IMG/VR virus record: IMGVR_UViG_3300044638_000582
Coordinates: 1 to 34,579 of that record
From: a virus
Length of the DNA stretch: 34,579 nucleotides
Direction: 5' to 3' (one strand)
In this document: positions 1 through 34,579 of the stretch, piece by piece
How positions within the stretch are numbered: the first letter of the stretch is position 1
How the letters are laid out: each line of letters begins with the position of its first letter
Position numbers and translations under genes: made by a program
The notes under the pieces: generated by a model
What the model was told of the DNA's origin: nothing
Databases searched by the model: none
Seen by the model: only the letters and a program-made list of their open reading frames with translations

Positions 1-23
1 CTGAAACTCGCGCATTTTGGGTT

Positions 24-43
24 GTTAAGGGGGGTTCCTTAAC
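24..43. repeat. Inverted repeat/hairpin upstream of terS
   Basis: GTTAAGG (24-30) and CCTTAAC (37-43) are perfect 7-bp arms around a 6-nt spacer, in the 88-bp leader before the small terminase gene. The GTTAAG/CTTAAC half-site recurs in the 28-kb control region, so this may be a regulator-binding dyad. It could also belong to a cos/packaging region, since it lies between the HNH and terminase genes if the genome is circular. Its function is not shown by the sequence. Confidence 0.5.
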
Positions 44-88
44 GGAAACTGCTATCATTCACGCATCCAACTTAACAAAACAAAAAAA

Positions 89-547
89 ATGACCAACCGA
101 CTTCCACCAGAATTGCATTTGGTTCATGGCACAAAATCCGGACACAAAGGCGGTGCGTTGCCCGATTCAGTCCGCAAGCGCGTACCCAAAGCTGAATGGC
201 TGGACAACCCCGATGCTTGGGACAGGGACAAATTCATCAGCGAAACGTCCGAGTTTCTTTGGGAAACCTACGGCATTGGCTCAGACCAAGACAAGCACGT
301 ATTGGCGGCGCTTGCCAACCAAATGGAAATTTACGTTAAGTGTTTGAAGGGCGTTGCCAAGGGCGGCATCATTACGCAATTCAACAATGGCGCGACTGTT
401 GGGCCAAACCCATTCCTGACCGCTGGCGATAAAGCCTTGGCGCGGGCGATTGTGTTGATGAACGAGTTGGGCTTAACACCGCGTGGACGCTTGGCGACCA
501 ACAAAACCGAAGGTGGCAAATATTCGCGTTTGCTTAATGGGCCATGA
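89..547 (+). CDS. terS: Terminase small subunit, P27 family
   Basis: This 152-residue protein should recognise phage DNA at the packaging site and recruit the large terminase. The C-terminal LGLTPRGR motif, the overall length and the position directly before terL fit the P27 family of small terminases. Its TGA stop overlaps the terL start (ATGA), indicating translational coupling. The ATG follows an A-rich stretch without a clear Shine-Dalgarno sequence, which is unusual beside the strong sites of its neighbours. No other in-frame start is better supported. Confidence 0.9.
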   Translation: MTNRLPPELHLVHGTKSGHKGGALPDSVRKRVPKAEWLDNPDAWDRDKFISETSEFLWETYGIGSDQDKHVLAALANQMEIYVKCLKGVAKGGIITQFNNGATVGPNPFLTAGDKALARAIVLMNELGLTPRGRLATNKTEGGKYSRLLNGP

Positions 548-2205
548 CATACGAGGATGGCATTTTGTATGCCGTAAAAGTTGCCAAAGGCGACATTCCT
601 GTTTGCCGTAATGTGCGGCTGGCTTGCCAAAGATTTCTAAACCAACTGGAAGACAGAAATTGGGCTTGGGAATTCCATGTTGATTACGTTACGCATTTTT
701 TAGAATTTGCGGAAACACTAAAGCACACCAAAGGCCCTGACGCTGGCAAGCCGTTGTTGCTTGAGCCATTCCAGATTTTTATCATTTGCGCCATATACGG
801 CTTCCGCAGTAAAAAAGATGCCAAGGCGCGAATGGTCACCGATGTGATTGTGTTTGTGCCGCGCAAAGCGGGCAAGTCCACATTGACCGCCGCCATTGCG
901 TTGTACGAATTGAATTGGGGCGAAGCGGGCGCGGAGGTTTACACTTTGGCAACCACACGCGACCAAGCATCCATCGTGTTTAATGCCGCAACAGGTTTTA
1001 TTGAAAATATGCCGCATGACGTTGCACAGCTATACAACGTGGGCAAACGGCATATTACCAAGGCGGGCGACAGTCAAACCAAGTTTATGGCGTTAAGTCG
1101 GGACACCAAAAAGTCCGGCGATGGCATGAATCCATCATGCGCCATTATTGACGAAGCGGCGCAGATTGTGGACAGAAATGCAATTGAAGTTTTGCATTCA
1201 GGCATGGTGGCTCGGAAAAACCCTTTGCGGATTTACATTACCACGGCGAGCTTCACCAAAGAAACCAAGTTTTATGAAGATATGCAAATGCTTCAGAATA
1301 TGCTTACAGGCGAAGCACAGGACAATCCCCGCTGGTTTGGCTTGTTGTACAGCCTTGACCCACAGGATGACTGGCGCGACCCTAGCACGTGGGCAAAGGC
1401 AAACCCCATGCACGGCATCAGCGTGTATGAAGACGCGATTGCTGAACGTGCAGAACAGGCCAAACACAAACCCGCCGCACTTAACGAATTCCTTTGCAAA
1501 ACGCTTAACATTTATGTGAGCGCAAATTCAGCTTGGGTAGACCGCGCTTATTGGGATGATGAAAAATGCGCCATTGTTGGCGAACGCGAACCCGATGCCG
1601 TATTCATGGGATTTGACTTGGCGGCAACCCGCGACTTGAATGCCGTGTGTACGTTAAAGCGATTTGGCGATGACGACTACGAAACGGAATTTAAATTCTT
1701 TTTGCCCGAAGACGGATTGGCGTTAATACCCAAACACTATGCCGACATTTTCCGCGTGGCTGTTAATTCGGGAATTTTGCATATCACCGAAGGTAACGTG
1801 ATGGATGACCGAGAAATATCGGATTACATCATTGGGCAAGCCGCCAAATACGACATTAAGGAAATTGGCTTTGATGCTTATAACGCGGCATCACTGGTTG
1901 CGCGATTGCATGATGCTGGCTTGCCTGTTAAGAAAGTTGGGCAGGGAATGGCGGTGTTAAGCAACCCAAGTAAGCACGTGGAAAAGTTAATTTTAAATTA
2001 CGCTGTTAAGCACGATGGCAATCCATTTGTGGGATGGCAACTTGGAAATTGTGAAGTTTACGAAGACGTTAACGGCAACGTAAAAGTCAGAAAAAATGAA
2101 AGTGACAAATCTGCAAAGGTTGATGGCATAATCAGCCTCATCATTGCGATGCACTGTTCTTTGGACAATCCCACGCAATCAGGCTTTGGTTTCCGCACTT
2201 TTTAG
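544..2205 (+). CDS. terL: Terminase large subunit (ATPase-nuclease, HK97 type)
   Basis: This is the packaging motor, 553 aa and of normal length for Terminase_1. The N-terminal ATPase shows a Walker A at about residues 105-112 (VPRKAGKS), a Walker B at 199-206 (CAIIDEAA, D203/E204) and an ITTAS coupling motif near 231. The C-terminal RNase H-like nuclease begins around residue 353 (FMGFDLAATRD, candidate metal ligands D358 and D364) and has a late acidic residue in VDGIISL. It overlaps terS by 4 nt and is followed by the portal gene 9 nt later. Confidence 0.96.
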   Translation: MTYEDGILYAVKVAKGDIPVCRNVRLACQRFLNQLEDRNWAWEFHVDYVTHFLEFAETLKHTKGPDAGKPLLLEPFQIFIICAIYGFRSKKDAKARMVTDVIVFVPRKAGKSTLTAAIALYELNWGEAGAEVYTLATTRDQASIVFNAATGFIENMPHDVAQLYNVGKRHITKAGDSQTKFMALSRDTKKSGDGMNPSCAIIDEAAQIVDRNAIEVLHSGMVARKNPLRIYITTASFTKETKFYEDMQMLQNMLTGEAQDNPRWFGLLYSLDPQDDWRDPSTWAKANPMHGISVYEDAIAERAEQAKHKPAALNEFLCKTLNIYVSANSAWVDRAYWDDEKCAIVGEREPDAVFMGFDLAATRDLNAVCTLKRFGDDDYETEFKFFLPEDGLALIPKHYADIFRVAVNSGILHITEGNVMDDREISDYIIGQAAKYDIKEIGFDAYNAASLVARLHDAGLPVKKVGQGMAVLSNPSKHVEKLILNYAVKHDGNPFVGWQLGNCEVYEDVNGNVKVRKNESDKSAKVDGIISLIIAMHCSLDNPTQSGFGFRTF

Positions 2206-2214
2206 AGGTGAATC

Positions 2215-3609
2215 ATGGGAATTTTTGACAGATTCGTAGGAAAAAACAAGGATTCCAAGGAATCAAATACGCTGTTTGGACAAACTGCGCTTGGAAATAA
2301 CATTGTTTACCAAGGCAACAACAAGAACCAAACAGTCAACACGCAAATTCTGTACGTCACTACAGCCAGCACCACCAATGCTGGTCGCCCTGTTGACACA
2401 TCTTTGCTTACGCGTAACAGCACGGTCATGTCTTGCGTAGGCATTAAGGCGCGAGCCATATCGCAATTGCCAATCAAAATCATGGCAATGTCGGAAGATG
2501 GCACTTATGTTGATGCAATCAAAGACCCAAACGTGGGTACGCGGGACAAAACCAAAGCAAAGCAAGTTTTAAATTTGCTGACCATGCCAAACAACTTCCA
2601 AAGCCAATACGAGTTTTGGTATCAATGGATGATGTGGCACGAATTGCTTGGCGAGGCGTTTACCTTGTGGTGGAGGAAAGACCAAGACAATCCATCGCAA
2701 ACGCCTTTGGAAATGTACGAGTTAGACAGCACATTGATTGCCGTCACAATCACGCCAACCAGATACCCAAGCTATCGCTTGTCCACGCCGTCTTATGGTT
2801 TCAACAAAGACGAGCCGCTTGCACCTCATCAAGTCATGCACTGCAAAGATATGGCTTGGCAAGGTTCGGCTGGTTTCAACAAAGGTATTTTGGCGGCTGA
2901 ATTGGTTGGCTTAGACCAAGATATTGACTTGTATGCCAACTACGTCATGCTGAATGGCGCAAAGCCGAGCGGAATGTTTATCACTGAAAACGTGATTCCA
3001 GACGCAAAATATAAAGAAATTGCTTCACGACTGAAAGAAGCATGGTCAAGCATGGTTGGCAGTCAGCAAACCGACCGAAGCAAACCCGGTCAAGGTATGT
3101 TGCTAGACCAAGGCATGAAATACGAGCCATTGAAAATGTTAAGTTTGCAAGACGCAGATTTGGCAAATTTGAAGATGCAAACCATGAAGCGGATTTGCGG
3201 CTTGTATGGCGTACCGCCAGCGATGCTTCACATTGGTGACCAAAAATACAACAACACGCAAACCATGTTGGACGAGTTTTACAAATCCACCATGTACCCA
3301 ATTATTGTTAACGTTCAGCAAAAATTGAAGGCTTCGCTGTTGCAAGGCTATCCCAATTTGTGCATTCACTTTGATGTGCAAGATTTCCTCAAAGGCGCAC
3401 CGCTTGACCAAATGAACTACGTGGTTGCTGGTGTTAACGCTGGAATCATGACACCCAACGAGGCGCGGGAATACTTGGGCAAAGCCAATTTAGAGGGCGG
3501 CGATGAACTGCAAAGCCCAAACAAAGCCGAGCCAATCAGCGGCACAAGCCCACAAGACACTGGCGGTGGCGGCGGTGGTCAGTCTCGCAAAATGAACATT
3601 GGTAAATAA
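2215..3609 (+). CDS. Portal protein, HK97 family
   Basis: This 464-residue protein should form the dodecameric portal at the capsid vertex through which DNA enters and leaves. Typical HK97-portal segments are visible: the conserved GVPPAMLHIGD region near residue 340 followed by the NTQTMLDEF stretch, and a low-complexity glycine-rich C-terminus (GGGGGGQ). It starts at ATG with a strong GAGGTG ribosome-binding site and sits between terL and the prohead protease, the canonical order. Confidence 0.95.
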   Translation: MGIFDRFVGKNKDSKESNTLFGQTALGNNIVYQGNNKNQTVNTQILYVTTASTTNAGRPVDTSLLTRNSTVMSCVGIKARAISQLPIKIMAMSEDGTYVDAIKDPNVGTRDKTKAKQVLNLLTMPNNFQSQYEFWYQWMMWHELLGEAFTLWWRKDQDNPSQTPLEMYELDSTLIAVTITPTRYPSYRLSTPSYGFNKDEPLAPHQVMHCKDMAWQGSAGFNKGILAAELVGLDQDIDLYANYVMLNGAKPSGMFITENVIPDAKYKEIASRLKEAWSSMVGSQQTDRSKPGQGMLLDQGMKYEPLKMLSLQDADLANLKMQTMKRICGLYGVPPAMLHIGDQKYNNTQTMLDEFYKSTMYPIIVNVQQKLKASLLQGYPNLCIHFDVQDFLKGAPLDQMNYVVAGVNAGIMTPNEAREYLGKANLEGGDELQSPNKAEPISGTSPQDTGGGGGGQSRKMNIGK

Positions 3610-3611
3610 AA

Positions 3612-3824
3612 GTGGATACCATTTTTCAAAAAGTGGTAGCATATTTGCAAGATTACAAACCAAGAGGTAAGCCCCGAGTGGGCAGACCGCCTAAAACAAT
3701 ACAAGACATTGACCGAACAAAAGTCGATGAGGTAATTCATGACAAAAAACTTGATGATGGTATGCGAAGCCAAGCTGGTCATGGAAGCGCAAAGCGCGGA
3801 CAAAGAACCAACTGGCAAGATTGA
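3612..3824 (+). CDS. Small basic protein with AT-hook-like motif, tentative
   Basis: A GTG-started 70-codon frame begins 2 nt after the portal stop and overlaps the protease gene by 86 nt in another frame. The product is basic, with KPRGKPRVGRPPKT near residues 17-30; the GRPPK core resembles an AT-hook DNA-binding motif. No clear ribosome-binding site is present, so it may depend on coupling to portal translation. Without it, about 130 bp between portal and protease would be non-coding, which is unusual for this block. The function is unknown and the gene may be spurious. Confidence 0.4.
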   Translation: MDTIFQKVVAYLQDYKPRGKPRVGRPPKTIQDIDRTKVDEVIHDKKLDDGMRSQAGHGSAKRGQRTNWQD

Positions 3825-4539
3825 AGCCCGCGTTACAACGTGGGGCGCACGTGAAGGCGCAGATGGTCGCAAATTCAATTACCAGCCCGAAGGTTTTATG
3901 GATTGGGCGGAAACATTCAGCAAAGAAGGCAAGCCATTGCCAATGTTTTTGAATCATGCGGCTGACGCAATGCCAGTCGGTGAGTGGTATACGTTTGACT
4001 TTGACGATGAAGGCATGACCGCATCAGGTCGGCTTTACATGAACACCACGGCTGGTTCGGACTTGTACCAAATCATGAAAGAATCGCCAATGATGTTTGG
4101 CGGTGTTTCTGTTGGCGCATACGCTGACGAATATCAGTGGGTCAAAGAAGATGGTATGCCAATGATGGCTGGCGATGACACTGACGAAGGATATTTCCAA
4201 ATCACCAAAGGCGGCTTGCGTGAAGTCAGCGTGGTGATGTACCCAAACAACCCACAAGCAGAAGTCCATAAGCTGGAATATTTCCGAGAAGATGGTTCTG
4301 CCAATTTAAAGAATTTGGAAAAGGCTTTGCGCGAAGCAGGGATTTCCAAAAAAGATGCGGTCACTTCCGCATCTATCTTCAAGAAGGTTTTGGAACAGCG
4401 CGATGCAGTCCAAGCACCGATTGAAAATGCGCCACAACAGAGTGAGTCCGATGTGGATGTGACCGAAGTAGCTGACATTCTCAAAGCATTAGAACTGCGT
4501 GAGCTTGTCAAACTGTTAGATAAACGACTGAAAGGTTAA
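3739..4539 (+). CDS. Prohead protease (U35/HK97 family)
   Basis: This 266-residue serine protease should mature the capsid by removing the delta domain of the major capsid protein. The family pattern is visible: PMFLNH with candidate catalytic H73, a GxW segment after it, a GMTASGRL strand, and FGGVSVGAY with candidate nucleophile S124. The C-terminal third (about 190-266) is a charged, helical extension probably acting as a scaffold or assembly tail. GAGG lies upstream of the ATG, and the gene ends 2 nt before the capsid gene. Confidence 0.92.
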   Translation: MTKNLMMVCEAKLVMEAQSADKEPTGKIEARVTTWGAREGADGRKFNYQPEGFMDWAETFSKEGKPLPMFLNHAADAMPVGEWYTFDFDDEGMTASGRLYMNTTAGSDLYQIMKESPMMFGGVSVGAYADEYQWVKEDGMPMMAGDDTDEGYFQITKGGLREVSVVMYPNNPQAEVHKLEYFREDGSANLKNLEKALREAGISKKDAVTSASIFKKVLEQRDAVQAPIENAPQQSESDVDVTEVADILKALELRELVKLLDKRLKG

Positions 4540-4541
4540 TC

Positions 4542-5891
4542 ATGTCTCAAGTGATTCTGGAAAAACTGGATGCCATCGAAGCTAAACAAGCCGAAGCAAT
4601 CCAATCTGTTGAAGCAAAAATCCCCGAAGCTGTTGCCGCTGTGCAAGCTGAAATGGCAGAAAAGCTGTCCGCTTTTGAAGCTAAATTGGCAACTGTGCAA
4701 GCACCCGCAATCATTCGCGCACCCCACAAGACCGTTCGCGGCGATGTGAACCGCGCTGTCAAAGAACAAATCGCTTCTTATTACAAAGGCGGTCGCGCCG
4801 TTGAAAAAGAATTGAAGATGTTTGAAGACGAAAGCCAATACGATGCGTACTTGAAAGAAGCCTCAGCGTTGACCGCTGGCGGTAACAATCAAGGTGGTCG
4901 TACTGGTTACGACCCTGTGTTTGTTGCTTTGCGTTTGGCTAACCCCATGCGCGGTTTGTCTCGCACCGTAGCTACTGATGGTTCTTCTTACCAATTCCGC
5001 GTTAAGACCGGCAATGCTGGTGCGGCTTGGGGTTACACCATCCAGAACAACGGCGCAACCACCACTGAAGACACCAGCATTTGGCAATTGGTTTTGCAAG
5101 ATTTGAACGTGCAATTCCCAATCCGTACCGCCGCGCTGGACGATATTGATGGTTTGGAAGGCAATGTGGTTGATGATATGTTGGCAGAATTCGCACAGAG
5201 CGAAGCCCTGTCAATGGTTCAAAACAACGACCAAGCCGCACAATCTGGCACTAACCCTTACGGCGGCACAAACGGCTTGCGTGGTCTTGACCAATACGCT
5301 GGTTCAAATGCCACCTACACAGGCGGCACTTCATCCACAGCGGCTTTGGGAACAAGCGGCACAGGTTCGACCACTGGCTTGCACAGCTTGGCAACCTATG
5401 ACCAATTGACTTCTAACGTCAACACTGTTGGCTTGAATAACATCGCCTACAAAGACGTGATTAACTTCATGTACTCTTTGCCACAACAATATTGGACACC
5501 GAACGCCAAGTTCATGGTTAACCCAATCTTGGCTCAAGCCATTCGTGGTTTGCAAGATACCAACGGTCGTCCAATTTTCAACTCTGTTGAATCATTGAAC
5601 CCTGATGGCATCATTGGCCAAATGTTGGGCTTTGATGTTGTGATTAACAAGTACTTGGACAACCCATTCCAAGGTACAACTGGCGCGGCTGGTACTAACA
5701 GCCTCTACCCAATGTACTTTGCTGATTGGTCACGTTTCCACACTATCGTTGACCGTTTGAACATGGTCATGCGCCGTTACGACCAGACCGCGCCCGGCTT
5801 CATCACCTTCTACGGTGAAAAGCGTTTGGCAACTTCTGTGCGTGACCCTAACGCTGGCGTTCGCTATCGTTCGACAGGCACATCAACCTGA
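4542..5891 (+). CDS. Major capsid protein, HK97 fold, with delta domain
   Basis: This 449-residue HK97-type capsid precursor has an N-terminal region (about 1-106) rich in Ala, Glu and Lys with coiled-coil character. It fits the scaffolding delta domain that the upstream protease removes, probably near the KEASALTAGG segment (105-114). The capsid core follows (GGRTGYDPVFVALRLANPMRG, cut here for length at GGRTGYDPVFVALRLANP) and ends with FITFYGEKRLATSVRDP. It has an AAAGG ribosome-binding site and is followed by a strong terminator. It is clearly homologous to the next gene product. Confidence 0.95.
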   Translation: MSQVILEKLDAIEAKQAEAIQSVEAKIPEAVAAVQAEMAEKLSAFEAKLATVQAPAIIRAPHKTVRGDVNRAVKEQIASYYKGGRAVEKELKMFEDESQYDAYLKEASALTAGGNNQGGRTGYDPVFVALRLANPMRGLSRTVATDGSSYQFRVKTGNAGAAWGYTIQNNGATTTEDTSIWQLVLQDLNVQFPIRTAALDDIDGLEGNVVDDMLAEFAQSEALSMVQNNDQAAQSGTNPYGGTNGLRGLDQYAGSNATYTGGTSSTAALGTSGTGSTTGLHSLATYDQLTSNVNTVGLNNIAYKDVINFMYSLPQQYWTPNAKFMVNPILAQAIRGLQDTNGRPIFNSVESLNPDGIIGQMLGFDVVINKYLDNPFQGTTGAAGTNSLYPMYFADWSRFHTIVDRLNMVMRRYDQTAPGFITFYGEKRLATSVRDPNAGVRYRSTGTST

Positions 5892-5902
5892 TAGTTGCCT
5901 TG

Positions 5903-5932
5903 GGGTGGGGGAGAAATCTCCCACCCTTTTTT
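5903..5932 (+). terminator. Rho-independent terminator after the major capsid gene
   Basis: A 10-bp GC-rich stem (GGGTGGGGGA at 5903-5912 with TCTCCCACCC at 5917-5926, one G-T wobble) is closed by a GAAA tetraloop and followed by six T residues (5927-5932). It begins 12 nt after the capsid stop. It should end or attenuate virion transcription here, giving more capsid mRNA than downstream mRNA. No promoter is evident before the next gene, so read-through is needed for tail expression. Confidence 0.93.
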
Positions 5933-5955
5933 CAGCAACCTTTTTTGGAATCACC

Positions 5956-6990
5956 ATGAGCATTACTGAACGAATCCTGACAGGCTTTAAACAAACAATT
6001 GAAACAGGCGATAAGGTCAAAATTGACTTGCGCGAAGCGTCTGCGCTTACGGGTTCTGGTCTAAATGTTGGTGGTCGCACTTTATTTGATGATGCGTTTG
6101 CCGCTTTGCGTTTTGCCAATCCATTGCGTCAAGTAGCAAGACAAGTTGTTCGCAACGGTCAAAGCGCGGTGCAATTTGTTGCTAAAACTGGTAACGCAAC
6201 AACACAGGCAAACCCTTGGGGTTATACGTTCACGCCTGACAGCGGAACACCCAACACAAACACTTCCATTTGGCAGTTGCCCACCCGCGTTATTACGGCA
6301 CAACTTCCAATTCGTTCTGCTGTTTTGTCCGATGTAAATTATTTGGACGAAACATTGGTACAAGATTTGTTCCAAGAATTTGGCACACAAGAAGCCAATT
6401 CAATGATTATCAATAACGACCAAGCTGGTTCTACAACCACCACCACTGGTGGTGTTGACGGCTTGCGCGGTTTGAATATGTATACCAGTGCGGCGGCTTC
6501 TGCATTTGGCACAAGCGGAACAGCAATCACAAACGGCATACACAGCATTGCAACTGTTACCCAAGGAACAGCGGCAATAAATTATTCGGCAATTACAGAT
6601 ATGGCACGGTTGTTCCCTGCTCAATATTGGAATTTGCCCGGCACAGCATGGATGATGCACCCGCAAACCATTCATGACTTGCGTAACCTTGGACCGGGTA
6701 CAGCCGCAGTCAGAGAATTTGCTGAAGTGGGCAGTAATGAGGGCGGTGCAATAAAAAATATTTTTGGCTTCCCTGTGATTGCAAATCCATATATGCAAAC
6801 TGTTGGCGCAGGTAATTTCAGCGTTTATTTGGCAAACTGGCCTAGTTTTGTGACCATTGCTGATGTGGAAGAAATGAACGTCCAAGCGTTTGAACAAACA
6901 ACGCCCGGCTTTATTACCATGTACGCAGAAAAACGCCTTGCTAGTACAGTGCGCGACCCGTTCGCTGGCATCCGCTTAGTGGGCGTTTAA
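5956..6990 (+). CDS. Second HK97-fold capsid protein, lacks delta domain
   Basis: This 344-residue protein aligns along nearly its whole length with the preceding major capsid protein. Shared blocks include EASALT, GGRT, the TSIWQL segment, IRSAVL versus IRTAAL, NNDQAG, GLRGL, and the C-terminal TTPGFITMYAEKRLAS. The coiled-coil delta domain is absent: REASALT is at residue 26 here versus about 105 there. The ATG at 5956 has a TTGGAA site upstream and lies after the terminator; an earlier in-frame start would run back through it. It may be a minor or decoration-like capsid subunit, or an alternative shell protein. Confidence 0.9.
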   Translation: MSITERILTGFKQTIETGDKVKIDLREASALTGSGLNVGGRTLFDDAFAALRFANPLRQVARQVVRNGQSAVQFVAKTGNATTQANPWGYTFTPDSGTPNTNTSIWQLPTRVITAQLPIRSAVLSDVNYLDETLVQDLFQEFGTQEANSMIINNDQAGSTTTTTGGVDGLRGLNMYTSAAASAFGTSGTAITNGIHSIATVTQGTAAINYSAITDMARLFPAQYWNLPGTAWMMHPQTIHDLRNLGPGTAAVREFAEVGSNEGGAIKNIFGFPVIANPYMQTVGAGNFSVYLANWPSFVTIADVEEMNVQAFEQTTPGFITMYAEKRLASTVRDPFAGIRLVGV

Positions 6991-6992
6991 TC

Positions 6993-7661
6993 ATGTCTGT
7001 TGACCAGCTTGGTTATCTGACGCTTGGCGCACCAACGCGCAATCCATTCAACTATGAAAAGTTTGAACAGATTGCGCGTGATAACACGACCGCATGGTTA
7101 ACACTTGCTGAGATTCGCCAACAACTTAACTTGTTTGATGACACAAGCCAAGACACGTACCTTGGAGGCTTGGAAATTGCCACACGGCAAGCAATTGAAG
7201 ATTATTTGGGCATGAGCATCTTTGCCACAAGCTATCGCGTGTATTACAACGCAACCAGTTTGTACGGCTCACCATTGGCCTTGGATTTGCCCGAGGTATC
7301 GCAGAACAATGCCACACCAGCAAGCGGCGTGACCATTACCAATGTTAAGTATTTTAATGATGCAACGCCGCCTGTATTGATTACAGTCGACCCTGCCACG
7401 TACTATTACGACAACAGCGGCAACAAGGTAGTTTTGCAAACCCTGCCAAGCGACCTAAACCCAAACATGACCAGCCCTGTGTCGTGCGACTATGTAGCAC
7501 CAGCCAATCCATTGGCGGCATACCAAGTCATCAAACACGCTGGCAAGCTGTTGTTAACTCATCTTTACAACCACCGAAGCGACACAACTGACGGCAACAC
7601 CAAGCCCATCCCATTTGGGGTGGCTACGCTTTTGCGCCCATACAAACCTTTGGTGATGTGA
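6993..7661 (+). CDS. Head-tail connector (gp6-like adaptor)
   Basis: This 222-residue protein follows the capsid genes, the usual place for the adaptor that docks under the portal. It has an early helical segment (LTLAEIRQQLNLFD then IATRQAIEDYLGM), a beta-rich middle, and a C-terminus ending IPFGVATLLRPYKPL. This is the typical layout of gp6/phiE125 gp8-like connectors. It starts 2 nt after the second capsid gene. The assignment rests on layout and motif style, not on a database match. Confidence 0.8.
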   Translation: MSVDQLGYLTLGAPTRNPFNYEKFEQIARDNTTAWLTLAEIRQQLNLFDDTSQDTYLGGLEIATRQAIEDYLGMSIFATSYRVYYNATSLYGSPLALDLPEVSQNNATPASGVTITNVKYFNDATPPVLITVDPATYYYDNSGNKVVLQTLPSDLNPNMTSPVSCDYVAPANPLAAYQVIKHAGKLLLTHLYNHRSDTTDGNTKPIPFGVATLLRPYKPLVM

Positions 7662-7662
7662 C

Positions 7663-8004
7663 ATGGTAGCGCGGTATGAAAACATCGCCGTCAATACATT
7701 GTCTTTTGGCAAAAGTGATTTTGGCGAACAAAGCACCACACAAACGCTTTGGTTCAATACACGCGCAACTGTTGCTGATGTGTCAAACAACGTCCGCATA
7801 TCTGACAAATACAGGGTCTACTCTGACATTGTGCAAATGACTGTTAACTACACGCCAAACGTCAAAACCATCGTGGACAATCAAAACGCTTATTCAATAA
7901 GCTGGCGCGGCTACGATTGGCGAATTGACAACGTGCGCGAAACCAATGACCGACAGTTTGCACAATTGACTTGTGTCCGCAATGACCCTGTGGTGGCGGT
8001 GTAA
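7663..8004 (+). CDS. Head closure / head-tail joining protein
   Basis: This 113-residue beta-rich protein lies between the connector and the tail-terminator candidate. Its C-terminal strand pattern (SWRGYDWRIDNVRE then FAQLTCVRND) resembles the SPP1 gp16/lambda FII-type head-tail joining family. Such a protein would stopper the portal after packaging and provide the tail-docking surface. The gene starts 1 nt after the upstream stop, and its own stop overlaps the next ATG (TAATG). Confidence 0.68.
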   Translation: MVARYENIAVNTLSFGKSDFGEQSTTQTLWFNTRATVADVSNNVRISDKYRVYSDIVQMTVNYTPNVKTIVDNQNAYSISWRGYDWRIDNVRETNDRQFAQLTCVRNDPVVAV

Positions 8005-8423
8005 TGGCAACCCAACAAAATCCAGTCCAATACGGCAAAGCCATCCAATTCCAATTGGAAAGCATCGTCACGCCCGTGCCTGTATATGCGGCGTTCAATC
8101 GCAACTTTGCAACACAGCCAAAGTTCATCACATGGATGTTAAGAAATGTTCACCAAGATGTTTACACAGGTCAAAATCAAAATAACAAAGGCATTGACCG
8201 CCCTGTTTTCCAAATTAGCATCTTTACGCAAGTCATAGAAGAAGGCTTCACAATTTCCAATCAAATACTACAATCCTTGCATGGATACAGTGGTTTGTTT
8301 GGCGGCGTGACAAATGGGTTTTATATTTCCAAAGCCGATGTGCAATGGCTGTATAACTCATACGACAACAGCGACAAATTAGCGCAAGTCTTTTTGGACT
8401 GTACGCTAGACATTCCAACATAA
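8004..8423 (+). CDS. Probable tail terminator/completion protein
   Basis: This 139-residue protein sits immediately before the tail-tube genes, the conserved position of the tail terminator (gpU-like), which caps the growing tube. It has no obvious catalytic motif. A helical N-terminal half precedes a strand-rich C-terminal half ending in the acidic VFLDCTLDIPT. Start and upstream stop overlap by one base. The call is by gene order and size. Confidence 0.55.
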   Translation: MATQQNPVQYGKAIQFQLESIVTPVPVYAAFNRNFATQPKFITWMLRNVHQDVYTGQNQNNKGIDRPVFQISIFTQVIEEGFTISNQILQSLHGYSGLFGGVTNGFYISKADVQWLYNSYDNSDKLAQVFLDCTLDIPT

Positions 8424-8456
8424 GACACGTTCAGCAATCAATCGGAAGGAAACGAA

Positions 8457-8951
8457 ATGCCGTTACCAGCAAAAGTTTTACCGGGTTTTAGCGCATCGCT
8501 ATATGCTCAGACAGGCGCGACACCAACGCCATTGACCGTTGCCCAACTTAGCACCTTGGGAAATGTCAGCGCAATCGCAATCTCAGGCAATCAAATGCTG
8601 GTCGAAGCAGTTCCCGCTTTTGGACAAGATGATGCTGTTGCCAACTTTATGGTTGCTGGCTCGCGTCAATCGGACAAAATCCCGACACAAAGCGCACCCA
8701 CCAGCATGACAATCACCGCCGCATGGAATCCAAGCGACAGCGTGATTCTGCAAGTACGCGCAGACGCGTATAACGGCACTGTAGACCGCACTTATGTGGT
8801 GTCCGCTACCGATGGTACTGGAACGGTCTATTACGCCTTTAACGCCCGCGTAGGACAATTTCAAATTGACGCACAACCCGGCGCAGAGGCCAAAGCGGTT
8901 TTCACTTTGCACCCACGCGGCAATCAATATGGCTGGTCTAACACTGCTTAA
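8457..8951 (+). CDS. Tail tube (major tail) protein, copy 1
   Basis: This 164-residue beta-rich protein has a strong AAGGA ribosome-binding site and lies before the chaperone and tape measure genes, as expected for the tube subunit. It is a clear paralogue of the next product: a stretch beginning VEAVPAFGQDDAVANF and running to AAWNPSD is identical over 46 residues, and both end in HPRGNQYGWSN. The first 50 residues differ more. Either copy could be the main tube protein. Confidence 0.82.
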   Translation: MPLPAKVLPGFSASLYAQTGATPTPLTVAQLSTLGNVSAIAISGNQMLVEAVPAFGQDDAVANFMVAGSRQSDKIPTQSAPTSMTITAAWNPSDSVILQVRADAYNGTVDRTYVVSATDGTGTVYYAFNARVGQFQIDAQPGAEAKAVFTLHPRGNQYGWSNTA

Positions 8952-8965
8952 TCAGGAGAAACAAA

Positions 8966-9484
8966 ATGGCATTACCAAACAAAGTTTTACCCGGCTTTTC
9001 AGCCGCAATGTGGATGCAAACAACAGCCACGCCCACGCCGTTTACCACTGCTAATTTGGCGGTTTGGACAGCGCAAGTTGCAACCATTGTTGGCACAAGT
9101 GCTGGCGGTACAGGCGCAAGCGGCACACAACTTAACGTGGAAGCAGTACCCGCGTTTGGTCAAGATGATGCCGTGGCGAATTTCATGGTCGCTGGTTCAC
9201 GCCAAAGCGACAAGATTCCTACGCAATCCGCACCGACTTCAATGACCATTACAGCGGCTTGGAATCCGAGCGATGCTGGTTTGTTGTTGATTCGCGGCGA
9301 TGCGTACAACGGCACGATTGACCGCACCTATGTTGTTTCTGCTTATGACGGCACAAACACCGTGGCTTATGCGTTTAATGGTCGCGTGGGTCAATTCCAA
9401 ATTGATGCACAGCCGGGCGCGGAAGCCAAGTGTGTGTTTACCATTCACCCGCGTGGCAATCAGTACGGCTGGAGTAATTCCTAA
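8966..9484 (+). CDS. Tail tube (major tail) protein, copy 2
   Basis: This 172-residue paralogue of the preceding product has its own AGGAG site. Within the 46-residue identical block, 29 of 46 codons differ synonymously from copy 1, so the duplication is old and the protein sequence is under strong constraint. An eight-residue-longer variable N-terminal part carries a TSAGGTGASG loop. It may build a mixed tube or a specialised end of the tube. Confidence 0.82.
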   Translation: MALPNKVLPGFSAAMWMQTTATPTPFTTANLAVWTAQVATIVGTSAGGTGASGTQLNVEAVPAFGQDDAVANFMVAGSRQSDKIPTQSAPTSMTITAAWNPSDAGLLLIRGDAYNGTIDRTYVVSAYDGTNTVAYAFNGRVGQFQIDAQPGAEAKCVFTIHPRGNQYGWSNS

Positions 9485-9687
9485 TGAAGGTCGCTGACGC
9501 TGTTGAAGTGTTGGCGACCACTTATCAATCCTTAGATGCGGTGGCTCAAGGGTTGGAAGTGAAAGCTAGCGAGGTGGCTACGGCGCTTGCAAAAGCAAAA
9601 CCCGACACGGCTGAATTTGTTGCTTTGACAATTCTTGCCCGATACAACCCAGTGGTTGCCCCTGTTGTTGAACAAACCGCAGAGTAA
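9484..9687 (+). CDS. Small helical protein of unknown function, tail region
   Basis: This 67-residue Ala- and Val-rich product is probably mostly helical (DAVEVLATTYQSLDAVAQGL), with no recognisable domain. Its ATG overlaps the stop of the second tail-tube gene (TAATG), indicating coupling. It could be a small tail-assembly accessory protein; nothing in the sequence decides this. Confidence 0.65.
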   Translation: MKVADAVEVLATTYQSLDAVAQGLEVKASEVATALAKAKPDTAEFVALTILARYNPVVAPVVEQTAE

Positions 9688-9690
9688 AAA

Positions 9691-9930
9691 ATGACAGACA
9701 CGACAATACAGAATTCCAACGACTTGCTTAACTTTTTGGTGACACAAGCCGAAAGCCGCAAGGATTGGTTTGGGTTCACACAGCAAAAAATGACCGCTGT
9801 CAGTCTCGCCCATGAGATTGCGGCGCGTCATGCTGACAAGATGACACCCGAAGAAGTGGTGGAATACGCCAAAGAATTGAATGAACTTTTGTTCCATCGC
9901 CTAATTAAACCCGGCGCATGGAGGCTTTAA
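9691..9930 (+). CDS. Small hypothetical protein, tail region
   Basis: This 79-residue, probably all-helical product has an amphipathic stretch (TPEEVVEYAKELNELLFHRL) near its C-terminus. It starts 3 nt after the previous gene and its stop is followed at once by the next ATG, so it is part of the tightly packed tail operon. I do not recognise a family. Confidence 0.65.
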   Translation: MTDTTIQNSNDLLNFLVTQAESRKDWFGFTQQKMTAVSLAHEIAARHADKMTPEEVVEYAKELNELLFHRLIKPGAWRL

Positions 9931-10479
9931 ATGTCCGTAAAAATAAAGCTGGAAGGCATTGGAAGCGTATTCCAAGCGTTTGAACAATTAGCCAACGAGA
10001 TTGGCGACAAAAAAGCCACCAGCAAAGTGCTTGTGCCATCGGTGCGCGAAGCCATGAAACCAGTATTGTCAAGGGCGCAAGCCAACGCACCAATAGACAC
10101 TGGCGGCTTAAAATTGTCTTTACAAATTGAAGCGCGGCGACCAAGCAAACGTGACCGCCGAAGCAAATACATCACGCAAACAGATACAGTGATTGCAACA
10201 GTCACCACCGCATCAGGAAAAAAACTTGCCCAAATGAGTGAAGGCGCTGGCTTGATAAAATCGCGCAGACGATTATTGAAGATGGGCGCAACCGCAGAAC
10301 AAGCGGCGGCATTTGAAGGCTTTAAAAGCGATGCTCGCGCCATGTCACAAGAATTTGGCTCGGCACATAATGGCCCACAACCATATTTGCGACCAGCCTT
10401 GGAAAGCATGGCGCAAGAAACAGTTAACACATTGGGCAGAGTTTTAGGCAGACGGATACAACAATTCAAGAGGACATGA
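9931..10479 (+). CDS. HK97 gp10-like neck/tail component
   Basis: This 182-residue basic protein has the hallmark APIDTGGLKLSLQ segment (residues about 51-63) of the HK97 gp10/gpZ-like family, preceded by the helical REAMKPVLSRAQANAP. These proteins act at the head-tail interface or in tail completion. GGAGG precedes the ATG by a good distance. In HK97 the gp10 gene lies before the tube gene, so its placement after the two tube genes is a mild rearrangement. Confidence 0.8.
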   Translation: MSVKIKLEGIGSVFQAFEQLANEIGDKKATSKVLVPSVREAMKPVLSRAQANAPIDTGGLKLSLQIEARRPSKRDRRSKYITQTDTVIATVTTASGKKLAQMSEGAGLIKSRRRLLKMGATAEQAAAFEGFKSDARAMSQEFGSAHNGPQPYLRPALESMAQETVNTLGRVLGRRIQQFKRT

Positions 10480-10480
10480 C

Positions 10481-10960
10481 ATGACACGCTTAACAAATGC
10501 GCTTGGCAAGCGATACGAAGAAAACAAAAACAAAATCTTTACACGCAAATTTGAGCTTGGTGGACACACGTTTAAAGTTCGTGTGCCATACGTTCACGAA
10601 TCCGATGAAATTTACAGGCGCATTGCCGAACCAGATGCGGAACAAGTAGAGGCGGCGTTCCAAGAAATGACTGCGCCTTTGCAAGCGGTAAAAGACACCG
10701 CAACAGAATTCACTTTTGTTGATGACGATGTGTTGGTTGAGGGTCGGTCATTGCGTATGGCGGCAAAGCAGAAAATTCAAGTGGAAATTCAAATCACTGA
10801 ATTCTTTAAGTTGCTGGTTCCAGAAGTTGAAAACGAAACGCTGGAAGATTTGACCTACGAAGAAATAAAAGCTGAATTCCCAATGTCGGTGCAGATGCAA
10901 ATGTTGGAAAAGATTTCCGAAGCCATCAGCCCAACATATAAGGAAGCGCGGGGAAACTGA
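10481..10960 (+). CDS. Tail assembly chaperone gpG-like
   Basis: This 159-residue acidic protein directly precedes a frameshift extension and the tape measure gene, the conserved position of lambda gpG. The N-terminal half has beta strands (KFELGGHTFKVRVPY) and the C-terminal half is helical and acidic. The last codons GGA AAC TGA overlap the heptamer GGGAAAC, so a fraction of ribosomes should shift to -1 and make the longer gpG-T form of about 280 residues. Chaperones of this type coat the tape measure during tail assembly and are absent from the virion. Confidence 0.85.
   Translation: MTRLTNALGKRYEENKNKIFTRKFELGGHTFKVRVPYVHESDEIYRRIAEPDAEQVEAAFQEMTAPLQAVKDTATEFTFVDDDVLVEGRSLRMAAKQKIQVEIQITEFFKLLVPEVENETLEDLTYEEIKAEFPMSVQMQMLEKISEAISPTYKEARGN
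10951..10957 (+). other. Programmed -1 ribosomal frameshift slippery site
   Basis: GGGAAAC is a perfect X-XXY-YYZ heptamer in phase with the gpG frame (G GGA AAC), ending right before the gpG stop TGA at 10958-10960. After slippage the ribosome pairs on GGG AAA and reads CTG ATT GGC into the downstream frame. That frame is open from 10942 (in-frame TAA at 10939) to 11320 and has no good start of its own. Lambda uses the near-identical GGGAAAG at the same gene position. Confidence 0.9.
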
Positions 10961-11322
10961 TTGGCTCATTGAAAAAGCAAGTGGTTTCCGCGATGATTTT
11001 CAATGGGCATACACAAGAAACAATAGCGGGGTTGGATGACATGACAATGGCACAAATACAGACAATGTACGCTGATGGCATGGTGGGCAACCGAGCCACT
11101 ATTAACCTGCTTGGCGCATTAACAAATGGCGTGTTTAACTATATGCGGGCGGCTAATTCACCAGCGTATAAGCTAGCCAACATTATTGGTAGTGCGTATG
11201 ATTACCTCTACCCGCCGTTAAGTGCAGAGGAATTGAAACAACAAGCCAATGAGCAATTATTGGCGTTCATGACGCAAGCACCGGGCTTTTCCGCAGACAG
11301 ATTTGGGGTGAACAATGGCTAA
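10957..11322 (+). CDS. gpT-like frameshift extension of the tail chaperone
   Basis: This frame encodes about 121 residues joined to gpG by the -1 shift at 10951-10957. Read alone, the earliest candidate start is a TTG at 10969 with no ribosome-binding site, which argues against a free protein. The segment is helical (DMTMAQIQTMYADGMVGNRA, then SAEELKQQANEQLLAFM). It would recruit the tape measure protein as lambda gpT does. Its stop overlaps the tape measure start by 8 nt. Confidence 0.82.
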   Translation: MIGSLKKQVVSAMIFNGHTQETIAGLDDMTMAQIQTMYADGMVGNRATINLLGALTNGVFNYMRAANSPAYKLANIIGSAYDYLYPPLSAEELKQQANEQLLAFMTQAPGFSADRFGVNNG

Positions 11323-13405
11323 TATGCTTGGTCGCTTGGGTGTTGTTTTAGGCTTAGACAGTGCCGAATTTGTCATGGGCATTGACCGCGCTGGCAAGAA
11401 GCTAGAACAATTTGCCGCCAAAGCTGATGAGTATGGCAAGTACGCCGCCACTGCTTTCACGGTCTTGTCTATTGCGGCCATCAAATATGCTGATGATATT
11501 GCCGATGTTGCTGATGCCAACAATGTAGCCATTGACACAGTTGTGAAACTGCGTTCAGCATTGCAAGACACTGGAGGCGATGCCGACAAAGCTGGCATTA
11601 TGCTGTCCGCGTTTACAAAATTTATTGATTCAGCGGCAAACGGTTCTTTTGAAGCGCAAAAAACATTCCAAGCGTTGGGCGTGTCGTTTAAAGACATTGG
11701 CACATTGTCGCAAGAAGAATTGTTGGGCAAAGCCTTAAGAGGGTTGGAAAGCATTGAAGACCCAATTACGCGCAACGCAAAAGCAATGGAGTTGTTTTCC
11801 AAAGCCGCAAAGGGCGTGGCGTTTGATGCGTTTGCTCAACAAATGCAAACAACCAGCCAAGCAACATTGGCGCAAGTCGAAGCCGTTAAAGCTGGCGCGG
11901 AAACGTGGGGGAACTTTGAAAAAATAGTCCGCAAATTGCAATTGGCTTTGGTCGAAGCACTTGGTCCAAGTTTGCGGGCAATCAATAGTCAAATGTCGGA
12001 GGAGATGTTTCCGAAGCTGACATTGTTAAATAAGGTTTTGAATTTCATTGCTAGCAATGCTTTCAGTGCGGGACAGGCTATTGATGCACTTGGCGCGGCT
12101 TTGCAAAACATGGCTGGTCGTTCATTGATTATGCAAACTTACGGCGAATCCGCAAAAGGATTTGCTGAGATGAAAAAACTCAATGACGAATATTTTAAAT
12201 TCCTAGACAACCAGCGCAAAGCGCAAGAACAATTCGACCGTGAATTGTCAAGCGTGAAACAAGGCGGTTCTGGTCGCGGAATGTTGGGCTATGAAGCATT
12301 TGGCAAAACGCCTATTTCGCGTGAAACTACTGTTGGCGTTGACAGCAAACAGCAAGCCGCGCTTGCAAAGATGGCAAAAGAAATAAAAGACCGTCAGGAA
12401 TACCACAACAAACTCATTGATGAAAACATCAAGAAAAATCAAGAGTTGTACGAAAAAGAGTGGAATGCGCTGACAAAGAAAACAGAAAAACTTGAAGACA
12501 TACAAAAGATACAAGACGCGGCTTACATGGCAATAAGTCGACAACAAAGTTTGAGGTCAGCACAATTAGATTACGACAGAGAAATTTTGTTGTTAAACAC
12601 AAAAAACAAAGATTTGCAAACCTATGAATTAAAATACGCGCAAGAAATTTTGTCTATTCGCACAATGTTTTTGCAAAACGAAAAAAACATAAACGAAAAT
12701 GACCAATTAAATGATGTGTATAAAAAACAAAGAATAGAAGAAGAAATTGTCTTGCGCGACAGGTCAATTGCTCAAGCAAGGGAAGCGTTAGACATTGCAC
12801 GACAAGAATCCGAAGGCTCATTCCAAAAAGGTTTTGGCAAAGGTTTCGATGAGTTTGTGCGGAATATGCCTAACCAACTTGAGCTTGGCAAACAAACATT
12901 TAACACGCTGATGAGTAGCATGGAATCTGCTTTGCAGAATTTTGTGCGTACTGGCAAATTCAGTTTTAAAGATTTTGCAAGAAGCCTGATTCAAGACATG
13001 ATTATGATTCAGGCGCGAGCGCAAATGATGAGCATGATGAAGGGCATTTGGTCCATGTTTGGCGGCGGTACGCCAAGCGTTGACCTTGGCTATGGCGGTG
13101 GCAGTAGCGGCGCAGTCGGTATAAGCGGATTTGCGGATGGTGGAAGCCCACCAGTAGGCAGAGCATCGTTGGTTGGCGAGCGTGGCCCTGAGTTGTTTGT
13201 GCCGCGCACGGCTGGAACAATCATTCCAAACAATCAACTTGCAAGCGCGATTGGCGGTGGACAAACAGTTAACTACAATGGCCCATACATTGCCAACATG
13301 AGTGCAATCGACACGCAGTCAGGCGCACAATTTTTGGCTAAAAACAAGCAAGCTGTTTGGGCAACTTACCAATCAGCCAATCGCAGTATTCCTGTGACGA
13401 GGTAA
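11315..13405 (+). CDS. Tail tape measure protein
   Basis: This 696-residue protein sets tail length and probably helps DNA entry. It has long helical and coiled-coil segments (about 370-500), a hydrophobic FKDFARSLIQDMIMIQARAQ region near 550, and the typical C-terminal FADGG...GRASLVGERGPELFVP block of lambda-type tape measures. At roughly 1.5 angstrom per residue it would specify a tail near 100 nm, a family-based estimate. The ATG lies inside the end of the gpT frame, with GGGGTG upstream. Confidence 0.93.
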   Translation: MANMLGRLGVVLGLDSAEFVMGIDRAGKKLEQFAAKADEYGKYAATAFTVLSIAAIKYADDIADVADANNVAIDTVVKLRSALQDTGGDADKAGIMLSAFTKFIDSAANGSFEAQKTFQALGVSFKDIGTLSQEELLGKALRGLESIEDPITRNAKAMELFSKAAKGVAFDAFAQQMQTTSQATLAQVEAVKAGAETWGNFEKIVRKLQLALVEALGPSLRAINSQMSEEMFPKLTLLNKVLNFIASNAFSAGQAIDALGAALQNMAGRSLIMQTYGESAKGFAEMKKLNDEYFKFLDNQRKAQEQFDRELSSVKQGGSGRGMLGYEAFGKTPISRETTVGVDSKQQAALAKMAKEIKDRQEYHNKLIDENIKKNQELYEKEWNALTKKTEKLEDIQKIQDAAYMAISRQQSLRSAQLDYDREILLLNTKNKDLQTYELKYAQEILSIRTMFLQNEKNINENDQLNDVYKKQRIEEEIVLRDRSIAQAREALDIARQESEGSFQKGFGKGFDEFVRNMPNQLELGKQTFNTLMSSMESALQNFVRTGKFSFKDFARSLIQDMIMIQARAQMMSMMKGIWSMFGGGTPSVDLGYGGGSSGAVGISGFADGGSPPVGRASLVGERGPELFVPRTAGTIIPNNQLASAIGGGQTVNYNGPYIANMSAIDTQSGAQFLAKNKQAVWATYQSANRSIPVTR

Positions 13406-13408
13406 CAA

Positions 13409-14089
13409 ATGAGCTTGCAATCTATCCTTGCCATTGCGGAAAGCGTGTCAATCAATGACCATAAATTTGCTGGTCAAATGTTGTCGCGCAATATGCGAAT
13501 TAGCACATCGGAAATTCTGACTGTACAGCCATTCCAGTTTGGCATAAAGCCGATGAATTATTTGCTGTATTCTCAGAATCGTTCTGTGCTTTCATCGCTA
13601 CGCACGGCGGACCGAATCACCGAGCAATACCTTAGCTTTGGCACAACTGGATGGGTTAACTACATCGCGTACCAAGGCGACATGACTGCCCTGCAAGCTG
13701 GTGCAACAACCATTGAAGTCGGCACGGCAAACAAGACAATTGTGCTTGGCACGTTGCCATCTATTAGTTCCAGCTTGTTCATTGTTAAGATAGGCGACTT
13801 CATACAGATTGACCGATACGCTTACATCGCCACGGCAAACGTCCAGCGCGGCGGCATGACAACGGTAAACATTCCAGTACACCGAACCATCATGACCACT
13901 GTGGCGGCTCAAGCGCCAGCCGTAGTGGGTCAATACGGCACGACAGTCAGCTTGGGTGGGTCTACCTACACAGGCATCACTTTTCCTGTGGTGTTGCGAG
14001 AATATCCTAGTTACAACCTTGTGCCAATGACCAATGATTCTTTCATTGCATGGGATGGTGCTTTTAACGCTTACGAGGTTGTGCTGTGA
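13409..14089 (+). CDS. Minor tail / distal tail protein
   Basis: This 226-residue beta-rich protein directly follows the tape measure, where the distal tail protein that opens the tail-tip complex is encoded (gpM/Dit position). It has aromatic-rich strands (EQYLSFGTTGWVNYIAYQGD) and a C-terminus naming no enzyme motif. The start has a GAGGTAAC site, and the stop overlaps the GTG of the next gene. The role is inferred from order and fold style. Confidence 0.65.
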   Translation: MSLQSILAIAESVSINDHKFAGQMLSRNMRISTSEILTVQPFQFGIKPMNYLLYSQNRSVLSSLRTADRITEQYLSFGTTGWVNYIAYQGDMTALQAGATTIEVGTANKTIVLGTLPSISSSLFIVKIGDFIQIDRYAYIATANVQRGGMTTVNIPVHRTIMTTVAAQAPAVVGQYGTTVSLGGSTYTGITFPVVLREYPSYNLVPMTNDSFIAWDGAFNAYEVVL

Positions 14090-14691
14090 ACGTCATTGCA
14101 CCAGTTGTAGGAACAAACGTCATCCGCTATGCGGACTTTGTGCGCTTAACAACGGCATCGGCAACTTATCGGTTTGCCACTACGCCCACTGCGGTGACGG
14201 TTTCTGCGGTGGACGCAAGCCCATTCACAGGTTTGAGCCAATTGGTCAAAATTGGGCAAGCACAGCGTGACATTAAAAGCACCGCTAACGAGACCACAAT
14301 CACGCTGGTGGGCATAGATACGGCTAACCTTTCCTTGGTATTGGGCGCAGGGATTAAGGGCTCACAAGTTGAAATATGGCACGGCTTCTTTGATGCCAAT
14401 AACCAATTGATTACCACTGGCGGCACAGGCGGCTTGTATCAATACTTCACAGGATTTGTTAACAGTTACAGCATTAGCGAACAATTCATGGAGGAGATTC
14501 GCGGCTATGTTGGCACAATCACAATCAGCGCATCCAGCATCCAGCTTGTTTTGCAAAACAGAACGGCTGGTCGCTACACCAACGACAATTCATGGAAGCA
14601 ATATGCGCCGACAGACACCAGCATGAATCGTGTTAACTTCATTCAAACAATTAATTACCAATTTGGGAAAAACGCATCAGCCAATTCATAG
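14086..14691 (+). CDS. Tail tip/baseplate hub protein (DUF2163-like, tentative)
   Basis: This 201-residue protein starts at GTG with a 4-nt overlap (GTGA) with the previous stop. It is beta-rich, with a block (SQVEIWHGFFDANNQLI then FTGFVNSYSISE) resembling the DUF2163/gpL-type proteins placed between distal tail and tip proteins. The segment after residue 125 (FMEEIRGYVGTITISASS) resembles a hub-domain strand pair. The assignment is by position and motif style. Confidence 0.6.
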   Translation: MNVIAPVVGTNVIRYADFVRLTTASATYRFATTPTAVTVSAVDASPFTGLSQLVKIGQAQRDIKSTANETTITLVGIDTANLSLVLGAGIKGSQVEIWHGFFDANNQLITTGGTGGLYQYFTGFVNSYSISEQFMEEIRGYVGTITISASSIQLVLQNRTAGRYTNDNSWKQYAPTDTSMNRVNFIQTINYQFGKNASANS

Positions 14692-14699
14692 GATAAAAC

Positions 14700-15146
14700 A
14701 TGATAAGACAAGCCAACAAATACGACATGGACGCAATCGTGCGGATGCTCAAAGCGTATCGCGACAAAGCACCAACCCAATTTCTGCGAGACAGTGCCAA
14801 CCAAGAACACATCGAGAAAATGCTTAACAACATCCTTGCTGGCGCGGGGTTTGTTTTGGTTGCTGTTAAGGAAGATGAACCAATTGGCATGGTGATTGCC
14901 GCACAGCATCCAAACATTTGGAATCCCGAGGTAATGCAAGTCAGCGAAATTGCTTTCTGGGTAGACGAAGAACACCGAGGCGGCAAGATTGCCCATCGGT
15001 TGCTTCATGCGTACATCCAACAATGCGAGGAATGGAAGCAAGAAAACCGCATCCAATTTTTCTCGCTGAGTAAAATGCACAACAGTCCCGACCTGTCGTA
15101 TGACAAGTTCGGCTTTGAAAAGTTGGAAGAAACTTGGATTAAATAA
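14700..15146 (+). CDS. GNAT-family N-acetyltransferase
   Basis: This 148-residue GNAT protein should transfer an acetyl group from acetyl-CoA. An N-terminal helix pair is followed by the strand block FVLVAVKEDEPIGMVIAA, then SEIAFWVDEEHRGGKIAHRL, whose R93-G94-G95-K96-I97-A98 is the acetyl-CoA pyrophosphate-binding loop, then the late YDKFGFEK motif. It lies inside the tail operon between hub and tip genes, so its substrate might be a tail protein, but nothing in the sequence names it. A GGATAAAAC site precedes the ATG. Confidence 0.88.
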   Translation: MIRQANKYDMDAIVRMLKAYRDKAPTQFLRDSANQEHIEKMLNNILAGAGFVLVAVKEDEPIGMVIAAQHPNIWNPEVMQVSEIAFWVDEEHRGGKIAHRLLHAYIQQCEEWKQENRIQFFSLSKMHNSPDLSYDKFGFEKLEETWIK

Positions 15147-15147
15147 A

Positions 15148-18100
15148 ATGCCCGGTTCAATAATTGTTGCCGCTTTTTTGCCTTCGTTGACAGGCTTTGC
15201 CGCGAGTGCGGCGGCGTTTGCCATCAATATGCTTGCGTCTTCAATTATTGCTAAGTCATTTTCGCCATCATCCAACCAAAACTCCACAAATGGCGATGCG
15301 CTAAACCCCGGCAGTCCAATCCAGATTCCTCCCGCTGGCGATAACAAAATTCCAGTGGTTTATGGTTCGGCATACGTTGGCGGCACAATTACAGATTTGT
15401 CTATCACCAGCGACTACCAGAATATGTATTATTGCCTTGCGTTAAGCGAGGTCACCAATACAGAAAACGGCGGCACACCAGACACAATTACTTTTGGCAA
15501 CGTCTATTGGGGCGGCAAGCGCGTTGTGTTCCAAGGCAACGGCTACACAGTTGCATCTTTGCTGGATGAATCTACTGGTCTGTCGGACACATCGGTGAAC
15601 GGCAAATTAGAGTTTTATTTTTATCGCAATGGCTCTACCAACCCAACCAATTCACCATTTTTTGCTTATGGCCCACAAGTCATGGGCAACACTAGTTTGG
15701 TCTACAAATGGGACAACACCAAGCTAATGACCAATTGCGCGTTTGTAATTATCAAAATCCGATATTCACAAAGCGCAAACTTAACAGGCATTCAGCAAAC
15801 AAGATTTCAAGTCACCAATTCGCGATTTGCACCGGGCGATTGCTTTAGCGATTATTTGTTTTCTACGCGATATGGCGCGGCTGTGCCTACGGCAAACATT
15901 GACAGCACAAGCCTGACCGCGCTGAATGTTTATTCCGCGCAATTGTTTTCATACATAACATACACATCTGCTGGCGCAACGCAGGCGCGTTTTAGGTTTG
16001 ATGGCGTATTAGAAACACAGCAACCCATCATGACCAATCTGCAATTTATGGCTACGTGCTGTGATTGCCTTTTGAAATACAACGAGATAACAAACAAATG
16101 GGGCGTTGTTGTTCAAACGCCTACTTATACAGTTGCAATGGCATTGAACGACAGCAACATTGTTGGCCCAATCAACGTGTCGCCTTTGGACATTGCTTCA
16201 TCATTCAACATTGCAGAAGTTAAGTTTCCTGATGGCACAGCACAGGACAGTTTCAATACGTCCACTTTTAATTTGGCTGTGCTGAATCCTTCTTTGTTGT
16301 ATCCAAATGAACCAGTCAACAAGCAGACAATCAGCTTGCCATTGGTTAACAACAACGTGCGGGCGCAATTGCTTGCCAACCGATTCCTTGAGGCTTGCCG
16401 CGATGATTTGCAAGTCCAATTAACTATTGGATATGTTGGCTTGCAACTGGAAGCTGGCGATATTGTCAGCATCACAAATGACAATTATGGTTGGACGGCA
16501 AAGCTGTTCCGCGTGTCTCGCGTTGTTGAGAATTTTGGCGATGATGGAAGCATCACAGCATCATTGACTTTGACCGAATACAACTCAACAGTCTATGACG
16601 ATAAGAACATTACGCAATTTACGCCATCGCCCAACACTGGATTGGCAAGCCCATCTACGTTTGGTACGATTCCAACGCCATCGGTTGCGGCAAATTATCC
16701 CAACGATGCAAATCCTTATTTTGTTGTAAACATTAACACATCTTCCGATGGCATTGTTGATTACGTGGAATGCTGGTATTCAGCGTATGCAAGCCCGACA
16801 ACAGCGCAAAGAATCTTTGCTGGTACTTCAGCCATTGCGTCCGATGGCAACCCATACGACCCAAACACACCGCTGACAATTACGCTGACAGACATTGCCG
16901 CTGGCAATTGGTATTTCTTCACGCGCATGGTTAACGGCTTGGGTTCGAGCGTGTTTAGTTCGCCTTCACCAGTATTCCAATGGCGACCAACCACATTTAC
17001 TTATGCCAATCAATACGTAATTGTAGCTTATGGTGATGACCTTGTAGGCACAGGCATTTCCTCATCGCCAACAGGCAAGAATTATTACGGTTTATACAAT
17101 TCAACATCCACTACTTACAGCGCGGTTGCATCTAACTACACATGGTATTTGGCGCAACCTACATTTGGCACGGCTAACAAACTTTGCTACATAAACCGCA
17201 CAGGGCGCAAGTTTAGTTTTGGAACAGCACCAGCGGTATACGCGGCGGCTACGGCGGCATATGTTCCCGCGTCCACGTTTGACAATTCAATTTGGTCGGC
17301 ATTGGCTGATGGAATCAACTACATAGATTTGGATGTGCGGACTGGTCAGTTAACGCGCACAGGCACAACATCGGTTGGTAGTGGTCAGATTGCTATTGCC
17401 AACAATCCCGATGGCACTTTGGTCGGCGCTTTAGCACCGTTCCTTGATTTTGGTGGTTCGTCAACTTTCACTAGTTCTGTTTCCACATTGACGATTGATA
17501 TTTATGGTCGCGTGGTAGGTATTATCCCGCCTGATGGTTTTTATTATTCATCGCAAGATTTTTCTGCCACGGCTGGTCAAACTGTATTCACGCCGACAGC
17601 GCGACAAGCAGGTTACATCACAGGTCAGGACTTGGTTTATCGCAACGGCATATTGTTGGATACATCTGAATACACCGAGACAAGCACCACAGTCACAATG
17701 AACACGGCTTGCGCGTTGGGTGAATACGTTGCCATTGTTTCATTCCGTTCTGTTGCCGCACAAAACAGCTACCAAAATTTAGGCTTGCTATATTCCAGTG
17801 GGACAGGCACAACCACGTTGACTTATACAAATTTGCCTCATGCGCTTATTTTTGCTGGCGATAAATTAACTTTTGCTAACACTGGTTCGCCAACGCAATA
17901 CACAGTTTCCAGCATTAACTACACGACCAAACAAATTGTGTTTACTGGTACGTTCACAGCTACGGCTGGTGCTTCAATCTATCGGTTTAGAGCGGCATCA
18001 TCCACCTATCCATCGTTCAGCAGATTTACTGTCGATTTGTCTGCGGCTTCTTCATACACGCCAACAACTTACCAACTTGTTTCTGGTTCGGAAATATTTT

Positions 18101-18450
18101 ATCTAAATGGCACGATTGTGAATGACCAAGATTATGATTTGGTTGGCAATACGGTCAACAACTTTCCAAGCACGGCAACAGGTAGGTTTACTGTTATTCA
18201 ATTTGCGCCAAACAATCAAGGCGTACCAAATGGTCTGCCCACGGCGGTGTCAACATTCACAGTGGCAAGTCAATCGGTTTATAACTATTCTTATGACCCG
18301 CTTTATTTTGAATTATCAGGAAATGGTTGTTACTATGACCATGCGGTAGATTACTTGACGGCAACAGGCTCTTATACGCTTGTGCCAACACCAAACAACA
18401 ACACAACGGTTCTGGTTCAACAAACTTACAACGGCTCGGGGGCGGCATGA
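15148..18450 (+). CDS. Tail tip / host specificity protein (gpJ-like)
   Basis: This 1100-residue protein is the largest in the window. The ATG at 15148 lies 1 nt after the acetyltransferase stop; an earlier in-frame start at 15100 would overlap that gene by 47 nt. A hydrophobic N-terminus (about 1-38, LPSLTGFAASAAAFAINM) resembles a gpI-like membrane-active segment. A tip-protein core follows, with PVVYGSAYVGGTI near residue 67 and a tube-attachment style region to about 490, then fibronectin-like and variable repeats. It should form the tail tip and contact the receptor. Confidence 0.85.
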   Translation: MPGSIIVAAFLPSLTGFAASAAAFAINMLASSIIAKSFSPSSNQNSTNGDALNPGSPIQIPPAGDNKIPVVYGSAYVGGTITDLSITSDYQNMYYCLALSEVTNTENGGTPDTITFGNVYWGGKRVVFQGNGYTVASLLDESTGLSDTSVNGKLEFYFYRNGSTNPTNSPFFAYGPQVMGNTSLVYKWDNTKLMTNCAFVIIKIRYSQSANLTGIQQTRFQVTNSRFAPGDCFSDYLFSTRYGAAVPTANIDSTSLTALNVYSAQLFSYITYTSAGATQARFRFDGVLETQQPIMTNLQFMATCCDCLLKYNEITNKWGVVVQTPTYTVAMALNDSNIVGPINVSPLDIASSFNIAEVKFPDGTAQDSFNTSTFNLAVLNPSLLYPNEPVNKQTISLPLVNNNVRAQLLANRFLEACRDDLQVQLTIGYVGLQLEAGDIVSITNDNYGWTAKLFRVSRVVENFGDDGSITASLTLTEYNSTVYDDKNITQFTPSPNTGLASPSTFGTIPTPSVAANYPNDANPYFVVNINTSSDGIVDYVECWYSAYASPTTAQRIFAGTSAIASDGNPYDPNTPLTITLTDIAAGNWYFFTRMVNGLGSSVFSSPSPVFQWRPTTFTYANQYVIVAYGDDLVGTGISSSPTGKNYYGLYNSTSTTYSAVASNYTWYLAQPTFGTANKLCYINRTGRKFSFGTAPAVYAAATAAYVPASTFDNSIWSALADGINYIDLDVRTGQLTRTGTTSVGSGQIAIANNPDGTLVGALAPFLDFGGSSTFTSSVSTLTIDIYGRVVGIIPPDGFYYSSQDFSATAGQTVFTPTARQAGYITGQDLVYRNGILLDTSEYTETSTTVTMNTACALGEYVAIVSFRSVAAQNSYQNLGLLYSSGTGTTTLTYTNLPHALIFAGDKLTFANTGSPTQYTVSSINYTTKQIVFTGTFTATAGASIYRFRAASSTYPSFSRFTVDLSAASSYTPTTYQLVSGSEIFYLNGTIVNDQDYDLVGNTVNNFPSTATGRFTVIQFAPNNQGVPNGLPTAVSTFTVASQSVYNYSYDPLYFELSGNGCYYDHAVDYLTATGSYTLVPTPNNNTTVLVQQTYNGSGAA

Positions 18451-19343
18451 CGCAAGCATTCAATCTTTCACAACTCGCAAACAATGTAAACACCAGCGGT
18501 TTGCTTAACGCGGCGGCTGGTTTATACAACCAAGTCCCTATTGCAAACGGCGGCACAGGCCGTTCATCGGTCACATCAGGCAATCTTTTGCTTGGTGCTG
18601 GCACTTCTGCCATGACTGAATTGACAGGCGGCACAGTCGGAAACGTGGTCACTTGGAATGGTAGTGCATGGGGTTCTGCGGCTGGCGCTGGAGGCGCTTT
18701 ACAAACTTTTACTGTTGCAACAACGCCCGGCACATGGACAAAACCCGGCACAATTAAAGGCATTAAAGTCACTGTTGTAGGTGGTGGTGGCAATAGTGGT
18801 TCAGTAGCAAGAGCCGCTAACCCTGTTAGCATAACAAGTCAACAAGCAACTGGTGGGGGAGGCGGTGGTGGTGCGGCAATAAGATTGTACCCTGCACCGT
18901 CATTACCCGGCCCACAACCATACACCGTAGGTGGCGCTGGTGGTACTTCGTCATTTGGCGGCACTGCGCCAGTTATTTCAGCAACAGGCGGTGGTTCTAG
19001 TGCTAATACATCAACCCCCGGCGGTATATTTGCTATTTCAGGTGGAGCTTCTGGCGGCGTAGGTAGTGGCGGCAATACAAACATTGGCGGCTCTGGCGGT
19101 TCTTCTGGAACAATTTCTAATGCCCCCACTCCTTCAGGGAATCTGTTGTCAGGCGGCGCTGGTGGTTCTTCTATATTTGGCGGTGGAGGCGCAGGGTTAT
19201 ATTTTCCAACAAGTGGTGAAAATGGTAGAGCATATGGCGGCGGTGCTGGTGGTGCGGCAAGGGTTATGACCGGACTACCAGCACAAAGTTTTCCCGGCAG
19301 TTCTGGAGCGGCTGGTGTAGTTATTATTGAGGAGTTTTATTGA
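18447..19343 (+). CDS. Glycine-rich tail fibre / receptor-binding protein
   Basis: This 298-residue protein has an N-terminal shaft segment (VPIANGGTGRSSVTSGNLLL) common in phage fibres, a short strand region (FTVATTPGTWTKPGTIKGIK), then about 170 residues packed with Gly runs (GGGGGGG, GGAGG, GGSGGSSG) ending in AAGVVIIEEFY. Glycine-rich adhesins such as T4-type gp38 fold as a polyglycine-II sandwich whose loops bind receptors, so this is a likely receptor-binding tip. It overlaps the tip-protein stop by 4 nt. Confidence 0.82.
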   Translation: MTQAFNLSQLANNVNTSGLLNAAAGLYNQVPIANGGTGRSSVTSGNLLLGAGTSAMTELTGGTVGNVVTWNGSAWGSAAGAGGALQTFTVATTPGTWTKPGTIKGIKVTVVGGGGNSGSVARAANPVSITSQQATGGGGGGGAAIRLYPAPSLPGPQPYTVGGAGGTSSFGGTAPVISATGGGSSANTSTPGGIFAISGGASGGVGSGGNTNIGGSGGSSGTISNAPTPSGNLLSGGAGGSSIFGGGGAGLYFPTSGENGRAYGGGAGGAARVMTGLPAQSFPGSSGAAGVVIIEEFY

Positions 19344-19558
19344 TGAAAGCACTTATTTCATCCATTGAATCGCGCAAGACTGGTTACAGAGTGGCGCAAG
19401 TTGTTTATGATGACCAAACTTTTCCATTGGCAGAAACAATGTGGTGGGTAGATTTTCCGCCTGAATTGGATGCTGAACAAGTGCCATTAGATGCGTATTG
19501 GTTTGACCCATCTGATGAAACAATCAAACCAATGCAAGACGACATTACAGAGGCTTAA
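19343..19558 (+). CDS. Small acidic protein following the tail fibre
   Basis: This 71-residue acidic product starts at ATG 19343 with a GGAG site and a 1-nt overlap with the fibre stop (TGATG). Tryptophan-rich segments (ETMWWVDFP, then DAYWFDPSDETIKPM) resemble short proteins often found next to phage fibre genes. It could assist fibre folding, but this is unproven. Confidence 0.7.
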   Translation: MKALISSIESRKTGYRVAQVVYDDQTFPLAETMWWVDFPPELDAEQVPLDAYWFDPSDETIKPMQDDITEA

Positions 19559-19560
19559 AG

Positions 19561-20676
19561 ATGTGCGACCAACTCAGTTCATTTGTTGTTAACAAATACG
19601 TTCATCTTAAAGATTTCCTTGCAAAAGAATCTTGCGATGATTTAACAAATGAATTGAAACGATTGGTTGCTGAAAAGCAAACGCATCAAGACAGCCAATG
19701 TCCAAAGTCAGAAGCCATCCACGGCGCAATGGCGTTTGACAAATTGCTTGTGGATTTGTTGCCGCACTTTGAAAAAGCATCAGGCAAGCGGTTGTATCCG
19801 ACATATTCTTATGCGCGGCTTTACGCACCCGGCGATGAATTAAAGAACCATACAGACCGCGAATCATGCGAGATTAGCGCGACCATTACCCTTGGGTTTG
19901 AAGGCGATGTGTGGCCTATCTACATGGGCGACAGCATGGAGAAAACCAACGCAAGCAGGGTGGATATGGCTGTGGGAGATGCCGTCTTGTATCGCGGCAT
20001 GGACAAATATCATTGGCGCGAGGTTTACACCGAAGGCAAATGGCAAGCACAAGTGTTTTTGCATTACGTTGACGCAGATGGCCCACACGCAGAATGGAAG
20101 TTTGACAAACGCCCATCGCTTAACTTGCCAACAGAAGATATGCGCTACCGCGTGTTCACTGACATACTGACACCCGAAGCCTGTGATGCGTTAATCAGGC
20201 TTTACACCAAAGACGAAATTCCAAAAGAAGAACCAGTCATCGGCACTGGTGACGGCGCGATTGACTTAACTGTGCGAAATGTTAAGCGCGTGATGTTGCC
20301 CACGTACAAGGACATTGGCGGCAGGCTGGCGGCGGCTGGTTTGTCTGCAAATCACCACGCATGGAAGTTTGACGTTACCCATGCCAATCAAGCTGAATTC
20401 CTTGCTTACCCTGCTGGCGGTCGCTACACGGCGCACGTAGACACCTTTATTGCTCATGGCGAGGAATGCCGCAAATTGACGGTATTAGCTCTCCTGAACG
20501 ATAATTTCAAGGGTGGGCGGTTCTATCTTCAAGACGGACATGAACGCTTTTACCCGCCACAAACCAAAGGCACTGTGCTGGTGTTTCCATCGTTCATCAT
20601 GCACGGCGTGGAAGATGTGGAAAAAGGCAATCGGTACAGCGTAGTTTGTTGGATGGTCGGCAAATTTTTTAGGTGA
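19561..20676 (+). CDS. Two-domain 2-oxoglutarate/Fe(II) dioxygenase
   Basis: This 371-residue protein contains two 2OG-Fe(II) oxygenase domains of the prolyl-hydroxylase-like type. The N-terminal one has the iron motif H97-T-D99 and distal H151. The C-terminal one has H292-V-D294, distal H348 and R358 ten residues later, the classic 2-oxoglutarate anchor. At the equivalent spot the N-terminal domain has W161 with K160 beside it, so cosubstrate binding may differ. Such enzymes hydroxylate proteins or bases; the position after the fibre genes suggests a virion-protein substrate, which is inference. Confidence 0.88.
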   Translation: MCDQLSSFVVNKYVHLKDFLAKESCDDLTNELKRLVAEKQTHQDSQCPKSEAIHGAMAFDKLLVDLLPHFEKASGKRLYPTYSYARLYAPGDELKNHTDRESCEISATITLGFEGDVWPIYMGDSMEKTNASRVDMAVGDAVLYRGMDKYHWREVYTEGKWQAQVFLHYVDADGPHAEWKFDKRPSLNLPTEDMRYRVFTDILTPEACDALIRLYTKDEIPKEEPVIGTGDGAIDLTVRNVKRVMLPTYKDIGGRLAAAGLSANHHAWKFDVTHANQAEFLAYPAGGRYTAHVDTFIAHGEECRKLTVLALLNDNFKGGRFYLQDGHERFYPPQTKGTVLVFPSFIMHGVEDVEKGNRYSVVCWMVGKFFR

Positions 20677-20679
20677 TGC

Positions 20680-20859
20680 ATGGCAACAATTGATTCCACT
20701 GACGCACGTTTATCCACGCATGAAGAAGTTTGCGCGTACAGATACGAAACAATCAATGCTCGCCTTAAGCGTATTGAAAACATCATGATTGGGGCGGCTG
20801 GCTTGATGATTGTGAGCATGACAGGCGTGATTTGGACTGTCCTGTACCACGCTAAGTGA
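20680..20859 (+). CDS. Small membrane protein, XhlA-like (lysis)
   Basis: This 59-residue protein has an AGGTGA site upstream. A charged helical N-terminal half (YETINARLKRIENI) precedes one membrane segment (IGAAGLMIVSMTGVIWTVLY) and a short tail. This layout matches haemolysin XhlA-type proteins that accompany holins. It opens the lysis cassette, 3 nt after the dioxygenase gene. Confidence 0.72.
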   Translation: MATIDSTDARLSTHEEVCAYRYETINARLKRIENIMIGAAGLMIVSMTGVIWTVLYHAK

Positions 20860-20881
20860 GAACAAAATTGACCCGGTAAGT

Positions 20882-21571
20882 TTGCTGTTTGCCGCCAACG
20901 CAATATGCGCGGCAATCAAGGAAGGCTGTGAGCTTTACAAGCAAGTCAAAACTGCTGTGGTTGAGGTGGTGGACACGGCAAACGAGGTCAAAGAAATTGC
21001 CGATGAAGTGGGCGGCTTTGTCGGCACAATAGTTAAGTGGTTTAAGCCCGCACCCGCCAAGCCTACTGTTAAGCCCAAGAAGGCAAAGCCCAAATTTAGG
21101 GAAGTCACCGAGCATGACATCATTGATGACATTGCCAAAAACTTAATCCAGTTTTTTAAAATCCAAGAACAACTGATTGCCATCTTGCGTGAGGATGAGT
21201 TACGCACCCAAACGGTTTACGACCCGAGCCAAAACCTTATGGAAGCCGCGCTTAACAGGGTGCTTATGCTGGAACGGCTCGCGCAAATTGAAGAAACAAT
21301 CAGGTATGCAATGACCTACCAAGCCCCGCGTGAACTTGGTGCGCTGTACAGCAAGGTATTCGACATGAAGGCGACAATACAGGAAGAACAGGATAAAGCG
21401 AGGGCGAAGATTGAAGCGGAGGCGAGAGTTAAGTTATGGCAACAAAATCAGGAAAAGGGAAAATGGCGGCTTCGGCTCGTAGTTTTTCTGGCAACTCTGT
21501 TCCTAATTGGATACCTCCACCTATGGCTACAAATAATCCTCCGCCAAGCCAAGACGATACCGCTTACTTAA
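20882..21571 (+). CDS. Membrane-anchored helical protein, lysis region
   Basis: This protein of about 229 residues has an N-terminal helix (AANAICAAIKEGCELYK), a Lys/Pro-rich linker (about 56-72), a long helical middle and one C-terminal membrane segment (RLVVFLATLFLIGYLHLWL). The start is uncertain. TTG 20882 is the conventional choice, but the frame is open back to 20831 and ATT at 20867 would add IDPVS, a sequence that looks like a natural N-terminus. No strong ribosome-binding site favours either. It overlaps the next gene by 136 nt. Function is unknown. Confidence 0.65.
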   Translation: MLFAANAICAAIKEGCELYKQVKTAVVEVVDTANEVKEIADEVGGFVGTIVKWFKPAPAKPTVKPKKAKPKFREVTEHDIIDDIAKNLIQFFKIQEQLIAILREDELRTQTVYDPSQNLMEAALNRVLMLERLAQIEETIRYAMTYQAPRELGALYSKVFDMKATIQEEQDKARAKIEAEARVKLWQQNQEKGKWRLRLVVFLATLFLIGYLHLWLQIILRQAKTIPLT

Positions 21572-21732
21572 TCGTCATTGTTTTGTTGTGCGTGGTGCTG
21601 GTAGGGTTTGCGCCCATCTTGATTGATATGTATTTTGAAACGAAAATGCAAAAAGAACAGAACAAAATAGAGATGGAAAACCTAAAACGCTTACGGCGTG
21701 AAGTTGAAAGGATGATTCGTGAAAAAACTTGA
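21436..21732 (+). CDS. Small single-span membrane protein with coiled coil
   Basis: This 98-residue product has a Ser/Pro-rich N-terminus, a membrane segment (AYLIVIVLLCVVLVGFAPIL) near 44-63 and a charged coiled-coil C-terminus (KMQKEQNKIEMENLKRL). It overlaps its upstream neighbour by 136 nt in another frame, so one stretch of DNA encodes two membrane proteins. GGAGG and GAGAG lie upstream of the ATG; a later start at 21524 would avoid most of the overlap but has no ribosome-binding site. Confidence 0.6.
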   Translation: MATKSGKGKMAASARSFSGNSVPNWIPPPMATNNPPPSQDDTAYLIVIVLLCVVLVGFAPILIDMYFETKMQKEQNKIEMENLKRLRREVERMIREKT

Positions 21733-22045
21733 AGAAAACTCTACCTACAACCAGTTCGATACCAACCACGATGGCATTGTGACCGATGACGAATTGGTGC
21801 GGTCTGAACGCATGATGATGATTGACAACATGGACAAGCTAGCTGACCAACAACGGCTGATGGCTTGGGTTGCATTGGGCATTCCATTTGCCACCATCGT
21901 GTTGTTGTCGTTGCCGTTTGTACCTGATTCCAGAGTGCAATTAATTATGGGGTTAGCTACCACCTTTGCCGCTACGATGGGAACGATTGTGGTGGCTTTT
22001 ATGGCGGCTACGGCATACATCCGAGGCAAGGTAAATGATGCTTAA
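21719..22045 (+). CDS. Two-span membrane protein with an EF-hand
   Basis: This 108-residue protein starts at GTG with a good AAGGA site. Residues 14-25 (DTNHDGIVTDDE) form a textbook EF-hand loop, with ligands D14, N16, D18 and E25 and the G19 turn. Two membrane segments follow, at about 49-68 and 75-98. It sits among lysis genes and may be a calcium-responsive holin or antiholin-like protein; that role is inferred. Confidence 0.75.
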   Translation: MKKLEENSTYNQFDTNHDGIVTDDELVRSERMMMIDNMDKLADQQRLMAWVALGIPFATIVLLSLPFVPDSRVQLIMGLATTFAATMGTIVVAFMAATAYIRGKVNDA

Positions 22046-22059
22046 CAAAAGGGGTTGAA

Positions 22060-22302
22060 ATGGAACAAACATTAAGAGGCAAGCTAACCTACAAGGTGAC
22101 TTTAATGGTTGCCGCTACGTTGTGCATTGTGGTGTGCAGTATGGTTTTTACGTTAATGTTTGGTCTATTTGATAACAAGGTGGACAACACCGAAATTTTC
22201 AAACTTATCAGCCCTGCTTTCCAAACTGTGGTTGGCGGTTTCATTGGATTATTGGCTGGCATTAAGTTGTCCCATGACGATGAAGAAGTGACCGACAAAT
22301 GA
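22060..22302 (+). CDS. Holin-like two-span membrane protein
   Basis: This 80-residue protein has two hydrophobic helices (VTLMVAATLCIVVCSMVFTL and FQTVVGGFIGLLAGIKL) and a charged C-terminus (SHDDEEVTDK), the usual holin layout, directly upstream of Rz and the endolysin. AAGGGG is the ribosome-binding site, and the stop overlaps the Rz start (ATGA). It is the best holin candidate among the five small membrane proteins of the cassette. Confidence 0.72.
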   Translation: MEQTLRGKLTYKVTLMVAATLCIVVCSMVFTLMFGLFDNKVDNTEIFKLISPAFQTVVGGFIGLLAGIKLSHDDEEVTDK

Positions 22303-22760
22303 AAGATTTATTGTCTGGTTTATTGGCGCTTGCGCTTTGTTTTGGCGGCGGCTATTGGTACGGCACACACACCGAGGCCAAAGCCCAAGCCGTTGAAGTT
22401 GCACGACTTAACACCGAGGCGCGACAAAAAGAACAAGCATTGACCACAGCAGTTAACACGACAGCCACCGCATTGAGGACTGAAAATGAAAAGACAAGCA
22501 AAGCGATACGTGACCGCAACCGCGCTATTGATGATGGCACTTACAGGATGCGCCTCAAAACGACCTGCCCCATACCAGCCGCCACAGATACCGCAATTGC
22601 CAGCGGAGATAACTCAGGAGAAACACGAACCGAGCTTGACGCAGAAACTGGAAAAACTCTTTTCGCAATAGCCGAGGAAGGCGACCGCGCTATTCGCAAA
22701 TTAAACGCTTGCATTGACCTGTACAACAACGCGATGGAATCGCAGAAAGGGAAACCATGA
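22299..22760 (+). CDS. Rz: Rz-like i-spanin
   Basis: This 153-residue protein has an N-terminal membrane anchor (LLSGLLALALCFGGGYWYG) and a long periplasmic helix rich in Ala, Glu and Lys. It is the inner-membrane spanin subunit that fuses with the outer membrane after endolysin action. The embedded Rz1 frame and the position between holin and endolysin confirm the role. It overlaps both neighbours by 4 nt. Confidence 0.9.
   Translation: MKDLLSGLLALALCFGGGYWYGTHTEAKAQAVEVARLNTEARQKEQALTTAVNTTATALRTENEKTSKAIRDRNRAIDDGTYRMRLKTTCPIPAATDTAIASGDNSGETRTELDAETGKTLFAIAEEGDRAIRKLNACIDLYNNAMESQKGKP
22486..22671 (+). CDS. Rz1: Rz1-like o-spanin lipoprotein, nested in Rz
   Basis: This 61-residue protein lies entirely inside Rz in the +1 frame. 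It has a signal peptide ending in the lipobox LTGC (Cys22), then a Pro-rich stretch (PAPYQPPQIPQLP) and a short charged helix. This is the outer-membrane lipoprotein partner of Rz, completing the spanin bridge. The nested arrangement matches lambda Rz/Rz1 and implies a diderm host. Confidence 0.9.
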   Translation: MKRQAKRYVTATALLMMALTGCASKRPAPYQPPQIPQLPAEITQEKHEPSLTQKLEKLFSQ

Positions 22761-23266
22761 GAACGAACTTTGAGGACGCTTTAGAGGCTTTATTGAAGCA
22801 TGAAGGTGGTTACGTCAACCATCCAGCCGACCCGGGCGGGATGACCAATTTAGGCGTTACCAAGCGTGTTTGGGAAGAATGGAAAGGGCAAGCAGTCGAT
22901 GAAGCTGAGATGCGAGCATTGACACCCGAAAAGGTTGCCCCGCTTTACAAAGCTAAGTATTGGGACATGGTGCATGGCGACAAGCTACCAAGCGGCGTTG
23001 ATATGTGCGTCTTTGATTGTGCGGTTAACAGCGGCGTTAAGCGGGCTTCCAAGCTGTTACAACGCGCCATAGGCGTGGACGATGACGGCGTGATTGGTCG
23101 CAATACCCTTGCGGCTTTGGAAAACTTAGCGGCAGAGGATGTTATTGACCGCTTTTGTGCCGAGCGATTGTCTTTCCTAGAAGCGTTGCCGACATTTGCA
23201 ACCTTTGGAAAAGGCTGGTCTCGCCGCGTTGCTGGCGTGAAGACTGAATCGCTGAATCTTGCATGA
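22757..23266 (+). CDS. Endolysin, glycoside hydrolase family 108
   Basis: This 169-residue muramidase-type lysin should cut peptidoglycan. The N-terminal catalytic domain carries HEGGYVNHPADPGGMTNLGVT (shown here as HEGGYVNHPADPGGMTNLGV), with candidate catalytic E16. The C-terminal half (CAVNSGVKRASKLLQRAIGV, then DDDGVIGRNTLAAL) is a PG_binding_3-type domain. No signal peptide is present, so release depends on the holin. Its last 125 nt overlap an antisense frame on the minus strand. Confidence 0.94.
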   Translation: MRTNFEDALEALLKHEGGYVNHPADPGGMTNLGVTKRVWEEWKGQAVDEAEMRALTPEKVAPLYKAKYWDMVHGDKLPSGVDMCVFDCAVNSGVKRASKLLQRAIGVDDDGVIGRNTLAALENLAAEDVIDRFCAERLSFLEALPTFATFGKGWSRRVAGVKTESLNLA

Positions 23267-23369
23267 TGGCAATGGCATTGGCTACCAAACAAAGTACGCC
23301 AATGCTTATTGCGCCACCAAGGAACAGCACAAAAATCAGAACTAAGAAATCAATTGTTTGCATGGTCAT
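23142..23369 (-). CDS. Putative single-span membrane protein, end of early operon
   Basis: Read on the minus strand from ATG 23369 (or 23363), this frame gives a 73-75 residue protein with a strong hydrophobic helix (FLVLIFVLFLGGAISIGVLCLVANA), trimmed here to its core IFVLFLGGAISIGVLC, and a charged tail. The helix lies outside the endolysin, but the tail is encoded antisense to the last 125 nt of it. Its start overlaps the previous gene's end. It has no ribosome-binding site, so expression would rely on coupling. Confidence 0.42.
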   Translation of the reverse strand: MTMQTIDFLVLIFVLFLGGAISIGVLCLVANAIAIMQDSAIQSSRQQRGETSLFQRLQMSATLLGKTIARHKSGQ

Positions 23370-23502
23370 GGTTGGTTGGTTTTTGTAGCCAAACAATTCC
23401 GCACTTTGTACAGCGATAGGCGATGCTTTGACGCACGACAGTTCTTTTGTCGCCGTGTAGCCCGACTACCTTGCCGTTGAACGTGCGGATTTGTTCAATC
23501 AT
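23350..23502 (-). CDS. Small zinc-ribbon-like protein
   Basis: This 50-residue basic protein has an AGGAAAA site before ATG 23502. The segment YRCTKCGIVWLQKP resembles half a zinc ribbon (CxxC), and a late HDH could add ligands. It overlaps the upstream stop by 8 nt. Function unknown. Confidence 0.6.
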   Translation of the reverse strand: MIEQIRTFNGKVVGLHGDKRTVVRQSIAYRCTKCGIVWLQKPTNHDHANN

Positions 23503-23680
23503 TTTTTCCTGATAAAGCCTTTGCATACGTGAACACTTGCGCTTTGTAGTTAATGTCCTTTTTGGCTTGAGCTTTTTTTGCCCACTCTTGTCCTTGCAAT
23601 CTGCGCCGCAATTCATCATCGCGCACCCAAATGCTCGGCGTTCCATCGTTCCATTCAAATGCTGATTTAACTTGGTTCAT
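23495..23680 (-). CDS. Small hypothetical early protein
   Basis: This 61-residue charged protein starts at ATG 23680 with an AGGAC site. An N-terminal WNDGTPSIWVRDDELRRRLQ segment precedes a Lys/Ala helix. A longer frame upstream lacks a ribosome-binding site. It overlaps the upstream stop by 4 nt (ATGA). Function unknown. Confidence 0.68.
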   Translation of the reverse strand: MNQVKSAFEWNDGTPSIWVRDDELRRRLQGQEWAKKAQAKKDINYKAQVFTYAKALSGKND

Positions 23681-23874
23681 TTTTTGTCCTGTGGTGGTGT
23701 GCAGGTGTGGATGTCGTTTGTGCGTTTGCCGCATCGTGGGCAGAAGTTTTGTTCTGTGCGCTGTGGTTGTGCCAAGGCCGCAATCACATCGTCAACCAGT
23801 AAGCGCAAGGGGTCAATAGGGTCAAGCCCAAAGCAGGTTGTCTCAAGGCGTTTTATCAATTCTTGTTGTTTCAC
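23677..23874 (-). CDS. Small zinc-finger-like protein
   Basis: This 65-residue protein starts at GTG 23874, overlapping the upstream stop (GTGA). The helical N-terminus ends in VIAALAQ, and FCPRCGKRTNDIHTC supplies Cys-x-x-Cys and His-x-Cys, a plausible zinc site. It may bind nucleic acid or protein. Family not recognised. Confidence 0.68.
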   Translation of the reverse strand: MKQQELIKRLETTCFGLDPIDPLRLLVDDVIAALAQPQRTEQNFCPRCGKRTNDIHTCTPPQDKK

Positions 23875-24068
23875 TTCAAACCCCTGATGTAAATTGCAAA
23901 GCTGTGCAATGTGTCTTTGCCAAACCCTTCCATTTTTAGGATGGCTTGCGCGACTTCTTCAATCACTTGGTCACGATAAGGATTTAATTGCATTGATGAT
24001 TGCATTGCACGTTTGCGCCACAGGCTTTGCAATTCCAATTCATTTGACGTTCCAATTTCTTTTGTCAT
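23871..24068 (-). CDS. Small hypothetical early protein
   Basis: This 65-residue protein has an AAGGA site before ATG 24068 and is probably all-helical (QVIEEVAQAILKMEGFGKDT). Its stop overlaps the next GTG. No family recognised; it is a likely real member of the tightly coupled early operon. Confidence 0.68.
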   Translation of the reverse strand: MTKEIGTSNELELQSLWRKRAMQSSMQLNPYRDQVIEEVAQAILKMEGFGKDTLHSFAIYIRGLK

Positions 24069-24080
24069 AACAAATCCTTT

Positions 24081-24410
24081 TTAACGTAAAAAGCCATCTC
24101 GTCTTGGCTTGATTGCATCGCGGAATGAAAACAGCTTGGCGTGTTGTGGGTTAACCAAAGCAAACAAACGCCCGATGTAAGGGATGATGTTGTTGTTGAT
24201 TTTCCAGCCGCTGTCGGAATTCTCTGCCAAGTTGGAATGATGGCGCAACACTTCAATGATGACCCGCGCCGAGTAATGTTTAAAGCCAGCGTTAATCACG
24301 CGATACGCTTCTTGTTCAAACGCCATCCAGATGTGGTGGTTTTCTGGAATCCAGCACAGGAATTCATCGCTGAACAATTCTTTATTTTCAAACACAATAT
24401 CTTCAATCAT
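24081..24410 (-). CDS. Conserved-looking phage protein of unknown function
   Basis: This 109-residue protein starts at ATG 24410 after AAAAAGGATTAAAA, the same leader type as its operon neighbours; the frame extends 27 codons upstream without a ribosome-binding site. The sequence HYSARVIIEVLRHHSN, then INNNIIPYIGRLFALVNPQH and FSFRDAIKPR, resembles a small phage family with a helix-turn-helix-like core. I do not recall a named function. DNA binding is possible. Confidence 0.75.
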   Translation of the reverse strand: MIEDIVFENKELFSDEFLCWIPENHHIWMAFEQEAYRVINAGFKHYSARVIIEVLRHHSNLAENSDSGWKINNNIIPYIGRLFALVNPQHAKLFSFRDAIKPRRDGFLR

Positions 24411-24459
24411 TTTTAATCCTTTTTGATTTGGCGACTTACAGGCAAGCCACGCGCCGTTT

Positions 24460-24606
24460 TCAATAACAGTTTGTCGTGCAGTTGCTTCCATAGCAACAAG
24501 TCGTACAAGTCACATATTTGCCGTTAATGTAGTAGCTATGCGTTGAGCAAGCCGCCCACGCACTTGCGCTGGCAAACACAATGTAAAGAGCAATCAGTTT
24601 TTTCAT
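24460..24606 (-). CDS. Secreted Cys-rich micro-protein
   Basis: This 48-residue protein has a strong AAGGAC site. A signal peptide (MKKLIALYIVFASASAWA) is followed by a mature part of about 30 residues with six cysteines (C20, C34, C37, C38, C43, C47) in CSTHSYY and VTCTTCCYGSNCTTNCY. The cysteines suggest disulfides in the periplasm or a metal site; C20 could alternatively be lipidated, though WAAC is a poor lipobox. Expression from the early operon suggests a host-envelope role such as superinfection exclusion, which is only a guess. Confidence 0.68.
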   Translation of the reverse strand: MKKLIALYIVFASASAWAACSTHSYYINGKYVTCTTCCYGSNCTTNCY

Positions 24607-24617
24607 GTTAAGTCCTT

Positions 24618-24866
24618 TCAAAATGGAATATCGTCATCGGGCATATCGCGGTTGCGATTCGGTCTAGGTTCAGCCTTTGGCTTTTCTTTGTCGTATGGTT
24701 CATTGATATACGCATAGCCATTCCATTCAAGCGGAACCAAATCCAGCTTTAGCATTGGGCCATGCTTGCTGTCAATGATTGCACCAATTTTTTGGTATTT
24801 CTTTTTTGTCTCGCCTTGTGCGTTGACGTATTCGCCAAGCACGGCGGTAACTTCTTTGTGTGCCAT
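24618..24866 (-). CDS. SSB-like single-stranded DNA-binding protein
   Basis: This 82-residue protein has an OB-fold-like strand pattern, a basic linker (KPKAEPRPNRNRD) and the acidic tip DDDIPF, matching the SSB C-terminal peptide that recruits partner proteins. It is shorter than host SSB and lies directly downstream of the ERF annealing protein, overlapping it by 1 nt, so the two probably act together in recombination and replication. Confidence 0.72.
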   Translation of the reverse strand: MAHKEVTAVLGEYVNAQGETKKKYQKIGAIIDSKHGPMLKLDLVPLEWNGYAYINEPYDKEKPKAEPRPNRNRDMPDDDIPF

Positions 24867-25483
24867 TATTTATTTTCCTTTGCTAATTCAGCTTGCTTCT
24901 TAATTGCACTGCGAACTTTGCTCTCCAGCTTAGACCACAGTGCCACTTTTTCATCGCCATCAGTGATGCCGATGTAATTCTCATACGCGCCGTAGACATC
25001 ATCAGCGGCAAAGCGTTCACCAATCGCGTCAATTACGTCTTGCAATACAACTTGACGATTGGGCGGTATTGATTCCCAAGACCCTTGCGTGGGCGATATA
25101 CGCGACACAGGCTTGCTTGCCGCATTGCCATCATCATCTTCTGGCGCGATGCCGCACGATGACATAAGGCTGTATCGCCGTGCATACGTCAGTGCGCTTG
25201 CATACCCTTGCGGGTCTTTCTTGACCGCAGGGAAATGCACAATGCCGCACTCTAATGTTTCGCCTGATTCATGGACAAAGACGGTTTCCACCATCACGCC
25301 ATCCGCGCAGTCATAGTTTTTTTGCAACAAATAAATTCCGTTGTTGTTAAGTGCTTCTATGACCGCTTCAATGCAAGCATCAAGCGCGGCATATTTACTG
25401 CGGAAATGTGGATTGGTGCTTGTCTTTAATGCTGGCTGGAATTGCCGTTGAGCTTTGACCAAGGCGGTTGCAATTTGTTTCAT
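24866..25483 (-). CDS. erf: ERF-family single-strand annealing protein
   Basis: This 205-residue recombinase anneals complementary single strands. The ERF signature is clear: NPHFRSKYAALDA (residues 24-36), a VETVFVHESGETLE strand block, then DPQGYASALTYARRYSLMSS, GIAPEDDDGNA. The C-terminal third is variable and probably binds partners. AAAAGGA precedes the ATG. The SSB-like gene follows. No partner exonuclease is recognisable nearby. Confidence 0.93.
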   Translation of the reverse strand: MKQIATALVKAQRQFQPALKTSTNPHFRSKYAALDACIEAVIEALNNNGIYLLQKNYDCADGVMVETVFVHESGETLECGIVHFPAVKKDPQGYASALTYARRYSLMSSCGIAPEDDDGNAASKPVSRISPTQGSWESIPPNRQVVLQDVIDAIGERFAADDVYGAYENYIGITDGDEKVALWSKLESKVRSAIKKQAELAKENK

Positions 25484-25484
25484 T

Positions 25485-25697
25485 TTAAATATCCTTTTCC
25501 ATTAGTTGTTGTTGCAAAGTTAAGATTTCTTCTTCATCATTTTTTTGAAATTGTTTTAGCGATTCAATTTCAGCATCCATGCGTTTAATATAACCTTCAA
25601 GATAGCCGCATTTAAATGCAAGCCGCGCACGTGGGTCGTAGGGGTATTGCTCGCGTGAAACCTGTTCGGCTTCTTCTATCATGTCATTTGCTCTCAT
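25485..25697 (-). CDS. Small coiled-coil early protein
   Basis: This 70-residue acidic protein has a C-terminal coiled coil (MDAEIESLKQFQKNDEEEIL). The start overlaps the previous stop (ATGA); an internal Met at codon 6 is an alternative. It ends 1 nt before the ERF gene. It could be an ERF accessory, but no family is recognised. Confidence 0.68.
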   Translation of the reverse strand: MRANDMIEEAEQVSREQYPYDPRARLAFKCGYLEGYIKRMDAEIESLKQFQKNDEEEILTLQQQLMEKDI

Positions 25698-25900
25698 TTG
25701 ATTTCCATTAAAAAAGTTACGACAAACAACAAAACTGCTACATAAACCAACAGCGGCAAATTGGAATGGGGTTTGATGCCCAACAAAATGCCTTGCCAGA
25801 ATTCATCTTCGGCAGTCATCCGCGCATGAGGCGGCGGCACATACTGCGAACCAATTTTTAGACCAGTCCGCGTTGTGTAAGGTAAGTTAAGGAAAGTCAC
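25694..25900 (-). CDS. Small C-tail-anchored membrane protein
   Basis: This 68-residue protein starts at GTG 25900 with a GGGAG site, overlapping the previous gene by 14 nt. The longer open frame above it is a shadow of that gene. The N-terminal part is polar (YVPPPHARMTAEDEFWQGIL) and the C-terminus is one membrane helix (LPLLVYVAVLLFVVTFL). The topology suggests a tail-anchored inner-membrane protein of unknown role. Confidence 0.62.
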   Translation of the reverse strand: MTFLNLPYTTRTGLKIGSQYVPPPHARMTAEDEFWQGILLGIKPHSNLPLLVYVAVLLFVVTFLMEIK

Positions 25901-26144
25901 GGTTGTACTCCCAGCGAGTAAAGTCGGCTTCGGCGTTTTCGCTTCGCACGAATTCTTGCCAATCACTACGAGCTTGGGCTTCGATTTCCGCTTGTTCTTT
26001 TCCGCTGAGTTCATCCCAAATGTCCTTTCCTGATTCGTCAAAAACGTGAAACTCAAAATTGATACCAGATTCATCTTCATCGACTGGCTCATATTCCACC
26101 AGCACGGTGTCGCCATTTTCTAAGTCAAAGTCAAAGCAGTTCAT
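25887..26144 (-). CDS. Small acidic early protein
   Basis: This 85-residue strongly acidic protein (many Asp and Glu: EYEPVDEDESG, then DIWDELSGKEQAEIEAQ) has a perfect AAGGAG site before ATG 26144. Such acidic small proteins can mimic DNA and inhibit host nucleases or other DNA-binding proteins, but no family is recognised and the role is not established. The ATGA overlap with its neighbour supports coupling. Confidence 0.7.
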   Translation of the reverse strand: MNCFDFDLENGDTVLVEYEPVDEDESGINFEFHVFDESGKDIWDELSGKEQAEIEAQARSDWQEFVRSENAEADFTRWEYNRDFP

Positions 26145-26275
26145 TTTGCCAACTCCTTGATAATTTCCACAATAAAAGGCAAACCAAACAAGCATCCAAC
26201 AACAATTGCACCCAAGAATTCACTTGCGGCTTTGCATCGTTTGGCAATTTTGGCTTCGTAAGTTAGGCGGTTCAT
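26141..26275 (-). CDS. Small single-span membrane protein
   Basis: This 44-residue protein starts at ATG 26275 after AAAGGAATTAAAA. A basic N-terminus (MNRLTYEAKIAKRCK) precedes one hydrophobic helix (FLGAIVVGCLFGLPFIVEII). The stop overlaps the next ATG. Role unknown; the upstream extension of the frame has no start signal. Confidence 0.62.
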   Translation of the reverse strand: MNRLTYEAKIAKRCKAASEFLGAIVVGCLFGLPFIVEIIKELAK

Positions 26276-26295
26276 TTTTAATTCCTTTAAAAGTT

Positions 26296-26309
26296 GCCCC
26301 CGAGGGGGC
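26296..26309 (-). other. GC hairpin between the DUF932 gene and the next gene
   Basis: On the minus strand, GCCCCC-TC-GGGGGC forms a 5-6 bp stem 7 nt after the DUF932 stop, followed by AACTTTT. The short U-run makes it a weak terminator or attenuator, or an mRNA 3'-end stabiliser. It occupies the type of gene junction where ribozymes sit further upstream in the operon, but it lacks a hammerhead core. Confidence 0.45.
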
Positions 26310-26316
26310 GGTTTAA

Positions 26317-27282
26317 TTAAGCCAACAACATTTCTTCCGCTTGAGATTTCATGCGGTTGCCATTGCCAAACCATGCGTTGTTCATGCGGGTGTCTACGTT
26401 GTGACCGCGCTCATGGTCAACGTATTGGGTAACCGCGTTCAGCAAGCCCCATTTTGTGCCGTATACGCCTGTATTGGTTGCGCCCATACCCGCACCATCA
26501 AACAGTTCCAAAACGCGCTTAAACCCGCGTGATTCTTTGAACGTGTTGGTTTGTGGGTTGTACGATGCAGGGAACAATTCATTAGTGAAGTCACGCGCAT
26601 ATTCGCTGGATACGCCTTGACGCGCCAATTTGCGATATTTGTCCATCATGCCGTCAAAGCCGCTAACAACCAGACCCAAGCGGTCACGCATTAACGATTG
26701 ATCGAATTCTGCGCCATGCGTCAATACAACGCGGCTTGGTGCGTTTTCTTGGTCGGCGGCTGATAGCGTGTTGTTGCATACAACGCGAATGCTGGTGAAT
26801 TGCCCGATGGTTGCGGCAGTGCCATCAAACGATGTGCTTAACAGCAAGTAACCGCGCACAGCATCGTCTTGCAACACAACGGCTTCACGATTGACGTTAG
26901 CCAATGCCCAAATGCGTTTGCCGCCTTTGATTGCGCCCGCGACTTCCAATGTAAAACCCGCAGATTGGACAAGCGTGTTAAAAAATTCCAACACTTCGGC
27001 TGGCTGGTGAACCTTGTAGCGGTCAGTGACCACGCCCAAAGGCGCGTTTGTGTCGTTGCGATAAATCACGTTTTGATTCGGCATTTGGTCATAGTTTTGA
27101 CCGTCCCACGTGAACATGATGGGTGACAACTTTGCTTCCCAATCCAGCCCTGCTTCTTTGCGCCATACGTCAATGGGTGCGTCTTGCGTCAATTGTTGAC
27201 CCAGACCATGCCAAGGTGTTGCGTTTGCGTAAGCGATTTCTGCTTTGCCTGTGATTGCATTGTTTTCGATTAAGTGAGCCAT
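26317..27282 (-). CDS. DUF932 / phage-plasmid-like protein (TIGR03299 type)
   Basis: This 321-residue protein starts at ATG 27282 after AAAGGAATTGAAA. The family layout is clear: TPWHGLGQQLTQDAP (about 23-37), then LGVVTDRYKVHQPAEV, IWALANV, FTSIRVVCNNTL (about 165-176) and a C-terminal GTKWGLLNAVTQYVDHERGH. Members are common in phages and plasmids; their molecular function is not established. It lies just downstream of hammerhead 1, so its mRNA should start with a ribozyme-made 5' end. Confidence 0.88.
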   Translation of the reverse strand: MAHLIENNAITGKAEIAYANATPWHGLGQQLTQDAPIDVWRKEAGLDWEAKLSPIMFTWDGQNYDQMPNQNVIYRNDTNAPLGVVTDRYKVHQPAEVLEFFNTLVQSAGFTLEVAGAIKGGKRIWALANVNREAVVLQDDAVRGYLLLSTSFDGTAATIGQFTSIRVVCNNTLSAADQENAPSRVVLTHGAEFDQSLMRDRLGLVVSGFDGMMDKYRKLARQGVSSEYARDFTNELFPASYNPQTNTFKESRGFKRVLELFDGAGMGATNTGVYGTKWGLLNAVTQYVDHERGHNVDTRMNNAWFGNGNRMKSQAEEMLLA

Positions 27283-27309
27283 TTTCAATTCCTTTACATT
27301 GTTAAGTTT

Positions 27310-27361
27310 ACACAAGACCCTATCGCTAGGGTTTCGGCGCATCACGCCTCATCAGTTGTGT
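27310..27361 (-). ncRNA. Hammerhead ribozyme 1 (type I topology)
   Basis: Read on the minus strand, this 52-nt element folds as a complete hammerhead. Stem I is ACACAA/UUGUGU, the core is CUGAUGA, stem II is GGCG/CGCC with loop UGAUG, then GAAA, stem III is CCCUA/UAGGG capped by the GNRA loop GCGA, then UC. Predicted cleavage falls after the C at 27316. The last base of the upstream stop codon is the first base of stem I. The cut would free the DUF932 mRNA with a 5'-OH leader. Confidence 0.93.
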
Positions 27362-27573
27362 TATGAAACAACGCTTGCATAAATGCGGTTTTCATTTTTT
27401 ACAGCTTGAGTAAACATAGCATCCAAGATTGGCAAAGTTTTTTCAAGATTGGAAATGTTTGACAACAAAACTTGTGATGAACCGCGACCTTTCAGTTTGT
27501 TGTATTTGTTTTCCAATTCAGCTTTGACACAATCGCGAATGTCAAGAATTTGGATGGGGTTAAGTGTTTGCAT
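27361..27573 (-). CDS. Small protein flanked by hammerhead ribozymes
   Basis: This 70-residue, probably helical protein starts at ATG 27573 after AAAAAGGATTAAAA. It begins MQTL, as does the next upstream product. The sequence ILDIRDCVKAELENKYNKLK, then LLSNISNLEKTLPILDAMF, gives no family match. It is the only gene lying singly between two ribozymes; dual cutting would release a 286-nt RNA carrying it. Confidence 0.75.
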   Translation of the reverse strand: MQTLNPIQILDIRDCVKAELENKYNKLKGRGSSQVLLSNISNLEKTLPILDAMFTQAVKNENRIYASVVS

Positions 27574-27595
27574 TTTTAATCCTTTTTAATTTGTT

Positions 27596-27647
27596 GAACA
27601 AGACCCGCTTGCGCGGGTTTCGGCTATTAAAGCCTCATCAGTTGTTC
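27596..27647 (-). ncRNA. Hammerhead ribozyme 2 (overlaps a stop codon)
   Basis: Minus strand, 52 nt. Stem I is GAACAA/UUGUUC, the core is CUGAUGA, stem II is GGCU/AGCC with loop UUAAU, then GAAA, stem III is CCCGC/GCGGG with GNRA loop GCAA, then UC. Cleavage is predicted after 27602. The UGA stop of the upstream gene (27640-27638) is part of the invariant CUGAUGA core, and its last codons form stem I, so a terminating ribosome would cover the ribozyme. All three stems differ from hammerhead 1 by compensatory changes. Confidence 0.94.
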
Positions 27648-27952
27648 TGTGGAATCAGTGCGCCAGCATCGCTGTAGTCGCCGTTAATTTTTACTGTGTG
27701 TGGCTTGCCCTCAAACATCACAGTGTCGCCATTGGCAACTGGTGTCATGCTGTTAAGGCGGTTGCGGTTTGCAATTTGTTCTTCAGAATAAGTGTTCTGC
27801 AACATTGCGCTTTTTTGCATCAAATAAACTTTGTCTGTATCTTTGAAAATATAGCCAGTGCGGGTAGATGGACGGCCCTTGTAATCTTTCAAGACAAAAG
27901 TGAATTGGGCTTCGTAGTGAAATGTGTCTTGTGATTCGATGAGAGTTTGCAT
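27638..27952 (-). CDS. Small early protein ending inside a hammerhead core
   Basis: This 104-residue protein starts at ATG 27952 (AAAAGGAATTGAAA leader; a TTG two codons earlier is less likely). Strand-rich segments (YEAQFTFVLKDYKGRPSTRT, then NGDTVMFEGKPHTVKINGDY) suggest a small beta-barrel. No family is recognised. Its final codons and stop are shared with hammerhead 2. Confidence 0.78.
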   Translation of the reverse strand: MQTLIESQDTFHYEAQFTFVLKDYKGRPSTRTGYIFKDTDKVYLMQKSAMLQNTYSEEQIANRNRLNSMTPVANGDTVMFEGKPHTVKINGDYSDAGALIPQNN

Positions 27953-28016
27953 TTTCAATTCCTTTTAATTTGGTTGGTTGGTATCGGTTTGTTAAGTCGA
28001 TGTATGAATTATGTCC

Positions 28017-28062
28017 GAAAACTTAACAAAAAGCCGCCACACCCAAAAAAAGTTAAGTTTTC
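28017..28062. repeat. 11-bp inverted repeat in an early-operon gap
   Basis: GAAAACTTAAC (28017-28027) and GTTAAGTTTTC (28052-28062) are perfect inverted arms around a 24-nt spacer. They sit in the 161-bp non-coding gap 27953-28113, the only junction among the first four early genes without a hammerhead. The half-site matches those in the 28.9-kb control region, so a shared repressor is likely. A weak TTGTTA...CATACAT pair lies just downstream on the minus strand and might be an internal promoter. A long hairpin is the alternative. Confidence 0.6.
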
Positions 28063-28113
28063 CGTCCAAAAAACAACAAATTTGCAAAAAAACATTATTT
28101 GTGAACTTGTGTT

Positions 28114-28428
28114 TTAGTATTGTTCTTGTTTTTGTTCCAATTCAATAAAATGCGCGATGGCATCAGCAACGCGGTCATCATCGTTCATGTATACGATAAA
28201 ATCGCCCATGCGGATTTTGTATTCATCGTCCACGTATTCAAAGCCGCCGTAATATTCCAAACCACGTGTGTAGTTATATGGAACAACAATGCAATCTTCA
28301 TTGACGTACACATAGCCACAACGTTCATCCAAGCCCAATTCGCTGGCGCAAACGCGCATCATGTCATTGTTAACAAAGCGTTCCATTTTTTCTTGTACGC
28401 CATTCATGATTGACAAAATATTTTCCAT
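28114..28428 (-). CDS. Acidic early protein of unknown function
   Basis: This 104-residue, strongly acidic protein starts at ATG 28428 after AAAGGAATCAAAA. It is rich in Asp, Glu and Tyr (YVDDEYKIRMGDFIVYMNDD). It follows hammerhead 3, so its mRNA would carry a ribozyme-made 5' end. No family is recognised; a DNA-mimic or host-takeover role is conceivable but unproven. Confidence 0.76.
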   Translation of the reverse strand: MENILSIMNGVQEKMERFVNNDMMRVCASELGLDERCGYVYVNEDCIVVPYNYTRGLEYYGGFEYVDDEYKIRMGDFIVYMNDDDRVADAIAHFIELEQKQEQY

Positions 28429-28451
28429 TTTTGATTCCTTTAAAATTTTTT

Positions 28452-28503
28452 ACACAAGACCCATTCACATGGGTTTCGCCGTATTACGGCTCGTCAGTTG
28501 TGT
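28452..28503 (-). ncRNA. Hammerhead ribozyme 3
   Basis: Minus strand, 52 nt. Stem I is ACACAA/UUGUGU, the core is CUGACGA (position 7 is the freely variable one), stem II is GCCG/CGGC with loop UAAUA, then GAAA, stem III is CCCAU/AUGGG with GNRA loop GUGA, then UC. Cleavage is predicted after 28458. The last base of the upstream stop codon is the first base of stem I, as in hammerhead 1. Stems II and III co-vary with those of the other two elements. Confidence 0.93.
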
Positions 28504-28754
28504 TAAGCGGCAAAATCTTCGCCAGCAAAAATGCGGTCTAAATCGCGGTTGTATTGGGCAATTTGTGTGGGCGTGGCGGGTGTCATTGCGCGAATGTCAA
28601 TCCAATTGCTGGACGTTGTGCCGCGTGGCGTGTCGTATGCAATCGCATACAACGGCATGGACGGATGTTTGTCAATGATTTTGTAAACCTGCGCGTTGTC
28701 GTTGTCGTTCAAAACAACGTGCATTCCGATGATGTTTGATTGTGTGATTTTCAT
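28503..28754 (-). CDS. First gene of the early operon, unknown function
   Basis: This 83-residue protein starts at ATG 28754 after TTTAAAGGAATTGAAA; the longer upstream frame has no start signal. A strand-rich sequence (GMHVVLNDNDNAQVYKIIDK, then YAIAYDTPRGTTSSNWIDIR) suggests a small beta domain. It is the first gene read leftward from the control region, followed at once by hammerhead 3. Family not recognised. Confidence 0.75.
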   Translation of the reverse strand: MKITQSNIIGMHVVLNDNDNAQVYKIIDKHPSMPLYAIAYDTPRGTTSSNWIDIRAMTPATPTQIAQYNRDLDRIFAGEDFAA

Positions 28755-28780
28755 TTTCAATTCCTTTAAATTTTGGTTTG

Positions 28781-28804
28781 TATCAACATCGTTTTGTGTT
28801 GATA
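28781..28804. repeat. 8-bp dyad in the early leader
   Basis: TATCAACA (28781-28788) and TGTTGATA (28797-28804) are perfect inverted arms with an 8-nt centre, between the early promoter region and the first early gene. It could be an operator or, in RNA, a 5'-leader hairpin protecting the early mRNA. Confidence 0.55.
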
Positions 28805-28956
28805 GACGAATCTTAACGGAATAACTTAACAAAAGCCAAAATTTTTGGAAATATTTTTATGTAATACTTTTTGTTGGAGGTGTTAAGTTAACCTAAAACA
28901 CGTGTTTTCAAACTTAACAATGGACAATTTGTTAACTTGTTGGTATGATGTTAAGC
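28805..28956. promoter_or_regulatory. Divergent control region with repeated operator-like sites
   Basis: This non-coding region separates the leftward early operon from the rightward Cro-like gene. It contains GTTAAG/CTTAAC half-sites at about 28813, 28824, 28882 (GTTAAGTT), 28911 (AACTTAAC) and 28950, plus a perfect 14-bp palindrome AAAACACGTGTTTT at 28895-28908. The two half-sites flanking the palindrome are inverted. Such clustering fits cooperative repressor binding. A leftward promoter must be here; TATTAC on the minus strand near 28866 is a candidate -10, but no good -35 pairs with it. Confidence 0.72.
28921..28949 (+). promoter_or_regulatory. Sigma70-type promoter for a leaderless cro-like mRNA
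   Basis: TGGACA (28921-28926) is spaced 17 bp from TATGAT (28944-28949). The expected start site, 6-8 nt downstream, falls at or within a base of the ATG at 28957, so the mRNA would be leaderless like lambda cI from PRM. A GTTAA site lies within the spacer, so a bound repressor would block this promoter (autoregulation). Confidence 0.7.
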
Positions 28957-29166
28957 ATGAACATACAAACCGCCATCACACACGCAGGCTCAAAAGCCAA
29001 ACTTGCATCATTGTTGGGCGTAAGCCGTGCGGCTGTTACGCAATACAAAGACACATTGCCATACAAACGACAAATGCGTTTGTTTGAATTGCATCCTGAG
29101 TGGTTTCCAGAACCGCCCCAACCTAAAAAAATTGTCATTGAAGCGGCTATTTTGACACCGCTTTAA
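28957..29166 (+). CDS. Cro-like helix-turn-helix repressor
   Basis: This 69-residue DNA-binding protein has its HTH at about residues 14-31 (KLASLLGVSRAAVTQYK), followed by a helix and a short basic tail. The size and layout resemble P22-type Cro. Starts at 28945 and 28948 overlap the -10 element, so 28957 is chosen. It probably binds the GTTAAG/CTTAAC sites beside it. No partner CI repressor is present. Confidence 0.85.
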   Translation: MNIQTAITHAGSKAKLASLLGVSRAAVTQYKDTLPYKRQMRLFELHPEWFPEPPQPKKIVIEAAILTPL

Positions 29167-29273
29167 AAAAGTGACGCATAATTGAGGCACGGCTAGGGTA
29201 GCTCCCGAAAAGACGATTCGTTACCGTCCTGCCGATGTTTCTTTGTAACGTCAACCGATAACGTGAGGTTTAT

Positions 29274-29972
29274 GTGCATTATTACCAATTCCATATTGGC
29301 GACTATCGAGCCGCCACCGCCCATTTATCCAATGATGAAGATTTGGCTTATCGCCGACTTTTGGATATGTATTACGACACCGAAGACCCAATCCCAATTG
29401 ATACCGATTGGGTTGCCAGACGTTTGCGTTTGGATTCCCAAGTGATTGTTTCGGTTTTAAAAGATATGTTTGTGCTGTCCGAATTGGGATGGCATCACGC
29501 CCGATGCGATAAAGAAATTTCCGTTTACAAAGGATTTTCTGATGCTGGAAAACGTGGGGCGGCTAAGAGGTGGGGTAAGGCAGGTGATAACCCCCCTATA
29601 ACCCCCCCAATAGCAACCAATAACCATAAACCATTAACCAATAACCATAAACCAAATAAAATAATACAAACGCCGGACGGCGTGTCATCCGATGTTTGGG
29701 ATTCATTTGTTGCTCAACGAAAAGCAAGCCGCGCAGTGATTACGGAAAGCGTTGTTAAATCAATTCAACGCGAAGCAAACAAAGCGGGTTGGACGTTGGA
29801 ACAAGCGTTGGCTGAATGTGCCGCACGTGGTTGGCGTGGCTTTAAAGCTGATTGGGTCATTGAAAAGCAAACAAGCATGACCAAGACAGGGCAAATGAAC
29901 CAAACAGTTATGGCAGGCTTAACTCGCGGACTTATGGGAGGTGGCAACAATGTCAAATTTATCGAAAATTGA
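29274..29972 (+). CDS. Replication initiator, DUF1376 / lambda O-like
   Basis: This 232-residue protein starts at GTG 29274 with a GAGG site. Residues 1-100 form a DUF1376 domain (HYYQFHIGDYRAATAHLSND, then AYRRLLDMYYDTEDPIP and GKRGAAKRWGKA). A low-complexity Asn/Pro linker (about 104-130) is encoded by direct repeats, and a C-terminal domain (VWDSFVAQRKASRAVITESV, then WTLEQALAECAARGWRGFKA) follows. The O-like role and the following P-like gene suggest initiation and recruitment of host DnaB. The 107-bp gap before it holds no gene that I can support. Confidence 0.82.
   Translation: MHYYQFHIGDYRAATAHLSNDEDLAYRRLLDMYYDTEDPIPIDTDWVARRLRLDSQVIVSVLKDMFVLSELGWHHARCDKEISVYKGFSDAGKRGAAKRWGKAGDNPPITPPIATNNHKPLTNNHKPNKIIQTPDGVSSDVWDSFVAQRKASRAVITESVVKSIQREANKAGWTLEQALAECAARGWRGFKADWVIEKQTSMTKTGQMNQTVMAGLTRGLMGGGNNVKFIEN
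29615..29654 (+). repeat. Iteron-like direct repeats, candidate replication origin
   Basis: Two perfect 19-nt copies of AACCAATAACCATAAACCA (29615-29633, 29636-29654) have a 21-nt period, preceded by C-runs and followed by AT-rich DNA (AATAAAATAATA). They lie inside the O-like gene, the same arrangement as the lambda origin inside gene O. The repeats encode the linker of the protein. Confidence 0.65.
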
Positions 29973-30339
29973 ATTTTTGGAAATTGATGATGGCTTGGAT
30001 TATTTGTTTGCTCGTTTGAGCGCAATTTATGGCGCAGGGTTTGCTCGTCATTGGGATGGGATAGAACCCGATTTGATTCGACAAGAATGGAAACGACAAC
30101 TTGGCAATTTTTTAACTTATGTCCCAACGATTGATTACGCCATTGATAGGTTAAGCGGCGATTTCCCGCCAAGCGCAATTAAGTTTCGGGAATTTTGCAA
30201 TGCTGGCCCTGCTGTGCCGCGCAAAGAATTACGCATTGAAAACAAACCCGCACCTGTTGACCCGCAAGTTGTTGCCGAAGCCAAACGCAAGTTGGCTCAA
30301 ATGCGCGGCGGTCAAGGCGAACAATGGTGGCACAAATGA
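29950..30339 (+). CDS. Replication protein P-like, helicase-loader candidate
   Basis: This 129-residue protein starts at ATG 29950 with a strong GGGAGG site; a GTG three codons earlier is less likely. The block FARLSAIYGAGFARHWDGIE, then WKRQLGNFL and FPPSAIKFREFC, resembles the conserved C-terminal part of lambda P-type proteins, which bring DnaB to the origin. It overlaps the O-like gene end by 23 nt and ends in an ATGA overlap with the next gene. It is shorter than lambda P. Confidence 0.7.
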   Translation: MSNLSKIEFLEIDDGLDYLFARLSAIYGAGFARHWDGIEPDLIRQEWKRQLGNFLTYVPTIDYAIDRLSGDFPPSAIKFREFCNAGPAVPRKELRIENKPAPVDPQVVAEAKRKLAQMRGGQGEQWWHK

Positions 30340-30527
30340 ACCGCAAGATAGCAAATCTTTTATTGGACAAATGCAAAGATGGACAACCAACTTCACCACA
30401 ATCAATCGAGCAAGCCCTTCGATGGACAGGCGACCTACCGCAAAAGTTTAGCCCACCTAATTTGGATGGCTGGGCTGAAAGGCGCAAAACAATACGCATG
30501 GCAAAGGGCAAAGCAGTTGGACTCTGA
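30336..30527 (+). CDS. Small hypothetical protein, overlaps the next gene
   Basis: This 63-residue basic protein begins at an ATGA overlap with the P-like stop. The block QSIEQALRWTGDLPQKFSPP then WAERRKTIRMAKGKAVGL gives no named family. It shares 149 nt with the gene in the next frame; both frames have plausible codons, so both may be real. Confidence 0.55.
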   Translation: MNRKIANLLLDKCKDGQPTSPQSIEQALRWTGDLPQKFSPPNLDGWAERRKTIRMAKGKAVGL

Positions 30528-30597
30528 CCCAAGCGGAATGTATCGCGGCATAGCTGATGAGTTAACAAAGGCCATGAATGAAATACGCAAAGATTGA
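30379..30597 (+). CDS. Small hypothetical protein, overlapping frame
   Basis: This 72-residue basic protein, WMAGLKGAKQYAWQRAKQLD then MYRGIADELTKAMNEIRKD, appears helical. It has a weak ribosome-binding site and overlaps both the preceding (149 nt) and following (20 nt) genes. Its last 70 nt have no competing frame, which supports it. Function unknown. Confidence 0.58.
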   Translation: MDNQLHHNQSSKPFDGQATYRKSLAHLIWMAGLKGAKQYAWQRAKQLDSDPSGMYRGIADELTKAMNEIRKD

Positions 30598-30862
30598 CGC
30601 GAATCAAACGCGTGTTGTTAACGCGTTGCGTGGTGCTGGCGCAAGCGTCCAATCATTGGCGGCAACAGGCAAAGGTTGTCCTGACCTTTTGGTGGGTTAC
30701 GGCGGCATCAATTATTTGATGGAAGTTAAGGACGGCAACAAAGTGCCAAGCGCACAAAAACTTACCATTGACCAAGAACATTGGCACAGCGTTTGGAAAG
30801 GCGCGGTGCATATTGTTAAATCAGAAAACGAAGCATTGAAAATTTTGAAAGGTAATACATGA
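30578..30862 (+). CDS. VRR-NUC domain nuclease
   Basis: This 94-residue stand-alone VRR-NUC (PD-(D/E)xK) nuclease has catalytic residues visible in GCPDLLVGYGGINYLMEVKDG, shown here as CPDLLVGYGGINYLMEVK: D36, E49 and K51. Such phage enzymes are Holliday-junction or structure-specific nucleases that resolve replication intermediates. The C-terminal WHSVWKGAVHIVKSENEAL matches the family end. It overlaps the next ATG by 4 nt. Confidence 0.9.
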   Translation: MKYAKIDANQTRVVNALRGAGASVQSLAATGKGCPDLLVGYGGINYLMEVKDGNKVPSAQKLTIDQEHWHSVWKGAVHIVKSENEALKILKGNT

Positions 30863-31191
30863 ATGCACCACACCAAGCAGTTGATTTCATTATCAAAAAA
30901 GCGCCCGAGTTTGCAAAAGCAAAAAGCAAGCGGGTTTATCTTGAAGAATTCCGCAAAAGCAAAAAAGCGTTGTTAATGAAAGACGCGCTCTTAAAAGGCA
31001 TTGAGGCGGCTAACGCACAAGAACGCGAAGCGTATTCGCACCCAGAATATTTGGTGTTGCTACAAGGCTTGGCGGCGGCAATTGAAATTGAGGAAACATT
31101 GAAATGGCAATTGGAAGCGGCGCGTATGAGGACGGATATTTGGCGAACCGAACAAGCTAACGCCCGCATGGAAGGCAGGGCGACAGAATGA
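30859..31191 (+). CDS. Helical hypothetical protein
   Basis: This 110-residue, highly charged, probably all-helical protein (EEFRKSKKALLMKDALLKGI, then IEIEETLKWQLEAARMRTDI) has 4-nt overlaps with both neighbours. It may partner one of the surrounding nucleases. No family is recognised by name. Confidence 0.78.
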   Translation: MNAPHQAVDFIIKKAPEFAKAKSKRVYLEEFRKSKKALLMKDALLKGIEAANAQEREAYSHPEYLVLLQGLAAAIEIEETLKWQLEAARMRTDIWRTEQANARMEGRATE

Positions 31192-31649
31192 GCCGAAAAC
31201 AATGCAAGCGCAAAATATGGGCAAAAGTTAACCCAATTGAATATGCCATCACAGGCGCGGCAATCACGACCGAAGACAAGCTGGACAAGCTACGCATGAA
31301 CGAATTAAGCGCAATTGAAAGCATGGTCAAAGGCAACGCCACGACTGGCGATTGGCGCGTGTTGGTTGATATGCTTAACATTGCCGAGACAATGGGCAAT
31401 CACGGCATTGGCATTGAGGTTTTGCCTGTGTGTGAAATTGTGCAAGCGGAAATGGAAGCGGCGGCAAGACGATACGAAAAGACCCGCAAAATGGGGTTAA
31501 CAGGCACAGGCATCCGCTACATCAAAGAACTTTACGCATTGCACGACCTTCAACGGCAAAGCATAAGCCGCACCGAGTTTGAACGCATGATAGAAAAAAC
31601 AATCAATTACATTCGTTCCAATCATCACCGCGTTGTTCACATCACATGA
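31188..31649 (+). CDS. Conserved-looking helical phage protein
   Basis: This 153-residue protein has an N-terminal basic stretch (SRKQCKRKIWAKVNPIEYAI) then helices (LDKLRMNELSAIESMVKG, DMLNIAETM). Overlaps of 4 nt on each side place it in the replication operon. The layout resembles a conserved phage family of unknown function that I cannot name confidently. Confidence 0.78.
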   Translation: MSRKQCKRKIWAKVNPIEYAITGAAITTEDKLDKLRMNELSAIESMVKGNATTGDWRVLVDMLNIAETMGNHGIGIEVLPVCEIVQAEMEAAARRYEKTRKMGLTGTGIRYIKELYALHDLQRQSISRTEFERMIEKTINYIRSNHHRVVHIT

Positions 31650-31972
31650 GACAAAAATTTAATTACTGGCGAAGCAAGCAACATTTGAAAAACGTGGCAT
31701 CACTGCCATGTCAGCAATGCGGCTTGGAGGGGCAAACGCAAGCGGCACATAGCAACCTATCAATCCACGGCAAAGGGCGGTCTATCAAGGCTTCTGACGA
31801 ATACACGGTGGCATTGTGCTTTGCTTGTCATCACGATTTGGACGCGGGACACGGCTTAACAAAAGACGAAAAACAGCAAATGTATTTTAATGCGTTACGC
31901 AATACGTGGCTAGAATTGCTTGCGCGTGATTTGGTGGTGGTTGACGTACCAGTGCCAAAGGTGGAAAATTAA
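31646..31972 (+). CDS. DUF1364-type HNH-like nuclease
   Basis: This 108-residue protein has LPCQQCG (C22, C25), AAHSNLSIHGKGRSIKASDE (H35) and ALCFACHHDLDAG (C58, C61, H62, H63), the zinc-site and HNH-like pattern of DUF1364 proteins, considered Ref/NinG-like recombination nucleases. It overlaps the previous stop by 4 nt. An 88-bp gap follows that holds no gene I can support. Confidence 0.82.
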   Translation: MRQKFNYWRSKQHLKNVASLPCQQCGLEGQTQAAHSNLSIHGKGRSIKASDEYTVALCFACHHDLDAGHGLTKDEKQQMYFNALRNTWLELLARDLVVVDVPVPKVEN

Positions 31973-32060
31973 CAATGTTGGTGAAAGCGGATGCTGGCAT
32001 TCGATACGCAAGGCAATTGCACCAGTCACAGCGAGTAGCCAACAACCTTAAAGGAACATC

Positions 32061-32471
32061 ATGGTTAAATTTACCGCCAGCATTGAACGCAACGAAGCCC
32101 AAGGCGATGACCCGCTTATGCAATTTGTGATGTGTATGCTTCATTCACGAACCAACGCACATTTGCAACATTGGATGACCGCAAGCCGTAGCGACCATAC
32201 AGCGTTAAGTTTGTATTATGATGGCATTGTTGATTTGCTTGACACGTTTGTGGAATCGTTCCAAGGTCAATACGGCAAATTGCATGACGTAATGGACGGT
32301 TATGTATTCCCAGCTATCAAACCATTGGATTACTTTATGTATTTGGCTGATGAGATTGACACATTGCGTAAGCAAAATGGCTTTCCACAAGACAGTTGGA
32401 TGCAAAACATTGTTGACGAAATGCGGGCGTTGGTATCGCAAACCATTTACCAATTGCGTGAATTGAAATAA
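32061..32471 (+). CDS. DUF5856-like protein (ferritin-like helical fold)
   Basis: This 136-residue helical protein has an AAGGAAC site. The block MLHSRTNAHLQHWMTASRSD, then LSLYYDGIVDLLDTFVESFQ, resembles DUF5856, a phage family with a Dps/ferritin-like helical pattern; spaced His and Glu could bind metal. Its role in infection is unknown. Confidence 0.7.
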   Translation: MVKFTASIERNEAQGDDPLMQFVMCMLHSRTNAHLQHWMTASRSDHTALSLYYDGIVDLLDTFVESFQGQYGKLHDVMDGYVFPAIKPLDYFMYLADEIDTLRKQNGFPQDSWMQNIVDEMRALVSQTIYQLRELK

Positions 32472-32484
32472 AACAGGACACGAC

Positions 32485-33039
32485 ATGACAGCACAAATCA
32501 AAATTGTTTACAAAAAAACAGCCGATTTAATTCCTTACGCCCGAAACAGCCGAACGCATGATGAAGCGCAAATCGCGCAAATTGCCGCGTCCATAAAAGA
32601 ATTTGGCTTTACAAATCCCATATTGATTGACGGCACAAACGGCATTATTGCTGGACATGGGCGTGTAATGGCGGCGCAAAAATTGGGCGAAGAAAAAGTC
32701 CCGACCATTGAATTGGCGCATTTGTCCGAACATCAAAAACGCGCATACATCATTGCCGACAACAAGTTGGCATTGAACAGCGGTTGGGACAACGAAATGC
32801 TGGCGCTTGAAATGGAAACATTACAAGAAGCGGGCTTTGGCATTGATTTGCTTGGCTTTGATGATAAAGAATTGAAGGGTATGTTTGGCAATTTGGATGA
32901 CGCTGGCGATGACGATTTAAAAGAACCAGTCGATGAAAGCCGCAATTTGTTAATGATTGAATGCGAAGGCGAACGCGAATTGGAAAAATTGTTTGCCGAA
33001 ATGCAAGAAAGGGGCTTTGAATGCAAAATTTTAAGTTAA
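32485..33039 (+). CDS. ParB-like nuclease-domain protein
   Basis: This 184-residue protein has an N-terminal ParB/Srx-fold domain: LIPYARNSRTHDE (15-27), FTNPILIDGTNGIIAGHGRV with the G57-H58-G59-R60 motif, then AYIIADNKLALNSGWD. The C-terminal 80 residues are acidic. Phage proteins of this kind often accompany DNA methylases or base-modifying enzymes. It overlaps the next gene, an ABC-GNAT fusion, by 19 nt, suggesting one functional unit. Confidence 0.9.
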   Translation: MTAQIKIVYKKTADLIPYARNSRTHDEAQIAQIAASIKEFGFTNPILIDGTNGIIAGHGRVMAAQKLGEEKVPTIELAHLSEHQKRAYIIADNKLALNSGWDNEMLALEMETLQEAGFGIDLLGFDDKELKGMFGNLDDAGDDDLKEPVDESRNLLMIECEGERELEKLFAEMQERGFECKILS

Positions 33040-34115
33040 CCCTTGCATCGCCAGTCGCCACATCGTTTCGAGCAACCAAAGCGGCAAACAGCCTTGACAT
33101 TGATTCAGAGAAAAAATCCGTCCATCATTTTGAAGTTCAAGCCGACTTAACAACGCCATTTAATATTGGCTTGATTGTTGGCGCATCGGGTAGCGGCAAG
33201 ACAACGCTTGCCAAACACATTTATGGCGATGAATGCTTTAAGGAAATTTTGGACATGACGCAACCAGTCATTGACCAATTTCCTGATTCCATGTCATACG
33301 ATGAATGCGCGGCAATGTTGTGCGGCGTTGGGTTGACTGCTGTGCCGTGTTGGATTCGCCCCGCGTACACGTTAAGCAACGGACAACGCGCACGTGCTGA
33401 ATGTGCCTTGCAAATGGCGCGTGATGACATTGCCATGATTGTCATTGATGAATGGACAAGCGTTGTTGACCGCACGGTTGCCAAAGTCATGTCGCATTGC
33501 ATACAGAAACACGCACGAAAAACAGGCAAAAAGATTGTGTTAATGTCTTGTCATTACGATGTAATTGAATGGCTTAACCCTGATTGGGTAATTGATGCCA
33601 ACAAACAAACGTATGAAAACCGGAGGTCACTTTGGCGGGACTTCAAACGCACCGAACAACTCGAATTTGACATTAAAGAAATTGGTAAAGAATCTTGGAA
33701 ATACTTTAGCAAATATCATTATTTAAGCGACAATTTGCCGGGTGGGGTTATCAAAACATTTGGATTGTTTCATGGCGACAATCAAATTGGCTTTCAATGT
33801 TTTGCCAATTACGTGCCGCATCGTGGGGGTGGTCCAATGAAGATGCACTCAAACAGAACGGTCATTCATCCTGATTACGCTGGTCTTGGCATGGGCATTA
33901 TGTTGATTAACAAGACGGCGGCATTCATGAAAGAACAGGGATACGAGCCGTGGGCAAAGTTTTCCAGCACACCCGTTTACATTGCAATGAAGCGTCAAGC
34001 GTGTTGGCAATTAGTTAACATTGACCGCCGAACCAAAACAGTCGTGGGTGGCAATATGTTGCGTAAGTCAGGGTTTAGGCAAGACATCAAAACCTATTCG
34101 TTTAAATACGTTTAA
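33021..34115 (+). CDS. ABC ATPase - GNAT fusion, Mom-like DNA-modification candidate
   Basis: This 364-residue protein joins two domains. Residues 1-205 are an ABC-type ATPase: Walker A GASGSGKT (54-61), signature LSNGQ (118-122), Walker B IAMIVIDE (137-144) and switch H177. No membrane segment is present, so it is not a transporter. Residues about 215-364 are a GNAT fold: a KYHYLSDNLPGG entry motif like the phage Mu Mom family, FGLFHGDNQIGFQ, then VIHPDYAGLGMGIMLI for acyl-CoA binding. With the overlapping ParB-like gene it suggests a base-modification system that protects phage DNA; chemistry and substrate are unproven. Confidence 0.82.
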   Translation: MQNFKLTLASPVATSFRATKAANSLDIDSEKKSVHHFEVQADLTTPFNIGLIVGASGSGKTTLAKHIYGDECFKEILDMTQPVIDQFPDSMSYDECAAMLCGVGLTAVPCWIRPAYTLSNGQRARAECALQMARDDIAMIVIDEWTSVVDRTVAKVMSHCIQKHARKTGKKIVLMSCHYDVIEWLNPDWVIDANKQTYENRRSLWRDFKRTEQLEFDIKEIGKESWKYFSKYHYLSDNLPGGVIKTFGLFHGDNQIGFQCFANYVPHRGGGPMKMHSNRTVIHPDYAGLGMGIMLINKTAAFMKEQGYEPWAKFSSTPVYIAMKRQACWQLVNIDRRTKTVVGGNMLRKSGFRQDIKTYSFKYV

Positions 34116-34549
34116 TGCCTTACGCACCGTTCAACAATCAATGTCGTGAATTGGGATGCAAACAGCCAAGAAGCAAATTAAATAGCTTTTGCCTTGACCA
34201 TGGCGGCATGAATCACATGGGCAACGGCGAGACAAACGCATACAGCGACCCCGCATGGCGTTCATTGAGGCGCAGGCAATTAAGCACACAGCCATTGTGC
34301 CAATCATGCTTAACCAAAGGGCATATAGCTTCAGCCGTACACGTTGACCACGTATTTCCTTGGCGACACATCGGGCAACACGCATTCCTTAACAATGTGT
34401 TTCAATCGTTGTGTCATGAATGCCATAGCTACAAGACAGGCAAGGAACGTAAAGGCACGTTCATTCATTACACGCCTGATGGCGAAAAGAACCTGACCAA
34501 AGACGATTACGCCTACACAATGGCGCGGGTCAACGCCGGAAATTTTTAG
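34115..34549 (+). CDS. HNH endonuclease, packaging-associated
   Basis: This 144-residue HNH nuclease has zinc ligands C62, C65, C100 and C103, with the metal-binding HVDHVFPWRH (76-85) and LNNVFQSLCHECHSYKTGK. HNH proteins next to terminase genes assist cos cleavage in HK97-type phages. If the genome is circular this gene lies directly upstream of terS, the canonical place. The start overlaps the previous stop by 1 nt (TAATG). Confidence 0.9.
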   Translation: MPYAPFNNQCRELGCKQPRSKLNSFCLDHGGMNHMGNGETNAYSDPAWRSLRRRQLSTQPLCQSCLTKGHIASAVHVDHVFPWRHIGQHAFLNNVFQSLCHECHSYKTGKERKGTFIHYTPDGEKNLTKDDYAYTMARVNAGNF

Positions 34550-34579
34550 AAACTTAAAAAATGTCGTGTTAAGTAAATG

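Follow-up and report, generated by a model that had tools for sequence, protein, structure and literature searches.

The window analysed here, an IMG/VR virus record of 34,579 nt (34.6 kb) whose terminase shares 70% identity with its counterpart in Methylophilaceae phage P19250A, carries three complete type I hammerhead ribozymes at gene junctions of a leftward operon. The best explanation, which on sequence grounds we consider probable, is that they are catalytically competent and act as cistron separators of this operon. They belong to a subfamily that recurs in viral loci and that Rfam-based annotation overlooks.

Three hammerheads in a phage operon

The three 52-nt minus-strand elements were recognized by reading the strand and, independently, by a motif finder. 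The core (C3 U4 G5 A6 N7 G8 A9, G12 A13 A14, the A15.1-U16.1 pair and C17) is present in three of three copies with zero deviations, H17 being C in each. Stems II and III are closed by loops and stem I is open in every copy, with lengths of 6 bp (stem I), 4–5 bp (stem II) and 6 bp (stem III). The elements and their surroundings are as follows, with scores from R1, a covariance model described below.

28503..28754, minus strand: small gene, 83 aa, no family; its TAA stop and stem I of hammerhead 1 have base 28503 in common
28452..28503, minus strand: hammerhead 1, type I; stem I ACACAA/UUGUGU, stem II GCCG-UAAUA-CGGC, stem III ACCCAU-GUGA-AUGGGU; predicted cut after C at 28458; 67.7 bits
28114..28428, minus strand: small gene, 104 aa, no family; AUG 29 nt past cut 1
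27953..28113, minus strand: putative promoter-like module, 161 nt, conserved; inverted repeat AAAACTTAAC/GTTAAGTTTT, CATAAT box, Shine-Dalgarno (SD) sequence
27638..27952, minus strand: small gene, 104 aa, no family; ends Q-N-N-stop within hammerhead 2
27596..27647, minus strand: hammerhead 2, type I; stem I GAACAA/UUGUUC, stem II GGCU-UUAAU-AGCC, stem III ACCCGC-GCAA-GCGGGU; predicted cut after C at 27602; 73 bits
27361..27573, minus strand: small gene, 70 aa, no family; AUG 28 nt past cut 2
27310..27361, minus strand: hammerhead 3, type I; stem I ACACAA/UUGUGU, stem II GGCG-UGAUG-CGCC, stem III ACCCUA-GCGA-UAGGGU; predicted cut after C at 27316; 69.9 bits
26317..27282, minus strand: DUF932 gene, 321 aa, PF06067, phrog_1221; AUG 33 nt past cut 3

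An earlier note on this DNA had reported three hammerheads with a full core and a GNRA-capped stem III; coordinates and strand are confirmed, the loops being GUGA, GCAA and GCGA. The stems do differ between copies with pairing kept, as it had also observed (two versions of stem I, three of stem II and three of stem III), and its cut positions at 28458, 27602 and 27316 are correct as predicted sites. Its placement of each element at the 3′ end of a gene holds in two geometries: hammerheads 1 and 3 overlap a TAA stop by one base, the latter at base 27361 with the stop of the 70-aa gene, and gene 27638..27952 uses the core UGA of hammerhead 2 (27640-27638) as its stop codon. The 3′ neighbour of gene 28114..28428 is the promoter-like module and not a hammerhead. 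Within this module a T-run sits between the AAAACTTAAC and GTTAAGTTTT arms; copies precede different genes in relatives, and the module is likely a phage-specific promoter or operator. A consensus search of the window operon found σ70 promoters at a level not above chance.

The operon encodes an Erf-like protein, and its recombination genes suggest that it is expressed early. No integrase was found among the window proteins scanned, which were part of the protein set. A separate RNA, int-alpA (RF02996), scores above its gathering threshold at 29186-29251 on the plus strand of the window, opposite the hammerhead operon, and also in another viral locus (L180, 1759-1828, plus strand).

Both the minimum free energy and the centroid structure of each isolated element correspond to the hammerhead secondary structure (z about −2.5 to −3.1). 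With native flanks, the predicted pairing probability of stem I is only about 0.1–0.3 for elements 2 and 3, so cutting may need co-transcriptional folding or may lose to upstream translation. The motif finder gave 0 matches in 200 first-order Markov-shuffled windows and 0 in the reversed sequences of the loci (1.07 Mb), and neither relaxed patterns nor R1, at E values up to 1, revealed further degenerate copies in the window. From the sequence, the conservation of structure and the placement, we infer that the window elements are catalytically competent.

Covariation and anatomy of the subfamily

Because the finder itself demands pairing, pairing was assessed on raw pattern matches. When stem I was left free, 97% of 137 distinct matches paired at 4 bp or more, compared with 7.7% when partners were re-dealt. 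In a second match set stem I was always exactly 6 bp, with position 7 pairing in 0 of 97, and those pairs of stems II and III that the search left free were formed in 99–100% versus 44–92% after re-dealing. Pair counts from the alignment, whose members had been chosen for pairing, agree with those from the raw matches.

Among 220 distinct elements with a six-bp stem I, most have a stem II of 4 bp with a five-base U-N-A-N-U/G loop, stem III is 5–6 bp with a loop that is usually GNRA, position 17 is C in 98%, and in more than 90% both bases just outside stem I are A. These flanking bases covary with loop II: A/A lies beyond stem I in 184 of 187 elements with a UNANN loop II and in 19 of 33 with other loops (Fisher 9e-11, a value inflated by shared ancestry), and four-base GNAA-like loops are accompanied mostly by U/U or U/C. 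Fast natural hammerheads have a contact between stem I and loop II. The covariation is consistent with such a contact in the subfamily, as in extended hammerheads. Stem I is weak and stem III strong (median −4.2 and −8.5 kcal/mol, respectively), suggesting that the cleavage products should part and that the upstream 3′ end would keep its hairpins.

Detection with covariance models

No hammerhead family of Rfam reached its gathering threshold anywhere in the window. A permissive search matched two of the three elements below threshold with only two families of clan CL00010, HH9 at 24.5 bits (threshold 52) and Hammerhead_3 at 23 bits (threshold 48.5). Hammerhead_1, Hammerhead_3 and HH9 share the catalytic core and three-way junction with the window elements, but none reaches its gathering score for these or for some 47 similar elements in 14 other loci. 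The Rfam search that the earlier note had proposed as a check thus gave no call at gathering score, and since 0 of the ~47 relatives pass either, we attribute this to a limit of the models. We built a covariance model, R1, from 48 diverse members; it scores the window elements at 68–73 bits and nothing else in the window, although these scores are not independent because all three elements are in the training set.

Spread among viral and cellular genomes

The pattern with a free stem I occurred in at least 120 viral contigs and the pattern with an ACAA/UUGU stem in at least 99; the seed patterns are biased to a stem III with CCC/GGG or a stem I with ACAA, and relatives are not independent. Among the matches listed, the finder recognized at least 281 unique hammerheads in viral loci, at 1–5 per locus. 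Two or more were present in 69 of the 207 hammerhead-bearing viral loci listed, and in 69 of these 69 all listed copies lie on one strand. The largest clusters among the matches listed hold five hammerheads per locus (L051, L012 and L034). The earlier note had called three in series unusual; this does not stand, given these 69 loci and the clusters published in 2011 (PMC3088659).

The closest cultivated relative, P19250A, has no hammerhead according to either the finder or R1. Members of the same subfamily as the window elements do occur in the cultivated Pelagibacter phages HTVC019P, Jormungand EXVC012P and HTVC131P and in Flavobacterium phage elemoC, at 42–48 bits with R1; they differ in having one copy each in the stretches read and a longer stem III. 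The Pelagibacter phage members sit upstream of marR-integrase-RNA polymerase genes. The cultivated-phage members are all unannotated in the GenBank records:

L313, 2948-3008
L314, 5997-6057
L316, 2658-2720
L315, 3997-4054

In cellular genomes, only 26 unique matches have the full motif, and stem I is unpaired in most of the 71 pattern matches, so the bare core pattern is insufficient there. One metagenome-assembled Rhizobium genome holds a triple cluster (L275, 2132-2187, 2608-2672 and 3747-3804, minus strand), likewise uncalled by Rfam and reminiscent of the published Agrobacterium tumefaciens triple, which, as reported in the main text of PMC3088659, cleaves in vitro and in E. coli.

Placement relative to stop and start codons

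Placement was analysed in 221 non-redundant cases with open reading frames called by simple SD and start-codon rules; these calls and those of promoters are heuristic. In the six-bp class (n = 173), 48 elements have the upstream stop at 0 or +1 relative to stem I (control about 1%) and 52 have it coincide with the core UGA (about 1% at random positions); together, 100 of 173 have a stop within the core or in contact with stem I. The core UGA terminates an SD-ATG reading frame in 27.7% of elements versus 4.2% of random CTGA sites, and the proteins it ends finish mostly in -N (KNN, EHN, QNN). The frame running into the core UGA is that of the upstream gene in 84 of 140 cases.

On the other side, an AUG with an SD follows within 60 nt in 79% of the 221 elements, compared with 15% in the control. 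The distance from cut to AUG in the six-bp class is mostly 22–34 nt, with none at 3–21 nt and a lower limit that is sharp at 22. The SD usually lies 7–8 nt past stem I. An initiating ribosome at an AUG covers about 20 nt upstream. This footprint would reach approximately to the end of stem I, suggesting that the ribozyme lies as close as possible to both genes yet stays uncovered. Taken with pairing and strand, these data support well the earlier note's view of junction elements in the transcribed orientation with a selected RNA structure.

Exchange with promoter-like modules

Five close relatives carry the same small genes in a different order, with hammerheads at the joints, and versions of stem III are swapped between relatives at otherwise orthologous sites. 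The 70-aa protein is 100% identical in the window and in two relatives (L197 and L124); the element on the 5′ side of its gene is hammerhead 2 in the window but the 161-nt promoter-like module in L197/L317 and L124. The window's own copy of this module instead precedes gene 27638-27952.

A similar alternation was seen for DUF932. A hammerhead stands 29–34 nt before the AUG in 16 of the 77 relatives with enough upstream sequence, and 13 of these bearers are among the 16 relatives with at least 90% identity; locus L318, whose DUF932 is 99% identical, has the 3′ half of the 161-nt module before the gene. The remaining 61 of 77 have no hammerhead, which makes the element dispensable, as orthologous genes often do without it. 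Sigma70-like sites matching at 9 or more of 12 positions were found in 0 of 13 hammerhead-bearing versus 15 of 37 hammerhead-free DUF932 leaders (Fisher 0.005), and some hammerhead-free leaders carry a GGGGC-UUCG-GCCCC hairpin instead. This comparison suggests three alternatives for one and the same junction: a hammerhead, a stable hairpin, or a promoter together with a leader hairpin. We regard the exchange as the strongest functional clue here, a hint that the hammerhead may supply an independent message end.

In addition, a leader hairpin of shared layout (CATGCCCYAGCAWTTYCGCATARGGGTCT, with variants having CCGC/GCGG, CCCC/GGGG and CCCT/AGGG stems) lies about 50–10 nt before the DUF932 AUG, after a σ70-like promoter, and is possibly a 5′-terminal hairpin that protects the mRNA. 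It occurs in these loci:

L357, L362, L363, L366, L377, L392, L393, L394, L333, L341
L347, L348, L367, L342, L350, L388, L391, L328, L378

Discussion

If the window elements separate cistrons, as the earlier note had proposed and as we think probable, each would fold during transcription of the operon and cleave, after C17, the RNA to which it belongs. This would leave the upstream mRNA with a 3′ end about 35–45 nt past the stop, with the hairpins of stems II and III and a 2′,3′-cyclic phosphate, and the downstream mRNA would begin with a 5′-OH and a 28–33 nt leader containing its own SD. The weakness of stem I (about −4 kcal/mol) would let the products separate. The outcome would be gene-length mRNAs with defined, protected ends and no promoter or terminator per junction; both the protection of the ends and the effect of cutting on expression are what we infer from this scheme. 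For the subfamily as a whole, we give roughly even chances to a broader proposal: that it is a standard gene-junction part, carrying the upstream stop (the core UGA), ending about where the next ribosome footprint begins, interchangeable with promoters and serving operons of independent small genes.

Several other readings start from the same observations. The ribozymes might cut for the sake of regulation, with terminating ribosomes blocking folding so that downstream expression tracks upstream translation. The stops inside the core or against stem I (100 of 173 elements) and the upstream frames that enter the core UGA (84 of 140) speak for such coupling, but the stop lies elsewhere in 42% of elements, compact packing of phage genomes also accounts for the overlap, and the downstream SD is outside the ribozyme, so that cutting neither frees nor hides it; we hold this unlikely, though ahead of the readings that follow. 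The intact core in three of three copies and the conservation of stem I pairing, seen without selection bias, speak against inactive relics or transcription terminators, to which the GC-rich hairpin of stem III might otherwise point, and we give this reading the least weight of all. As terminators the elements were specifically rejected: no U-run follows the hairpins and a terminator scan finds none at these sites.

Conserved stretches at gene ends might also act at the DNA level, as islands that aid cassette shuffling by an Erf-like annealing protein, with cleavage incidental. Such a protein is encoded in the operon, and relatives show both a reshuffled gene order, hammerheads marking the joints, and an exchange of stem III versions; however, variation of three stems with pairing kept and covariation of loop and flank fit RNA function and not DNA homology, and the orientation is always the transcribed one, which leaves this quite improbable. 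It seems slightly less probable still that paired cuts release a gene whose ends are joined by the host RtcB ligase or by the reverse reaction, giving circular or spliced RNAs. The 5′-OH and cyclic phosphate ends would be of the right kind, and the stem I sequence common to elements 1 and 3 would make their products exchangeable, but the short, weak stem I disfavours re-ligation, and such RNAs were sought and not detected for related prophage arrays according to the main text of PMC3088659. A retrozyme or circular-RNA element was rejected as well, there being no near-identical tandem units and the stretches between copies being unrelated genes.

Separation of cistrons has a precedent. The main text of Perreault et al. 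(2011; PMC3088659) describes clustered hammerheads that flank genes in prophages, shows cleavage of three clusters in vitro and of one in E. coli, and proposes processing into operon- or gene-length mRNAs. The window cluster thus belongs to a kind already known: both comprise same-strand series of hammerheads around single genes or short blocks, with genes that are not constant, and both have led to the same transcript-splitting proposal. Unlike those prophage clusters as described there, the window cluster lies in a metagenomic phage record related to P19250A and consists of one narrow type I subfamily of fixed geometry. The main text of that paper mentions neither stop-codon overlap nor interchange with promoter modules ("stop codon" occurs 0 times), and a literature search of partial coverage found no later work on phage hammerhead arrays. 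Fusion to the stop codon, spacing from the start codon and interchange with promoters seem to be new, with no prior account in the literature covered, which was partial.

A 2017 review (PMC6155905) noted that hammerheads flank small, non-conserved ORFs, often of phages, and stated their role in bacteria and phages as an open question. The fixed geometry over about 200 instances, the swap of modules before identical genes and the members in cultivated phages make this question answerable. As no promoter or terminator would be needed per junction, phages could gain, lose or rearrange small genes as self-contained units; if this is true, the hammerhead is a part that lets phages build operons of independent small genes.
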